The notes beneath the pieces were generated by a model that did no database searches, was not told the origin of the DNA, and was given only the letters and a program-made list of their open reading frames with translations. From Burkholderiales bacterium (GTDB lineage Bacteria; Pseudomonadota; Gammaproteobacteria; Burkholderiales; Burkholderiaceae_C): DNA of 64,000 nt. Both the position numbers and the translations under genes were made by a program. Each line of letters begins with the position of its first letter. Position 1 is the stretch's first letter. Shown here one piece after another: positions 1-64,000 of this stretch. The stretch covers positions 1 through 64,000 of the forward strand of contig CANJJE010000003.1 in the NCBI GenBank assembly GCA_947474755.1. Reading direction: 5' to 3'.

Positions 1-149
1 TCGAAGTTATCCTTGTTGATCACGAACCCGGCTTGCAGCTCCTTGGCGTGGGCCGCTGTCGCGCCCAAACCCGTCGCCAGTGCCACCGCGCCACCCAGAC
101 CGCCTTGCAGCACGCTGCGACGATCAACTCCACTCTTTTCGATTTCCAT
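1..149 (-). CDS. DUF1329-family protein, N-terminal fragment (runs off left edge)
   Basis: Reverse-strand reading from ATG at 149 gives MEIEKSGVDRRSVLQGGLGGAVALATGLGATAAHAKELQAGFVINKDNF, a signal-peptide-like start. Family inferred mainly from position next to DUF1302/RND/YCF48 genes. Confidence 0.5.
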   Translation of the reverse strand, partial: MEIEKSGVDRRSVLQGGLGGAVALATGLGATAAHAKELQAGFVINKDNF

Positions 150-166
150 CTTGCTTGCTCCTTAAA

Positions 167-1789
167 TCAGAATTGACGTGTGACACGCAAGGCCAGCTGG
201 CTGCTGCCCTTGAAGTAACCAAACAGTTGGCTCTTTTCGCCGCTGAACTGTGTGCCGTTGCTACCGTTATCCCAGAAGATGTCGGCTTCCAGCTTGGCCA
301 GCCACTTGTCGCCAAAGGTCATCGAGACGCTCGGGATGGCAAAACCGCCACCATTGACCAGATCGAAGCCCACTGCGAACCCAGGATTGATTTCGTCGTT
401 CTGGTAGTTCAACACCGTGAACATCGTCAGGATGGTGTCGTTCTCCTTGCGCTTGGTGCCCCAGAAGAACAGTCGAGCCAGATCATCACTCTTCTTGAAA
501 TTCATGATCTGACGGCTGAAGATCTGAATCGAAGAGAACGAAGGACGGGTCGTGCCCAAGATATCTTCGAACTTCAGATTCTTGTCAGCCCGAAGCATCG
601 CGATAAGAAGGTCTTTCTCCTTGATACCGTTCAAGCCGATACCGGGATTCACACCGCTGGTCCCAACGAAACCAGCGAATGCACCGGTGCCGACGTTATA
701 CGGCTGGTCGAAGACGTAGGCCATTTCGGCACTCAGAACCGCATCCAAGGCGTCGCTGTATCCGCTGACTGTCAGGCCCAGAACATCAATGTTCGGGTGA
801 ATGAAATCGCTGACAAGTCCTTTTGGCTGAACTCCCTTGTATTGGTTCGCCGAAACCAACTGAGAGGGGTTAACCACAGGATCACCAGCCGCGGCCTTCA
901 AATAGGCGACAGAGTAGTTGACGCCAGCATACTCGCCTTGCCAACGGATACCGTAGGTCCACTTGTCTTCGTCAGCGCCCTTGGTTTCGCAGTTGGTCAC
1001 GTAGTTGATACGCGACGCGTCGAATCCACGGTACGGTGCAAAGAACCAACGGCCACCGCGGACGTCATAGGTGTTACCCATGTCTTCGCAGCGGTCCAGA
1101 CCCGGGCGCACATAAGCGGCGATCAAACCATTGGCCTCTGGAACACGAATCTTCGTTGACAACAAGACCAGTGGTTTACGCCACTCTTCATTTTCGCCTT
1201 CGAAGAACAGACGCCAGCTCAGGTTGTAGCCGTGAACAACGTCCATGGCCTGGAAGAAGTCGGACTCACCCCATACCAGCTGTTGGCGGCCGAACTTGAC
1301 GGTGGTGCGGTCACCGATAGGCGCCTCGATCCAGAATTCACGGAAGTCGAAGTTGTTGTAGTTGTCAGTGATCGACTTGCCGCCACCGGTAGCAACCCCG
1401 TTCAGGTCACCAGGACGACCCGCGGCAGTGCGCATGTCCTCCAGGTCTTTGAGGTAATTAGTTTTGTATTCCTTGTCCAGACGGGCAATGGCCTTGAACT
1501 TGATACCGTTCCACGAAGCGTCGTTGTCCACCAGAATGGAGCCGCGAACCATCGAGAGTTTGCCGCGCGCCTCTCTCTTGGTATTCGCACCAAACGCTCG
1601 CTTGTATTCTTCTTGATTCTCCAAATTCATGGAAAGCCAACCGCGCACGTAGCCTGATACGGCGTAGTTGAAATCACCTGCACCAGCAGCGTCTTCTTGA
1701 GCTTGTGCCGAAGAGAGCGCCATGGCACCGAGCGCCACAGACGCCGCGAGACTCGGGAGAGTTCGCTTGAACCTATCTAGTTTTTTCAT
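167..1789 (-). CDS. DUF1302 family putative outer-membrane protein
   Basis: ORF 167..2026; start trimmed to MKKLDRFKRTLPSLAASVALGAMALSSAQAQ (signal peptide) at 1789. C-terminus ends in Phe (LALRVTRQF) as in beta-barrel proteins; GRQQLVWGESDFFQAMDVVHGYNLSW resembles DUF1302. Confidence 0.8.
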   Translation of the reverse strand: MKKLDRFKRTLPSLAASVALGAMALSSAQAQEDAAGAGDFNYAVSGYVRGWLSMNLENQEEYKRAFGANTKREARGKLSMVRGSILVDNDASWNGIKFKAIARLDKEYKTNYLKDLEDMRTAAGRPGDLNGVATGGGKSITDNYNNFDFREFWIEAPIGDRTTVKFGRQQLVWGESDFFQAMDVVHGYNLSWRLFFEGENEEWRKPLVLLSTKIRVPEANGLIAAYVRPGLDRCEDMGNTYDVRGGRWFFAPYRGFDASRINYVTNCETKGADEDKWTYGIRWQGEYAGVNYSVAYLKAAAGDPVVNPSQLVSANQYKGVQPKGLVSDFIHPNIDVLGLTVSGYSDALDAVLSAEMAYVFDQPYNVGTGAFAGFVGTSGVNPGIGLNGIKEKDLLIAMLRADKNLKFEDILGTTRPSFSSIQIFSRQIMNFKKSDDLARLFFWGTKRKENDTILTMFTVLNYQNDEINPGFAVGFDLVNGGGFAIPSVSMTFGDKWLAKLEADIFWDNGSNGTQFSGEKSQLFGYFKGSSQLALRVTRQF

Positions 1790-1889
1790 GTCTCCATACC
1801 TTCCGTTTTTTGGAACCACACAAGAACCGTTAGAACACAGTCGGAGATTCATACATTTCGTATGCCACCCCGACTGCAAACGGCAACCC

Positions 1890-4265
1890 TTACACCGCCA
1901 TCGCTGATTTTGCCTGCTCGATCGGATGAGCCTTATTACCAACGATGAAACCTGGCCGGAACACATAAACAATCGCGGGCATGATGAACAGTGCGCTGAA
2001 GGCCGAAATAGACAACCACAGGGCAATCAAGAGACCCATATCGGCTTGCAGGCGAACCGACGAGAAGCTCCACAGACCCACGCTGGCGATCAGCGTCACG
2101 GCAGTCACCAACACACCACGACCCGCACTACGCAAGGCTTTAAGAATGGCCGCCTCAACATTTGTGGAGTGGTGCAGTTCTTCACGAATGCCGTCAACGA
2201 TATAGAACGTGTAATCCACACCCAACCCGATACCCAACGCCACCACCGGCAAGGTGTTGATGTTCAATCCGATCTCAGCCCAGGCCATATAGCTGAATGT
2301 GATGGTGTTGGACAACATCACCGGGATCATGAAGAACACACCCGCCACGGTCGATCGATAAGTAAACGTACAGCACACCACCAGGACCAGCAGAGCCAAA
2401 GCGATCGCTTCAATCTGCCCCGCGAGGATGACCTCGTTCACCGCAGCCAGCACCCCGACCAGGCCACCCGCAAGCAGGAACTCAGCATTCTTCATCGGAT
2501 TCTGAGCTACATAGTCTTGCACGCGGGCAATGGCGGTTCTAATCGTTTCCCCTTTGTGGTCGCGGAAAAACAACGTCACGGCACCATTTTTTGCGTACTG
2601 GTCCTGATACCGGTCCATGTCGCCTGGGTCAGACCCCGCAACGAACATGTAGGTCAACTCGGCGTTTTCGTTGGCATCGTTACCCAACTCGGCGTACATC
2701 GGGTTGCCTTCACGAAGCGCTCGGCGAACCTGAGGCAGGATATCCGCCACGGAAATACTGCCACCCACTTCAGGCTGCGATTCCATGTAGCGCTGGAAGT
2801 TGGTCATGCTCTGCAGCACTTCCGGTTCGCGCAACGAGCCGTTCTCCTTGCCTGCGACCACCACGAACATGCGGTCAGAGCCTTGGAACTGCCTGTTGAT
2901 TTCGGTGGCATCCATGTTGTAGGACGAGTCAGGCCACAAGATCGGCGAGCCTGGATTTGCGTCGCCCACTTTCAGGTTGAACGCATACCAGCCTGACGTG
3001 ACAAAGATGAACAGTGTGAGCCCGAGCACGGCATAACGAGCCTTCGTCGTCACAATCTTGGCGCAGACCGTAAGGATCGACTCCAACAATGGTCGGATGT
3101 TGATCGGGTGCACGAAGTGAACACGCGGCTTGACCCATGACAGCATCACTGGCGTCATGATCAGTGCGCTGACGATGATGGAGAAAATCCAGACCGTTCC
3201 GATGTAGGCGATCTTTTCGAGCATCGGAATGGGCGTCAGTGCAATCACCAGCACGCAGCCCGCGTCGGCGACGATGGCCAGCATACTTGGCTTGAACAGG
3301 TTCTGGGCACTGGCAATCGCCGCCGCTGCGGAGGTGGCCGCTCCGTTGACGATTTCATCGTCATATCTCGAAATCAGCTGAACGGAATTTGATATCGCCT
3401 GCGCTGTGATCAGGAACGCCACCACGATCACCAACGGATCCAGGTGGAAGCCCATCACATCCGCTGCACCCAGGGCCCAGACCGCGCTGATGCTACCGGC
3501 CAGCAATGGAAGCAAGGTTCCGTGCCACGTGCGCGTGATCAACAACAGGATGATCACCAAAGATGCAATCGCCGCGAAGAAGATCTTGATGGTCTCGTCG
3601 AGGTAGTAATTCACCCAGCCATAAAGCACGGGCTCGCCAACGACCCGAATCTTGATGCCCTCTTCGGCCGCATCCTTGACCAGACCCATGATCTCGTTAA
3701 AGGCCTTGCTGTAGTCGATCTCACCATCACGGAAGTCCGCGGTGATGAGCGTCGCCTTCAAGTCCAAGGAAACGTACGGGCCATAGATCAGCGCGTTGTT
3801 GAGGACGGTGGTCCTCAATCTCGCCATGCCTTCCTCGCCCTGGGGCAAATCGGGCCACATGACCGGTCTGGTTTCGACGCCTTCAGTCGATGCGCGCACT
3901 TCCTTGAGTTTCTTGGAAGCGATCGAGATGATCTGGAAGGTGTCGATACCGTTGACCTGTTGCAGGCCGACCGTTATCTTCTGGACTTTGGAGAGAACCT
4001 TCTCATTGAAGATATCACCCTTGTCCACTTCCACCATGATGGTGACCAGATTCGAACCACCGAAGGTGGATTTATATTTCTGGTTGACGGCAACGTAGGG
4101 GTGATTCTTTGGAAGCAAGTCACTGAATATGGTCTTGACTTCGATCTTGGTCGCCAGGAAGCCCATGATCGCCGTGAGCAGGGCAACAATAAGTACGACC
4201 GCTTTCCTGTTTCTTATCAGGAAAGAGAACAGTCTCTCAACTCCACTGAAGGTAGTATTTTTCAC
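1890..4265 (-). CDS. MMPL/RND-family transporter
   Basis: 791 aa with two clusters of TM helices, RND-like layout (VVALGIGLGVDYTFYIVDGIREEL). Confidence 0.88.
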   Translation of the reverse strand: MKNTTFSGVERLFSFLIRNRKAVVLIVALLTAIMGFLATKIEVKTIFSDLLPKNHPYVAVNQKYKSTFGGSNLVTIMVEVDKGDIFNEKVLSKVQKITVGLQQVNGIDTFQIISIASKKLKEVRASTEGVETRPVMWPDLPQGEEGMARLRTTVLNNALIYGPYVSLDLKATLITADFRDGEIDYSKAFNEIMGLVKDAAEEGIKIRVVGEPVLYGWVNYYLDETIKIFFAAIASLVIILLLITRTWHGTLLPLLAGSISAVWALGAADVMGFHLDPLVIVVAFLITAQAISNSVQLISRYDDEIVNGAATSAAAAIASAQNLFKPSMLAIVADAGCVLVIALTPIPMLEKIAYIGTVWIFSIIVSALIMTPVMLSWVKPRVHFVHPINIRPLLESILTVCAKIVTTKARYAVLGLTLFIFVTSGWYAFNLKVGDANPGSPILWPDSSYNMDATEINRQFQGSDRMFVVVAGKENGSLREPEVLQSMTNFQRYMESQPEVGGSISVADILPQVRRALREGNPMYAELGNDANENAELTYMFVAGSDPGDMDRYQDQYAKNGAVTLFFRDHKGETIRTAIARVQDYVAQNPMKNAEFLLAGGLVGVLAAVNEVILAGQIEAIALALLVLVVCCTFTYRSTVAGVFFMIPVMLSNTITFSYMAWAEIGLNINTLPVVALGIGLGVDYTFYIVDGIREELHHSTNVEAAILKALRSAGRGVLVTAVTLIASVGLWSFSSVRLQADMGLLIALWLSISAFSALFIMPAIVYVFRPGFIVGNKAHPIEQAKSAMAV

Positions 4266-4283
4266 ATCATTCTCCGTAGAATA

Positions 4284-5295
4284 CTATTGACCGGCGATGG
4301 TTAGTTTTCCACCTTCCAGAATACCAAGATTCGCCCCAACCACGTAATACTTCGAACCAGAGTTGACAATTTGGGTACGCCAAGCAATGTCACCCTCGGA
4401 GACTTTGCCGACCGTCCAGTTCTTGGCTTCTGCATCCGAGGAGAGCTTGACACCCTTGTCACCGACCGCGACCCATTTGTCGTCGTACCAGTGAATGTCA
4501 AACAAATGCTCACGAGTCACTTCCGGCACAGCCGTCCATGTTGCCCCGCCGTCCGAGGTGGTGATCATGGTTCCCGACAAACCCACAGCCGCGCCGTCGT
4601 TGTCGGATCGGAATTCGATGGACATCAGGCTGACCTTGTTCTCCAACTCGACCGGGTTCCAGGTGGTACCCCCATCGGTGGTCTTGAACATGGTGCCAAA
4701 CTCACCCACCAGGAAGCCAGTCTGGCCGCGGAAGGAGACGGCGTTGAAAGCGCTGTCCTTTTCGGGGAGGACGCGCGTGAAGGTTGCACCCTTGTCGTCG
4801 GACCTGAAAAAACCGCCGAACTCACCAACCGCCCAGGCGGTGTCGCCAAAGATACGCACGCGCAGAAGCTTGTTGGGGTTGTCTGACTTCGGAACAACCG
4901 AAGGCTTCCACTCCTTGCCGCCATCGGTCGTGTGGAATGCCAAGCCTCGGTTGCCCACCACCACTGCGGTCTGAGCATCCCACGCGGCGATGCCCTGCAG
5001 GTTCTCGATGGTTGCGACTTTCTGGAGCGCCCATGTCTTGCCACCGTCCTCGGAACGAACAACCTTGCCGCCAGTACCAACAGCCCAGGCTATCTGGTCA
5101 GTAGGCGCAGCAATACTGTAGAAGTTGTCGCGACGCTCAATGGGCTTCGGCTCTACTTTCTTGATCTCTGTAGTTCCCTTGACGAAAAAGCCTGCATAAA
5201 ACAGCCCGCCGATAATGATAATCGGGAGCAATGAAGTTATGAAATTGAGCAGCTTCGCGAAGCCGCCCTCTTCTTTCTCTGCCTGAACACCCACC
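4284..5295 (-). CDS. YCF48/BNR-repeat protein, membrane anchored
   Basis: Repeated SxDGGxTW-type motifs (SEDGGKTWALQ, TTDGGKEWKP, TTDGGTTWNP, TSDGGATWTA) after an N-terminal TM. GTG start at 5295 (VGVQAEKEEGG) preferred over the ORF start at 5378. Confidence 0.75.
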
Positions 5296-6029
5296 GTCAG
5301 CCTCCTTCGTGCGCCACACCCATGAGTGATCTGCGGCGCTTTTTTGATTAAGCAAAAATCAAATAAATACCCAACCACAACCCATTGGGCTTATGGCGGG
5401 GAATATTCACTGATGACAGCACTCATGTGCACTGAACCGTAAACAGCCACACACACACACCAGCCACTCATCTTGTGGATGAAGGGCATAAACAACCGAT
5501 GAAGTTGCTTCATTCAGGCACCAGAAGAACACCTGAGTCCTTGCAGAACGTTTCGACATCAAGTTCTAGATAACCAGCGATTCAACTGAGAGGTTGCTTG
5601 GCAACTTGCCGACCGCGAACCGGTTGACTGCAAGACAAGAAAGAGAGCATTGGCCCGTCGGATCAGCCGAGCCACGGCCAACCAGGGACGGTTGCGCTAG
5701 GTTTGCACGAAGGCTCGCCCCGGTCAGCAGCCTATCCAAACTATTGTTTTATAAAGTTTTTTTAAAACATATAGGGTCTACCCCGAGCTTTTTTCGCAGG
5801 TCTGGACCGGTGAACTTCAGCTATGGCATCGCGAGCAGTCCGACACCTGACGATCAATAAATTGCGCCGCCGATGTCAGATCGGGGCGAAGTCTAAGGGC
5901 GTTTCGCAGGCTCTCGCATCTCATCTCTCTTGTGCGGCGCATGCGTTGGGGCACGACCCGACACGCGTCGACACCGAGGTGGGCACGCAATGGCTTGTGA
6001 TCGCGCGCGTGCCCAGAAATGCGAGTGGG

Positions 6030-6380
6030 CTAGTGGCTGATCATCCACGGACGCTTGCCAGGAAACGTCTTGTCACCATTGGCGGCGCGCAAGGTCGCCC
6101 CGCGCCGACTGGAGTCTGTTGCGGAGCAGCAGCCGCACCCGGATGGATGCTTGAAGCGGGCGTAGTCGCGCGAGCTCCTGGGCTCATTCGAGGCCCGCTC
6201 GTTGATCTCGAGGGCTCTGCGCGTATCGCCCGCGAGCAGCGTCAGTCTTGGCGCACTGACGAACACACGCGGTGACTCGTGAGCGCAATCGGGACAGATG
6301 GCGGGCTCATTACGTGCGGCCAGCGTGCGAAATGCGTCGAAGCCTCCGCATGCAGGGCAGTCGTAGTCGTAGGTCGGCAT
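6030..6380 (-). CDS. fmdB: FmdB-family zinc ribbon protein
   Basis: MPTYDYDCPACGGFDAFRTLAARNEPAICPDCAHESPRV; CxxC pairs and the family's typical N-terminus; next to formamidase. Confidence 0.85.
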   Translation of the reverse strand: MPTYDYDCPACGGFDAFRTLAARNEPAICPDCAHESPRVFVSAPRLTLLAGDTRRALEINERASNEPRSSRDYARFKHPSGCGCCSATDSSRRGATLRAANGDKTFPGKRPWMISH

Positions 6381-6398
6381 GCAACGCTCCTGGGCTGG

Positions 6399-7631
6399 TC
6401 AGACGAGGTCGGGCGACAGCGGCATGTCGATCGAGCCGTCGAGATACTTCACCGGCCCGGCCGCATTCGGGTTGATGTCGAACTCGAAGATCTGCGTGGG
6501 CAGCCACAGCGTCGCACAGGCATTCGGAATATCGACCACCCCGCTGATGTGCCCCTGCACTGGCGCAGTCCCCAGGATCGAATGCGCCTGCGCTCGGGAA
6601 TACCCGAACCTGGTCAGGTACTCGATGGCATTCAGGCACGCCTGCCGGTAGGCCACGTGCACGTCCAGATAGTGCTGCTTGCCCCATTCGTCGACCGAGA
6701 TGCCCTCGAAGATCAGGTAGTCGTTGTAGGTCGGGGTGATCGGGCTGGGCTTGAAGATCGGATTCTTGATGCCGTACTTCGCCATGCCACCCTTCAGCAG
6801 GCTGACGCGCATATGCACCCAGCCCGCCATCTCGATGGCGCCGCAGAAGGTGATCTCGCCGTCGCCCTGGCTGAAGTGCAAGTCGCCAACGCTCAAGCCG
6901 GCACCGTCGACATAGACCGGGAAGAAGATCTTTGAGCCGCGCGACAAGTCCTTGATGTCGCAGTTGCCGCCATGCTCGCGCGGCGGTACGGTGCGCGCGC
7001 CCTCGGCTGCGGCCTTGGCTGCGGCATCGCCCTTGAGCTTGCCCATGTGGGCGGTTGCTGACGACGGCGGTACGGCCAGCGGCGGCACGCGGTGGGGATC
7101 GGTCGCGATGAAATCGCCCTCGCGCTTGTTCCACATGTCCAGCATCGGCTTGTCGGGCAGGCAGCCGATCAGGCCGGGGTGAATCAAGCCGGCGAAGTTG
7201 ACGCCTGGCACGTGGCGCGAGCTGGTGAACATGCCCTTGAAGTCCCAGATCGACTTCTGCGCCTGCGGGAAATGGTCGGTCAGGAAGCCGCCACCGTTCT
7301 TCTTGCTGAAGAACCCGTTGAAGCCCCAGAGGCTGTCGGGCTTGGCGCCGATGTCGAGCAGCTCAACCACCAACAGGTCGCCCGGCTCGGCGCCTTTCAC
7401 ACCCACCGGGCCCGACAGGTAGTGCACCGTGGTCAGGTCGATGTCGCGCACATCGTCGGCGCTGTCGTTGTTCTTGATGAATCCGCCGGTCCAGTCGAAG
7501 GTTTCGAGGATGAAGTCGTCCCCCGGCTTGACCCAGCAGGCCATCGGGATGTCCGGATGCCAGCGGTTGTGGATGTTCTCGTTGAGGGTGGGGGATTGGC
7601 TCAAGTCCACCTTGATCAGGGTGTCGGTCAT
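6399..7631 (-). CDS. fmdA: formamidase
   Basis: MTDTLIKVDLSQSPTLNENIHNRWHPDIPMACWVKPGDDFILETFDWTGGFIKN matches the FmdA N-terminus. ORF trimmed from 7805 to ATG at 7631. Confidence 0.92.
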   Translation of the reverse strand: MTDTLIKVDLSQSPTLNENIHNRWHPDIPMACWVKPGDDFILETFDWTGGFIKNNDSADDVRDIDLTTVHYLSGPVGVKGAEPGDLLVVELLDIGAKPDSLWGFNGFFSKKNGGGFLTDHFPQAQKSIWDFKGMFTSSRHVPGVNFAGLIHPGLIGCLPDKPMLDMWNKREGDFIATDPHRVPPLAVPPSSATAHMGKLKGDAAAKAAAEGARTVPPREHGGNCDIKDLSRGSKIFFPVYVDGAGLSVGDLHFSQGDGEITFCGAIEMAGWVHMRVSLLKGGMAKYGIKNPIFKPSPITPTYNDYLIFEGISVDEWGKQHYLDVHVAYRQACLNAIEYLTRFGYSRAQAHSILGTAPVQGHISGVVDIPNACATLWLPTQIFEFDINPNAAGPVKYLDGSIDMPLSPDLV

Positions 7632-7701
7632 GGTTGGCTCCTGTGTGGTTTGTGTGGCGCGGAAGAAAAGGGGGCGAAGCGACGCTGATGTCTGGCGAGC
7701 T

Positions 7702-8391
7702 TCAGACGCAGAGGTATTGCTTGATGTGGGCGACGTCGGTGCCAGCACGGGTGGTCTCGTGGACCAGGCGGCCGCCTTCGATGACGAACAGGCGGTCGGC
7801 GACATCCATCGCGAAACTCAGCACCTGCTCGGAGACGATGATCGTGATCTCGCGCATCTTGCGGATCTCGTTCAGCGCCTTGGCGATGTCCTTGATGATC
7901 GAGGGCTGGATGCCTTCGGTCGGCTCGTCGAGCAGCAGCACCTTCGGGTTGGTGACCAGGGCGCGCGCGATCGCGAGCTGCTGCTGCTGGCCACCCGACA
8001 GATTGCCGCCCTTGCGGTTGCGCATGTCGAACAGCACCGGGAACAGCGCGTAGATCTCGTCAGGAATGCGCTTGTCCTTCGCGTTCTCGAGGCCGGTCTG
8101 GATGTTCTCGGTGACGCTCAGCGTCGAGAAGATCATCCGGCCCTGCGGCACGTAGGCGACCCCCTTGGCCACACGCTGGTAACTCTCGTCCTTGCTGATG
8201 TCCTGGCCATCGATCTCGATCGAGCCGGACTTCAACGCCAGGATGCCGATCAGCGACTTGAACAGCGTGGTCTTGCCCATGCCGTTACGGCCCATGATGG
8301 CCACGGTCTCGTTCTTGTTGGCGTGGAAGTCGATGCCGTGCAGCGCTTCGCTCTGGCCATAGCCGACATGCAGATTGGTGACGTTGAGCAT
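7702..8391 (-). CDS. urtE: urea ABC transporter ATP-binding subunit UrtE
   Basis: Walker A GRNGMGKTTL, signature LSGGQQQQLAIARAL; position in urt operon. Confidence 0.93.
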   Translation of the reverse strand: MLNVTNLHVGYGQSEALHGIDFHANKNETVAIMGRNGMGKTTLFKSLIGILALKSGSIEIDGQDISKDESYQRVAKGVAYVPQGRMIFSTLSVTENIQTGLENAKDKRIPDEIYALFPVLFDMRNRKGGNLSGGQQQQLAIARALVTNPKVLLLDEPTEGIQPSIIKDIAKALNEIRKMREITIIVSEQVLSFAMDVADRLFVIEGGRLVHETTRAGTDVAHIKQYLCV

Positions 8392-8417
8392 GGCAATCCT
8401 TGTTCAGTGCCCGAGGG

Positions 8418-9161
8418 TCAGTGACCCAGATACACATCAATGACCTTGGGATCGTTCTGCACCTGGTCCATCGACCCTTCGGCCAGGATCTTTCCCTGGT
8501 GCATCACGGTCACCTTGTGGGCGATCTGCTTGACGAACTCCATGTCGTGCTCGATCACGATCACCGCACGGTTCGCACAGATGCGCTTGAGCAATTCGGC
8601 TGTCAGTTCGCGTTCGCGCGCACTCATGCCGGCGATGGGTTCATCGAGCATCAGCAGCTCGGGTTCCTGCATCAGCAGCATGCCGATCTCCAGCCACTGT
8701 TTCTGGCCGTGCGAGAGCAATCCGGCTTCGGTGCCGAGCTTGTCCGAAAGGCCAATCTCCTCGGCCACCACCTGCACCTTGGCCTTGACCTCGTCGGTGC
8801 ACTTGAAAGCGAGTGCGCCCAGGACGGAGCGGCCCTTCGGGTACGACACCTCGAGGTTCTGGAACACGCTCAGGTTCTCGTAGATCGAAGGCGTCTGGAA
8901 CTTGCGGCCGATGCCCAGGCGCACACGCTTGTGCTCGGCCATCTTCGTCAGTTCGGTGTTCTTGAACTTGATGCTGCCACTGCTCGCGCGGGTCTTGCCA
9001 CAGATCAGGTCGAGCAGCGTGGTCTTGCCGGCGCCGTTCGGGCCGATGATCACGCGCAGCTCGTTCTTGTCGATGTACAGCGTCAGCATGTCGATGGCCT
9101 TGAAGCCGTCGAACGACACGGTCAGGTCTTCCACGGCCAGAGCGAAATCGGTGTTGCTCAT
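8418..9161 (-). CDS. urtD: urea ABC transporter ATP-binding protein UrtD
   Basis: Walker A GPNGAGKTTLLD; LSHGQKQWLEIGMLL; LivG/UrtD type. Confidence 0.93.
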   Translation of the reverse strand: MSNTDFALAVEDLTVSFDGFKAIDMLTLYIDKNELRVIIGPNGAGKTTLLDLICGKTRASSGSIKFKNTELTKMAEHKRVRLGIGRKFQTPSIYENLSVFQNLEVSYPKGRSVLGALAFKCTDEVKAKVQVVAEEIGLSDKLGTEAGLLSHGQKQWLEIGMLLMQEPELLMLDEPIAGMSARERELTAELLKRICANRAVIVIEHDMEFVKQIAHKVTVMHQGKILAEGSMDQVQNDPKVIDVYLGH

Positions 9162-9180
9162 GGGTTGCTCCGCTCCGTGC

Positions 9181-10386
9181 TCAGGCTTGTTGACCGTTCA
9201 GGCCGGGCGGCAACTTGCCGTCGTGATCCTTCGGCGGCTTCGTTGCCGGCTGGTCGGGGTAGGCGGCATGGGCCGCAGCGATCCGCTCGGCATTCGTGCG
9301 GCGATCGAGCTGGCGGCGTGCCCACCACGGCTTGATCTTGTCCTCGACCAGGCCCGCCAACCCCATCGGGAAGGCCATGGTCACACCGATGAACAACGCG
9401 GCCATCAGGAAGAGCCACAGATCCGGGAAGCTTTCAGAAAACAGCGTCTTGCCAGCATTCACCAGCAGCGCGCCGTAGACCGCACCGACCAGACTCATGC
9501 GCCCGCCCACTGCTGCATAGATCACCATCTCGATGGAGGGCACGATGCCCACGAAGCTGGGCGACATGAAACCCACCTGCAGCGCGAACAGCGCGCCACC
9601 GATGCCGGACAACCCCGCGGCCAGGCAGAAGGTGAAGATCTTGAAATCGGCCACGTCGTAGCCGGAGAAACGCACCCGGTCTTCCTTGTCGCGCATGGCC
9701 AGCAGCAGCGTGCCGCACTTGCTTTTCTGCACCCAGCGGCACAGAAGGATGCTGGCGATCAACAGGCCGACGCAGAGGAAGTACAGGATGTACTTCGCCT
9801 GGTCCGTTCGCGTGTCCCAGCCCAGCACCGTCTTCAGGTCGGTCATGCCGTTGACGCCGCCGGTGTAGCCCTGCTGTCCGATGATGAGCACCGTGACGAT
9901 CAGCGACACCGCCTGCGTGATGATCGCGAAGTACACGCCACCGACGCGCCGCTTGAACATCGCGTAGCTGATGACCCAGGCCAGCAGCATCGGCACCGCG
10001 ATCACCAGGATCAGCGTCAGGGGCAGGCTCTTGAACGGCAGCCAGAAGGTGGGCAGTTCGGTGATCTGGTTCCAGTCCATGAAGTCCGGAATGCCCGGCG
10101 TCGACTGGATCCTGGTGGTGATGGGATCGCTCGCTTCGAGCTTCAGGAACATCGCCATCGCGTAGCCGCCCAGGCCGAAGAAAACGCCCTGCCCCAGGCT
10201 CAGCACGCCGCCATAGCCCCACACCATCACCAGGCCCACCGCGACGAAGGCATAGGTCAGGTACTTGCCGACCAGGTTCAGCCGGAAGATGTCCAGGCTC
10301 AACGGCAGGACCACCACCAGCAGGATCGACAGCAGCAGCAGTGGCCCGAGACCCGATCGTTTCAAGCCATTCATCAAGGCGTTCAT
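9181..10386 (-). CDS. urtC: urea ABC transporter permease UrtC
   Basis: LivM-type permease (VWGYGGVLSLGQGVFFGLGGYAMAMFLKLE); operon position. Confidence 0.92.
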   Translation of the reverse strand: MNALMNGLKRSGLGPLLLLSILLVVVLPLSLDIFRLNLVGKYLTYAFVAVGLVMVWGYGGVLSLGQGVFFGLGGYAMAMFLKLEASDPITTRIQSTPGIPDFMDWNQITELPTFWLPFKSLPLTLILVIAVPMLLAWVISYAMFKRRVGGVYFAIITQAVSLIVTVLIIGQQGYTGGVNGMTDLKTVLGWDTRTDQAKYILYFLCVGLLIASILLCRWVQKSKCGTLLLAMRDKEDRVRFSGYDVADFKIFTFCLAAGLSGIGGALFALQVGFMSPSFVGIVPSIEMVIYAAVGGRMSLVGAVYGALLVNAGKTLFSESFPDLWLFLMAALFIGVTMAFPMGLAGLVEDKIKPWWARRQLDRRTNAERIAAAHAAYPDQPATKPPKDHDGKLPPGLNGQQA

Positions 10387-10430
10387 TCAGCGGACTCCGG
10401 GAAACGTCGATGTGTGTTGCAAGAGCAGGC

Positions 10431-11345
10431 TCATCGGCGCACCTTGACCGCGAACAGGCCTTGCGGGCGGATCATCAGGATCACGACGATCAACGACAGC
10501 GTCAGCACCTTGGCCATCGAGCCGCTCATGAAGAATTCGGAGATCGACTGCGTCTGGGCGATGCCGAAGGCTGAAGCCACGGTGCCGAGCAGGCTGGCGG
10601 CGCCGCCGAACGTCACGACCAGGAACGCATCGACGATGTACAGCGAGCCTGAGGTCGGCCCGGTCGATCCGATGGTGGTGAAGGCAGCTCCGGCAATGCC
10701 CGCGATGCCGCATCCGATGGCGAACGTGAGCCGATCGGTCTTCTGGGTATTGATGCCGGTGGCGTTGGCCATCGCCCGATTCGCCACCGTGGCGCGCACC
10801 CGCAGGCCCCAGCGGCTGCGATAGAGCGCCAGCATCACGGCGCCGGTGACGAACAGGGTCAGAGCGAGCACGAACATGCCGTTGATCGGAATGTCCAGGC
10901 CGGGGTGCGGCGACCAGGAGCCCAGCAGCCAGTCCGGCAAGGTGGGACTCACCTCTTTCGGGCCGATGAAGGAGCGGAAGCTCTGCTGCATCGCCAGGCT
11001 GATGCCCCAGGTGGCCAGCAGCGTGTCGAGCGGTCGCTTGTAGAGATGCCGTATCAGCGACCATTCGACGAACCAGCCGACGATGAACGCGAACACGAAG
11101 GCCACGCCGATCGCGATCAGGAAGTAGTACGGCATGAAGCTCGGTGCGAGCCTCTCGGTCAGCGTCGACGCCAGGAAGATGGTGTAGGCGCCGATCGTCA
11201 TGAACTCGCCGTGCGCCATGTTGATGACGCCCATCTGGCCGAAGATGATGGCCAACCCGAGTCCCATCAACAGCAGCACGGCGAACAGGCTGAGGCCTGC
11301 GAAGCCTTGCATCGTGGCGATGTTGAGCATGTCGGAAAAGGTCAT
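10431..11345 (-). CDS. urtB: urea ABC transporter permease UrtB
   Basis: LivH-type permease MTFSDMLNIATMQGFAGLSLFAVLLLMGLGLAIIFGQMGVINMAHGEFM; start trimmed to 11345. Confidence 0.92.
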   Translation of the reverse strand: MTFSDMLNIATMQGFAGLSLFAVLLLMGLGLAIIFGQMGVINMAHGEFMTIGAYTIFLASTLTERLAPSFMPYYFLIAIGVAFVFAFIVGWFVEWSLIRHLYKRPLDTLLATWGISLAMQQSFRSFIGPKEVSPTLPDWLLGSWSPHPGLDIPINGMFVLALTLFVTGAVMLALYRSRWGLRVRATVANRAMANATGINTQKTDRLTFAIGCGIAGIAGAAFTTIGSTGPTSGSLYIVDAFLVVTFGGAASLLGTVASAFGIAQTQSISEFFMSGSMAKVLTLSLIVVILMIRPQGLFAVKVRR

Positions 11346-11419
11346 GGCGGTGGCTCGCGTGCGTAACAAGGAGAACCCTCTCCCGCCGGGAGAGGGGTGC
11401 GGACAGAACAGCCCGTGGC

Positions 11420-12682
11420 TTACTGGTAACCCTTGGGGAACGGATCGGGTTTGATCAGTTCAGGTGACTCCGCCACCACCTTGAAGGTGGCGTCAGGCTG
11501 GCCCTGTGCGATGCGCGAGCGGCTCCACAGGTGGTGGTTCGCGTCGAGCCTGACGTAGCCTTCGGGCGCCATCTTCAACTCGATACCGGGCGACGCGGCG
11601 ACGACCTTGTCGACGTCGAAGCTGCCGGCTTTCTCGACCGCTGCCTTCCACAGCCAGGCACCGAGGTAGGCGGCTTGCGTCACGTCACCGATCACCGAGG
11701 CCGGGCCGTACTTGGCCTTGAAAGCGGCGACGAACTTCTTGTTGTTCTCGTTGTCGAGCGACTGGAAGTACTTCATCGACGAGTAGAAACCGGTGAAGTT
11801 CTCGCCGCCCACGCCGGTCATCTCGTCTTCCGTCACCGACAGCGTCAGCAGGAGCTGCTTGTCGCCGGTGATGCCCGCAGCCTTGAGCTGCTTGTAGAAC
11901 GCGACGTTGGAGCCGCCGACCACGGCCGCGAAGATGCAGTCGGGCTTGGCCACCTTGATCTTGTTGATCAGCGAGTTGAAGTTGGTGTTGCCCAGCGGGT
12001 AGTACTCCTCGCCGACCACCTTGCCCAGCTTGCCCACGGTTTCGATGTGCTTGCGCGCGATCTTCATCGAGGTGCGCGGCCAGATGTAGTCGGAGCCGAT
12101 CAGGAAGAAGGTCTTGGCCTTTTTCTCTTTCGAGGTCCAGTCCAGGCCGTACAGGATCTGCTGCGTGGCCTCCTGGCCGGTATAGATCACGTTCTTGCTC
12201 TGCTCCAGCCCTTCGTAGAAGGTCGGGTAGTACAGCAGTCCGTTTTCCTTCTCGAACACCGGCAGCACGGCCTTGCGGGAGGCACTGGTCCAGCAGCCGA
12301 ACACGGCGGCCACGCGGTCATTGACGAGCAGCTTCTTGCTCTTCTCGGCGAAGGTCGGCCAGTCTGATGCGCCGTCTTCCTTGATGACCTTGATCTTGCG
12401 GCCGAGGATGCCACCCATGGCATTGATCTGATCGATCGCCAGCTGCTCGGCCTGGATCGAGCCGGTTTCCGAGATCGCCATCGTGCCCGTGGCCGAGTGC
12501 AGCTGGCCGACCGTGACTTCGGTGTCGGTGACCGCGAGCTTGGTGGTGTTGACCTTGGCGGTGGGATAGGTTTGCGCCATCGCCCACCCGGGCACGGCAG
12601 CCACGGGCAGCGACGCGATGCCCTGGATCAGGCGGCGGCGGTTGACTGAGAGAGAAGATGAATCATCACGATCGTTCGACAT
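11420..12682 (-). CDS. urtA: urea ABC transporter substrate-binding protein UrtA
   Basis: VNRRRLIQGIASLPVAAVPGWAMAQ Tat/Sec leader, EVTVGQLHSATGTMAISETGSIQAEQLAIDQINAMGG; start trimmed to ATG at 12682. Confidence 0.93.
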   Translation of the reverse strand: MSNDRDDSSSLSVNRRRLIQGIASLPVAAVPGWAMAQTYPTAKVNTTKLAVTDTEVTVGQLHSATGTMAISETGSIQAEQLAIDQINAMGGILGRKIKVIKEDGASDWPTFAEKSKKLLVNDRVAAVFGCWTSASRKAVLPVFEKENGLLYYPTFYEGLEQSKNVIYTGQEATQQILYGLDWTSKEKKAKTFFLIGSDYIWPRTSMKIARKHIETVGKLGKVVGEEYYPLGNTNFNSLINKIKVAKPDCIFAAVVGGSNVAFYKQLKAAGITGDKQLLLTLSVTEDEMTGVGGENFTGFYSSMKYFQSLDNENNKKFVAAFKAKYGPASVIGDVTQAAYLGAWLWKAAVEKAGSFDVDKVVAASPGIELKMAPEGYVRLDANHHLWSRSRIAQGQPDATFKVVAESPELIKPDPFPKGYQ

Positions 12683-12859
12683 GGTGGCTCCTGCGGTGGT
12701 CTCGAAGGCGGGGCGGATTGCACTTCGCTTGAGACGCATGGTGCTCAGGAACACGCTCGGATCGAATACGTCAATCAACGTAGACCGCCGTGCGGCAACG
12801 CCGTCAGCATCGAATCCGGTCCTTGAACAAAGCGGAACGTTTCTTGCCCGCCTTCCGGT

Positions 12860-15800
12860 GTGCACACCGAATCGATCCCACCCCCGCCCGCCTTGACTGC
12901 CGCCACGCAGAAGATCTTCCGCATCCGACGCGACTACAACGCCTGGGTGGCCGACGAGTCGATGGAGGACTACGCGCTGCGCTACACACCGCGCAGCTTT
13001 CGCAAGTGGTCGGAGATGCGGGTGGCCCACACCGCGTTTGGTGCGGTGTCGTTCCTGGCGCTGGAGGCCATTGGCGGCGCGATCGCACTGAACTACGGCT
13101 TCACCAACGCGCTGTGGGCGATCCTGACGGTGGGGCTGATCACCTTCCTGACCGGGCTGCCCATCAGCTACTACGCCGCCCGCTACGGCGTCGACATGGA
13201 CCTGCTGACGCGAGGTGCCGGCTTCGGCTACCTGGGCTCGACCATCACCTCGCTGATCTACGCCAGCTTCACCTTCATCTTTTTCGCGCTCGAGGCGGCC
13301 ATCATGGCGCTGGCGCTGCAGATGTTCTTCGACATCCCGATCGCCTGGTGCTACGTCATCAGTTCGCTGGTGATCATCCCGATGGTGGTACGCGGCATCA
13401 CGCTGATCTCCAGGCTGCAGATGTGGACGCAGCCGGTGTGGGGGGTGCTGCTCCTGCTGCCGTATCTCGCCATTTACTGGAAGAACCCGCAGGCGTACTC
13501 GGATTTCATGGGGCTGAGCGGCCGCACCTCGGGCAGCAGCGACTTCGATCCGCTCATGTTTGGTGCGGCAGCGACGGTGGCGTTCTCCTTGGTGGTGCAG
13601 ATCGGCGAGCAGGTCGACTTCCTGCGCTTCCTGCCCGAAAAGACCGCGGCCAACCGCAGCCGCTGGTGGACGGCCGTGCTGATGGCGGGGCCGGGCTGGA
13701 TCATCCCGGGCATGCTGAAGATGCTGGGCGGCGCGTTTCTCGCCTTCCTGGTGCTGCAGCTTGAGCTACCGGCCGCCAAGGCAATCGAGCCGACACAGAT
13801 GTACCTCGCGGCCTATGGCTACGTGTTCACCGATCCGGCCTGGGTGCTGGCTGCCACCGTCATCTTCGTCGTGGTGTCGCAGGTCAAGATCAACCTGACC
13901 AACGCCTATGCCGGCTCGCTGGCCTGGTCCAACTTCTTCGCGCGCCTGACGCACAGCCACCCGGGGCGCGTGGTGTGGCTGGTGTTCAACGTGCTGATCG
14001 CGGTGCTGCTCATGACGCTGGGCGTCTTTCAGGCGCTTGAAAAAGTACTCGGGCTGTACAGCAACGTCGCGATCGCCTGGGTGGGCGCGCTGGTGGCCGA
14101 CCTGGTCATCAACAAGCCGCTGGGGCTCAGCCCGAAGGGAATCGAATTCAAGCGGGCACACCTCTACGACATCAACCCGGTGGGTCTGCTGTCGATGCTG
14201 TTGGCGGCAGCGCTCGCGGTGGTGGCCTATGCCGGCACACTGGGGCCGCAGGCAGAGGCTTTCGCACCGTTCATTGCGCTGATCACCGCCCTGGCACTGT
14301 CGCCCATGCTCGCGTGGTTGACAAAAGGCCGCTACTACATTGCACGTCAGCCACAGGTCATCGGAAATCCGGGGCAGGTGCTGAAGTGCAGCGTCTGCGA
14401 GAACCGCTTTGAAGCCGAGGACATGGCGCATTGCCCGGCCTACAGCGCACCGATCTGCTCCTTGTGCTGCACGCTGGAATCGCGCTGCCATGATCGATGC
14501 AAGACCGGCTCGCGTGCAGCCGAACAGGCCGAAGGCCTGCTGACCTCGCTTCTGCCCACATCGCTGTCGAACCGGGTGAACTTCCGCGTTGGCCACTATC
14601 TTGTGGTGGTGCTGTCGCTGTGCACATTGCTGGCGGTGGTGATGGCGATGGTCTACACGCAGCAGGTCGGGCCAGATCTGTCGATCGATACCCAGCTGCT
14701 GCTGAAATCATCGTTCGTCAAGGTGTTTGCGATGCTCCTGCTGGTCGTCGCGGTGTGCAGCTGGTGGGTGGTGCTGGGCAGCGAAAGCCGCCGCCTGGCG
14801 CAGGATGAATCGAACCGGCAGAACCAGCTGCTGCAGCGCGAGATCGAGGCCCACTCGCGCACCGATGCGGCCTTGCAGGCAGCCCGCGATGTGGCCGAAT
14901 CGGCCAACCAGGCCAAGACCCGCTACGTGGCCGGCATGACGCATGAATTGCGCACGCCGCTCAACAGCATCCTCGGCTACTCGCAGATCCTGTTGAAGGA
15001 CGAAGCGCTGGCGACGAACCCACGCGAGGCGGTGCAGACCATCCAGCGCAGCGGCGAACACTTGCTGGCACTGATCGATGGACTGCTCGATCTGGCACGC
15101 ATCGAGGCCGGCCGCCTGCAGCTCGAACCGATGCCGCTGCACCTCCCGGACTTCCTCGATGAGCTTGTGCGCATGGTCAGCCCTCAAGCCGAGGCCAAGG
15201 GGCTGGCTTTCGTCCACACGCGCGCAGGCCATTTGCCGACCTGGGTCAAGGCCGATGCGAAGCGCTTGCGCCAGATCCTGATCAACCTGCTGGCCAATGC
15301 GGTGCGCTTCACCGACACCGGCACGGTCACGCTGCACGTCGATTCGCGCAAGCAGGTGGTGCGCTTCGACGTGGTCGACACCGGCGTCGGCGTGCTGCCG
15401 CAGGACCGTGAGCGCATCTTCCTGCCCTTCGAGCGGGGCGCCGCCGGGCGACGGCAAGGCGGCGAGCCCGGCACCGGTCTCGGGCTGACGATCACCGCCC
15501 TGCTGACCTCGCTGATGGGTGGCGATCTCACGCTCTCCAGCACCTCAGGCCAGGGCAGCACCTTCAGCGTGAGGGTCTACCTGACCGAAACCGCCGACCC
15601 GGGACCGCTGCGCGAAATGCCGCGGCAGATCGTGGGCTACTTCGGCGAGCGGCGCACGCTGCTGGTCGTCGATGACCAGCCTGTGCAGCGGCAGATGCTG
15701 GCCGGAATGCTGATCCCGCTGGGCTTCGCAGTTCGAGAAGCGGCCAGTGGGGCCGAGTGCCTGGCCAGTCTGCACGAGTCGGTACCAGACGCCATCCTGC

Positions 15801-16279
15801 TCGACATCACGATGGACGACATGGACGGCTGGCAGGCGGCGACGCATCTGCGCACGGCCGGCTACACCGATGTGCCGATCATCATGGTGTCGGCCAATGT
15901 GTTCGAGAACCAGGTGCAGCGACTTCGTTCGGCGCAGTGCCAGGCTTTCGTGGCCAAGCCGGTGCTCGAGTCTGAACTGATCGCCGCACTGCACCGCACG
16001 CTCGGTCTGGAATGGCGAGCGACCGGCGCGTCCAGCCTTCCGACCGAGGGGACCGATCCCGATTCGGCCGGTCGCCTGGAACTCCCCGACAGTGTGCGCA
16101 CCGACCTGCTGCGGCTCGCGCGGGTCGGCCATGTGCGAGGGCTGCAAACTGCCCTCGATGACATCACCGAAGCAGACCCGTCGCTGGCGGCGGCATGCAC
16201 CCGGCTGCGCGGTCTGGTCAGCCGCTTCGAGATGGGCCGACTGCAAACCCTGCTGATGGACGAAGCCGAACTCACCTGA
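12860..16279 (+). CDS. hybrid sensor: NCS1-type permease domain + Cys-rich linker + HisKA/HATPase + receiver
   Basis: 1139 aa in one uninterrupted ORF. N-term ~500 aa polytopic NCS1/purine-cytosine-permease-like; Cys cluster CSVCENRFEAEDMAHCPAYSAPICSLCCTLESRCHDRC; H-box THELRTPLNSILGYSQILL; N-box INLLANAVRFTDTG; REC LLVVDDQPVQRQML...ILLDITMDDMDGW. Start codon reads ATG or alternative at 12860; exact start uncertain. Confidence 0.88.
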   Translation: MHTESIPPPPALTAATQKIFRIRRDYNAWVADESMEDYALRYTPRSFRKWSEMRVAHTAFGAVSFLALEAIGGAIALNYGFTNALWAILTVGLITFLTGLPISYYAARYGVDMDLLTRGAGFGYLGSTITSLIYASFTFIFFALEAAIMALALQMFFDIPIAWCYVISSLVIIPMVVRGITLISRLQMWTQPVWGVLLLLPYLAIYWKNPQAYSDFMGLSGRTSGSSDFDPLMFGAAATVAFSLVVQIGEQVDFLRFLPEKTAANRSRWWTAVLMAGPGWIIPGMLKMLGGAFLAFLVLQLELPAAKAIEPTQMYLAAYGYVFTDPAWVLAATVIFVVVSQVKINLTNAYAGSLAWSNFFARLTHSHPGRVVWLVFNVLIAVLLMTLGVFQALEKVLGLYSNVAIAWVGALVADLVINKPLGLSPKGIEFKRAHLYDINPVGLLSMLLAAALAVVAYAGTLGPQAEAFAPFIALITALALSPMLAWLTKGRYYIARQPQVIGNPGQVLKCSVCENRFEAEDMAHCPAYSAPICSLCCTLESRCHDRCKTGSRAAEQAEGLLTSLLPTSLSNRVNFRVGHYLVVVLSLCTLLAVVMAMVYTQQVGPDLSIDTQLLLKSSFVKVFAMLLLVVAVCSWWVVLGSESRRLAQDESNRQNQLLQREIEAHSRTDAALQAARDVAESANQAKTRYVAGMTHELRTPLNSILGYSQILLKDEALATNPREAVQTIQRSGEHLLALIDGLLDLARIEAGRLQLEPMPLHLPDFLDELVRMVSPQAEAKGLAFVHTRAGHLPTWVKADAKRLRQILINLLANAVRFTDTGTVTLHVDSRKQVVRFDVVDTGVGVLPQDRERIFLPFERGAAGRRQGGEPGTGLGLTITALLTSLMGGDLTLSSTSGQGSTFSVRVYLTETADPGPLREMPRQIVGYFGERRTLLVVDDQPVQRQMLAGMLIPLGFAVREAASGAECLASLHESVPDAILLDITMDDMDGWQAATHLRTAGYTDVPIIMVSANVFENQVQRLRSAQCQAFVAKPVLESELIAALHRTLGLEWRATGASSLPTEGTDPDSAGRLELPDSVRTDLLRLARVGHVRGLQTALDDITEADPSLAAACTRLRGLVSRFEMGRLQTLLMDEAELT

Positions 16280-16281
16280 CC

Positions 16282-17214
16282 ATGTCACCAGACCTTGCCT
16301 CACACGCCATGTCATTGCAACCGACCGCCGATCGCCCCGTAGTCCTCGTCGTCGACGACGCACCGAGCAGCCTCGGCGTGCTGTGCGACACGCTGGAGAG
16401 CGCCGGCTACACCGTACTGGTCGCCGGGGACGGCGAGACCGCGTTGCAGCGCCTGGAGCTGGTGACGCCTGACGCGATCCTGCTCGATGGCCTGATGCCC
16501 GGGCTGTCGGGTTTCGACACCTGCCGCCGCATCAAGGAGACGCCGGCCTGGGCGCATGTGCCGGTGATCTTCATGACCGGGCTGTCGGAGACCTCGAACG
16601 TGGTCGAGGGCTTCGCGTGTGGCGGCGTGGACTACGTCGTCAAGCCGCTGCGCGCACAGGAGGTGCTGGCACGGCTGCACACCCACGCGCGCAACGCACG
16701 CATCACGCGGATGGCCCGCGATGCGGTCGATGTGGCTGGACTGGGCGTGGTGTTCGTCGACGCCCTGGGCCGCATCGCCTGGCGTTCACCACAGGCGGCG
16801 GTGTGGCTGCAGGCGCTGGAAGACGGCAGCGGCACGGGACGGTTGCCGACCGCGCTGCGCGCCGCACTCGATGTCGCACTTGAAGGCGACAGCACGCAGG
16901 TCGTGCACACCCGCACCGATCCGCCGCTGTCGGTGCGCAACATGGGTACCGCCACCCTGGGCGAGACGATGCTGCTGCTCGAAATCAGGAGCGAAGGCGC
17001 GCTGGCGTCGTCGCGCCTGAGCCATGCCGCGCTGACGCCTCGCGAGACCGAGGTGCTGTCCTGGCTGGCCAAGGGCAAGACCAACCGCGACATCGGCGAC
17101 ATCCTGGGCATGAGCCCGCGCACCGTCAACAAGCACCTGGAGCATGTCTTCGAAAAGCTCGGTGTCGAGACGCGCGCCGCTGCGGCCGCCCTGGCAAGCG
17201 GCCTCCTGCCATGA
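16282..17214 (+). CDS. response regulator, receiver + LuxR-type HTH
   Basis: VVLVVDDAPSSLGVLC...DAILLDGLMPGLSGFD; LTPRETEVLSWLAKGKTNRDIGDILGMSPRTVNKHLEHVFEKLGVETRAAA. ATG at 16282 follows the kinase stop by 2 nt. Confidence 0.92.
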   Translation: MSPDLASHAMSLQPTADRPVVLVVDDAPSSLGVLCDTLESAGYTVLVAGDGETALQRLELVTPDAILLDGLMPGLSGFDTCRRIKETPAWAHVPVIFMTGLSETSNVVEGFACGGVDYVVKPLRAQEVLARLHTHARNARITRMARDAVDVAGLGVVFVDALGRIAWRSPQAAVWLQALEDGSGTGRLPTALRAALDVALEGDSTQVVHTRTDPPLSVRNMGTATLGETMLLLEIRSEGALASSRLSHAALTPRETEVLSWLAKGKTNRDIGDILGMSPRTVNKHLEHVFEKLGVETRAAAAALASGLLP

Positions 17215-17307
17215 AGCAGGCCGCACGCGGCCTCTCGCACTGAGCCACTTCTCGCCGCCGACACCGACCGCTACCATCACACGACCCACGAATTACCCGA
17301 GCCTCCG

Positions 17308-17610
17308 ATGGAACTGACCCCTCGCGAAAAGGACAAGTTGCTGATCTTCACGGCCGCACTGCTGGCCGAACGCCGTCGCGCTCGAGGGCTCAAGCTGAAC
17401 TACCCGGAAGCAGTCGCGCTGATCAGTGCGGCGATCATGGAAGGTGCGCGCGACGGCAAGACCGTGGCCGATCTGATGAGCGACGGCAAGCTGGTGCTCA
17501 CGCGTGCCGACGTGATGGACGGCGTGGCTGAACTGATCCCCGAGATACAGATGGAAGCAACCTTCCCCGACGGCACCAAGCTGGTGACCGTGCACCAACC
17601 GATCACCTGA
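17308..17610 (+). CDS. ureA: urease subunit gamma
   Basis: [57 protein letters not shown]. Confidence 0.97.
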
Positions 17611-17633
17611 GCACCTCGACACAAGGAGTCCCC

Positions 17634-17795
17634 ATGAGAACGTTCGCTCTGCTGCTTCTGGCGCCATCGCTGGCATGGGCACATTCCGGTCACGGCCTGG
17701 GTGACGGCTGGCACTGGCATCCCTCGGACACCTGGGCCTACCTGTTGTTTGCCGCAGTGGTGGCCGTCGCCATCTGGGGGAGGCGCAAGAAGTGA
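17634..17795 (+). CDS. 53-aa His-containing predicted membrane protein between ureA and ureB
   Basis: [59 protein letters not shown] 8-12 nt upstream; signal peptide plus one TM plus basic tail; stop overlaps the ureB GTG start. Below the ORF-track length cutoff. Confidence 0.75.
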
Positions 17796-18097
17796 TCCCC
17801 GGCGAACTGCTCACCGAAGGCCCCGACCACACCATCAACCTCGGGCGCCGCACGATCACGGTCGTGGTCGAGAACAGCGGTGACCGGCCGATCCAGGTCG
17901 GCTCCCATTACCACTTTGCCGAGACCAACGGCGCGCTGGTGTTCGATCGCGCTGCGGTGCGCGGCATGCGACTGAACATCGCCTCGGGCACCGCGGTGCG
18001 CTTCGAGCCCGGACAGCAGCGCACGGTCGAGCTGGTCGATTTCGCCGGCGACCGACAGGTCTACGGCTTTCGCGGGCAGGTTCAGGGCCCGCTCTGA
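17792..18097 (+). CDS. ureB: urease subunit beta
   Basis: [48 protein letters not shown] start overlapping the upstream small ORF. Confidence 0.97.
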
Positions 18098-18156
18098 GCC
18101 CCCGCCCGTCAACACGCGCCTCTGACACTATTTCTCGACACGCTGAGCAGGACCCC

Positions 18157-19884
<1,728 letters not shown>

Positions 19885-19887
19885 TTC

Positions 19888-19912
19888 CTCTCGCGCATAA
19901 GTGGCGCGAGAG
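19888..19912. terminator. hairpin just after ureC (CTCTCGCGC-7nt-GCGCGAGAG)
   Basis: Perfect 9-bp inverted repeat 4 nt after the ureC stop; no T-tract, so terminator function is uncertain. Confidence 0.4.
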
Positions 19913-19976
19913 CGCTCTGGCAGCCACCGAAGCGGTCGTGGGATTTGAGTTCCGCCGCACGCGACAACGGTGCCGG

Positions 19977-20107
19977 CTGTCGAGGGCGTGGGGTGACCGG
20001 CGCAGCGAAGTAAAGGAGGAGGGCCAGAACGGCGTTACCCGAAGCGTTTGTGAAGTGATCCGGCCCGGAGGACATGAGCGGAGTCGGTCACCCCACGTCC
20101 TCGACAG
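19977..20107. repeat. 23-bp inverted repeat arms with 85-nt spacer (REP/MITE-like candidate)
   Basis: CTGTCGAGGGCGTGGGGTGACCG (19977-19999) versus CGGTCACCCCACGTCCTCGACAG (20085-20107): complementary at 22 of 23 positions. Confidence 0.6.
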
Positions 20108-20150
20108 CTCCACACGAAAGTCTGCACGCCGACGGACTCGAATCAAAAGA

Positions 20151-21230
20151 TCAAGCCACCGCCGGAAACGCGATCAGGTGGTCCATGTCGAGGCGGATGC
20201 CGATGGCTTCGCCGATGCGGTGGTTGTGGTGCGAGGGCACCATCGACAGCACGCGCATGCCGCTGGCGAGTTCGAGCGTGTAGAGGATCTGCGCGCCCCT
20301 GAACGCCTTGTGCCGCACGATGGCCTGCACAGGGCTGGTGTCATCGTGCACCACGTCGTCCGGGCGAAGCAGCACATCGACATGGCTGCCAGCGGGGCAC
20401 GGCCTGCCATCGGGCGCATAACGGATGGTCTCGGTGGCTGACACCGAGCCGATCTCGATCGCGAGCTGCCGCTCGGCCACCACGGTGCCGCGCACGAACA
20501 CGCCCTGGCCGATGAAGTCCGCGACGAATCGACTGGCCGGGCGGTGATACAGGTTGTAGGCGGTGTCGATCTGCTGGATGCGTCCGTCGGACATCACCGC
20601 GACCTCGTCGGCCATCGCGAACGCCTCGTTCTGATCGTGGGTGACGAACACCGCGGTAGTGTTTGTCGCCTTCAGGATGTCGCGCACTTCGGCGGCGAGT
20701 TGTTCGCGCAAATCGACGTCCAGGTTCGAGAAGGGCTCGTCCATCAGCAACAGACGCGGCTGCGGCGCCAGCGCACGGGCGAGCGCCACACGTTGCTGCT
20801 GTCCGCCGGACAGCTCGTGAGGGAAGCGCTGCGCCTGGGACCGCAAGCCGACCATGTCGAGCAGCCGCTGCACGCGAGCCTGGTCATCGGCGCTGCCGCG
20901 CGTTCCGAAAGCGACATTGCGCTCGACGCTCAAGTGCGGGAACAGCGCATAGTCCTGAAACACCATGCCGATGCGGCGCTGCTCGGGAGGCAGGTGGCGG
21001 CCCGGACCGCTGACCTGCTCGCCCGCGATGCGGATGTCACCGCCGGACAAGGGCTCAAAGCCACCGATGCAGCGCAGCACGGTTGTCTTGCCGCAGCCCG
21101 AGGGCCCGAGCAGGCAGCAGATGCTGCCGATGGACAGCGTCAGGTTCAGCCCATCCACCGTGACACGCGCACCGTACGCATGGCGCACGGCGTTCAGGAT
21201 CAGGACAGGGATGGAATTCGGGGTGGTCAT
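20151..21230 (-). CDS. fbpC: Fe(III)-type ABC transporter ATP-binding protein
   Basis: Walker A GPSGCGKTTVLRCIGGFEPLSGG, LSGGQQQRVALARALAPQPRLLLMDEPFSNLD, TOBE-like C-term; next to FbpB/FbpA-like genes. Start trimmed to 21230. Confidence 0.85.
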   Translation of the reverse strand: MTTPNSIPVLILNAVRHAYGARVTVDGLNLTLSIGSICCLLGPSGCGKTTVLRCIGGFEPLSGGDIRIAGEQVSGPGRHLPPEQRRIGMVFQDYALFPHLSVERNVAFGTRGSADDQARVQRLLDMVGLRSQAQRFPHELSGGQQQRVALARALAPQPRLLLMDEPFSNLDVDLREQLAAEVRDILKATNTTAVFVTHDQNEAFAMADEVAVMSDGRIQQIDTAYNLYHRPASRFVADFIGQGVFVRGTVVAERQLAIEIGSVSATETIRYAPDGRPCPAGSHVDVLLRPDDVVHDDTSPVQAIVRHKAFRGAQILYTLELASGMRVLSMVPSHHNHRIGEAIGIRLDMDHLIAFPAVA

Positions 21231-21417
21231 GGTTGAGGCCGAGATCACGGGGATGCGACGCAGTGTCTCCGATGCGCGCAAGGGCCATGGTCAATCACGC
21301 TGAACGGTCGAGACCGGTCTGCCATGGGCATCATCGAGGGCAGGCAATACCCTGCGCGAGCCGTACACTGCCTGCGAATCAATCGCGTTCACTATGCCGT
21401 GCGATGATATCCCTCGC

Positions 21418-23109
21418 ATGACTGCCACCCTGTCCTCCCCTGCGTCGTCGACCCCCGTGGCCGGTCGGCAACAGGCCGGATGGCTGAGCTTGGCCACGGC
21501 GGTGGTGGCACTGCTTGTCGCGCTACCGATCATTTCGGTGGCCACGAACGTGTTCTCGACGGGCACCTCCGGCACCTGGTCGCACCTGGCATCCACGGTG
21601 CTGCCGGAGTACATCGGCACAACGCTGTGGCTGTGCCTCGGGGTCGGCAGCCTGGCTGCGCTGGTCGGCGTCGGCACGGCCTGGCTGGTCACGCATTTCG
21701 ATTTCCCGCTGCGCAGCAGCTTCGAGTGGGCGCTCGTGCTGCCACTGGCAATGCCAGCCTATGTGATGGCCTATGCCTACACCGATCTGCTGCAGTTTGC
21801 CGGCCCGCTGCAGAGCTGGCTGCGCGCGACGATGGGCTGGACGCGCGCCGATTACTGGTTTCCCGACGTGCGCACGCTGGGCGGGGCGGTGGTGATGTTC
21901 ACCTTCGTGCTGTACCCGTATGTGTTCATGCTCGCGCGTACGGCCTTCATGGAACGCGGCGCAGCGGTCATCGAGGCCGGGCGCTCGTTGGGGCTGTCGC
22001 CTCGGCAAAGCTTCATGCGCGTGTCGCTGCCGATGGCTCGGCCCGCCGTGGCGGCGGGCGTGGCGCTGGTGCTGATGGAAACGCTTGCCGACTACGGCAC
22101 GGTTTCCTACTTCGCGGTGCAGACCTTCACCACCGGCATCTACCGCGCCTGGTTCTCGCTGGGCGACCGGGTGGCTGCCGCGCAATTGGCAATGTGTCTG
22201 CTCGGCTTCGTCGTCCTGCTGCTGGCACTGGAGCGGCAGTCACGCGGCGGAGCCCGCTTCCACGGCAGTGGGCTGCGTCGCCAGCCCTCCCGCGGCGCAC
22301 CGCTGACCGGGTTGCGGGCCTCGGTGGCGATCACGCTGTGCGTGCTGCCGATCCTCATCGGCTTCCTGCTACCCGCTGGCGTGCTGCTGCACCTGGCCAT
22401 GACGGAGGGAGATACGCAGTTCGGCACCCGCTTCCTGACCCTCGCCAGCAACAGCGTCGTGGTGTCCGGCCTGACCGCCCTGCTCGCGGTGGCGCTCGCA
22501 CTGCTGGTCGCCTACGCCCGACGACTCGAACCGTCGCCGCTGACCCGCTCGGCGCACTGGGCGGTGGGCCTGGGCTATGCGCTGCCGGGGTCGGTGATCG
22601 CCGTCGGCGTGCTGATTCCAATGGCTCGGATGGACAACGCGCTGGCCCAGTGGCTGCAAGCCAGCTTCGGCTGGCAAACAGGGCTGCTGTTTACCGGGAC
22701 CATCGCCGCGCTGGTGTTCGCCTGCCTCGTGCGCTTCATGACCACCGCACTGCAGACCGTCGATTCATCCCTGTACCGCGTCACGCCTCACATGGATGAC
22801 GCTGCACGCAGCCTCGGCCTGACGCCAGCCCGCACGCTGCGTCGCGTGCACCTGCCGCTGCTGCGGCGCGGCCTGCTGACTGCCGGGCTGCTGGTCTTCA
22901 TCGACGTGATGAAGGAACTGCCCGCCACGCTGGTCATGCGCCCGTTCAACTTCGATACGCTGGCCACTCAGGCCTACACACTGGCGTCTGACGAGAGACT
23001 GGCCGAAGCGTCGACGGCCACGATCGCCATCGTGGCCGTCGGCCTGCTGCCGTTGATCGTGCTGTGCCGGCAGATCGCGAGCGAGCGGCGACAGCTGGCG
23101 CCGAATTGA
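21418..23109 (+). CDS. fbpB: Fe(III)-type ABC transporter permease (two fused permease domains)
   Basis: 563 aa, duplicated permease motif (EAGRSLGLSPRQSFMRVSLPMARPAV and DAARSLGLTPARTLRRVHLPLLRRGL). Confidence 0.86.
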   Translation: MTATLSSPASSTPVAGRQQAGWLSLATAVVALLVALPIISVATNVFSTGTSGTWSHLASTVLPEYIGTTLWLCLGVGSLAALVGVGTAWLVTHFDFPLRSSFEWALVLPLAMPAYVMAYAYTDLLQFAGPLQSWLRATMGWTRADYWFPDVRTLGGAVVMFTFVLYPYVFMLARTAFMERGAAVIEAGRSLGLSPRQSFMRVSLPMARPAVAAGVALVLMETLADYGTVSYFAVQTFTTGIYRAWFSLGDRVAAAQLAMCLLGFVVLLLALERQSRGGARFHGSGLRRQPSRGAPLTGLRASVAITLCVLPILIGFLLPAGVLLHLAMTEGDTQFGTRFLTLASNSVVVSGLTALLAVALALLVAYARRLEPSPLTRSAHWAVGLGYALPGSVIAVGVLIPMARMDNALAQWLQASFGWQTGLLFTGTIAALVFACLVRFMTTALQTVDSSLYRVTPHMDDAARSLGLTPARTLRRVHLPLLRRGLLTAGLLVFIDVMKELPATLVMRPFNFDTLATQAYTLASDERLAEASTATIAIVAVGLLPLIVLCRQIASERRQLAPN

Positions 23110-23132
23110 CCCCCCGATGCACAGCAAGAGGC

Positions 23133-24170
23133 TCAGCGCCAGCCCGCGCGGTCGTAGATGCGCTGTGCCTGAGCGGCGTTGGCGGCGAGTTGCCCGATTG
23201 GCAGCGTGTCCGGCTTGAAGGATCCCAGCGCCTCGAGCGCCGGGTTCTTGACCTGCGCGGTCTTGACGACCGGCCACTCGTTGTTGCCGTCGGCGAAGTA
23301 GGCCTGAGCTGAGTCACTGGTCAGGTACTCGAGGAACTTCAGCGCCGAGGCCCGGTTTGGCGCGTACCGGGTGATGCCCGCACCCGATACATTGATGTGC
23401 GCACCCCAGGTCTTCTGGTTCGGCCAGACGACTCCCAATGCCCGCACGACCTGCTGGTCTTCCAGCTTGGTCGAACGCATCAGACGGGCGAGGTAATAGC
23501 TGTTCGAGATCGCCACACCGCATTCACCCGCGGCAACGGCCTTCAACTGGTCGGTGTCGCCGCCCTTGGGCGCCCTGGCAAAATTTGCGACCAGGCCTCG
23601 CACCCACTCTTCGGTCTTCGCCTCGCCCTCGTGCGACAGCATGGCCGCGCCCAGCGACAGGTTGTAGGGGTGTGCGCCGGACCGCACACAGACCTGATTC
23701 TTCAACCGCGGTAGCGCCAGGTCTTCGTAGGTCTGCACCCACTCGGGGTTGACCGTGGCCTTGGCATAGACGATGACCCGTGCGCGCGTCGAGAACGCAG
23801 CCCAGTTCGGCGTTCGCAGCGCCGCTGGAATGCGCGCCTCGATCAGCGCCGACTTCAGCGGCTGGAACAGTCCGGCCTTGTCCGCGATTTCCAGGCGCGA
23901 GGCGTCGACCGTGATCAGCAGGTCGGCCGGACTGCTGGCGCCTTCGTTCTTGAGGCGCTCGAGCAGTTCTTCTTCCTTGCCATCGAGCCGGTTGATCTTG
24001 ATGCCGGTCTGCCTCGTGAAGTCGGTGTACAGCGCCTCGTCGGTCTGGTAATGGCGCGCCGAGTAGATGTTGAGCTCGCCCTGCGCGTGCGCCAGTGGAG
24101 TGGCCAGCAAGGCAAACAGCGCGCCAGCGGCAACGGTGCCGGCATCAAGGATGGATTTCAGACGAATCAT
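23133..24170 (-). CDS. fbpA: Fe(III) ABC transporter substrate-binding protein
   Basis: MIRLKSILDAGTVAAGALFALLATPLAHAQGELNIYSARHYQTDEALYTDFTRQTGIKINRLDGKEEELLERLKNEG; FutA/FbpA type; start trimmed to 24170. Confidence 0.88.
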   Translation of the reverse strand: MIRLKSILDAGTVAAGALFALLATPLAHAQGELNIYSARHYQTDEALYTDFTRQTGIKINRLDGKEEELLERLKNEGASSPADLLITVDASRLEIADKAGLFQPLKSALIEARIPAALRTPNWAAFSTRARVIVYAKATVNPEWVQTYEDLALPRLKNQVCVRSGAHPYNLSLGAAMLSHEGEAKTEEWVRGLVANFARAPKGGDTDQLKAVAAGECGVAISNSYYLARLMRSTKLEDQQVVRALGVVWPNQKTWGAHINVSGAGITRYAPNRASALKFLEYLTSDSAQAYFADGNNEWPVVKTAQVKNPALEALGSFKPDTLPIGQLAANAAQAQRIYDRAGWR

Positions 24171-24240
24171 GGACGGGCCTCGGTATGTCAGTCGCGGAAA
24201 CTGAGAATCAGACAGCAGAAACAGAACTGTATACGAAACC

Positions 24241-24258
24241 ATTCTCATTAACATTCCG
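24241..24258. promoter_or_regulatory. Fur-box-like site (tandem hexamers ATTCTC ATTAAC ATTCCG)
   Basis: Three adjacent hexamers resembling ATTATC (complement of GATAAT), 70 bp upstream of the fbpA start in an AT-richer intergenic segment. Confidence 0.35.
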
Positions 24259-24386
24259 TGTATGCGCGTGACTGTTGGTGGTTCGACGCCACTCCCGGCG
24301 CTGATATCTTTCTTGCTGCGGTCCGCACTCATGCCAGACTCTTGGCCTTCTCAACTGCTCCAACTGCGCCGCAGGCGCTCACCGAC

Positions 24387-25016
24387 ATGTCCACCCTGCT
24401 GACCATCAACAAGCTCATCACCCAGGGGCGCGGACTGAGCCGCGTGCTGCTGGCCCGTGCCGCCACGGTCTCCCTCGACTGGGACGTGCGCCAGAAGAGC
24501 CGCTTCGATGCCACCGACTCGCAAGGGCGCGCGCTCGGCGTGTTCCTGCCGCGTGGTGCGGTGGTGCGCGGCGGCGATGTGCTGGTCGCCGAAGACGGTT
24601 CCCTGATCGCGGTCCAGGCAGCGCCACAGCCGGTGCTGGTGGTCACCCCCTGCAAGGAGCACGGCTCGAGTTTCGACCTGGTGCGCGCGGCCTATCACCT
24701 GGGCAACCGCCATGTGCCACTGGAGTTGAAGCCCGACCACCTGAAGCTCGAACCCGACCATGTGCTGGCCGACCTGTTGCGCCAGATGCACTTGACCGTG
24801 ACCGAAGCGCAGGCATCGTTCGAACCGGAAAGCGGTGCATACGCACCGGGCGCGACCGCCGGTGGGCACGATCATGGCCACGCACATGACCACGGACACG
24901 ACCACGGTCATGCGCATACGCATGCGCCATCGCCCCCCCCCGCGCCGAAGACCATTCCGATCCAGGGTGCCGCCGCGCCCCACGTGCACGGCCCGGGTTG
25001 CAAACACGACCACTGA
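24387..25016 (+). CDS. ureE: urease accessory protein UreE
   Basis: [57 protein letters not shown]; His-rich tail [22 protein letters not shown]...CKHDH. Confidence 0.95.
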
Positions 25017-25786
25017 TGGGCACACCTCGGCTGCGGCCAGCGATTCGATCGACTGGGCGCCGTGAACATCGGCGGCCTTCGTCGCCGGCGCCGAACCTGA
25101 CGCCAGCATCGCTGCTGCAACTGATCTGGCTGGCATCGCCAGCACTGCCAGTCGGAGGGTTCAGCTATTCGGAGGTGCTCGAAGCTGCAGTGGATGCGGG
25201 TCTGGCCACGGGTGAAACCGAAGCCTGCCACTGGCTGCTCGACCAGTTGCGCCTGGGACTGTCGCGCGGCGATCTGGCCTTGGTCGCGCGGGCCCACAGC
25301 GCCTGGCGGCGCGGCGACGCCGCCGAAGCCGCCGCGCTCAACACCTGGGTGGTGACCACGCGGGAAAGCCACGAACTGCGCCAGCAGACTGAACAGATGG
25401 GCCGCTCGCTGGTCGAATGGATGAAGAACCGGCCGCTCGACGCGCGCCATGCCGATCAGCTCCAGCTACTGGCGTTGCTGCGCCCCGCGCCAACCTGGCC
25501 AGTGGCCTTCGCGCTCGCCGGGTTGCAGGCGGGTGCGCCATGCCGCGACACGCTGCTGTGCTTCGCGTTCGGCTGGGCCGAGAACATGGTGCAGGCGGCG
25601 CTGAAATCGGTGCCGCTCGGGCAGGCAGCGGGGCAACGTATCCTGAGCGCGCTGGCAGACGCGATTCCAGACGCCGTCGATTTTGCGATCCAGCTCGGCG
25701 ACGCCGAACGCCAGGTCTGCACGCCGATGCTCGCCATCTTGTCCGCGCAGCACGAAACCCAGTACTCGCGGTTGTTCAGGTCCTGA
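25016..25786 (+). CDS. ureF: urease accessory protein UreF
   Basis: [36 protein letters not shown] overlap with ureE; start inferred. Confidence 0.93.
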
Positions 25787-25825
25787 ACTTGCTGTAGACC
25801 CACCTCCCTCAAGGCCATCCCCATC

Positions 25826-26491
25826 ATGACCGCACTGCACACCATAGCCCGACGCACCAAGAAACTGCCCCCGCTGCGTGTCGGCGTCGGCGGACCAGTC
25901 GGTTCGGGCAAGACGACGCTGGTCGAGATGCTGTGCAAGACGATGCGTGAGCGCTACGACCTCGTGGTCGTGACCAATGACATCTACACCAAGGAAGACC
26001 AGCGCCTGCTGACCGTGGCCGGTGCCTTGTCAGCCGACCGGATCATGGGTGTGGAAACCGGTGGCTGTCCGCACACCGCGATCCGCGAGGACGCATCGAT
26101 CAACCTCGAAGCGGTCGACCGCATGCTGGAGAAATTCCCCGACGCGGACATTGTGTTCATCGAGTCCGGGGGCGACAACCTGGCCGCGACCTTCAGCCCC
26201 GAACTCAGCGACCTGACGATCTACGTGATAGACGTGGCCGCCGGCGAGAAGATTCCGCGCAAGGGCGGCCCGGGCATCACGAAGAGCGACCTGTTCGTCA
26301 TCAACAAGATCGACCTCGCACCTTATGTTGGCGCCGACCTCGACATCATGAAGACCGACACCACCCGCATGCGCACCGGCGCGCAAGGCCTGCGCCCCTT
26401 TGTCATGAGCAACCTGAAAACCCGCCAGGGCCTGGACGATGTGGTCAGCTTCATCGAGCGCAAGGGCATGCTGACCGGTGAATTGGTCTGA
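25826..26491 (+). CDS. ureG: urease accessory GTPase UreG
   Basis: [46 protein letters not shown]. Confidence 0.98.
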
Positions 26492-26585
26492 TGCCGGCTT
26501 ATGCGGAGGAATTCACCCTCCGACTGCTTCGGCAGATGCTGCAGCGCGGTGACAGGTCTTCGAGTGGAGCGCAGTGAAGCAGGAG

Positions 26586-27281
26586 TCAGTCGCTTTCAAG
26601 AAAGCGCCGGCTGATCGGCTGAAACGCCGCATCCAGGTCATAGACGATCGGTACGCCGTTCGGAATCTCCAGGCCGACGATGTCGCTGTCGGAAATGCCG
26701 TCGAGGTGCTTCATCAGTGCGCGGATGCTGTTGCCGTGTGCGACGATGATCACCCGCTTGCCAGCCGCGATCGAGGGCACGATGGTGTCGTTCCAGTAGG
26801 GCAGTACCCGCGCCACCGTGTCTTTCAGGCATTCGGTCAGCGGCACCTCGCCGGGCTGCAATCCAGCGTAACGCAGATCGCCGCGCTCACAGCGCGGATC
26901 GCTCGGCTCCAGCGCGGGTGGCGGCGTGTCGTAGCTGCGGCGCCACTGCAACACCTGCGCGTCGCCGTACTTCGCTGCGGTATCGGCCTTGTTGAGCCCT
27001 TCCAGCGCGCCGTAATGACGCTCGTTCAGCCGCCACGAATGCACCACCGGTAACCAGGTGCGATCGAGTTGGTCAAGCGTGTGCCACAGAGTCCACACCG
27101 CGCGCTTCAGGACCGAGGTGTAAGCGATGTCGAAATCGAAACCCGATGCCTTGAGTCGGCGGCCGGCAGTTCGCGCCTGCTCGACACCGAGAGGCGTCAG
27201 ATCGACATCGACCCAGCCAGTAAACCGGTTGTCGAGGTTCCAGGTGGATTGCCCATGGCGGATCAGCACGAGTTGGGTCAT
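26586..27281 (-). CDS. gpmA: 2,3-bisphosphoglycerate-dependent phosphoglycerate mutase
   Basis: [43 protein letters not shown]. Confidence 0.96.
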
Positions 27282-27392
27282 GGCAGGTCGATGGGATTGC
27301 GGTCGGAGAAAGGGAATGAGCCAGGCTCGGGAAAACCCCGAAATTCTATAATCGCGCGCTTTCGAATGACCCTACCCTGACCGGACCGCCTT

Positions 27393-27803
27393 GTGACCTT
27401 CTTTATCAACAACTGGTTTTTGTTCGCCACCGCTCTGGTCTCAGGCGGTCTGCTGGCATGGCCGCTGCTGTCGCGCGGCAGGACCGCGGGGGGCATCAGC
27501 CCGGCCGAAGCCGTCAACCTGATCAACCGCGAACGCGGTGTTCTGATCGACGTCAGCGAGCCGGCCGAGTACGTTGCCGGACATGCAGGCGGGGCCAAGA
27601 ATGTACCGTTCGGCACGCTGGAGACAGCCGCCGACCTGCCGAAGAACAAGGCCGTTCCCCTGCTGCTGATGTGCCCGACCGGGGCACGCGCGAATCGCGG
27701 TGCCGCCATTCTGCGCAAGCGCGGCTATGAAAAGGCCAGAGCGATTGTCGGCGGCGTCGCCGCCTGGCGCGAGGCGAACCTGCCCATCGAGCGCTCCGCT
27801 TGA
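27393..27803 (+). CDS. rhodanese-like domain protein, N-terminal TM
   Basis: GTG start; INRERGVLIDVSEPAEYVAGHAGGAKNVPFG...PLLLMCPTGARANRGAAILRKRGY. Confidence 0.88.
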   Translation: MTFFINNWFLFATALVSGGLLAWPLLSRGRTAGGISPAEAVNLINRERGVLIDVSEPAEYVAGHAGGAKNVPFGTLETAADLPKNKAVPLLLMCPTGARANRGAAILRKRGYEKARAIVGGVAAWREANLPIERSA

Positions 27804-27836
27804 CGATCACCCCCAGACCATGTCGCCAATCTGTCC

Positions 27837-28118
27837 ATGACCCAGCACCCTCCCATCATCATGTACACCACCGAGGTGTGCCCGTACTGTCTGCGCGCCA
27901 AGGCGCTGCTGAAAGCACGGGGCGTGACCGCGATCGACGAAGTGCGAGTGGACCGTGATCCCGCTGCGCGCGCCACGATGATCGAGCGCACCGGGCGGCG
28001 CACTGTGCCGCAAATCTTCATCGATGGCGCTCACATCGGCGGCTGCGACGATCTGATCGCGCTTGATCAGCGCGGTGCGCTGTTGCCCTTGCTGCAGCAG
28101 CAGCCCGCACAAGGCTGA
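27837..28118 (+). CDS. grxC: glutaredoxin 3
   Basis: [23 protein letters not shown]...[20 protein letters not shown]. Confidence 0.94.
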
Positions 28119-28237
28119 CACCGAACGGCGAGCGAGCGCTTCGGTTCCTGGGCGAAAGGCGGTCACAACGCATCCGCCATAATCCGCTCCCCATGCGGCC
28201 GCCTGGTCGCCGCTCCACAACCCACCTAGAGATTGCC

Positions 28238-28714
28238 ATGGCAGACGAAGACACTTCCCCGATGTTCCAGATCCAGCGCATCTACCTGAAGGATTTGTCG
28301 CTGGAACAGCCCAATTCGCCGGCAATCTTCCTCGAGCAGCAGCAACCGCAGGTCGACATCAACCTCGGCGTTGGCGCCGAGACCATCGGCAAGGACAACT
28401 ATGAAGTCTCGGTGCGCGTGACAGTGACCGCCAAGGTGGGTGAGAAGACACTCTTCCTGCTGGAAGCCAAGCAGGCCGGCATCTTCGAAATACGCAACAT
28501 CCCGCAGGATCAGTTGCAGCCGATCATCAGCATCGCCTGCCCGGGCATCGTCTTCCCATATTTGCGCGCCATCGTCTCCGACATCTGCACCCGCGCCGGC
28601 TTCCCGCCAGTGACGCTGGCAGAAATCAACTTCCAGGCGATGTACGAAAGCCAGATGGCTGCCGCCGCCGAAGCGGCCGCCAATGGTGCCAGTGGCAGCA
28701 CGCTGGTCAACTGA
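28238..28714 (+). CDS. secB: protein-export chaperone SecB
   Basis: [45 protein letters not shown]; start trimmed to 28238. Confidence 0.97.
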
Positions 28715-28750
28715 GCGTCAGGTCTATCCGGGACCGCTGAGCGCCGGTCA

Positions 28751-29740
28751 GTGAAACTGAGCGTGCTGGGTGCCGGTGCCTGGGGCACCGCGCTGGCGAT
28801 CAGTGCCAGTTCGCGCAATCCCACGCTGCTGTGGGCGCGTGATGTGCAGCAAGTGGCGGCGATGCGCTTGCAGCGGTGCAACGCGCGCTATCTGGAAACG
28901 GCCGCTTTCCCAGCGGGGCTTGAGGTCACCGACGATTTCGATGGGGCCGTTGCACACGCTCGCGACGGGTTGCTGATCGTCGCCACGCCAATGTCGGGGC
29001 TCGCCAGTGTGTTGCGCGCCTTGCCGACCGATCCGCGGGCCCCAGGTCTGTTCTGGCTCTGCAAGGGCTTTCAGGAGGGTACGGGTTTGCTGGGCCATGA
29101 ACTGGCGCAGCAGGTCTGGCCGACCGGGCGCGTTGGCGTCCTGTCGGGCCCCAGCTTTGCGCAAGAGGTGGCCGCAGGCCAGCCGACCGCGCTGGTCGCC
29201 GCCAGTCACGATGCCTCACTTTGCGAGCAGGCCGTTTCTGCACTGCATAGCGACAACCTGCGCATCTACACCACTGACGATCCGATCGGCGTCGAGGTCG
29301 GCGGCGCGGTCAAGAACGTGATGGCCATTGCTACCGGGCTGGCCGACGGGCTGCGACTCGGCTTCAACGCGCGCGCGGCGTTGATCACCCGCGGACTGGC
29401 CGAAATGGTGCGCCTGGGCGTGGCCCTGGGCGCCCGCGCCGACACATTCATGGGCTTGAGCGGGCTGGGCGATCTGGTATTGACCGCCACTGGCGATATG
29501 TCGCGCAACCGCACGGTCGGGCTGCTGCTGGCGCAAGGGCAGCCGCTGGCACAGATCGTCGGTGAGCTCGGCCATGTGGCCGAGGGCGTGCTCAGTGCTC
29601 CCACCGTGCTCAAGCGCGCCCAGGCGCTGGGGGTTGAGATGCCAATCACTTGCGCCGTGGTGGCGGTACTGGAAGGGCGCGCCACGCCGCGCGAGGGCGT
29701 CGAGCACTTGATGGGTCGCGGTCCACGCACCGAGCGTTGA
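28751..29740 (+). CDS. gpsA: NAD(P)H-dependent glycerol-3-phosphate dehydrogenase
   Basis: [54 protein letters not shown]. Confidence 0.96.
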
Positions 29741-29749
29741 GGGCTCTGT

Positions 29750-30220
29750 TCAAGCACCGCCAGCGTAGCCGTTCTGGCGCCACGCTTCAAACACTGCCAC
29801 TGCCACCGCGTTGCTCAGGTTCAGGCTGCGCTGACCTGGCAGCAGCGGCAGCCTGACCCGCTGGTCTTCGGCAAAGGCGTTTCGAAGCTCGGCAGGCAAG
29901 CCAGCGGTTTCCGAGCCGAATACCAGCCAGTCGCCGGCTCGCCAGCCGATGGCGGTGAGAGTCTGTTGACCGCGCGTCGTGAAGGCGAAACAGCGGGAAA
30001 GATCGGGCCGCATGGTCGCAACGAACTGATTCCAGGAGGCATGGCGCTCAACCCGCGCATACTCGTGATAGTCGAGGCCGGCGCGTTGCAGTAGCTTGTC
30101 ATCCATCGAGAAGCCCAGCGGCTCGATCAGGTGCAATGCGCAGCCGGTGTTGGCGGCCAGCCGGATCACGTTGCCCGTGTTCGGTGGGATCTCGGGGTGC
30201 ACCAGGACGATGTTGAACAT
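29750..30220 (-). CDS. trmL: tRNA (cytidine(34)-2'-O)-methyltransferase
   Basis: MFNIVLVHPEIPPNTGNVIRLAANTGCALHLIEPLGFSMDDKLLQRAGLDYHE; SPOUT C-term RSLNLSNAVAVAVFEAWRQ. Confidence 0.94.
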   Translation of the reverse strand: MFNIVLVHPEIPPNTGNVIRLAANTGCALHLIEPLGFSMDDKLLQRAGLDYHEYARVERHASWNQFVATMRPDLSRCFAFTTRGQQTLTAIGWRAGDWLVFGSETAGLPAELRNAFAEDQRVRLPLLPGQRSLNLSNAVAVAVFEAWRQNGYAGGA

Positions 30221-30222
30221 CG

Positions 30223-31068
30223 TCAATGCTCCGGCGGCGGTGTGCGCGCCACCACCCACACCTGCACCGACTGTGCGCCCGCGACGAGCAGCGCACGACT
30301 CAGCTCATCGGCGGTGGCCTGTGTCGTCATCACGTCGTCGATCAGGGCGATCCTGCGACCGATCAGCTCGGCGCGCCGCGTGGGTTCGATTGCGAACGCG
30401 CCGCGCACGTTGGCAAGGCGTCGTTCGCGCGGCAGCGACAGCTGGTGCGGCGTCTCGCGGATGCGCAGAAGCATCGAGGCGTCGGTTCGGCAGCCGAGTC
30501 GCCGAGAGCAGAGGCGCGCCAGTACCCACGACTGGTTGTAGCCTCGTTCGCGCAATCGCTGCGCGCCCAGCGGCACTGGCAGCAGCCAGTCTGGCGTATC
30601 GGCCGCATGGCGCTGGTGCGCAGCCATCAGCAGGTCGCAAAGTGCTCCACCGAGGTCGAGCCCGTCGCGGTACTTGAAATCGCCGATCAGCCGGTCCCAG
30701 GGATGGCTGTAATCGACAGCGGCGATGGCGCTTTCGAAACTGGGCGGTGAGCGTACGCACCGACCGCACAGCGCGATGCCAGCCACCACCCGGGCGGCGC
30801 AGCGCCGACAACGATCGACGGGGTCGGCGAAGCGCTTCGCGCACCTCCCGCAAATGCGACCGGCGCCCCAGCCATGGCACACCGCGCATTGGCTGGGCCA
30901 GCGATGCCACGGCGCGGAGCGCGCCACGCGAGGTATTTCGGTTTGTACGATCACCTCCTCAATATACTGGGCTGATGGCAGGCAGTAGTGACGCGACGCG
31001 GAGATCGATCGATGAAGGGGCGGTCGCGGCCGTGCAGCGGCGCCTGGCGCGGCAGACAGCTCCGCCAT
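30223..31068 (-). CDS. ComF family phosphoribosyltransferase (start uncertain; true start probably near 30950)
   Basis: Cys-pair N-term (CAVCHGWGAGRICGRCAKRFADPVDRCRRCA), PRPP motif RIALIDDVMTTQATADELSRALL. The ORF start overlaps the divergent methyltransferase. Confidence 0.85.
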   Translation of the reverse strand: MAELSAAPGAAARPRPPLHRSISASRHYCLPSAQYIEEVIVQTEIPRVARSAPWHRWPSQCAVCHGWGAGRICGRCAKRFADPVDRCRRCAARVVAGIALCGRCVRSPPSFESAIAAVDYSHPWDRLIGDFKYRDGLDLGGALCDLLMAAHQRHAADTPDWLLPVPLGAQRLRERGYNQSWVLARLCSRRLGCRTDASMLLRIRETPHQLSLPRERRLANVRGAFAIEPTRRAELIGRRIALIDDVMTTQATADELSRALLVAGAQSVQVWVVARTPPPEH

Positions 31069-31889
31069 GGTTGCACGCCGAAGTCGCTGGTCGCATGGCC
31101 GAGCGCCTCCTGCTGTTCAAGACGCCGCCGCGCTGCATCGTCGACTGGTGGTCTTTTCTTGGTGCAAGCGCACAAAAGTTGACGACGACCTTCCCCGAAG
31201 CTGCATTGATCGCTGTCGAGCCCTGCGACATCCTGGTCCAACGCAGTCGCCTGTCGCTGCGATTGCCATGGTGGAACCCCCGGCGCTGGACGGCCCTCGC
31301 TCCCGATGTGATGCTGGAGTCGGCAATGCCGTCTTGCGACGCGCAACTGGTTTGGGCCAACATGGTGCTGCACGGTGTCACCGACCTGCCGGCGCTGATG
31401 CGGCGCTGGCACCGCATGCTGTCACCCGGCGGCTTCGCTATGTTTTCGTGCCTGGGGCCGGACACCGTGCGCGAGCTGACTTCGGTGTATTCACATCTGC
31501 AGTGGCCCGCGCCGACGATCGGATTCGTCGACATGCACGACCTCGGCGACATGCTGGTGCATGCAGGCTATGCGGATCCTGTGATGGACCAGGAGCGCCT
31601 GACTGTGCACTGGGACAGCGCACCGGCACTTTGCAGGGATCTGCGGCTGCTAGGTGGCAATGTGTCGCCTGATCGACACTCGGGTTTGCGCACGCCGCGT
31701 TGGCAGACTGCCTTGCAAACGGTGCTGGAGCCCCTGCGCGACACGAGTGGCCGATTTGCTCTGACGTTCGAGATCGTGTATGGCCATGCTTTCAAGGCCG
31801 AGACGATTGCGTCAGCACCTGCCGAAACCCAGGTTCCGCTGGGAGAAATGCGACGACTTTTGCACTCTGCACGAAAGACCGCTTTTTGA
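30975..31889 (+). CDS. class I SAM methyltransferase, BioC-like
   Basis: MAGSSDATRRSIDEGAVAAVQRRLARQTAPPWLHAEVAGRMAERLLLFK; LVWANMVLHGVTDLPALMRRWHRMLSPGGFAMFSCLGPDTVREL. Confidence 0.8.
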   Translation: MAGSSDATRRSIDEGAVAAVQRRLARQTAPPWLHAEVAGRMAERLLLFKTPPRCIVDWWSFLGASAQKLTTTFPEAALIAVEPCDILVQRSRLSLRLPWWNPRRWTALAPDVMLESAMPSCDAQLVWANMVLHGVTDLPALMRRWHRMLSPGGFAMFSCLGPDTVRELTSVYSHLQWPAPTIGFVDMHDLGDMLVHAGYADPVMDQERLTVHWDSAPALCRDLRLLGGNVSPDRHSGLRTPRWQTALQTVLEPLRDTSGRFALTFEIVYGHAFKAETIASAPAETQVPLGEMRRLLHSARKTAF

Positions 31890-32024
31890 GTGGAAGCCCT
31901 GGGGTCGTATAAACTCGCCTCCGCTCGCAATGCAGGTAACTGCCATGTGCGTGTATCGCTTGAGCGGGCATCTTCCCGCATCGCCGAGCTTGCCTCGCCC
32001 CAGTAGCTGAGTTGTTGCTTCGAG

Positions 32025-32594
32025 ATGTCCACCTGCTCTTACGGCCACCCTACAGTTGCGCCCACGTTGCCGGCAGTGTGGCGCTTCGGGAGAGAAACCG
32101 ACCCATCGGTGAGCGAGTGGTCGGTGGAGTGGCTTCTGAAGCGCAATTGTTCGATGGCTCCGAAGCAGCTGTTCGCCATATTCGGCGCGCTCTGCGCAGT
32201 GTCGCTGACGATTGCAGCGTATTTCTGGTGGCAGGGTGCCACCATCATCATGGCGTTTGCCTCGGTGGAATTGGTCGCGGTAGGTACCGCTTTGCTCGTC
32301 TACTCGCGGCACGCTACGGACCAGGAAAACATCGCCCTGCGCAAGGGTAGGCTGACGGTCGCCCACACATCTGGCAACACGATCGAGACAGCCGAATTCG
32401 CGCCCGAATGGGTCAGCGTCGAGCCCGTGACCGGTGATGAGTCTCTGATCGAGGTCTCAGGTCAGGGACGGCGGATTGAAGTCGGGCGCTTTGTTCGCCC
32501 GGAGTTGAGGCGGCAATTGGCCAACGAGCTGCGGCATGCGGTTCGGCTGGCGCGGCTGCGGCCGCAAGGTTCTCTGCCATCGGCAGAGCTTTGA
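32025..32594 (+). CDS. DUF2244 domain membrane protein
   Basis: EWLLKRNCSMAPKQLFAIFGALCAVSLTIAAYFWWQGA...; directly upstream of coxB as usual in this group. Confidence 0.75.
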   Translation: MSTCSYGHPTVAPTLPAVWRFGRETDPSVSEWSVEWLLKRNCSMAPKQLFAIFGALCAVSLTIAAYFWWQGATIIMAFASVELVAVGTALLVYSRHATDQENIALRKGRLTVAHTSGNTIETAEFAPEWVSVEPVTGDESLIEVSGQGRRIEVGRFVRPELRRQLANELRHAVRLARLRPQGSLPSAEL

Positions 32595-32608
32595 CAATAC
32601 GAGCAGTG

Positions 32609-33784
32609 ATGATGAACACGATGAAAACAATTTCCACAAAGGTCTCTCAGGCGATGCTGGGCACGAGCTTGTGGGTGGTCTCGACGCTGGCCGCAGCGAC
32701 CAACGATCTGCCGGGCGGCCCGGCAGTCAATCAGCTCGATCTGCACCCGGCAGTGACGAAGATTGCCGAAGACCAACGCTATCTTCATTACCTGATGATG
32801 GTCATCTGCCTGGTCATTTTCGTCGCCGTGTTCGGCGTGATGTTCTATTCGATCTTTGTGCATCGCAAGTCGAAGGGCGCCAAGTCCGCCAACTTCCACG
32901 AGAGCACCGCGGTCGAGATTGCCTGGACGGTTGTGCCGTTCATCATCGTCATCGGCATGGCCTTGCCAGCCACCAAGGTGGTCGTCGCGATGAAGGACAC
33001 CAGTTCGGCCGATTTGACGATCAAGGCCACGGGCATGCAATGGAAGTGGGGCTACGACTATTTGAATGGCGAAGGCGCTGGTATCGGTTTCGTCTCGACG
33101 CTGGACGCTGCACAGCGGCAGATGTCCGACTCGGGCAGCCCCTCTGGTGATAACTATTTGTTGAAGGTCGATCATCCGCTGGTGGTGCCGGTCGACAAGA
33201 AGATCCGCATCATTACCACCGCCAACGACGTCATTCACGCCTTCGCGGTGCCCTCTTTCGGGATCAAGCAGGACGCCATTCCCGGATTCGTGCGTGACAC
33301 CTGGTTTCGCGCTGAAAAGATCGGCGATTACTACGGGCAGTGCCAGGAACTGTGCGGCAAGGAGCACGCCTACATGCCGATCCATGTGAAGGTAGTGTCT
33401 GCTGCCGATTACACGAAATGGGTCGAAGGCCAGCGCACTGAAATGTCGGCGAAAGCTGACGACCCGAACAAAGTCTGGGAGCCAGCCGATCTGATCGCCC
33501 GCGGCGAGAAGGTCTACAACGGCAACTGCGCCGTCTGCCACGGGGCCAGCGGCAAGGCTGCTGGCGCCATCAAGGCTCTCGACGGCGCTGCGGTGGTGCT
33601 GGATGAAGACAAGACCAAGCAGATCGCGGTGCTGCTGAACGGGCAGAACAATGGCGCAATGCCAGCCTGGAAGCAACTCTCCGATACCGAGATTGCCGCC
33701 GTGATCACCTACACCAAGAACACTTGGTCGAACAAGACCGGGCAAGCCGTGCAGCCAGCCGAAGTAGTTGCCGCGCGCAAGTAA
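32609..33784 (+). CDS. coxB: cytochrome c oxidase subunit II with C-terminal cytochrome c domain
   Basis: CuA motif GQCQELCGKEHAYMPIHVKV; C-terminal heme motif CAVCHGASG. Confidence 0.95.
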   Translation: MMNTMKTISTKVSQAMLGTSLWVVSTLAAATNDLPGGPAVNQLDLHPAVTKIAEDQRYLHYLMMVICLVIFVAVFGVMFYSIFVHRKSKGAKSANFHESTAVEIAWTVVPFIIVIGMALPATKVVVAMKDTSSADLTIKATGMQWKWGYDYLNGEGAGIGFVSTLDAAQRQMSDSGSPSGDNYLLKVDHPLVVPVDKKIRIITTANDVIHAFAVPSFGIKQDAIPGFVRDTWFRAEKIGDYYGQCQELCGKEHAYMPIHVKVVSAADYTKWVEGQRTEMSAKADDPNKVWEPADLIARGEKVYNGNCAVCHGASGKAAGAIKALDGAAVVLDEDKTKQIAVLLNGQNNGAMPAWKQLSDTEIAAVITYTKNTWSNKTGQAVQPAEVVAARK

Positions 33785-33826
33785 TCGTTTCCAGACACAC
33801 GATCAGCAGTTTCAGAAGGACCTTCC

Positions 33827-35446
33827 ATGAGTGCAGTACTTGACCACCACGGTGACCACGGTCACGATCATGCTCACGGTGCGCCACACGGTTGGCGCCG
33901 CTGGCTGTACGCCACGAACCACAAGGACATCGGCACGATGTACCTGTTGTTCTCGTTTGCCATGCTGATCGTGGGCGGCATCATGGCGATGATCATCCGT
34001 CTGGAACTGTTCCAGCCCGGCCTGCAATTCGTCAACCCGGAGCTGTTCAACCAGCTGACCACGATGCATGGCCTGATCATGGTTTTCGGCGCGATCATGC
34101 CGGCCTTCGTCGGCTTCGCCAACTGGATGATTCCGCTTCAGATCGGCGCGCCCGACATGGCATTCGCCCGGATGAACAACCTCAGCTTCTGGCTGTTGAT
34201 TCCTGCCGCGCTCACACTGGTCGGCTCGTTTTTCATGCCCGGTGGGGCACCGGCAGCCGGCTGGACGCTCTACGCGCCGCTGACGCTCCAGATGGGCCCG
34301 TCGATGGACGCTGGCATCTTCGCGATGCACATCCTCGGCGCGAGCTCGATCATGGGCTCGATCAACATCGTCGTCACCATCCTGAACATGCGTGCTCCAG
34401 GCATGACGCTGATGAAGATGCCGCTGTTCGTCTGGACCTGGCTGATCACTGCCTACCTGCTGATCGCGGTGATGCCGGTGCTCGCGGGTGCGATCACGAT
34501 GACGCTGACCGACCGCCACTTCGGCACCAGCTTCTTCAACCCTGCTGGCGGCGGTGACCCGGTGATGTACCAGCACATCTTCTGGTTCTTCGGCCATCCG
34601 GAGGTCTACATCATGATCTTGCCGGCCTTCGGCATCATCAGCGCCATCATCCCGGCCTTCGCCCGCAAGCGTCTGTTCGGCTACACCTCGATGGTTTATG
34701 CCACGGCTTCGATCGCGATCCTGTCCTTCATGGTCTGGGCGCACCACATGTTCACGACCGGCATGCCGGTAACGGGCCAGTTGTTCTTCATGTACGCGAC
34801 GATGCTGATCGCGGTACCCACGGGCGTGAAGATCTTCAACTGGATCGCCACGATGTGGCGCGGTTCGATGACCTTCGAGACGCCGATGCTGTTTGCGGTC
34901 GGCTTCATCTTCGTGTTCACGATGGGCGGCTTCACCGGCCTGATCCTGTCGGTGGCACCGGTCGACATCCAGATGCAGGACACGTACTACGTGGTGGCGC
35001 ACTTCCACTACGTGCTGGTGGCCGGCTCGCTCTACGCGATGTTCGCAGGCGTCTACTACTGGGGTCCGAAGTGGACCGGCGTGATGTACAGCGAGACCCG
35101 CGGCAAGATTCACTTCTGGGGCTCGTTGATCTTCTTCAACATCACCTTCTTTCCGATGCACTTCCTGGGTCTGGCCGGCATGCCACGTCGCTACGCCGAC
35201 TACCCGATGCAGTTCGCCGATTTCAATGCCCTTGCCTCCATTGGCGCCTTCGGCTTCGGGCTCATGCAGGTGTACTTCTTCTTCTTTGTGGTGCTGCCGA
35301 TGATGCGCGGCAAGGGCGAGCCCGCACCGGCGAAGCCCTGGGAAGGTGCTGAAGGTCTGGAATGGGAGGTGCCGTCACCCGCGCCATTCCACACCTTCGA
35401 AACCCCTCCGAAACTCAATGCATCTGCAACCAAGGTGATCGCCTGA
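33827..35446 (+). CDS. ctaD: cytochrome c oxidase subunit I
   Basis: WRRWLYATNHKDIGTMYLLFSF; HIFWFFGHPEVYIMILPAFGIIS; DTYYVVAHFHYVL. Confidence 0.98.
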   Translation: MSAVLDHHGDHGHDHAHGAPHGWRRWLYATNHKDIGTMYLLFSFAMLIVGGIMAMIIRLELFQPGLQFVNPELFNQLTTMHGLIMVFGAIMPAFVGFANWMIPLQIGAPDMAFARMNNLSFWLLIPAALTLVGSFFMPGGAPAAGWTLYAPLTLQMGPSMDAGIFAMHILGASSIMGSINIVVTILNMRAPGMTLMKMPLFVWTWLITAYLLIAVMPVLAGAITMTLTDRHFGTSFFNPAGGGDPVMYQHIFWFFGHPEVYIMILPAFGIISAIIPAFARKRLFGYTSMVYATASIAILSFMVWAHHMFTTGMPVTGQLFFMYATMLIAVPTGVKIFNWIATMWRGSMTFETPMLFAVGFIFVFTMGGFTGLILSVAPVDIQMQDTYYVVAHFHYVLVAGSLYAMFAGVYYWGPKWTGVMYSETRGKIHFWGSLIFFNITFFPMHFLGLAGMPRRYADYPMQFADFNALASIGAFGFGLMQVYFFFFVVLPMMRGKGEPAPAKPWEGAEGLEWEVPSPAPFHTFETPPKLNASATKVIA

Positions 35447-35459
35447 TCCGAATCGCGCC

Positions 35460-35573
35460 ATGACCACGTCTGAGAAAAAGAAAAGCAACTTGCGGCTAGG
35501 GTTGATCCTGGCCTCGGTCGCGGTGGCGTTTTTGATCGGCTTCATGGCCAAGGCCGTCTTGTTCGGCCTCTGA
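35460..35573 (+). CDS. 37-aa single-TM protein (cytochrome oxidase small assembly protein type)
   Basis: MTTSEKKKSNLRLGLILASVAVAFLIGFMAKAVLFGL between ctaD and ctaG; below the ORF-track cutoff. Confidence 0.75.
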   Translation: MTTSEKKKSNLRLGLILASVAVAFLIGFMAKAVLFGL

Positions 35574-35576
35574 CCA

Positions 35577-36206
35577 ATGAGTGATCAGCCCCGTCACAAT
35601 TTGTCCGCAGCCGGCCTGCTGCGGAATGACAACGTTCGGATGCTTGGCAAGCTGCTCGTCGTCACGGCGCTGATGTTTGGCTTCGGCTATGCGCTGGTAC
35701 CACTCTACAGGGCTGTCTGTATCGCACTCGGCATCAATGTGCTGACACTGTCGGACAAGGTGGTGTGGAGCCGTGATTCGTCATCGGGGACCAACTCGCA
35801 GGTGGACAAGAGCCGCACGATCACCGTCGAATTCGACGCGAATTCGCGTGGCATCTGGAAGTTCAAGCCTGCGGTCAGCAGCGTTCAGGTGCACCCTGGT
35901 GAACTGACCACGGTGATGTACGAGTTCACCAACACGCAGAACCGGACCATGGCTGCGCAGGCCATTCCGAGTTATGCACCGATGCAGTCGATGGCGCACT
36001 TCAACAAGTTGCAGTGCTTCTGCTTCAACGAGTACGTCATGAAGCCAGGCGAGACCAAGCAATGGCCGGTTGTATTCGTGATCGAACCCAAGTTGCCCAA
36101 GGACGTCACCACTATTACGCTGTCCTACACCTTCTTTGAAGTGGGTGGAAAGATTCCCGCTGCCCCAAGGGCGGCGCTTGATGACGGGCTTGCGGGAGGA
36201 TCATGA
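35577..36206 (+). CDS. ctaG: cytochrome c oxidase assembly protein CtaG/Cox11
   Basis: MAHFNKLQCFCFNEYVMKPGETKQWPVVFVIEPKLPKDVTTITLSYTFF. Confidence 0.96.
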   Translation: MSDQPRHNLSAAGLLRNDNVRMLGKLLVVTALMFGFGYALVPLYRAVCIALGINVLTLSDKVVWSRDSSSGTNSQVDKSRTITVEFDANSRGIWKFKPAVSSVQVHPGELTTVMYEFTNTQNRTMAAQAIPSYAPMQSMAHFNKLQCFCFNEYVMKPGETKQWPVVFVIEPKLPKDVTTITLSYTFFEVGGKIPAAPRAALDDGLAGGS

Positions 36207-36442
36207 CGCCGGCCGATTCCAGCTTGAAAGCCGCCTCTCGGCGAAAACTGTCTTTCTTGCAGACGTTGCGCGCAGTGGCGTGGTCGTTTTTCGGTGTGCG
36301 AAAGGCGGCAGATCTTGAGAAAGATGTGAACCAACTGAATCCGATTCACGTGGTGATCGCCGGCGTGGTCGGGGCGCTGGTGCTGGTCGCTGTGCTGGCG
36401 ACTCTGGTGAATTGGGTGTTGACAAGCGGCGTGGCCGCTTGA
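36203..36442 (+). CDS. DUF2970 domain membrane protein
   Basis: SFLQTLRAVAWSFFGVRKAADLEKDVNQLNPIHVVIAGVVGALVLVAVLATLVNWVL; ATGA overlap with ctaG. Confidence 0.82.
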   Translation: MTPADSSLKAASRRKLSFLQTLRAVAWSFFGVRKAADLEKDVNQLNPIHVVIAGVVGALVLVAVLATLVNWVLTSGVAA

Positions 36443-36521
36443 GATTTGGCGGAAGATCGCAGGCTGAAGTTTGCCGCGACGCTTCCATGAGAACGTAGAG
36501 ATTCGGGATTCAGGAGAGATC

Positions 36522-37418
36522 ATGTCGGCAGCGACCCCTACGGCCAGTGCACGCGGTGCGGCGCCCTATTACTTCATTCCGGAGCCATCACGGTTTCCGG
36601 TGCTGACGTCACTAGGCTTGTTTCTGGTGATCGTGGGCGCGGGGCAATGGGTCAACGGCGTCAGCTGGGGCAGCTATCTCACGCTGGCCGGACTTGCGGT
36701 CTGGGCGTTCGTCTTGCAGGGTTGGTTCCGCGCGGCGATCAGCGAAAGCGAAGGCGGTCTTTACAGCGACCGCATCGACGTCTCCTACCGCTGGAGCATG
36801 AGCTGGTTCATTTTTTCCGAGGTGATGTTTTTCGCTGCGTTTTTCGGTGCGCTCTACTGGGCTCGCCTGCATTCAGTACCCAACCTCGGCAGCCTGGAAA
36901 ACGCCGTCTTGTGGCCCGACTTCAAGGCGGTCTGGCCAAGTGTTCAGGCCGGTTTCACCGCAGCGCCTGCCGGCACGGTTGATGCCTTCTCCACCATGGG
37001 CCCGTGGCCCCTGCCGACGATCAACACGGCGTTGTTGCTGACCTCGGGCGTGACCCTGACGATCGCCCACCACGCCTTGATTGCTGGTCATCGCGCCAGA
37101 ACCATCGGTTTCATGTGGATCACGTTGCTGCTCGGATTCACCTTTATCGGTGTGCAGGCTTATGAGTATTACCACGCCTACACTGACCTGAACCTGAAGC
37201 TCACCAGCGGCGTTTACGGCTCGACCTTCTTCATGCTGACCGGCTTCCATGGCTTCCATGTGTTTGTCGGTGCATTGATGCTGCTGTTCATCACCCTGCG
37301 CTTGCACAAAGGGCACTTCACACCACAACGTCATTTCGGCTTCGAGGGCGCAGCCTGGTACTGGCACTTTGTCGACGTGGTCTGGTTGGGCCTGTATGTC
37401 GTGGTGTATTGGTTCTGA
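36522..37418 (+). CDS. coxC: cytochrome c oxidase subunit III
   Basis: PYYFIPEPSRFPVLTSLGLFLVIVGAGQWVNG; HGFHVFVGALMLLFITLRL; WYWHFVDVVWLGLYVVVYWF; AGGAGAG before ATG 36522. Confidence 0.96.
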   Translation: MSAATPTASARGAAPYYFIPEPSRFPVLTSLGLFLVIVGAGQWVNGVSWGSYLTLAGLAVWAFVLQGWFRAAISESEGGLYSDRIDVSYRWSMSWFIFSEVMFFAAFFGALYWARLHSVPNLGSLENAVLWPDFKAVWPSVQAGFTAAPAGTVDAFSTMGPWPLPTINTALLLTSGVTLTIAHHALIAGHRARTIGFMWITLLLGFTFIGVQAYEYYHAYTDLNLKLTSGVYGSTFFMLTGFHGFHVFVGALMLLFITLRLHKGHFTPQRHFGFEGAAWYWHFVDVVWLGLYVVVYWF

Positions 37419-37438
37419 GGCGCTCAGCCGCCACAAGC

Positions 37439-37471
37439 AACAAAAAAGCCGCTCTCAGCGGCTTTTTTGTT
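37439..37471. terminator. bidirectional Rho-independent terminator
   Basis: AACAAAAAAGCCGCT-CTC-AGCGGCTTTTTTGTT: perfect 15-bp stem with A/T-rich outer ends between convergent genes. Confidence 0.95.
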
Positions 37472-37498
37472 ATGCCTCACGAGGCTTGACGAATGGTG

Positions 37499-37717
37499 TC
37501 ACCCTCGCGGAATGCCCGTCGGCTGGATCCAACCCATCAGGTAGCTGCCGATCAGGCACAGGAACAGAAGCACCGACAGCCCGACACGAAACGCAAGAGC
37601 GCGCATCATCGATCCGGACTTCGGTTTGCCATCGCGCCCATCCTGAACCATCGACACGCCTGCAAACACCAACGCCCCAATGATGCCAACGAACGCGATG
37701 CCGATGAGGTACTTCAT
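37499..37717 (-). CDS. DUF2909-like twin-TM protein
   Basis: MKYLIGIAFVGIIGALVFAGVSMVQDGRDGKPKSGSMMRALAFRVGLSVLLFLCLIGSYLMGWIQPTG. Confidence 0.78.
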   Translation of the reverse strand: MKYLIGIAFVGIIGALVFAGVSMVQDGRDGKPKSGSMMRALAFRVGLSVLLFLCLIGSYLMGWIQPTGIPRG

Positions 37718-37783
37718 GCGGTCTGATTATCGGTACACCCGCACCGCGTGGGGGGAGCAACAACACCTACGAGTTCTTCCGCC

Positions 37784-38524
37784 ATGAAGTCGGATCGACC
37801 CAACCTGCGGGCGATCATCGTTCTGGCGGCGGCCGCGGTCGTCGTCGCTGGAACGGCCCGCCTCGGGGTATGGCAGCTGGATCGCGCCGCGCAGAAAGAG
37901 GCTCTGCAGCATTCACTTGACACCCGATCGCGTCTGCCGGCCGTCGAGGCAGCGATGCTGGCCGACACCGCCGAGGGCTCAGCCGAGCAGTACTACCGGC
38001 GAACGGTGGTGCGTGGTCATTGGGTCTCGCAGGCAACGGTGTTTCTCGACAACCGGCAGATGAATGCCCGTCAGGGCTTCTTCGTTGTCACGCCACTTCG
38101 GTTGAACGAGGTTGCTGGTGGGGTGGTGCTGGTGCAACGTGGCTGGGTGCCGCGTGATCTGCTCGATCGCACCAAGGTGCCCAGCCTGCCTGAAGAACCA
38201 GGTGAAGTCACCATCATCGGCCACATTGCCCCGCCGCCGGGCAGGCTGTACGAGTTTGCCGGTGCTGCGTCGGGCGTGATCCGTCAAAATCTGGACGTGG
38301 ATGCTTTCGCGCAGGAGTTTTCGCTGCCGCTGAAGCCTTTGTCCATCGTCCAGGACGCCGAAGGCTCGCCGCCAGATGGTTTACTGCGGCAATGGCCCCG
38401 GCCGGATGTGGGCATCCAGCGGCACTACGGCTATGCGTTCCAGTGGTTTGCGCTTTGCGCCTTGATGACAGGTCTGTATGTCTGGTTCCAACTCGTCCGC
38501 CCCCGCCTCCGCTCCCGGCGCTGA
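37784..38524 (+). CDS. SURF1 family protein
   Basis: ARLGVWQLDRAAQKEALQ...VFLDNRQMNARQGFFVVTPLRL...VLVQRGWVPRD; HYGYAFQWFALCALM. Confidence 0.93.
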   Translation: MKSDRPNLRAIIVLAAAAVVVAGTARLGVWQLDRAAQKEALQHSLDTRSRLPAVEAAMLADTAEGSAEQYYRRTVVRGHWVSQATVFLDNRQMNARQGFFVVTPLRLNEVAGGVVLVQRGWVPRDLLDRTKVPSLPEEPGEVTIIGHIAPPPGRLYEFAGAASGVIRQNLDVDAFAQEFSLPLKPLSIVQDAEGSPPDGLLRQWPRPDVGIQRHYGYAFQWFALCALMTGLYVWFQLVRPRLRSRR

Positions 38525-39191
38525 TGCCGATCTGGCGTCACCGCTGAGCCTCACGGTTCACTCGATGCCGGCACCCGACTTGTCGCCTCGTCGCACGGCG
38601 TTGGGGCGGCTGAAGATGCTGATGGTGCTGGGGGTATGCGCTGCGCCAGTCATCGCTTCGTATTTCACCTACTTCGTGATCCGTCCAGAGGGCAGAACCA
38701 ACTACAGCGAGTTCGTGACGCCGCCGCGCGAAATACCTGCCACCTTGCCGCTGCGTGACCTCGCGGGACAGCCGGTATCTGCACCCGGCCTGCATGGCCA
38801 ATGGCTGGTGGTTGTCACCGCGGGCGGCGCCTGCGATGCGCGTTGCGAGTCGCACCTCGTGTTGCAGCGTCAACTGGTCGAGACCTTGGGCAGGGAGAAA
38901 GGTCGTGTCGACAAGCTCTGGTTGATCACGGATGACGCGACACCGACACCGGCGCTCCTGAAGGCCATCGGCGGGGCGCAGCCAGCCACGGTGCTACGCG
39001 CTCCTGCGGCCGAACTGTCGCAGTGGTTGAGCCCGGCCCAGGGACATCAGCTCGATGAGCATCTGTATGTCGTCGATCCGATGGGACAGTGGATGATGCG
39101 CACGCCGGTCGAACCAGACCCGGCCAAGCTCAAGCGCGATCTTGAAAAGCTGTTGAGGGCATCGTCCTCCTGGGACCAGCCCGGCCGATGA
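38478..39191 (+). CDS. membrane protein of the cox cluster, thioredoxin-fold/SCO-related ectodomain suspected (start uncertain)
   Basis: One N-terminal TM then FVIRPEGRTNYSEF..LRDLAGQPVSAPGLHGQWLVVVTAGGACDARCESHLVLQRQL; between surf1 and ctaA. Confidence 0.65.
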   Translation: MSGSNSSAPASAPGADADLASPLSLTVHSMPAPDLSPRRTALGRLKMLMVLGVCAAPVIASYFTYFVIRPEGRTNYSEFVTPPREIPATLPLRDLAGQPVSAPGLHGQWLVVVTAGGACDARCESHLVLQRQLVETLGREKGRVDKLWLITDDATPTPALLKAIGGAQPATVLRAPAAELSQWLSPAQGHQLDEHLYVVDPMGQWMMRTPVEPDPAKLKRDLEKLLRASSSWDQPGR

Positions 39192-39214
39192 CCACGCGCC
39201 GAGCACTCTGCTGA

Positions 39215-40390
39215 ATGGCCGCCGTGGACGTTCCTGCCTACGATCTGGGACCGCTGCCGACCGTGGTGCTGATCGGCGCAATCGTGGCCATGGTGCCGCT
39301 GATCTGGGTCGTCTGGCGTCATCGGCGAAGCGACCCGGCGGTGCGCCGTCGCGCGCTGACGATGCTGACTCTGTTCCTCACCTTCGATCTGGTGCTCTTT
39401 GGCGCCTTCACCCGGCTCAGCGATTCGGGGCTGGGTTGTCCCGACTGGCCGGGCTGCTACGGCAGCGCGAGTCCGCTGGGCGCCCACGAATCCATCGGAG
39501 CGGCGCAAAGTGCGATGCCCACCGGCCCGGTGACCCACGGCAAGGCGTGGATCGAGATGCTCCATCGCTACCTCGCCACCGGGGTCGGCGCGCTGATCAC
39601 GGTGCTCGCGGTCACCGCATGGCTCGAAGCGCGCCAGAGGCGATCAACGGCAACGATGGCCGTGTCCCCATGGTGGCCGACCGTGACCTGGTTTTGGGTA
39701 TGCGGCCAGGGTGCCTTCGGTGCCTTGACGGTGACGATGAAGCTCTATCCGGCGATCGTCACCCTCCATTTGCTCGGTGGGCTGGGCCTGCTCGCACTGC
39801 TGGCTATCCAGAGCCAGCTCCATCTGCGCTCGACGCTGAACCTGTCGCCGGCGCTGAAACGCGGGGTCATCGCGGTGTTGGGGCTGGTCATCGTGCAGAC
39901 GGCGCTTGGCGGGTGGGTCAGTACCAATTACGCGGTACTCGCCTGCGCCGAGTTCCCGACCTGCCAAGGCAGCTGGTGGCCGCCCATGGACTTCGCCCAT
40001 GGTTTCACCGTGCTGCGAGAGCTCGGCGCGGGCAAGGACGGCGGTTACCTGCCCTTCGCTGCACTGACTGCGATTCACATGGTCCATCGGATCGGAGCCG
40101 CGATCCTTGTTCTGGCCATCGGCTTGCTGGTCTGGCGCCTTTGGGCCCCCGGCGACAAGGAATTGCGCCGCTGGGCGATGGCATTGACCGGCGCGACCGC
40201 CTGGCAAGTCGCCACTGGTCTGGGTAATGTGCTGTTCGACTGGCCCTTGCTGGCAGCGGTGTCGCATACAGGCGGCGCGGCCGTGATGCTGGTACTGTTT
40301 TCCATTTTGCTGACTCGCGCGTGGCCTCAGGCTGTAGCGGTCCCCACGGCGGTGTCGTCAAGTCGGCGCGGCATGAACGCAGCTTCGTAG
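39215..40390 (+). CDS. ctaA: heme A synthase (CtaA/COX15)
   Basis: [67 protein letters not shown]. Confidence 0.95.
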
Positions 40391-40410
40391 AATCATCGGC
40401 TGAGCTGAAC

Positions 40411-41322
40411 ATGTCTGAAACCCTGACCACCCCATTGCCAATCGTCCGGCCTGTCTCACGAGTCAGGCAGTTCTACATCCTGACAAAGCCGCGTGTGGTG
40501 CAGTTGATCGTTTTCTGTGCGGTCATCGGCATGCTCCTCGCAGTGCCTGGCCTGCCCGATCTGAAAGTCGCGCTGGCCACCACCGCCGGCATCTGGCTGG
40601 TCGCTGGTGCCGCTGCGGCATTCAACTGCATCGTCGAGCAGCACATCGATGCCAAGATGGCGCGCACCTCCTGGAGGCCGACCGCCAAGGGTGATCTCAC
40701 CAATGCGCAGACGCTGACCTTCTCCGCCGTGCTGTGCGGTTTGGGCAGCGCTCTGCTGTATTTCTGGGTCAACCCGCTCACGATGTGGCTGACCTTCGGC
40801 ACCTTCGTGGGTTACGCGGTCATCTACACCGTGCTGCTGAAGCCAGCCACCCCGCAGAACATCGTGATTGGAGGCGCTTCCGGTGCCATGCCGCCGGTGC
40901 TCGGCTGGGCAGCCATCCGCGGCGAGGTCGGACCCGAGGCGCTGATCCTGTGTCTGATCATCTTCCTGTGGACGCCGCCACACTTCTGGGCACTGGCCTT
41001 GTACCGCGCCGAGGATTACCGCAAGGCCGGGTTGCCAATGCTGCCGGTCACCCACGGTGCGGCCTTCACCCAGTTGCATGTCTTCCTGTACACCCTGGTG
41101 CTGTTCGCTGCGACCTTGCTTCCGTTCATCTCGGGCATGAGTGGTGTGATCTACCTGATTTCGGCGATCGCTCTGGGCGGCATCTTCATCGGCTACGCCT
41201 GGAAGCTGTGGCGCAATTACTCGGACGCACTAGCGCGCAAGACCTTCAAGTTTTCGATCTGGCACCTGATGCTGTTGTTCGCGGCGCTGCTCATCGACCA
41301 TTACATGAAACAGTGGCTATGA
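40411..41322 (+). CDS. ctaB: protoheme IX farnesyltransferase (heme O synthase)
   Basis: [64 protein letters not shown]. Confidence 0.97.
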
Positions 41323-41972
41323 GACGGGCAACGCTGGGCGGTCGTTCAATCTCGTCTCGCCGCGGCTTTCTGGAACTGGGCGGGGTGGCTCTGGCAGGCG
41401 CTGTGATGTTGCTCGCAGGTTGCGATGCGCCGTCGTCGAGCGGAGGTGCGACCACCTCGTTCAAAGGCATCGACATTACTGGCGCCGAATACGCCCGAGC
41501 CCTGTCGCTGACCGACCAGAACGGCCAACCGCGCACACTCGCCGACTTCAAGGGCAAGGTCACCGTCGTCTTCTTCGGCTTCACCCAGTGCCCCGACGTG
41601 TGCCCGATGACGATGGCCGAGCTGGCTCAGGTCAAGACGTCTCTGGGCAAGGATGGCGAGCGGGTGCAAGGCGTGTTTGTCACCGTCGATCCCGAGCGCG
41701 ACACCGCTGCGGTGCTCAAGACCTACATGAGCGGATTCGACCCCAGCTTCGTTGCGTTACACGGCAGCCCGGAAGAAATCGCCGCCACGGCCAAGGAATT
41801 CAAGGTCTTCTACGCCAAGGTGCCAGGCAAGACCGAAGGCAGCTACAGCGTGGACCACACGGCAGGCTCGTATGTGTTCGATGCGCGAGGCAAGGTACGG
41901 CTCTTCATTCGCTACGGTGGCGGCGCAGAGGCCTTGGCGGCCGATCTGAAAACGCTGCTGGCAGCCGGCTGA
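41319..41972 (+). CDS. SCO1/SenC family protein
   Basis: [26 protein letters not shown]; lipoprotein-like LAGC; ATGA overlap with ctaB; start trimmed to 41319. Confidence 0.93.
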
Positions 41973-41980
41973 CCGAGCCC

Positions 41981-42017
41981 GAATGAGAAACGGCCCCGGG
42001 AGGGGCCGTTTTCATTC
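41981..42017. terminator. bidirectional terminator between sco and rpoH
   Basis: GAATGAGAAACGGCCCC-GGGA-GGGGCCGTTTTCATTC; GC-rich stem with A/T-rich flanks, convergent genes. Confidence 0.85.
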
Positions 42018-42032
42018 ATGCGGAAACCGCGC

Positions 42033-42971
42033 TCAGTGCGCTGCGCCCAGCGCCTTGCGCATCTTCTTCATCGCGGCGACCTCGATCTGGCGGATACGTT
42101 CGGCGCTGACGCCGTATTCGTCCGCCAGGTCGTGCAGCGTCATGCCGCCAGAGTTGTCGTCGTTGACCTTCAGCCAGCGCTCCTCCACGATGCGGCGGCT
42201 GCGCGCGTCCAGAGTGTCCAGTGCGAGCAAGATGCCGTCGCCGGACAGCCAGTCACGGCGCTGCGCCTCCAGCACATGGCTGGGCTCCTGGGTTTCGTCG
42301 GCCAGGTACGCAATCGGGGCATAGCTTTCCTCGCCGTCGTCGGTCAGTGGCTCCAGTGGCACGTCGCCTCCGGACAGTCGGGTTTCCATCTCGAGAACGT
42401 CCTCGCGCTTGACGTTCAGGGTGCTCGCCATCGTGTCGACTTCGCCCTGGGTGAGGGTGCTGCGATGGGTCTCACCTTCGAGGGCGTCTTCCTTCAGGCT
42501 CTGCTTCATCGAGCGCAGGTTGAAGAACAGCTTGCGCTGTGCCTTGGTGGTCGCCACCTTGACCATGCGCCAGTTCTTCAGGATGTACTCGTGGATCTCC
42601 GCCTTGATCCAGTGCATCGCGTAACTGACCAGGCGCACGCCCTGGTCGGGATCGAATCGTTTGACGGCCTTCATCAGGCCGACATTGCCTTCCTGAATCA
42701 GGTCGCCGTGCGGCAGGCCGTATCCCAGATACTGGCGAGCGATCGATACCACCAGCCGCATGTGTGACAGCACCAGCTGGCCAGCGGCCTGCAGATCGCC
42801 CTGGTCGCGCAGCTTGCGCGCCAGCGACTGCTCTTCTTCAAGGCTGAGCATCGGCACGCGGTTGGCCGCAGCAATGTAGGCGTCCAGACTGCCGAGCGAC
42901 GGGATCATCGCCCAAGGGTCACGAAGCGCCAGCGCCGAAACAGAGGAATATGATGTATTCATGGTGCTCAT
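42033..42971 (-). CDS. rpoH: RNA polymerase sigma-32 factor (alternative ATG at 42962)
   Basis: AYIAAANRVPMLSLEEEQSLARKLRDQGDLQAAGQLVLSHMRLVVSIARQYLGYGLPHGDLIQEGNVGLMKAVKRFDPDQGVRLVSYAMHWIKAEIHEYIL. Confidence 0.97.
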   Translation of the reverse strand: MSTMNTSYSSVSALALRDPWAMIPSLGSLDAYIAAANRVPMLSLEEEQSLARKLRDQGDLQAAGQLVLSHMRLVVSIARQYLGYGLPHGDLIQEGNVGLMKAVKRFDPDQGVRLVSYAMHWIKAEIHEYILKNWRMVKVATTKAQRKLFFNLRSMKQSLKEDALEGETHRSTLTQGEVDTMASTLNVKREDVLEMETRLSGGDVPLEPLTDDGEESYAPIAYLADETQEPSHVLEAQRRDWLSGDGILLALDTLDARSRRIVEERWLKVNDDNSGGMTLHDLADEYGVSAERIRQIEVAAMKKMRKALGAAH

Positions 42972-43005
42972 GGATCACCTCGACTCAGGGTTGGTTCCAA
43001 GAATA

Positions 43006-43032
43006 TTAGCACTCCAGTCGCTCGAGTGCCAA
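43006..43032. promoter_or_regulatory. CIRCE-like HrcA operator upstream of rpoH
   Basis: TTAGCACTC-CAGTCGCTC-GAGTGCCAA against CIRCE consensus TTAGCACTC-N9-GAGTGCTAA: 17 of 18 arm positions match and spacer is exactly 9 nt; 34 nt upstream of the rpoH ATG at 42971. Confidence 0.88.
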
Positions 43033-43105
43033 TTTCGACAGATCGGCGCCAGGTTGTCAGATCGGGACTCCATCACGTCGAGCCACTCGTTGCCTTGCGT
43101 CTCGC

Positions 43106-46100
43106 TCAGTCCGGCAGCGCAATCACGAAGCAAGACTGCGGCGGCAGCACGCGCCATGCCAGCGGCTGGCCCGGTGCCAGGGTCGCGGCAGTCCCGGTCG
43201 CATGGGCGTCGAGCGCCGCCAAGGCCGACTGCCGCATCAGGATAAAGCGCATCGTGCGGGCGTCGGCGCCGCTGCCGCGGGTCAAGGTCAGCTCGGCCTG
43301 TGGCCAGTCCGCGGGCAGGCAGGGCGTGAAATGCAGCGACTCGGCGCCTTGCTGCAAGCCGAAGATCGATTCGATAGCCGCGCGATGGAGCCAGGCCGCG
43401 GCGCCCGTGTACCAGCTCCAGCCGCCGCGTCCGACGTACGGCGCCTGGGTGTACACATCACCGGCCACCACATACGGCTCGATGCCGTAGACCGCGCCCT
43501 GGGTCGGATTCGCTGCGCGGTGAGCCGGGCTCAGACAGGTGAAGTAGCGGTAGGGCAGATCGCCGGGCGCATTGAGCTTCGCCTGTGCCATCAGCGCCCA
43601 GACTCCCGCATGCGAGTACTGACCGCCGTTCTCGCGCACCCCCGGCGGATAGGCCTGGATGTAGCCGGCACTCGGCTGCGCGTGCAAGAGCGGCGGGTCC
43701 AGCAGCTTGATCAGACCCGCATCGTGGTCCACCAGATGGGCCTCCACCGATTCCATCGCCAGTTGCTGCATTGGCAATGGCGCAGCACCCGACAACACCG
43801 CCCAGGCCTGCGCAATCAGATCGATGCACGCCTCGGCATTGGCGTGCGAGCCCAGCGCGCTGCCGTCGTCGAAATAGGCGCGCTTGAACCAGCGCCCGTC
43901 CCAGGCTTCGCCGCCCAGCGCAGCCTTCCAGCCCTGCGCCGCCGTTTCCCAGTGCCCAGCGCGCTCCTCCTGGCCGCGCTCGCGGGCGAGCGGTGCGAAG
44001 TCCATGACCAGCCGCCACAGGAACCAGCCCAGCCAGACCGACTCCCCGCGACCTTCATGGCCGACGCGGTTCATGCCGTCGTTCCAGTCGCCCGTGCCCA
44101 TCAGCGGCAGGCCGTGCGCACCGACGCGCAGGCTGCGGTCGATCGCACGCGCCGCATGTTCGTAGAGCGAAGCGGTTTCGCTGCTGACGGTGGGCGCGTA
44201 GTAGGCGTCTTCAGCGCCGTCGGGGATCGCCGCGCCTTCGATGAACGGCACCTGCTCAGCCAGCAGACTGGCGTCGCCGGTCGTCTCCAGGTAACGCACG
44301 CAGGCGTGTGGCAGCCACAGCAGGTCATCGGAGAAGCGCGTGCGCACCCCGGCGCCGCCCGGCGCATGCCACCAGTGCTGGACATCGCCTTCGGCGAACT
44401 GTCGCGAGGCGGCGAGCAGGATCTGCCGGCGCAGCATGTCCGGCGCGGCCCAGGTCAGCGCCATCGCGTCTTGCAGCTGATCGCGGAAGCCGAACGCACC
44501 CCCGGCCTGGTAGAAGCCAGCCTTGGCCCACAACCTGCACGACACCGTCTGGTACAGCAGCCATCGGTTCACCATGGCGTCGAAAAGCGGGTCGGGTGTC
44601 TTCACCGTGGTCGCACCGAGCAGCGTGTCCCAGTGCTGGCGCACCGCGTCCATGCGTTCGCTTGCCGACGCTGAAGCGGCCTGGACGGCGAGCTGACGCG
44701 CGGCATCGGGGCTTTCGGCATAACCCAGCAGGAACACCCGCTCGACGGATTCGCCGGCCACCAGGGTGAGCCGCGTGGACAGCGCCGCGCAAGGGTCCAG
44801 CCCGCCACCGCAACGCTCACCGAAGTAATCGGGCAGCACCAGGCGGCCGCGTGCGTCGAAGCATTCGCGCCGGTCACAGGTCCAGTCGTCAAGGTCGTCG
44901 CTGGCACCGCTGCCGGCCAGGGCCAGAAATGCGGTTCCGCCGCCAAAGCCGGCCGATCGCTCCGGCTGCGTGCACAGCAAGGCGGTGAGTCGCGGTGCAT
45001 CACCTGCACCGGGCTGCCCCGTATCCGACGTACTGCGCACATCGGGCAGCCCTTGCCGGTGCAAGGCGGTGTGCACCGTGCCCCGGTCGGTGCGGGTCGC
45101 ACCCATCATCCATTCGGCAATGCCGACCACGCGCAGCAGCAAGGTCTCGTGCCCCCGGTTGATCAGCCGGATGCGGATCTGCTTGACTGAGCTGTGCGGG
45201 TCCACGCACCACGACACCGAAACATCGACATCGTCGCGCCGATGCCCGATCACGCTGTAGCCCTGGCCGTGGGCAACGCGGTAGCTCGCGCTGTCGCCGT
45301 CCGGCGCGTGACCCCAGGCCGATGGCGCGACGCTCCACACGTCCAGCGTTCTCAGGTCCTGCAGCAGGAACCACTCAGAGGGCGGGTCGCCCACCGGGTC
45401 GTTCGACCAGGCGGTGAGCTGGTTCATGCGGCTGTTCACCGCCCAGGTGTAGCCTCCGCCGGCTTCCGACCACTGGCAGCCGAAGTCCGGATTCGCCAGC
45501 ACATTGACCCACGGCCGCAGCGGCCGCCGCCGGGCATTGACATCGAAGCGGAATTCACCCGACGTCGGCGAGAACGCACCGACCGTCGCCGTCGACGCGA
45601 TGTCGGTGTGCGGGGACAGCGGCACCGGCACGGTCGAGGTGTCGTGCCGTCGCAGCGAGGCTTGCTCATGCAGCTCGCACCACTCCTGCACGTGGTGCGG
45701 CAAGGGTCGGCCATCGGCCTGCAGGCGCACGCGGGCGAGGCTCTGCAATGTGCTCAGCTCGTCATCTGACAGCTCCTCCGCGCGCAGCACATGAACCTCG
45801 GTACTGAGTGGGGCATGGTCCGCGACCGCACCGCCAAGCGGGTTGAATTCGGCACCGCGGTCCGCGCCGTGCCTCTCACGCAGGGCTATCAACTCGCGCT
45901 GCAACACCATGAGGTACGAGGTCGGCTCGGCATTCACCACCACCAGATCGCAGGCGACGCCTCCCCATGACCACAGGCGCATCGCCTGCGCCAGCGAGCG
46001 GATCAGGCCCAGACCTTCGGGCGCCCCGGCCTTGACCAGCAGGATCGGCCGGTCCCCCGAGATGCCGAATCGCCACAGCAGCCGGCGATCGCACACCGCT

Positions 46101-49100
46101 GGCGTCGCGCCGAGAGCTCCCGCAGCCAGCGTACGCGGCCGCGCCACGGTCAGCAGCAACGCCGTGGTCAATGACTGGATGGCGGCGAGCTGCTCCTGGC
46201 TGATGCGCAGGCTGCGAAAGCGGACGCTGGCCAGCGTGGCCGACATCAGCGAGGCGCGCTTGACATTGCTCGCCTGGCGGTACTTGTCGATCACCGCGCT
46301 CAGCGTGCCGCCGTTGTCGCAGGCGGCCGTGGCGAACGTCAGCTGCGCCTTGCCCTGCGGTGCGATGCGCAGGCGTACCGACATCGCACAGACCGGGTCG
46401 AGACCGGTGTCCAGCGACTCGGCACCGTCGCGTTGTGCGCTGGACAGCAATGCGCCGTCGAATGAAGCCAGCGGCTGGCTCGCGCTGCGGTTGCGGCCGA
46501 GCCAGCGCTGGCGGTCGGTCTGAACCTCCACGGACACCAGCTGCGGGTCGCTTTCGGCCAGGAAATGGGCCGCGAGCACGCCCCGTTCGGTGAGCAGTCG
46601 TGGCGTACGCTCGAAGCGCAGCGCCTGGTGCTCGGCCAACCACGTGGCGCGCACGAACAGGTTGCTGAAGGCCGGGTGGGCCTCGTCGGCCCGTGGATCG
46701 GCGAGCGTCACCTCGAAGGCCGAGATGAGCTCGATGTCGAGTTCATGATCCCCGAGGTTTCGCAGCTCGATCTGACGGAATTCGATGTCGTCCTCCGGAC
46801 TGACCCACACCGTCGTGTGTGCCTGCACCGTCGGCCACTCCGCATCGAAGCAGACACGGTCGGCGTGGAAGACGCTGCGGTAATGCGCAGCGGAGTCAGC
46901 TGCCGGGTGCTGTGTGATGGACACGACCGGTGCGACGATGCCCGACGGGCGCGGGGCGGCCTGGCTGTCGTCGCGCTGCCAGCGCAGGTAGAAGAAGGAG
47001 CCATGCGCATCGCGCAAGGCGTCGTCGCGACTGCGCGTGATGCTCGTCTGGCCCCAGCGGCTGCTTCCCGCGCCATTGGCGCGCAGGCTGACGCTGTAGC
47101 GGCCGTTCGACAGCACATGGGTCGGCTCCAGCGCGGCTGCACCCGGCAACACCTCGCGCAGCAGACCCGGCGCACGGCGCAGCACGCTCTGCGGTGGCGG
47201 GCCCGGCGGGAGCGCATACAGCATCGACACCTCGCGCGGTGCGCGCTCGTGCAGCAGCGATCCCACCGCCTCGATGTGTGGATTGGCCATGCCCCAGCGC
47301 TGCGCCACACTGTCCAGCAGCACATTGGCCAGCGCCACGATCGTCATGCCCTGGTGATGTGCCATGAAGGTCATCACCGGCGTGAACGCCTCGTCGCTGT
47401 TCTGCCTTGACGCAGTGAAGTCCAGCGCCTCGATGAAACCATAGGGCTCGCGCGGCGCCAGCGCTTCGATCGCCGCGAAGTTCAGCCTTGCCAGGTGGGG
47501 GGCGATCTGGCTGGCGAGCGCGGTGGCGTAGGGTGCGATCACCAGCTCATCGGGCGACGTGCGGCGCAGCGCGAGTCGTGGCACGCCTTGCGGCGCGTAC
47601 TGGTAGGCCAGGGTGAAGTCACGTCCGGCGTAAGCCGATTCCGAAATGCCCCAGGGCACGCTGCCGCCATGAACGAGCCGCGCCTTTGCGAACGCGATCT
47701 GCTCGCGCACTGCCGCGTGGCAGGCTTCCCGCAGCACACTGCCGTAGGGCTCCTCGAGCACCAGCGTCGGCATCAGGTACTCGAACATCGATCCTGACCA
47801 CGAGCGCAGGCCGGCGTCTGCACCGACCGCATAGAACATGCGGCCGAGCGAGGCCCAATGCTGCACCGGCACATCGCCCTTGGCGATCGCCAGCAGGCTG
47901 GTCAGCCGCGATTCGGACGCGAGCAAGTCATAGAAACCTGCATCGAGCTGCTGCTCTGCGACCCGCAAGCCGATGTGGAACAGATGTCGCTTGCGGTGAT
48001 ACAGGAAGCTGAAGTCGGCCTCCCACGCGAACTGCTCGCAGCAGTCGGCCACAGCCTGCAGGCGGTCTGTGATGGCGCTGTCCTGCGACCAGGACGCCTG
48101 CCCCCGGCAGGCCTGCGCCACCGCCAGCAGGTGACCGCTGAGGTTGCCGCTGTCCACCGTCGACACATACATCGGCAGCAGAGGTGCCAGCGTCTGTGTG
48201 TCGTACCAGTTCAGGAAATGCCCTCGATGGCGCTGCATCCGCCCGAGCGTGGCAAGCGTGGCTTCCATGCGAGCCAGCAGCTGGAGCGTGTCGATCCAGC
48301 CGAATTGCCGTGCACAGGCTGTGCTCAGCAGGTACAGGCCGATGTTGGTCGGTGAGGTGCGATGCGCCACCATGTCCATCGGCGCCGTCTGCAGGTTGTC
48401 GGGTGGCAGGTGGTTCTCTTCGGCCACCACGCAGCGCTCGAAAAAGCGCCAGGCATCGCGCGCGACACCTTCGAAGTAGGCGCGGTCGACCTCGTTCAGT
48501 ACCAGCTCCGAATCGGCGAAACATGGTCGGCTGACCCACCAGGTCCAAAGCGGCGACGCGGCCCACAACAGGCTCAGCGTCGTCGCCAGCCAGGGCGTCG
48601 GCGTGCCGACGGCGAACAGCGCGGCCAGCAGCACCAGGGCCAGCAGGGGCTCGTGCCCATGCTGCCGACACAGCGCTGGCAGCGTCGTCTGCGCGCGCGC
48701 CTGTGCAGCGGCAGCGGTGGTCCACTGAAGCAGATGACGTTGGCTGAAGGTCATGCGGTAAACCGCACGCACGATTGCATCCGTCATCAGCAGTGCCTGA
48801 GCCGCCAGCTGCGCCAGCAGCCACGCGCCGCACCACAGCGTGCGTCCCAGATCGCCGGCGGCCAGGCGGTAGAAGTGGCGCAGCGCGATATCGTCGCGGC
48901 TCGGCGAAAAGCCGGCCACCGCACCCATCAGCGGACCGGCGGAAATGGCCGCCACCACCATGACCAGCGCGACCCAGGGCGACACCACGCCGGTGCCCAG
49001 TGCCAGCAGCAGCAGGGCCAGCGACATGGGCGCGACCAGGGAGCGGCGAAGGTTGTCGAACATTTTCCAGCGGTTGATGCCCCGCAAGCGCCAGCGGTCG

Positions 49101-51640
49101 GGATGCCGCAGCGAATCGAGCAGGAAAGGCATCAGCTGCCAGTCACCGCGTGTCCAGCGATGCACGCGGGACGCGGCCACATCGGCGTGGAACGGCGCAT
49201 CCTCGATCAGCGTGATGTCGGTCACCGCCGCGCAGCGCGCAATCGACCCTTCCAGCAGATCGTGGCTGAGCACACGGCCTTCAGGCAGGCGACCGGACAG
49301 CACGGCATGCATCGCGTGCACATGCAGCAGACCCTTGCCGGTGAACGTGCCTTCTCCGAACACATCCTGGTACACCTCGGAGGTGGCGGCGCTGTACGGG
49401 TCGATGCCGCATTGGCCAGCAAACAAGCGGTGGTAGAGCGTGAAGTCCTTCGGTGACGGCAGGGGCGTGACGATGCGCGGCTGCAGGATCGCGTAGCCGC
49501 TGGTCACCAGGCGTCGGCTGGCATCGATCTGCGGCTGGTTCTGCGGGTGTGCGGCAACACCGACCAGGTCGTGCAGCCGCCCCGGTGGCAGTTGGGTGTC
49601 GCTGTCGAGGGTGACGATGTACCGGGTGTCGGCCGCGATGCGCGACGATGTGCCGAGGTCGATGAACGGGTACGCCGTGCCTGCATCGCTGCATGCCGAT
49701 GCGTCGGCGAGCACGGTGATCAGCTGTTCGAGCTTGCCCCGCTTGCGCTCCCAGCCGATCCATCGCTGCTCGGTCTCGCTGTAGCGGCGTTCGCGGTGCA
49801 GCACGATGAAGCGCGGCGGCGCGGGCAGCGTGGCCGTCAGCTCGTCGAGCCCGGGCGAGAAGCAGGTCGGGTAGCGCGCATTCAGCGCTTCGATCTGTTG
49901 CCTTGCATCGTCCAGCAGGCCGGCGTCGGACGGGATCCTGGCGCTGTCGGCATCGGCCCAGTCGGTCAGCAGCGCAAACTGCGCGTGGCGCTCGGGGTTG
50001 GCGAGATGATGCAATTGCAGCCGGTGGACCAAGGCGTGGGTCGAGGCGGCATCGGTCAGCATGGCCGGGATCACCACCATCACCCGATGCTCGGGGGGAA
50101 TGCCGGTGGCCAGCGCCAGCCGTGGCAGATGCGCCGGACGTGCCGACTCGCTGATCAGCCGGTTGATCACCGCCACCACGGCTTCAGACGCCGGGAACAG
50201 CATCAGCATGCCGGCCAGCCAGGTCCAGCCCCAGTCGACTGGGGCATCGCCCAGTCCCGCCATGTGTCTCAGCAGCACCCACGCGACGAGACCGACCGCC
50301 ACCGCCAGCAGCGAGCCAAGGTACAAGGGCAAGGCGACCTGGTGGGCCACGGCTCGCCAGATCGCGGCACCGCGCTCGGGCAGGCCGAGCGCGCTCACCA
50401 GGGCGGGACGACCAGGGCCTGTCAGCCAGTAGCCCGCGACGGCCGTCGGGCGTTCGGTCAGCGAGCCCTCGGGGGCGGGAGTGCCCGGCTCCTGCATCAG
50501 ACCCAGCAAGGTGCGACCGACCGCGACTTCACTCAACCTGCTCCGCCTGGCCAGCCGCTCGATGCCGTGCATGGTCAGATCGCGCGTCATCGGGTGTTCG
50601 GACTCGAACACCGGTGAGGTCAGCATCAGGCGCATCAGCGTGCTGCTGCGAGCCACGATGTCGGGCCAATCGGCGTCGCCGATCGCACGCAGCGACGACA
50701 CCGCATTGCTGACGCTCAGGTTGTCAGCTGTCTTTTCGGCGTGCTGCTGCGCCTGCATCAGCGCCGGATCGGGAAGCGCACGCCGCAACCACTCGTGCTG
50801 CTCGGCGCGATCGTCAGGCCGGTCACTCGCGCGCTTGTGAACCAGCAGCTCGGCACCGGCGCCGATACCGGCCGCGTGACCACGCCCGTCCTGCATGCGC
50901 TGCGACATCTGTCCCAGGAACACCCGGCCGACGCCACGGCGGTTGAGCATGGCCAGCAGTTGATCGAGCGTATCGGCGGTCATGCTGTCGATGCGATCGC
51001 AGCACAGGTTGGCGACCTCGCGCGCGGCCTTGTTGTTGGCCACGCGTTCGGCCAGCCGGCGCAGGTTTTCGATCAGGACCACGCGCAAGGTGGTCGGCAA
51101 CGCCCACATCTCCCCGAGGTTCAGTTCACGGGCTTCCTGGTACGCGCTCAGGAAATGGATCAGCAGCGCTTCATCGAAGTCGCCATCAGTGTGCGCAACG
51201 AAGGCCCAGGCCACGCCGTAGATCCGGGGCAGACCCGCCAGCGGCTCATCGATCAGTACCGGCAGCGCACGGAAGTAGCGACGCGGCAGGCCTTCATGGA
51301 TCTCTTCGAGCTGCGCCTCGATCAGGTGAAAGTTGTCGAGCAGCCATTCCGCAGCTGGGCTGATGTCGTAACCCGTGCTGGCCTGCACGCCGATATAGCG
51401 ATGCGCCGCGCGCAGGGTCTGGATGTTGTTTCGCAGCCGGGGAAAGAAGCTCGCCCTGAATGAGCGAGATCGTTGCGCGCGGTGCGTTTCACCGAGGCTG
51501 CGCCCGTGCTGTGCGAAGCGCTGCAGGCCGAAGATTTCGGAACGTATCGGGGGCTCGATCGCCCCCTGCGTATGGCTGAGGATGTCGCATAGCGCCTGCG
51601 GCGGGTCCGGGATCAGGCGCAGCAGCTCGGCTGGCGACAT
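43106..51640 (-). CDS. cyclic beta-1,2-glucan synthase (NdvB/ChvB type)
   Basis: 2844-aa ORF. GT region IVTLDSDTQLPPGRLHDLVG; central glucoamylase-type region; C-terminal GH94 signature GLPLMGTGDWNDGMNRVGHEGRGESVWLGWFL; internal TM clusters. Confidence 0.93.
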   Translation of the reverse strand: MSPAELLRLIPDPPQALCDILSHTQGAIEPPIRSEIFGLQRFAQHGRSLGETHRAQRSRSFRASFFPRLRNNIQTLRAAHRYIGVQASTGYDISPAAEWLLDNFHLIEAQLEEIHEGLPRRYFRALPVLIDEPLAGLPRIYGVAWAFVAHTDGDFDEALLIHFLSAYQEARELNLGEMWALPTTLRVVLIENLRRLAERVANNKAAREVANLCCDRIDSMTADTLDQLLAMLNRRGVGRVFLGQMSQRMQDGRGHAAGIGAGAELLVHKRASDRPDDRAEQHEWLRRALPDPALMQAQQHAEKTADNLSVSNAVSSLRAIGDADWPDIVARSSTLMRLMLTSPVFESEHPMTRDLTMHGIERLARRSRLSEVAVGRTLLGLMQEPGTPAPEGSLTERPTAVAGYWLTGPGRPALVSALGLPERGAAIWRAVAHQVALPLYLGSLLAVAVGLVAWVLLRHMAGLGDAPVDWGWTWLAGMLMLFPASEAVVAVINRLISESARPAHLPRLALATGIPPEHRVMVVIPAMLTDAASTHALVHRLQLHHLANPERHAQFALLTDWADADSARIPSDAGLLDDARQQIEALNARYPTCFSPGLDELTATLPAPPRFIVLHRERRYSETEQRWIGWERKRGKLEQLITVLADASACSDAGTAYPFIDLGTSSRIAADTRYIVTLDSDTQLPPGRLHDLVGVAAHPQNQPQIDASRRLVTSGYAILQPRIVTPLPSPKDFTLYHRLFAGQCGIDPYSAATSEVYQDVFGEGTFTGKGLLHVHAMHAVLSGRLPEGRVLSHDLLEGSIARCAAVTDITLIEDAPFHADVAASRVHRWTRGDWQLMPFLLDSLRHPDRWRLRGINRWKMFDNLRRSLVAPMSLALLLLALGTGVVSPWVALVMVVAAISAGPLMGAVAGFSPSRDDIALRHFYRLAAGDLGRTLWCGAWLLAQLAAQALLMTDAIVRAVYRMTFSQRHLLQWTTAAAAQARAQTTLPALCRQHGHEPLLALVLLAALFAVGTPTPWLATTLSLLWAASPLWTWWVSRPCFADSELVLNEVDRAYFEGVARDAWRFFERCVVAEENHLPPDNLQTAPMDMVAHRTSPTNIGLYLLSTACARQFGWIDTLQLLARMEATLATLGRMQRHRGHFLNWYDTQTLAPLLPMYVSTVDSGNLSGHLLAVAQACRGQASWSQDSAITDRLQAVADCCEQFAWEADFSFLYHRKRHLFHIGLRVAEQQLDAGFYDLLASESRLTSLLAIAKGDVPVQHWASLGRMFYAVGADAGLRSWSGSMFEYLMPTLVLEEPYGSVLREACHAAVREQIAFAKARLVHGGSVPWGISESAYAGRDFTLAYQYAPQGVPRLALRRTSPDELVIAPYATALASQIAPHLARLNFAAIEALAPREPYGFIEALDFTASRQNSDEAFTPVMTFMAHHQGMTIVALANVLLDSVAQRWGMANPHIEAVGSLLHERAPREVSMLYALPPGPPPQSVLRRAPGLLREVLPGAAALEPTHVLSNGRYSVSLRANGAGSSRWGQTSITRSRDDALRDAHGSFFYLRWQRDDSQAAPRPSGIVAPVVSITQHPAADSAAHYRSVFHADRVCFDAEWPTVQAHTTVWVSPEDDIEFRQIELRNLGDHELDIELISAFEVTLADPRADEAHPAFSNLFVRATWLAEHQALRFERTPRLLTERGVLAAHFLAESDPQLVSVEVQTDRQRWLGRNRSASQPLASFDGALLSSAQRDGAESLDTGLDPVCAMSVRLRIAPQGKAQLTFATAACDNGGTLSAVIDKYRQASNVKRASLMSATLASVRFRSLRISQEQLAAIQSLTTALLLTVARPRTLAAGALGATPAVCDRRLLWRFGISGDRPILLVKAGAPEGLGLIRSLAQAMRLWSWGGVACDLVVVNAEPTSYLMVLQRELIALRERHGADRGAEFNPLGGAVADHAPLSTEVHVLRAEELSDDELSTLQSLARVRLQADGRPLPHHVQEWCELHEQASLRRHDTSTVPVPLSPHTDIASTATVGAFSPTSGEFRFDVNARRRPLRPWVNVLANPDFGCQWSEAGGGYTWAVNSRMNQLTAWSNDPVGDPPSEWFLLQDLRTLDVWSVAPSAWGHAPDGDSASYRVAHGQGYSVIGHRRDDVDVSVSWCVDPHSSVKQIRIRLINRGHETLLLRVVGIAEWMMGATRTDRGTVHTALHRQGLPDVRSTSDTGQPGAGDAPRLTALLCTQPERSAGFGGGTAFLALAGSGASDDLDDWTCDRRECFDARGRLVLPDYFGERCGGGLDPCAALSTRLTLVAGESVERVFLLGYAESPDAARQLAVQAASASASERMDAVRQHWDTLLGATTVKTPDPLFDAMVNRWLLYQTVSCRLWAKAGFYQAGGAFGFRDQLQDAMALTWAAPDMLRRQILLAASRQFAEGDVQHWWHAPGGAGVRTRFSDDLLWLPHACVRYLETTGDASLLAEQVPFIEGAAIPDGAEDAYYAPTVSSETASLYEHAARAIDRSLRVGAHGLPLMGTGDWNDGMNRVGHEGRGESVWLGWFLWRLVMDFAPLARERGQEERAGHWETAAQGWKAALGGEAWDGRWFKRAYFDDGSALGSHANAEACIDLIAQAWAVLSGAAPLPMQQLAMESVEAHLVDHDAGLIKLLDPPLLHAQPSAGYIQAYPPGVRENGGQYSHAGVWALMAQAKLNAPGDLPYRYFTCLSPAHRAANPTQGAVYGIEPYVVAGDVYTQAPYVGRGGWSWYTGAAAWLHRAAIESIFGLQQGAESLHFTPCLPADWPQAELTLTRGSGADARTMRFILMRQSALAALDAHATGTAATLAPGQPLAWRVLPPQSCFVIALPD

Positions 51641-51643
51641 GCC

Positions 51644-51886
51644 TCAGGAGATGAACGAGCTGACACCAATGAGCAGCGCAGCCACCACCAGCGTCGTCAT
51701 CATGCGGCCAGCCACGAATCCGTGCATGGCTTCAGCGGCGCAGCGCGCGTCGAACAGGCGCCCCGTCAGCGGCTTGCACTCGGCCATGTGCGCACCGAGG
51801 GCTGACAACTCCATCGGCGAGGCGTCGGCGGTGTCGCCGAACGATGCGGTGCTCCAAAGCGGCGAGGTGGTCGGTGGTGTCTGCAT
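51644..51886 (-). CDS. small protein with C-terminal TM, upstream of the glucan synthase
   Basis: MQTPPTTSPLWSTASFGDTADASPMELSALGAHMAECKPLTGRLFDARCAAEAMHGFVAGRMMTTLVVAALLIGVSSFIS; 3 nt from the glucan synthase start. Confidence 0.55.
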   Translation of the reverse strand: MQTPPTTSPLWSTASFGDTADASPMELSALGAHMAECKPLTGRLFDARCAAEAMHGFVAGRMMTTLVVAALLIGVSSFIS

Positions 51887-52194
51887 GGTTGACTCCGCCT
51901 GGGCCGCCGCGAAGCGGCACAGAAAAGGGGGATCGGCAGTGATGACGCTGTGTTGGCATCGGCAGCCACCACCACACTGGGTTCGTTTCATCCTAGATGG
52001 CAGCGAAGACCGCGTCTGTCGGACGGCGCCCCGCGCGCCGTAGGAGGTGTCCTAGTCCGCGCCGACCCGGCGTGTTGAAGTGTCAGGAATCCCATGGCGA
52101 TGCACGCTACGGCGCGCCCTCTCGAGGGTCTGTTCGCCAACAAAACAGACTGAACGGGACTAGGCTAGCCGCACCGCCCCACCTGGACCTCGTC

Positions 52195-53226
52195 ATGCCG
52201 CAAAGCCTTGCCGTCAATCGCCGTATCGTTCTCGCCGCTCGCCCCACGGCAGCGGTCGGCCCTGAACACTTCCGCATCGAGGAGACTGCTGTGCCGGTAC
52301 CGGCCGCGGGGCAGGTACTGCTGCGCACGGTGTTCCTCTCGCTCGACCCCTACATGCGCGGACGGATGAACGACGCACCCTCGTATGCGCCGTGCGTACA
52401 GATCGGTGCGGTGATGACCGGCGGTGCGGTGTCACAGGTCGTCGCTTCGCGGAACCCCGCCTTCCAGCCCGGTGACCGGGTGATGGCTTACACAGGCTGG
52501 CAGGACTACGCGCTGTCGGACGGCAGCGGACTCACCCTGCTGCCCGCCGACATGGTGCGCCCTTCCCTGTCGCTGGGCGTGCTCGGCATGCCCGGATTCA
52601 CGGCGTACATGGGCCTGATGGACATCGGTCAGCCGAAGGCTGGCGAGACCGTGGTGGTGGCCGCTGCCAGCGGAGCCGTTGGTGCCGTGGTCGGCCAGAT
52701 CGCGAAGATCCAGGGCTGCCGCGTCGTCGGCATCGCCGGCGGTAGCGAGAAGTGCCGTTTCGTCGTCGACGAACTCGGCTTCGACGCCTGCCTGGACCGC
52801 CGCGCACCGGACTTTCCGGCACAACTGGCGGCCGCTTGCCCCCAGGGCATCGACGTCTACTTCGAGAACGTCGGCGGCGCGGTCTTCGACGCGGTGCTGC
52901 CGCTGCTCAACACCCATGCCCGCGTGCCGGTCTGCGGGCTGATTTCGCTCTACAGCGGTGGCAGCGCCACCACCAGCCACGACCGCCTGCCCGCACTGAC
53001 CCGTGCACTGCTGGTCAAGCGCATCCGCATGCAGGGCTTCATCATCTTCGACTACGAAGGTCGCCAGGGCGAGTTCCTCGGCCCGATGCGGCAGTGGCTG
53101 GCCGAAGGCAAGGTCAAGTTTCGCGAGGACATCGTCGACGGTCTCGAGAACGCTCCGCAGGCCTTCATCGGGCTGCTGCAGGGGGAGAACTTCGGGAAGC
53201 TGCTGGTGAGGGTGGCGCAGGAGTGA
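52195..53226 (+). CDS. NADP-dependent MDR-family oxidoreductase
   Basis: FLSLDPYMRGRMNDAPSYAPCVQIGAVMTGGAVSQVV; VVAAASGAVGAVVGQIAKIQGCRVVGIAGGSEKC; YFENVGGAVFDAVLPLL. Confidence 0.92.
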   Translation: MPQSLAVNRRIVLAARPTAAVGPEHFRIEETAVPVPAAGQVLLRTVFLSLDPYMRGRMNDAPSYAPCVQIGAVMTGGAVSQVVASRNPAFQPGDRVMAYTGWQDYALSDGSGLTLLPADMVRPSLSLGVLGMPGFTAYMGLMDIGQPKAGETVVVAAASGAVGAVVGQIAKIQGCRVVGIAGGSEKCRFVVDELGFDACLDRRAPDFPAQLAAACPQGIDVYFENVGGAVFDAVLPLLNTHARVPVCGLISLYSGGSATTSHDRLPALTRALLVKRIRMQGFIIFDYEGRQGEFLGPMRQWLAEGKVKFREDIVDGLENAPQAFIGLLQGENFGKLLVRVAQE

Positions 53227-53264
53227 GGGACTCGCGCGATCCTCCGGGCACGCACCGCCGTGCC

Positions 53265-53678
53265 TCAGCGCGGCTCGGCGAAACGGTCGTGCACCCCCAT
53301 GCCGATCAGCATCGCGACGACGAAGATCCACGCGCTTGCCGCACCGCTGCCAGCCGCGACCACCGCGGGCCCGGGGCAAAAGCCCGAGATGCCCCAGCCG
53401 ATGCCGAAAAGCACACCGCCGCCGATCAATCGGGCGTCGATGGTGGTGTTCGTCGGGATCTGCAATGGCTCGCCATCCCACGCGGTGGGACGGCACCTGG
53501 CGATGGCAAAGGCGACGATGCCCACCGCGATCGCACCGCCCATCACCAGCGCCAGGCTCGGGTCCCAGGCGCCGAAAACGTCGAGGAAGGCCCTCACCTT
53601 CAATGGCTGCGCCATGCCGCCAGCGATCAGGCCCAGACCGAAGACCAGGCCGCTGGCGATTGCGATCAGGTCGCGCAT
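53265..53678 (-). CDS. YeeE/YedE family transporter subunit (second half)
   Basis: ASGLVFGLGLIAGGMAQPLKVRAFLDVFGAWDPSLALVMGGAI; GVLFGIGWGISGFCPGPAVVAAGSG. Confidence 0.88.
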   Translation of the reverse strand: MRDLIAIASGLVFGLGLIAGGMAQPLKVRAFLDVFGAWDPSLALVMGGAIAVGIVAFAIARCRPTAWDGEPLQIPTNTTIDARLIGGGVLFGIGWGISGFCPGPAVVAAGSGAASAWIFVVAMLIGMGVHDRFAEPR

Positions 53679-53691
53679 CGTCGTTCGTCCT

Positions 53692-54135
53692 TCAAAGGGC
53701 ATGACGCAGCACGAACACCGTGAGCGCACCAGCGCCCATGAAGGCCAGCACGTTCACCAGCGAACGCAGCGAGAAACGGCTCAGCCCGCAGACCCCGTGG
53801 CCGCTGGTGCAACCATTGGCCATGCGCACACCAACGCCCACCAGCAGGCCTGCCACGGCCAGGGCGGTTGATCCGACATCGACGGTGGCCAGCGGCATTG
53901 GCGCAAAGACCTGCCACAGGTGCGGCGCGACCAGCAGCCCCGCGATGAACAGCAAGGGCACACGCTGCGGCGCTGTCGTGCCCAAGGCCAGCAAGGCCCG
54001 CAGCGGGCTGGCAAGGATGCCGGCAATGCCCGCAATGCGTCCGGTGCCCAGCAGGTACAGCGCTGTCGCCAGGCCGATCAGCAGGCCGCCGGCCAGCGAG
54101 GTCCAAGGGGTGAAGTGGTTCCAGTCGAGCGTCAT
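53692..54135 (-). CDS. YeeE/YedE family transporter subunit (first half)
   Basis: GGLLIGLATALYLLGTGRIAGIAGIL; GVGVRMANGCTSGHGVCGLSRFSLRSLVNVLAFMGAGA. Confidence 0.88.
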   Translation of the reverse strand: MTLDWNHFTPWTSLAGGLLIGLATALYLLGTGRIAGIAGILASPLRALLALGTTAPQRVPLLFIAGLLVAPHLWQVFAPMPLATVDVGSTALAVAGLLVGVGVRMANGCTSGHGVCGLSRFSLRSLVNVLAFMGAGALTVFVLRHAL

Positions 54136-54169
54136 GCGGAGTATTCCTTCAGGAGGGTGTCACCACGGG

Positions 54170-54598
54170 CTATGGGCGCGCGAGTTCCGCTTGCACCCAG
54201 CGCAGCAGATCGCCGGCGGTCAACGCGCCCGACTGCCGAGCCCGCTCTCGCCCACCCTGGTACAGGATCAGCGTCGGGATGCTGCGAATCTGATGGCTCG
54301 CACTGGCCACCGGGTTGGCCTCGGTGTCGACCTTGACGAAGCGAACCTGCGGCAGTTGCGCCGCCACCGTCGCGAAGTGAGGTGCCATCAACTTGCAGGG
54401 TGCGCACCAGTCGGCCCAGAAATCGACCAGCACCGGCAACCCGGTACCCGCGATGAAACGGGGAAGGAGGTCGTCGTCGAGGTCGACCGGCCGTGCGGCC
54501 ATCAGCGCGCCCTTGCAACGGCCGCAGACTGGCTGATCACTCAAACGGTCGTCGGGCACCCGGTTGGTGGTGCCGCAGGCGGGACAAATCAGGTTCAT
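54170..54598 (-). CDS. trxC: thioredoxin TrxC type (zinc ribbon + WCAPC)
   Basis: MNLICPACGTTNRVPDDRLSDQPVCGRCKGAL; VDFWADWCAPCKLMAPHFATVA. Confidence 0.92.
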   Translation of the reverse strand: MNLICPACGTTNRVPDDRLSDQPVCGRCKGALMAARPVDLDDDLLPRFIAGTGLPVLVDFWADWCAPCKLMAPHFATVAAQLPQVRFVKVDTEANPVASASHQIRSIPTLILYQGGRERARQSGALTAGDLLRWVQAELARP

Positions 54599-54812
54599 GC
54601 TTTCACGCTCCGTGATGGGGGGACGAGGCTGCCATTGGATCGCGATCTCGGCAAGCCTTCGCTGTGGGGGCCTTCGGAGTGTCGCGTGTGCGTTTGGAAA
54701 GACACTGATTCCCGTTGCCCCACACGGGGCTGATTACCTAGTGCGCCGGGACTCGGGCTAGGGTCAAATAGGGGCTTCGGGACATCCCCCTCGCAGAACG
54801 GAGAAACGCAGT

Positions 54813-56474
54813 ATGGATTTCACCGTGAGCATGCTGCTCGGCACCTTCCTGTTGTCGATAGCGGCCCTGTTTGCATTCATCTGGTCCATGTCGAAAGGGC
54901 TGTTCGGACAAGGCTCCGATGCGGCCACCGAAATCTTTGCGGCACATGAACTCGGAACCGTCGAAGACCCGGCCGCTACCGCGGTTCAGAAGGGCGGCCT
55001 GCAGAAGGCGATCGCCAAGGGCGCGGGGCCCGACGAGCACATGGACGCGGCCGACATCGATTTCCGCACCCGTGCCGACCAGTCGACCTCGCTGGTGGTT
55101 GGTGTGTGTCTGACGTTGGCCGTGGTGTGGCTGGTGCTTGCCTCGCTGGCCGGGCTGATCTCGTCGATCAAGCTGCACGAGCCCGATTGGTGGGTGCAGT
55201 ACGAATGGCTGACTTTCGGGCGCATCCGCCCGATTCACCTGAACCTGGTCGGCTATGGCTGGTGCTCGCTCGCCGGCATCGGCGTGGCGATCTGGCTCAT
55301 TCCGAGGCTGCTGCAAACCGAGATGGTGGGCGCGAAGTACGCGCTGGTCGGCGGCGCGCTGTGGAGCATCGGCGTGTTCGCCGGCGCGGTGGCCATTGCC
55401 ACCGGACATTCCGATGGCCTTGAGTGGCTGGAGTTCCCATGGCAGATCGACATGCTGCTGGTCGTAGCCGGCGCCCTGGTCGGTTGTCCCTTGTGGCTCA
55501 CGCTGCTACGACGCAAGGTCAAGCACCTGTACGTGTCGGTCTGGTACATCGCGGCCGGGCTGCTGTGGTTCCCGATCCTGTTCCTGATCGCCAACTGGCC
55601 CGGCCTGCATTTCGGTATCGAACAGGCGACGATGAACTGGTGGTTCGGCCACAACGTGCTCGGGCTGTGGTTCACGCCGCTGGGTCTCGCAGCGGCTTAC
55701 TATTTCATCCCGAAGTTGCTCGGCACACCGATCCATTCGTACAACCTGTCGCTGCTGGGGTTCTGGTCTCTGGCGTTCTTTTACAGCCAGGTCGGCGGTC
55801 ACCATCTGATCGGCGGGCCGGTGCCGTCGTGGTTGATCACGATCTCGATCGTGCAGAGCATGATGATGGTGATCCCGGTGTTCGCAGTCGCGGTGAATCA
55901 CCACCGCACGGTGATCGGCAACTTCCGCGCGCTGATCTATTCGCCGACGCTGCGCTTCATCGTGCTGGGCTCGATGCTGTACACCGCCGCGTCGGTTCAG
56001 GGCTCGCTCGAAGCGCTGCGTTCGGTCAACACGATCACCCACTTCACCCACTACACCGTGGCGCATGCGCACCTCGGCCTGTACGGCTTCTTCTCGATGG
56101 TGATGTTCGGATCGATCTACTTCATCATGCCCCGCGTGATGAACTGGGAGTGGCCGTACCCAAAACTCATCTCGCTGCATTTCTGGCTGGTGCTCGGCGG
56201 CTTTGCGGTCTATTTCATCGGACTCTCGTTCGGCGGCTGGTACCAGGGTCTCGCGATGCTCGATGAAAAGATCCCGTTCATGGAATCGGTCAAGCTCACG
56301 CTGCCGTACCTGGAAGCGCGCTCGATCGGTGGTGGTCTGATGACGCTGGGCCATCTGGTGTTCGCTGCGCACTTCTTCGCGATGGGCTGGAAGTTCGGAC
56401 CAAAGCGGCTCGGCGCCGCGCTGCTGGGCGAGTCCCTGATTCCGCGCCGCGCGGTGAAAGGGGTGGCAGCATGA
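54813..56474 (+). CDS. ccoN: cbb3-type cytochrome c oxidase subunit I with N-terminal extension
   Basis: NWWFGHNVLGLWFTPLGLAAAYYFIPK; VGGHHLIGGPVPSWL; HYTVAHAHLGLYGFFSMVMFGSIYF; ~90-aa N-terminal extension with its own TM. Confidence 0.88.
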   Translation: MDFTVSMLLGTFLLSIAALFAFIWSMSKGLFGQGSDAATEIFAAHELGTVEDPAATAVQKGGLQKAIAKGAGPDEHMDAADIDFRTRADQSTSLVVGVCLTLAVVWLVLASLAGLISSIKLHEPDWWVQYEWLTFGRIRPIHLNLVGYGWCSLAGIGVAIWLIPRLLQTEMVGAKYALVGGALWSIGVFAGAVAIATGHSDGLEWLEFPWQIDMLLVVAGALVGCPLWLTLLRRKVKHLYVSVWYIAAGLLWFPILFLIANWPGLHFGIEQATMNWWFGHNVLGLWFTPLGLAAAYYFIPKLLGTPIHSYNLSLLGFWSLAFFYSQVGGHHLIGGPVPSWLITISIVQSMMMVIPVFAVAVNHHRTVIGNFRALIYSPTLRFIVLGSMLYTAASVQGSLEALRSVNTITHFTHYTVAHAHLGLYGFFSMVMFGSIYFIMPRVMNWEWPYPKLISLHFWLVLGGFAVYFIGLSFGGWYQGLAMLDEKIPFMESVKLTLPYLEARSIGGGLMTLGHLVFAAHFFAMGWKFGPKRLGAALLGESLIPRRAVKGVAA

Positions 56475-57112
56475 GCGAGGGCAGCAGCTTCTGGGAAATG
56501 GACGAACTGCGGCTGATCACCGGTGCGATGGTGATCCTGGCCTTGGCCACCGGCATCCTTGTGCTGGTGCCCTACCTGCTGATCAAGCCCGTGAAGGCAC
56601 CGGTGGGACTGAACCCCTACACCGACATTCAACTGGCAGGGCGCCAGTCGTACATCGCCAATGGCTGTGTCTACTGCCACTCGCAGCAGCCCCGAGACAT
56701 CCAGCAAGCGCCCGATGCCAAGCGCGGCTGGGGGCGAGCGTCGGTGGCTGGCGACTACGTCTATGACACGCCGCATCTGCTGGGCACCATGCGCACCGGG
56801 CCCGATCTGCTGAACATCGGTGCCCGGCAGCCCAGCGCCGACTGGCACCTCGGACACCTCTACCAGCCTCGGGCCTACACGCCAGGGTCGATCATGCCGT
56901 CCTACCCCTACCTGTTCGAAGTGCGCCGGGGAGAGGCTCAGGCGGGCGAGAAGGTGCTGACGCTGCCGCCTGGACTGACCCGGCCCGGTGAGGTCGTGAT
57001 CGCCAAGCCCGAGGCGCTGGCGCTGGTGGCCTACCTCCTTTCACTGGATCGCACCTACCCGGCGCTTCCACCTCGGTCGCAGAGCGCGGTCGCCGCCGGA
57101 GATGCCCCATGA
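56471..57112 (+). CDS. ccoO: cbb3-type oxidase subunit II (monoheme)
   Basis: NPYTDIQLAGRQSYIANGCVYCHSQQPRDIQQAPDAKRGWGRASVAGDYVYDTPHLLGTMRTGPDL. Confidence 0.93.
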   Translation: MSEGSSFWEMDELRLITGAMVILALATGILVLVPYLLIKPVKAPVGLNPYTDIQLAGRQSYIANGCVYCHSQQPRDIQQAPDAKRGWGRASVAGDYVYDTPHLLGTMRTGPDLLNIGARQPSADWHLGHLYQPRAYTPGSIMPSYPYLFEVRRGEAQAGEKVLTLPPGLTRPGEVVIAKPEALALVAYLLSLDRTYPALPPRSQSAVAAGDAP

Positions 57113-57720
57113 CGCCGTCGCGCAAACGACCACCGCCCACGGCACAACTCCAGCGCGAGAACGCCGATCCGGATGAGAGCGTCAAGCCGCTGCCGTGGTT
57201 TCTGGTCATGTCGCTTGGCGCCATGGCGATGTGGGGCGCTTTCTACATCTACGCCACCCCGTCGGGCATCGAGTCTGCCTATGGCGACCAGCGCACGGTG
57301 GCCACCCTGCGCCCGCCAGAAAAGACAGCGACGGGTGCTGCGCCCGCAGTGGACGGCAAGCAGCTGTTCGGCGCGAAGTGCGCCGCCTGTCATCAGGCCA
57401 GCGGGCTCGGCGTGGCTGGCGTCTTCCCGCCATTGGCCGCGTCGGAATGGGTCATCGGTGATGAGAAGACGCTGATCCACATCTTGCTGCACGGAGTGGT
57501 CGGCGAGATGCAGGTGAAGGGCAACACCTACAACGGCGCGATGCCCGGCTGGAAGTCGCTCAGCGACGACGAACTGGCGGTGGTGATGACCTACATTCGC
57601 ACCGACTGGGGCAACAAGGCCTCGCCGATCCTGCCTGAGACCGTGAAGGCGCAGCGCGAGGCGACCGCATCGCGCACCGGGCCCTACCAAGGTGGCAAAG
57701 AGCTTGCTGCAGGACCTTGA
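57109..57720 (+). CDS. membrane-anchored monoheme cytochrome c, CcoP position
   Basis: N-terminal TM (LPWFLVMSLGAMAMWGAFYIY) and one CxxCH (CAACHQASG); ATGA overlap with ccoO. Confidence 0.85.
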   Translation: MTPSRKRPPPTAQLQRENADPDESVKPLPWFLVMSLGAMAMWGAFYIYATPSGIESAYGDQRTVATLRPPEKTATGAAPAVDGKQLFGAKCAACHQASGLGVAGVFPPLAASEWVIGDEKTLIHILLHGVVGEMQVKGNTYNGAMPGWKSLSDDELAVVMTYIRTDWGNKASPILPETVKAQREATASRTGPYQGGKELAAGP

Positions 57721-58360
57721 GCCGTCGGCCGGTGACAGCGGCCTGGTGAAGACCTTCACGGCCAGCGCCCTGGTGCTGGTGATCGGACTGGGCGGATTGC
57801 TGTACGCCACCGAAGGCGGTCAGGCCTACACCACTGAAACGCTGCGACGCGCGGCCGTTGAACGCGCGCCGCAGTCGATCCCCGACTTGCAGCTGGTCGA
57901 CGACAGCGGTCGACAGCTTGGCTTGCATGCGATGCTGGCGGCCGACGGCCGGGTTCGCATCGTCGACTTCATCTATACGCGCTGCCAGACAGTGTGCACC
58001 GCACTCGCTTCGGTGACACAGCGCCTGCAGGCCGACGTTCTGGCGCAGCAGCTGGAGCGCCGCGTCGCGGTGCTGTCGATCAGCTTCGATCCCGAGGCTG
58101 ACGATCCGTCCGCGCTGAGGGCCTATGCCGACCGGCTGCGCATGGATCGCAGCGTCTGGCAGGCCATGTCGCTTGCAAAGCCCGCCGATCGGCGGCGCCT
58201 GCTCGATGCGTTCGGCATCATGGTGGTGCCTGCGCCGCTTGGCGAATTCGAGCACAACGCGGCCCTGCACATCGTCGACGCCAGCGGCCGGCTCGTGCGC
58301 ATCGTCGATGCCGACGCCCACGGCGAGGCGCTGGCTGCGGCGCTTGCCGTTGGCCGATGA
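57692..58360 (+). CDS. SCO family protein
   Basis: RVRIVDFIYTRCQTVCTALASVTQRLQ; GTG start overlapping the upstream gene. Confidence 0.88.
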   Translation: MAKSLLQDLEPSAGDSGLVKTFTASALVLVIGLGGLLYATEGGQAYTTETLRRAAVERAPQSIPDLQLVDDSGRQLGLHAMLAADGRVRIVDFIYTRCQTVCTALASVTQRLQADVLAQQLERRVAVLSISFDPEADDPSALRAYADRLRMDRSVWQAMSLAKPADRRRLLDAFGIMVVPAPLGEFEHNAALHIVDASGRLVRIVDADAHGEALAAALAVGR

Positions 58361-58968
58361 AGGCCCCAGAGAGCGCCCTGGCGCTGCTGGTGCTCCTGAT
58401 AGCGGTCGCGCTCTCGCTGCCACCGGGGCGCCAACTGATCGAGCAGAGCATGGTGTGGCACATGTCAGTCCAGGTGCCGCTGCTGCTGGCAGCCGGCTGG
58501 CTGTCGGCCGGTGCCACGTCAAAGGCGCCGACATGGCGATGGACATCCGACTGGAATCGCTATGGATTGACAGGCCTGCTGGCGGCTCAAGTCATCCTGG
58601 CGTACTGGATGCTGCCATCAGCCATCGACCGCGCGGTGGTGTCGCCACTGGCCGACATGCTCAAGGTCATGACGCTGCTGGCCTGTGGCGCCTTGCTTCG
58701 GCGCTCCGTATCGCATGCGCCGGCGGTGCTTCAGCTCTTTGTCGTTGGCTCAGCGGTGCCGATGACAGTGTGGCTCGGCGTCTACTTTGCGACCACCGAT
58801 CGGCGGCTGTGCAACGCCTACACGCTGGCGAGTCAGGCGTCCGCCGGCATCGGCATCGCGGTGTGGGGGCTGGCCGTCGCAGCCGCCTGGGTCGTCGTGC
58901 TGCTGCGCCAGGCCGCATCGCAGGCGCCAGAAATGCCAGCGGTGCGGTCGGATGTGGGAACCGACTGA
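58357..58968 (+). CDS. hypothetical polytopic membrane protein
   Basis: Several TM segments; ATGA overlap with sco; MVWHMSVQVPLLLAAGWLS. Confidence 0.7.
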   Translation: MKAPESALALLVLLIAVALSLPPGRQLIEQSMVWHMSVQVPLLLAAGWLSAGATSKAPTWRWTSDWNRYGLTGLLAAQVILAYWMLPSAIDRAVVSPLADMLKVMTLLACGALLRRSVSHAPAVLQLFVVGSAVPMTVWLGVYFATTDRRLCNAYTLASQASAGIGIAVWGLAVAAAWVVVLLRQAASQAPEMPAVRSDVGTD

Positions 58969-59073
58969 CGCGGCGCGGAGGGCTTGTCCGACTCCGGGTC
59001 CCTTTCCGTCACTCCGTGTGAGGCCTAGTATCGATTGGGTGCGGCAGGTGGCCGTCAGACAGAGGAGTGCTGG

Positions 59074-59538
59074 ATGGACAAGGACAAGGTTCCCGAATCG
59101 TTCGGCGTGTTCAAACCCGTCGGCCACGTGGTGATCACCTTCCGCAGGGCGGGCGATCTGCAGGCTGCCGAGGCGGCGCTGCAGGATCAGGGCTTGGCTG
59201 CGTCCGAGATGGTCCGCTACACCCCGGCGGAGATGATTGCCCAGGTCGATGCCGAGGTCGACCGAGCCAGCCCGTTGGCGTCCATCGGACAGGACCTGAA
59301 TCTGATCAAGGCACACCGGGAACGGGCCCTGGAGGGCTGCAGTTTCCTCGTCGTGCATGCACCCGAACCGGCGACTGTCGCCAAGGTGGACGCGGTGGCG
59401 CACCAGCTGAAGGCAGTGGCTGCTCAGCGCTATGGGCGCTTCATCACCGAAGAGTTGATCGACGACGACGCCGGACCCCAGACCAACGAGTCGCCGGACA
59501 CCGGGCTCGACGACGCTGCGGTGGCGGGTCGACACTGA
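59074..59538 (+). CDS. hypothetical soluble protein
   Basis: MDKDKVPESFGVFKPVGHVVITFRRAGDLQAAEAALQDQGL; AGAGGAG upstream; start trimmed to 59074. Confidence 0.7.
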   Translation: MDKDKVPESFGVFKPVGHVVITFRRAGDLQAAEAALQDQGLAASEMVRYTPAEMIAQVDAEVDRASPLASIGQDLNLIKAHRERALEGCSFLVVHAPEPATVAKVDAVAHQLKAVAAQRYGRFITEELIDDDAGPQTNESPDTGLDDAAVAGRH

Positions 59539-59566
59539 CGGTACCCTCGCGACGCAAAGGAGTTCC

Positions 59567-60034
59567 ATGATTCATTTCCATCGGTGGCTTGCAACAGGCC
59601 TGATCTTCCTGTGCCACTTCGCGCAGGCCCATGAACCCCGCGAGCACGCCTTCGGTTTCGGCCAGCCCGGCGATGCGAAGAAGGTCAGCCGCACCGTCGA
59701 GATCACCATGAACGACGCGATGCGCTTCACGCCACCCAGCGTCTCGGTGAGGCGCAACGAGACCATCCGCTTCGTGCTGGAGAACGAAGGCCGGCTCAGG
59801 CACGAGATGGTGCTGGGCAGGATCAGCGACCTGAATAAGCACGCGGCGCTGATGATCAAGTTCCCTGACATGCAGCACAGCGATCCCAACCAGGCCAGTG
59901 TCGAGCCCGGCCAGACGGGCGAGCTGGTCTGGCGCTTCACCCGGTCCGGCAGCGTCGATTTCGCCTGCCTGCAGCCCGGGCACTACGACGCGGGCATGAA
60001 GGGGCAGGTTGTGGTCGACCAGCGAACACCTTGA
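59567..60034 (+). CDS. cupredoxin-like copper-binding periplasmic protein
   Basis: Signal peptide; [60 protein letters not shown]. Confidence 0.87.
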
Positions 60035-62352
60035 ACGCGTTCGAGCCCGGGATGTCGCCAGCTGCCGTGGCGGCGGCCGATCCGCTGAAAGACCCGGTGT
60101 GCGGCATGACGGTGACGCCCGCGTCGCCGCATTCATTCGAGCACGAGGGCCGGCCGTTTTACTTCTGCTGTGGTGGCTGCAAGACCAAGTTCGCAGCCGA
60201 CCCCCTGCGGTTCCTGCAGCCTGTCGTGGTCGAGCCGCCCATCGAAGGTGCCACCTACACCTGCCCGATGCACCCCGAGGTGCGCGAGGACCACCCGGCC
60301 GCCTGCCCGAAGTGCGGCATGGCGCTCGAGGCCGAGATGCCGACGCTCGACGAGGGCGAGAACCCGGAGCTCACCGATTTCCGGCGTCGCTTCGTCTGGA
60401 CCTTGCCGCTGACGTTGGCGGTTTTCGTGCTGGCGATGGGTGGCCACCGCTTGCACCTGTTCAGCGGCGGCACGCAAAGCTGGATCGAGCTGCCGCTGAC
60501 GCTGCCGGTCGTGCTGTGGGCCGGTGCGCCGTTCTTCGTGCGCGGCGTGCAATCAGTCATCCACCGCAGCCCGAACATGTGGACCTTGATCGCCACCGGC
60601 ACCTCTGCCGCATTTGCCTACAGCGTCGTGGCCACTGTCGCGCCCGGCCTGATCCCCGCGTCGTTTTCCTCGATGGGCCGCGTGCCGGTGTATTTCGAGG
60701 CAGCGGCGGTGATCATTTCGCTGACGCTGCTGGGCCAGTTGCTCGAGCTGAAGGCGCGCTCGCAGACCTCGGCAGCGATCAAGTCGCTGCTGGGCCTGGC
60801 GCCGAAGACCGCACGCCGCGTCGAGATTGACGGCAGCGAAGCCGATGTTCCGCTCGCGGCGGTGCAGGTCGGTGACATGCTGCGGGTGCGCCCTGGCGAG
60901 AAGGTTCCGGTCGATGGCGTGGTGCTGGAAGGCAGCAGCGCCGTCGATGAATCGATGCTCACCGGCGAGCCGATGCCCATCAGCAAACGCATCGGCGACA
61001 CCCTGATCGGCGCCACGCTGAACACCACCGGCGCGCTGCTGATGAGCGCAGCCAAGGTGGGCTCGCAGACGGTGCTGGCCGGCATCGTGCAGATGGTGGT
61101 GCAGGCGCAGCGCTCGAAGGCGCCGATGCAGCGCATGGCCGATCGGGTGGCGGGCTATTTCGTTGTCACCGTGGTCGCCATCGCGGGCTTGACCTTCGTC
61201 GCCTGGGGGTTGTTCGGCCCCGAGCCGCGCTGGGTCTACGGCCTGATCAATGCGGTGGCCGTGTTGATCATCGCCTGCCCTTGTGCATTGGGGCTGGCCA
61301 CGCCCATGTCGATCATGGTCGCCACCGGCCGCGCGGCGACGCAGGGCGTGCTGTTTCGAGACGCGGCGGCGATCGAACGCTTGCGCGATGTCGACACGCT
61401 CATCCTCGACAAGACCGGCACGCTCACCGAAGGTCGACCGCGGTTCGAACGCGCCATTGCCGCCGAGGGCTACACCGACGACGAGGTGCTGCGCCTGGCG
61501 GCCAGCATCGACAAGGCCAGCGAACACCCGCTGGCGCGCGCGATCGTGGTCGCCGCACGCGAACGCAAGCTCCGCCTGGAGCGGGTCATCGAGTTCGACT
61601 CGTCCAGCGGCGTCGGTGTCTCGGGCCGCATCGGCGAACGCTCGATCGCGCTCGGCAACCGCGCGCTGATGCAACAGGCCGGCGTGGTCATCGGGGCGCT
61701 GGAAGCACAGGCCGAAGCGCTGCGGGCCGCGGGAGCCAGCGTGATGTTCCTCGCGGTGGATCACCAGGCAGTCGGGCTGCTGGCCGTGTCCGACCCGATC
61801 AAGGCCAGCACCGCCGAGGCGCTGGCCACGCTGAAGGCCTCGGGCCTGAGGGTGATCATGGCCTCGGGCGATGGCCTGAGCACCGCCAGGCAGGTGGCTG
61901 CGACGCTGGGCATCGACGAGGTGCATGGCGAAGTCAAGCCGGCTGACAAGCTGGCGCTGGTCAGGAAGCTGCAGGCCGAAGGCCGCATCGTCGCGATGGC
62001 CGGAGACGGCATCAACGACGCGCCGGCGCTGGCGCAGGCCGATGTCGGCGTGGCGATGGGTACGGGCACGGATGTGGCGATGAACAGCGCGGCAGTGACG
62101 CTGGTCAAGGGTGACCTGCGGGGCATCGCGTTGGCGCGCGTGATCTCGCAGCAGACGATCTCGAACATGCAGCAGAACCTGGCGTTTGCCTTCGCCTACA
62201 ACGCGCTCGGCGTGCCGCTGGCCGCTGGCGTGCTGTACCCGTTCACCGGCTGGCTGCTGTCGCCGATGCTGGCCGCGCTGGCGATGAGCCTGAGTTCGGT
62301 GTCGGTGATCTCGAATGCGCTGCGTCTGCGGGGGGCTCACCTGCGCAAGTGA
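60031..62352 (+). CDS. copper-type P1B ATPase with YHS and heavy-metal-binding domains
   Basis: [65 protein letters not shown] in [49 protein letters not shown] 60031 or ATG 60052 start. Confidence 0.95.
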
Positions 62353-62440
62353 TCGGCGCCGGCCTGCGCTGTTGTGTCGTTCACCGCACAGACGCCAGTG
62401 GCTGGCCTGCCTATGGTGTTTCATCGCACCGGAGATGACC

Positions 62441-62962
62441 ATGCAACATCCACGCACCTTGATTGCCGCAGCGGCGGCGGCTCCTGTCGGGGTCTCGAGA
62501 CTGGACTCCACCATGGGATGGCGGCCCGCGACGCGGCGCCTTCGCGCAAGGAGCGGCAGGCACACGCTCGACGCCCAGTTCATCAACGTGCTTGCAGCGT
62601 TCCGGGGATGCGGTGGCCTCGCTCCCGCTGAAGAAGCCCTGGCCTGGCTGGATGGGGAGGTCGAACAGGGCTTGTCGACGCTGGCCCGGTGGATCGCGCT
62701 GCGCGAGGTCGTCAGCCTTGAATGGCAGGCGCAGATCTGGCTGCCGCTGTTCCAGTTCGACCGTCGCGACATGAGCATCTACCCGCAGATGCCACCGGTC
62801 ATGGCCGAACTGCGCGGGGTCTTCGATGAGTGGGAGCTGGTGCACTGGTTCGCACGGCCGAACCGAACGCTTGACGGGCTGATCCCGGCCGAGGCGTTCC
62901 GGGATGACCCCACGTTGGTGTTGCAGGCCGCGCGCACCGACAGGTGGGCGATCGAGGGCTGA
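62441..62962 (+). CDS. hypothetical protein, C-terminus resembling MbcA/ParS-type (DUF2384) domain
   Basis: MQHPRTLIAAAAAAPVGVSRLDSTMGWRP...FDEWELVHWFARPNRTLDGLIPAEAFRDDPTLVLQAARTDRWAIEG; start trimmed to 62441. Confidence 0.65.
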   Translation: MQHPRTLIAAAAAAPVGVSRLDSTMGWRPATRRLRARSGRHTLDAQFINVLAAFRGCGGLAPAEEALAWLDGEVEQGLSTLARWIALREVVSLEWQAQIWLPLFQFDRRDMSIYPQMPPVMAELRGVFDEWELVHWFARPNRTLDGLIPAEAFRDDPTLVLQAARTDRWAIEG

Positions 62963-63078
62963 GCACCTGCGCCTGATCCCGGTGCGCTGTTGTCCTACAG
63001 GCAGCGCACGAATCGTCCGACGGCGCATTCCCTCGAGGCATCGCACGCTTGGAACGCATCCTCGCAGGAGTCGCCACC

Positions 63079-63129
63079 ATGGGCATTCTGACCAGCGACC
63101 TGTTCAACTTCATCTGGAGCGCATCATGA
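63079..63129 (+). CDS. 16-aa micro-ORF overlapping the next gene's ATG
   Basis: SD-like AGGAG then ATG at 63079: MGILTSDLFNFIWSAS; stop TGA overlaps ATG 63126 (ATGA). Confidence 0.4.
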   Translation: MGILTSDLFNFIWSAS

Positions 63130-63623
63130 AAATCCAACCCCAAACCAATGCCGAGCGGCAGAAGCTGGCGACCCTGATCCAGCCGATGGACAGCGTGGCG
63201 ATGTTGACCAGCCAGAATGCCGAGGGCGCGCTGGTCAGTCGGCCGATGGCTCCGCTGGAAATGGATGCCCAGGGCGCCATCTGGTTCTTCACCGATCGCA
63301 ACTCGGCCAAGGTCGAGCAACTGCGTACGCTGAACCTGAGTTTCTCGGACGCCGAACGCGGCACCTATGTCTCGCTGTGCGGACACGGTGATCTGGAGAC
63401 CGACCGCAGCCACATCAAGCGCCTGTGGACGCCGCTGGCACGTCCCTGGTTTCCCGACGGCACCGATTCCGAGAATCTGGCGCTGCTCAAGTTCACGCCG
63501 AGCGCAGCAGAGTACTGGGACGCCGTCGACACGAAGATGGTGCATCTGTTCGCGACAGCGGTGTCGGTGATCGCGGCCCGGCCGATCGGCATGGGAGAGC
63601 ACGGCCGCATCGGCCAGCTTTGA
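63126..63623 (+). CDS. pyridoxamine 5'-phosphate oxidase-fold general stress protein
   Basis: MKIQPQTNAERQKLATLIQPMDSVAMLTSQNAEGALVSRPMAPLEMDAQGAIWFFTDRNSAKVEQL. Confidence 0.87.
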   Translation: MKIQPQTNAERQKLATLIQPMDSVAMLTSQNAEGALVSRPMAPLEMDAQGAIWFFTDRNSAKVEQLRTLNLSFSDAERGTYVSLCGHGDLETDRSHIKRLWTPLARPWFPDGTDSENLALLKFTPSAAEYWDAVDTKMVHLFATAVSVIAARPIGMGEHGRIGQL

Positions 63624-63634
63624 TCGCAGCGCGA

Positions 63635-63654
63635 TGAGCCCCGCCAGGGGCTCA
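63635..63654. terminator. hairpin TGAGCCCC-GCCA-GGGGCTCA
   Basis: Perfect 8-bp stem after the stress-protein gene; no T-tract. Confidence 0.4.
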
Positions 63655-63670
63655 GCCGAGTATCTCGGTC

Positions 63671-64000
63671 ATGAACGATCCAGCTCGACACACCCGCACC
63701 GAATCCGACAGCTTCGGTGCCATCGAGGTGCCCGCCGACGCGCTGTGGGGCGCGCAGACCGAACGCAGCCTGCACTTCTTCGCGATCGGCGAGCAGCGCA
63801 TGCCGCTGGCGGTGATTCACGCGATCGCCTGGTTCAAGTGGGCAGGTGCCCGAGTCAACGGCGAGCTGGGCCTGCTCAGTGCAGCGCGCGCCCAGGCGAT
63901 CGCCGATGCCGCGCTGCGGGTGGCCGAAGGCGAGTTCGACGCCCAGTTTCCGCTGTCGGTGTGGCAGACCGGATCGGGCACGCAAAGCCACATGAATGTC
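63671..64000 (+). CDS. fumC: class II fumarate hydratase, N-terminal part (runs off right edge)
   Basis: MNDPARHTRTESDSFGAIEVPADALWGAQTERSLHFFAIGEQRMPLAVIHAIAWFKWAGARVNGELG...FPLSVWQTGSGTQSHMNV. Confidence 0.95.
   Translation, partial: MNDPARHTRTESDSFGAIEVPADALWGAQTERSLHFFAIGEQRMPLAVIHAIAWFKWAGARVNGELGLLSAARAQAIADAALRVAEGEFDAQFPLSVWQTGSGTQSHMNV

Follow-up and report, generated by a model that had tools for sequence, protein, structure and literature searches.

The window, a 64,000-nt stretch of a Burkholderiales genome, carries on its minus strand the rpoH gene for sigma-32 (42033..42971), which encodes 312 aa when read from the ATG at 42971. The gene was identified with the curated equivalog model TIGR02392 (388.9 bits against a cut-off of 323.1), and the encoded protein contains the motif QRKLFFNLR, which we take to be the RpoH box. 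The ATG common to the whole genus is that at 42962, three codons inside the annotated one, and three loci (L242, L243, and L245) do not possess the first ATG; homology thus favours 42962, which is probably the true start. Upstream and on the same strand is a gene encoding a GH94-type glycoside phosphorylase or cyclic-glucan synthase-like protein of 2844 aa (43106..51640) with GH94 catalytic, supersandwich, and glucoamylase-like domains; it lies outside the switch described below, and readthrough from it into rpoH is possible. On the plus strand, cytochrome oxidase assembly genes (39215-41972) converge towards rpoH, with heme O synthase assigned by model and the heme A synthase-like and SCO1-like genes by eye.

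The CIRCE operator and HrcA

Between rpoH and its upstream neighbour lies a palindrome (43006..43032, no strand assigned) of the form TTAGCACTC-N9-GAGTGCCAA, in full TTAGCACTC-CAGTCGCTC-GAGTGCCAA, which corresponds to the CIRCE consensus TTAGCACTC-N9-GAGTGCTAA with one mismatch per 18 arm positions and a spacer of exactly 9 nt. On the minus strand, the region ahead of rpoH reads ...gtcgaaa TTGGCACTC GAGCGACTG GAGTGCTAA tattcttggaacc..., and the site is separated by exactly 34 nt from the annotated ATG at 42971, a gap that may amount to 43 nt because the ATG at 42962 is the genus-wide start. The original prediction of a CIRCE in front of rpoH, with 17 of 18 arm positions matched, was confirmed, as 100 dinucleotide shuffles of the window yielded no match with up to three mismatches. 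At the same threshold, the whole genome (3.06 Mb) contained exactly two sites, at rpoH and at groES. The gene behind the upstream end of the palindrome runs in the direction of rpoH, with 73 nt between its end and the site; therefore, the operator cannot serve a divergent gene, and such a target was ruled out.

The prediction depended on the presence of HrcA in the genome, and the hrcA gene was indeed found, in one copy (PF01628, E = 3.6e-68), its product carrying a winged-helix DNA-binding domain (PF03444) besides the C-terminal PF01628 domain. This gene adjoins an oppositely oriented ORF read by eye as NAD kinase. The genome-wide search revealed no CIRCE at hrcA itself, and since the only two sites of the genome stand at rpoH and groES, the predicted direct regulon of HrcA consists of rpoH and groESL. 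At groES, CIRCE is located downstream of a sigma32/sigma70-like promoter, CTTGAA-N14-CCCTATAAT. Among the relatives, genome G023 has two groES copies (L278 and L279) with a CIRCE at each, one of them with three mismatches, and genome G016 has a third CIRCE-core match with five mismatches and with neither groES nor rpoH adjacent, which is probably due to chance.

Conservation of the site and its co-occurrence with HrcA

Eighty rpoH loci were found in named Burkholderiales, and 79 of them could be tested, one contig ending too soon. CIRCE was present within two mismatches at all 79, typically 16-78 nt and once 129 nt from the aligned start, and within the window's own genus and family all 18 rpoH loci, from 17 genomes, retained it with at most one mismatch. 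In the alignment of 77 sites, the 18 arm positions contained 1.56-2.00 bits each and the nine spacer positions 0.02-0.56 bits, and 72 distinct spacers were counted among 80 sites. The near-invariant arms and variable spacer indicate that selection acts on the operator and not on the region at large. One locus (L173, genome G077) bears a CIRCE half-site, gagtgctaaaat, directly before the full CIRCE upstream of rpoH, which suggests a duplicated operator.

The relation to HrcA was evaluated using one genome per family at the order and class levels, 98 genomes together. Both HrcA and CIRCE at rpoH were found in 71 genomes and neither in 21, with three in each of the two discordant classes (agreement in 92/98, Fisher p = 3e-15); in the same order of both, discordant, and neither, the counts were 42/0/0/5 in the order sample and 29/3/3/16 in the class sample. 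The discordant class members comprised three HrcA-positive genomes without CIRCE at rpoH and three HrcA-negative genomes keeping it, the latter with genome completeness of 62%, 81%, and 97%. The most complete of these (G083, loci L204 and L340) has no detectable HrcA and keeps a CIRCE with one mismatch at rpoH, so that HrcA was either lost recently or overlooked. Another HrcA-positive genome, G050, was rejected as a discordant case, as the apparent absence was set by the alignment start of tblastn and a CIRCE with one mismatch is present at its rpoH (L137). About 15 changes in HrcA presence fall on the RpoH protein tree; in five independent pairs on well-supported branches, CIRCE follows HrcA in 4.7 on average and hardly ever the opposite occurs, and for these five changes the sign test gives p of about 0.06 at best. 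The operator is accordingly both conserved under selection and lost with HrcA. In the phylum sample, 15 genomes from outside the class, presumably those of alphaproteobacteria, carry HrcA but have no CIRCE at rpoH; thus, the HrcA-rpoH wiring is lineage-specific and does not arise automatically wherever both regulators are present. The conservation that the original prediction named as a check was strongly borne out, by the 79 Burkholderiales loci as well as by co-occurrence with HrcA, and its description of a cross-wired circuit is fair with respect to the wiring, although the arrangement is lineage-wide and not a quirk of one genome.

Predicted promoters within the palindrome

Promoters were assigned by consensus match and conservation, and start sites were predicted. 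A single sigma70-like promoter was found between 41.9 and 43.3 kb, on the rpoH strand: TTGGCA-18-TAATAT, in which TG precedes the -10 element (9/12 consensus positions; one found versus a shuffle mean of 0.1), and CIRCE overlaps it. The predicted -35 element TTGGCA (43027..43032, minus strand) is the 5' end of one CIRCE arm, while the predicted extended -10 element TGCTAATAT (43003..43011, minus strand; TG at 43010-43011, hexamer at 43003-43008) is half CIRCE arm and half a conserved one-sided NAT, its hexamer consisting of the end of the other arm plus TAT. The sole CIRCE mismatch (A to G) converts TTAGCA to TTGGCA, raising the match to TTGACA from 4/6 to 5/6. Of the bases following CIRCE in Burkholderiales, the second is A in 76 of 77 loci and the third T in all 77, and the mirrored bases on the other side showed no conservation in the 77 sites; such one-sidedness is expected from a -10 element and not from a symmetric operator alone. 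Across the families, the commonest -10 form is TGCTAAAAT, with 5/6 in the hexamer. The arms of CIRCE themselves thus appear to form the rpoH promoter, a point absent from the original prediction, and transcription is predicted to start near 42996. At groES in the genus, the promoter is located just upstream, CIRCE lies at about the start site, and the flank behind it usually reads C(A/G)A or C(A/G)G. Given these different layouts, HrcA should keep polymerase from binding at rpoH, and at groES it should occupy the start point.

The coincidence of the arms with the -35 and extended -10 hexamers could also mean that the palindrome is conserved only as a promoter, or as a device for promoter spacing, on which HrcA does not act. 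This is quite improbable: the 9+9 symmetry reaches beyond the hexamers, the length of the 9-nt spacer is fixed, the site vanishes with HrcA (71/3/3/21), and groES bears the same palindrome with its promoter placed differently. Some CIRCE hairpins of Gram-positive bacteria affect groE mRNA stability, and the present repeat, being able to form a hairpin, might act in mRNA as a stability element or RNA thermometer, or else terminate the upstream gene. Such a role seems quite improbable, as the predicted start near 42996 leaves the repeat outside the rpoH transcript and no terminator-like site was found upstream. An RNA thermometer or hairpin in the rpoH leader itself was rejected, the leader and early coding RNA folding no better than shuffles (z = -0.70). 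It is least credible of all, to the point of being nearly negligible, that the site is fortuitous or decayed and functionless: the single arm mismatch might be taken as a sign of this, but it improves the -35 element, no shuffle of the window reproduced the site, and all 18 rpoH loci sampled in the genus and family keep it. What these data very probably reflect is a working HrcA operator inside the main promoter of rpoH, through which HrcA gates the gene, with the load on GroE as the likely signal.

An extension of this explanation, and not an opposing one, which the original prediction likewise did not contain, is probable for many HrcA-carrying beta- and gammaproteobacteria, in which the CIRCE of rpoH overlaps a putative sigma-E promoter, GGAACTT-N16-TCnnA, so that HrcA would gate both envelope-stress and housekeeping input. 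A -35 element of the GGAACTT type belongs to the sigma-E consensus (PMC4890791, PMC8103513). Among 74 family representatives, GAAC was found at -15/-16 upstream of CIRCE in 43 and GGAAC in 31 (5.3 in shuffles), and the full pattern scored at least 11/12 in 17 (0.0 expected) and at least 10/12 in 34 (0.4 expected). The corresponding -10 element has the last TC of the CIRCE arm as its first two bases and an A in the spacer as its final one; this A tracks GAAC (39/43 loci with GAAC versus 12/31 without it, p = 2e-6). Comamonadaceae use a second register, with both elements displaced together by 4 nt: GAAC stands at -11 and TCnnA lies within the spacer at a distance of exactly 16 nt in 35 of 37 loci, versus 1 of 37 loci without GAAC (p = 3e-17), or 27/29 versus 1/37 when distinct spacers are counted. 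Apart from a sigma-E promoter, little would readily account for two registers with a common spacing of 16 nt. Class-wide, 62 of 229 genomes contained the composite pattern, each in a single copy, and it never occurred in the reversed control; all 30 copies checked were upstream of rpoH, in 29 cases by no more than 300 nt, and the two positions behind GAAC, on which no selection was made, were T in 42/62 and T in 36/62.

The genome under study encodes rpoE followed by an rseA-like gene. Its own rpoH region does not carry the composite. No GAAC precedes CIRCE in the window, and the best GGAACTT-N16-TCnnA match upstream of rpoH was 8/12. Just after CIRCE lies GGAACC (42993..42998, minus strand), kept in most of the genus, a candidate weak or decayed sigma-E -35-like element for which no promoter is claimed, because its -10 is a poor match and the distance between the two deviates by 1 nt. 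The rest of the genus scored 7-9 of 12, mostly without upstream GAAC, and the genus is probably derived, having lost the upstream sigma-E element. No sigma-E autopromoter of the strict pattern was found near rpoE in this genome, and among 24 genomes without CIRCE a strict pattern for the sigma-E promoter was seen in only two. In six loci from related genera (L008, L010, L013, L015, L022, and L052), CIRCE is followed after 7-8 nt by GGAAC; TCnnA comes exactly 16 nt later, and a further 5-7 nt lead to the rpoH ATG, possibly a sigma-E promoter from which rpoH would be transcribed as a leaderless mRNA. The composite promoters are predictions from sequence, and the related genomes counted in their favour are not independent of one another. 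The chances are about even that the ancestral rpoH region of HrcA-carrying beta- and gammaproteobacteria was one compact element, with sigma-E and sigma70 extended -10 promoters passing through a single CIRCE and an HrcA-GroE veto over envelope-stress and housekeeping input to sigma-32; lineages without HrcA would have lost the operator, and in some Sphaerotilaceae-like genomes the sigma-E promoter may have shifted to a downstream position, from which rpoH would start as a leaderless mRNA.

Proposed circuit and comparison with known systems

From the site and its neighbours, the HrcA protein, conservation, co-occurrence, and promoter geometry, we infer HrcA binding, repression, the GroE titration signal, and the dynamics of the circuit as follows. 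HrcA bound to CIRCE would cover the -35 element (TTGGCA) and the extended -10 element (TGCTAATAT) and shut out sigma70 RNA polymerase, keeping sigma-32 scarce in unstressed cells. HrcA activity would require GroE, and heat or misfolded protein occupying GroE would release HrcA from the operator; alternatively, heat may unfold HrcA itself. In Campylobacter, HrcA no longer binds DNA once heated, and GroE stimulates it (PMC8533110), and a GroE titration model is cited for B. subtilis in the same paper. Upon release, rpoH and groESL, the only two predicted targets here, would rise together, sigma-32 would add groESL transcription from the CTTGAA/CCCTAT promoter, and the new GroE would re-arm HrcA, closing the loop.

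CIRCE before rpoH is already known as a kind, since for Geobacter sulfurreducens a consensus CIRCE at position -51 relative to the start of rpoH was listed in 2004, together with the prediction that HrcA regulates sigma-32 there (Rodionov et al. 2004, PMC545781). The likeness includes groESL as a further HrcA target; however, Geobacter is one deltaproteobacterium among those studied there, its case is a prediction only, and neither promoter overlap nor a sigma-E composite nor wide conservation was reported (PMC545781). Among the papers covered by the full-text search for HrcA with rpoH, this was the sole direct precedent, and none was found that describes the breadth, the operator-in-promoter layout, or the sigma-E/CIRCE composite. 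The work of Permina and Gelfand (2003) reportedly deals with the HrcA/CIRCE regulons of beta-, gamma-, and epsilonproteobacteria, that is, with the right lineages and both regulons, and may already contain the betaproteobacterial CIRCE-rpoH link. The system is made of known parts in a new arrangement, and no priority is claimed for the bare link.

In alphaproteobacteria such as Agrobacterium, HrcA and RpoH are both present and groE is under both, according to work cited in PMC11764788, whereas in the 15 presumably alphaproteobacterial genomes without CIRCE at rpoH the two systems appear to act in parallel and not in series. The relatives with the composite resemble E. coli, where sigma-E drives rpoH from P3 with a GGAACTT-type -35 element (PMC8103513, PMC4890791), but E. 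coli has no HrcA, none being found in the control genome, while in the relatives the predicted sigma-E -10 lies inside the HrcA operator. If true, this overlap would place a further gate between envelope stress and cytoplasmic stress.

Heat-shock control is commonly presented as the work of sigma-32 (E. coli), of HrcA/CIRCE (B. subtilis), or of both in parallel. In the circuit proposed here, the repressor would stand upstream of the activator, with a feedback loop through GroE, which predicts a testable hierarchy and may help to explain the reliance of E. coli, which lacks HrcA, on translational and stability control of sigma-32. Thus, in most of the sampled HrcA-carrying beta- and gammaproteobacterial families, one of the two classical heat-shock switches appears to be governed by the second.
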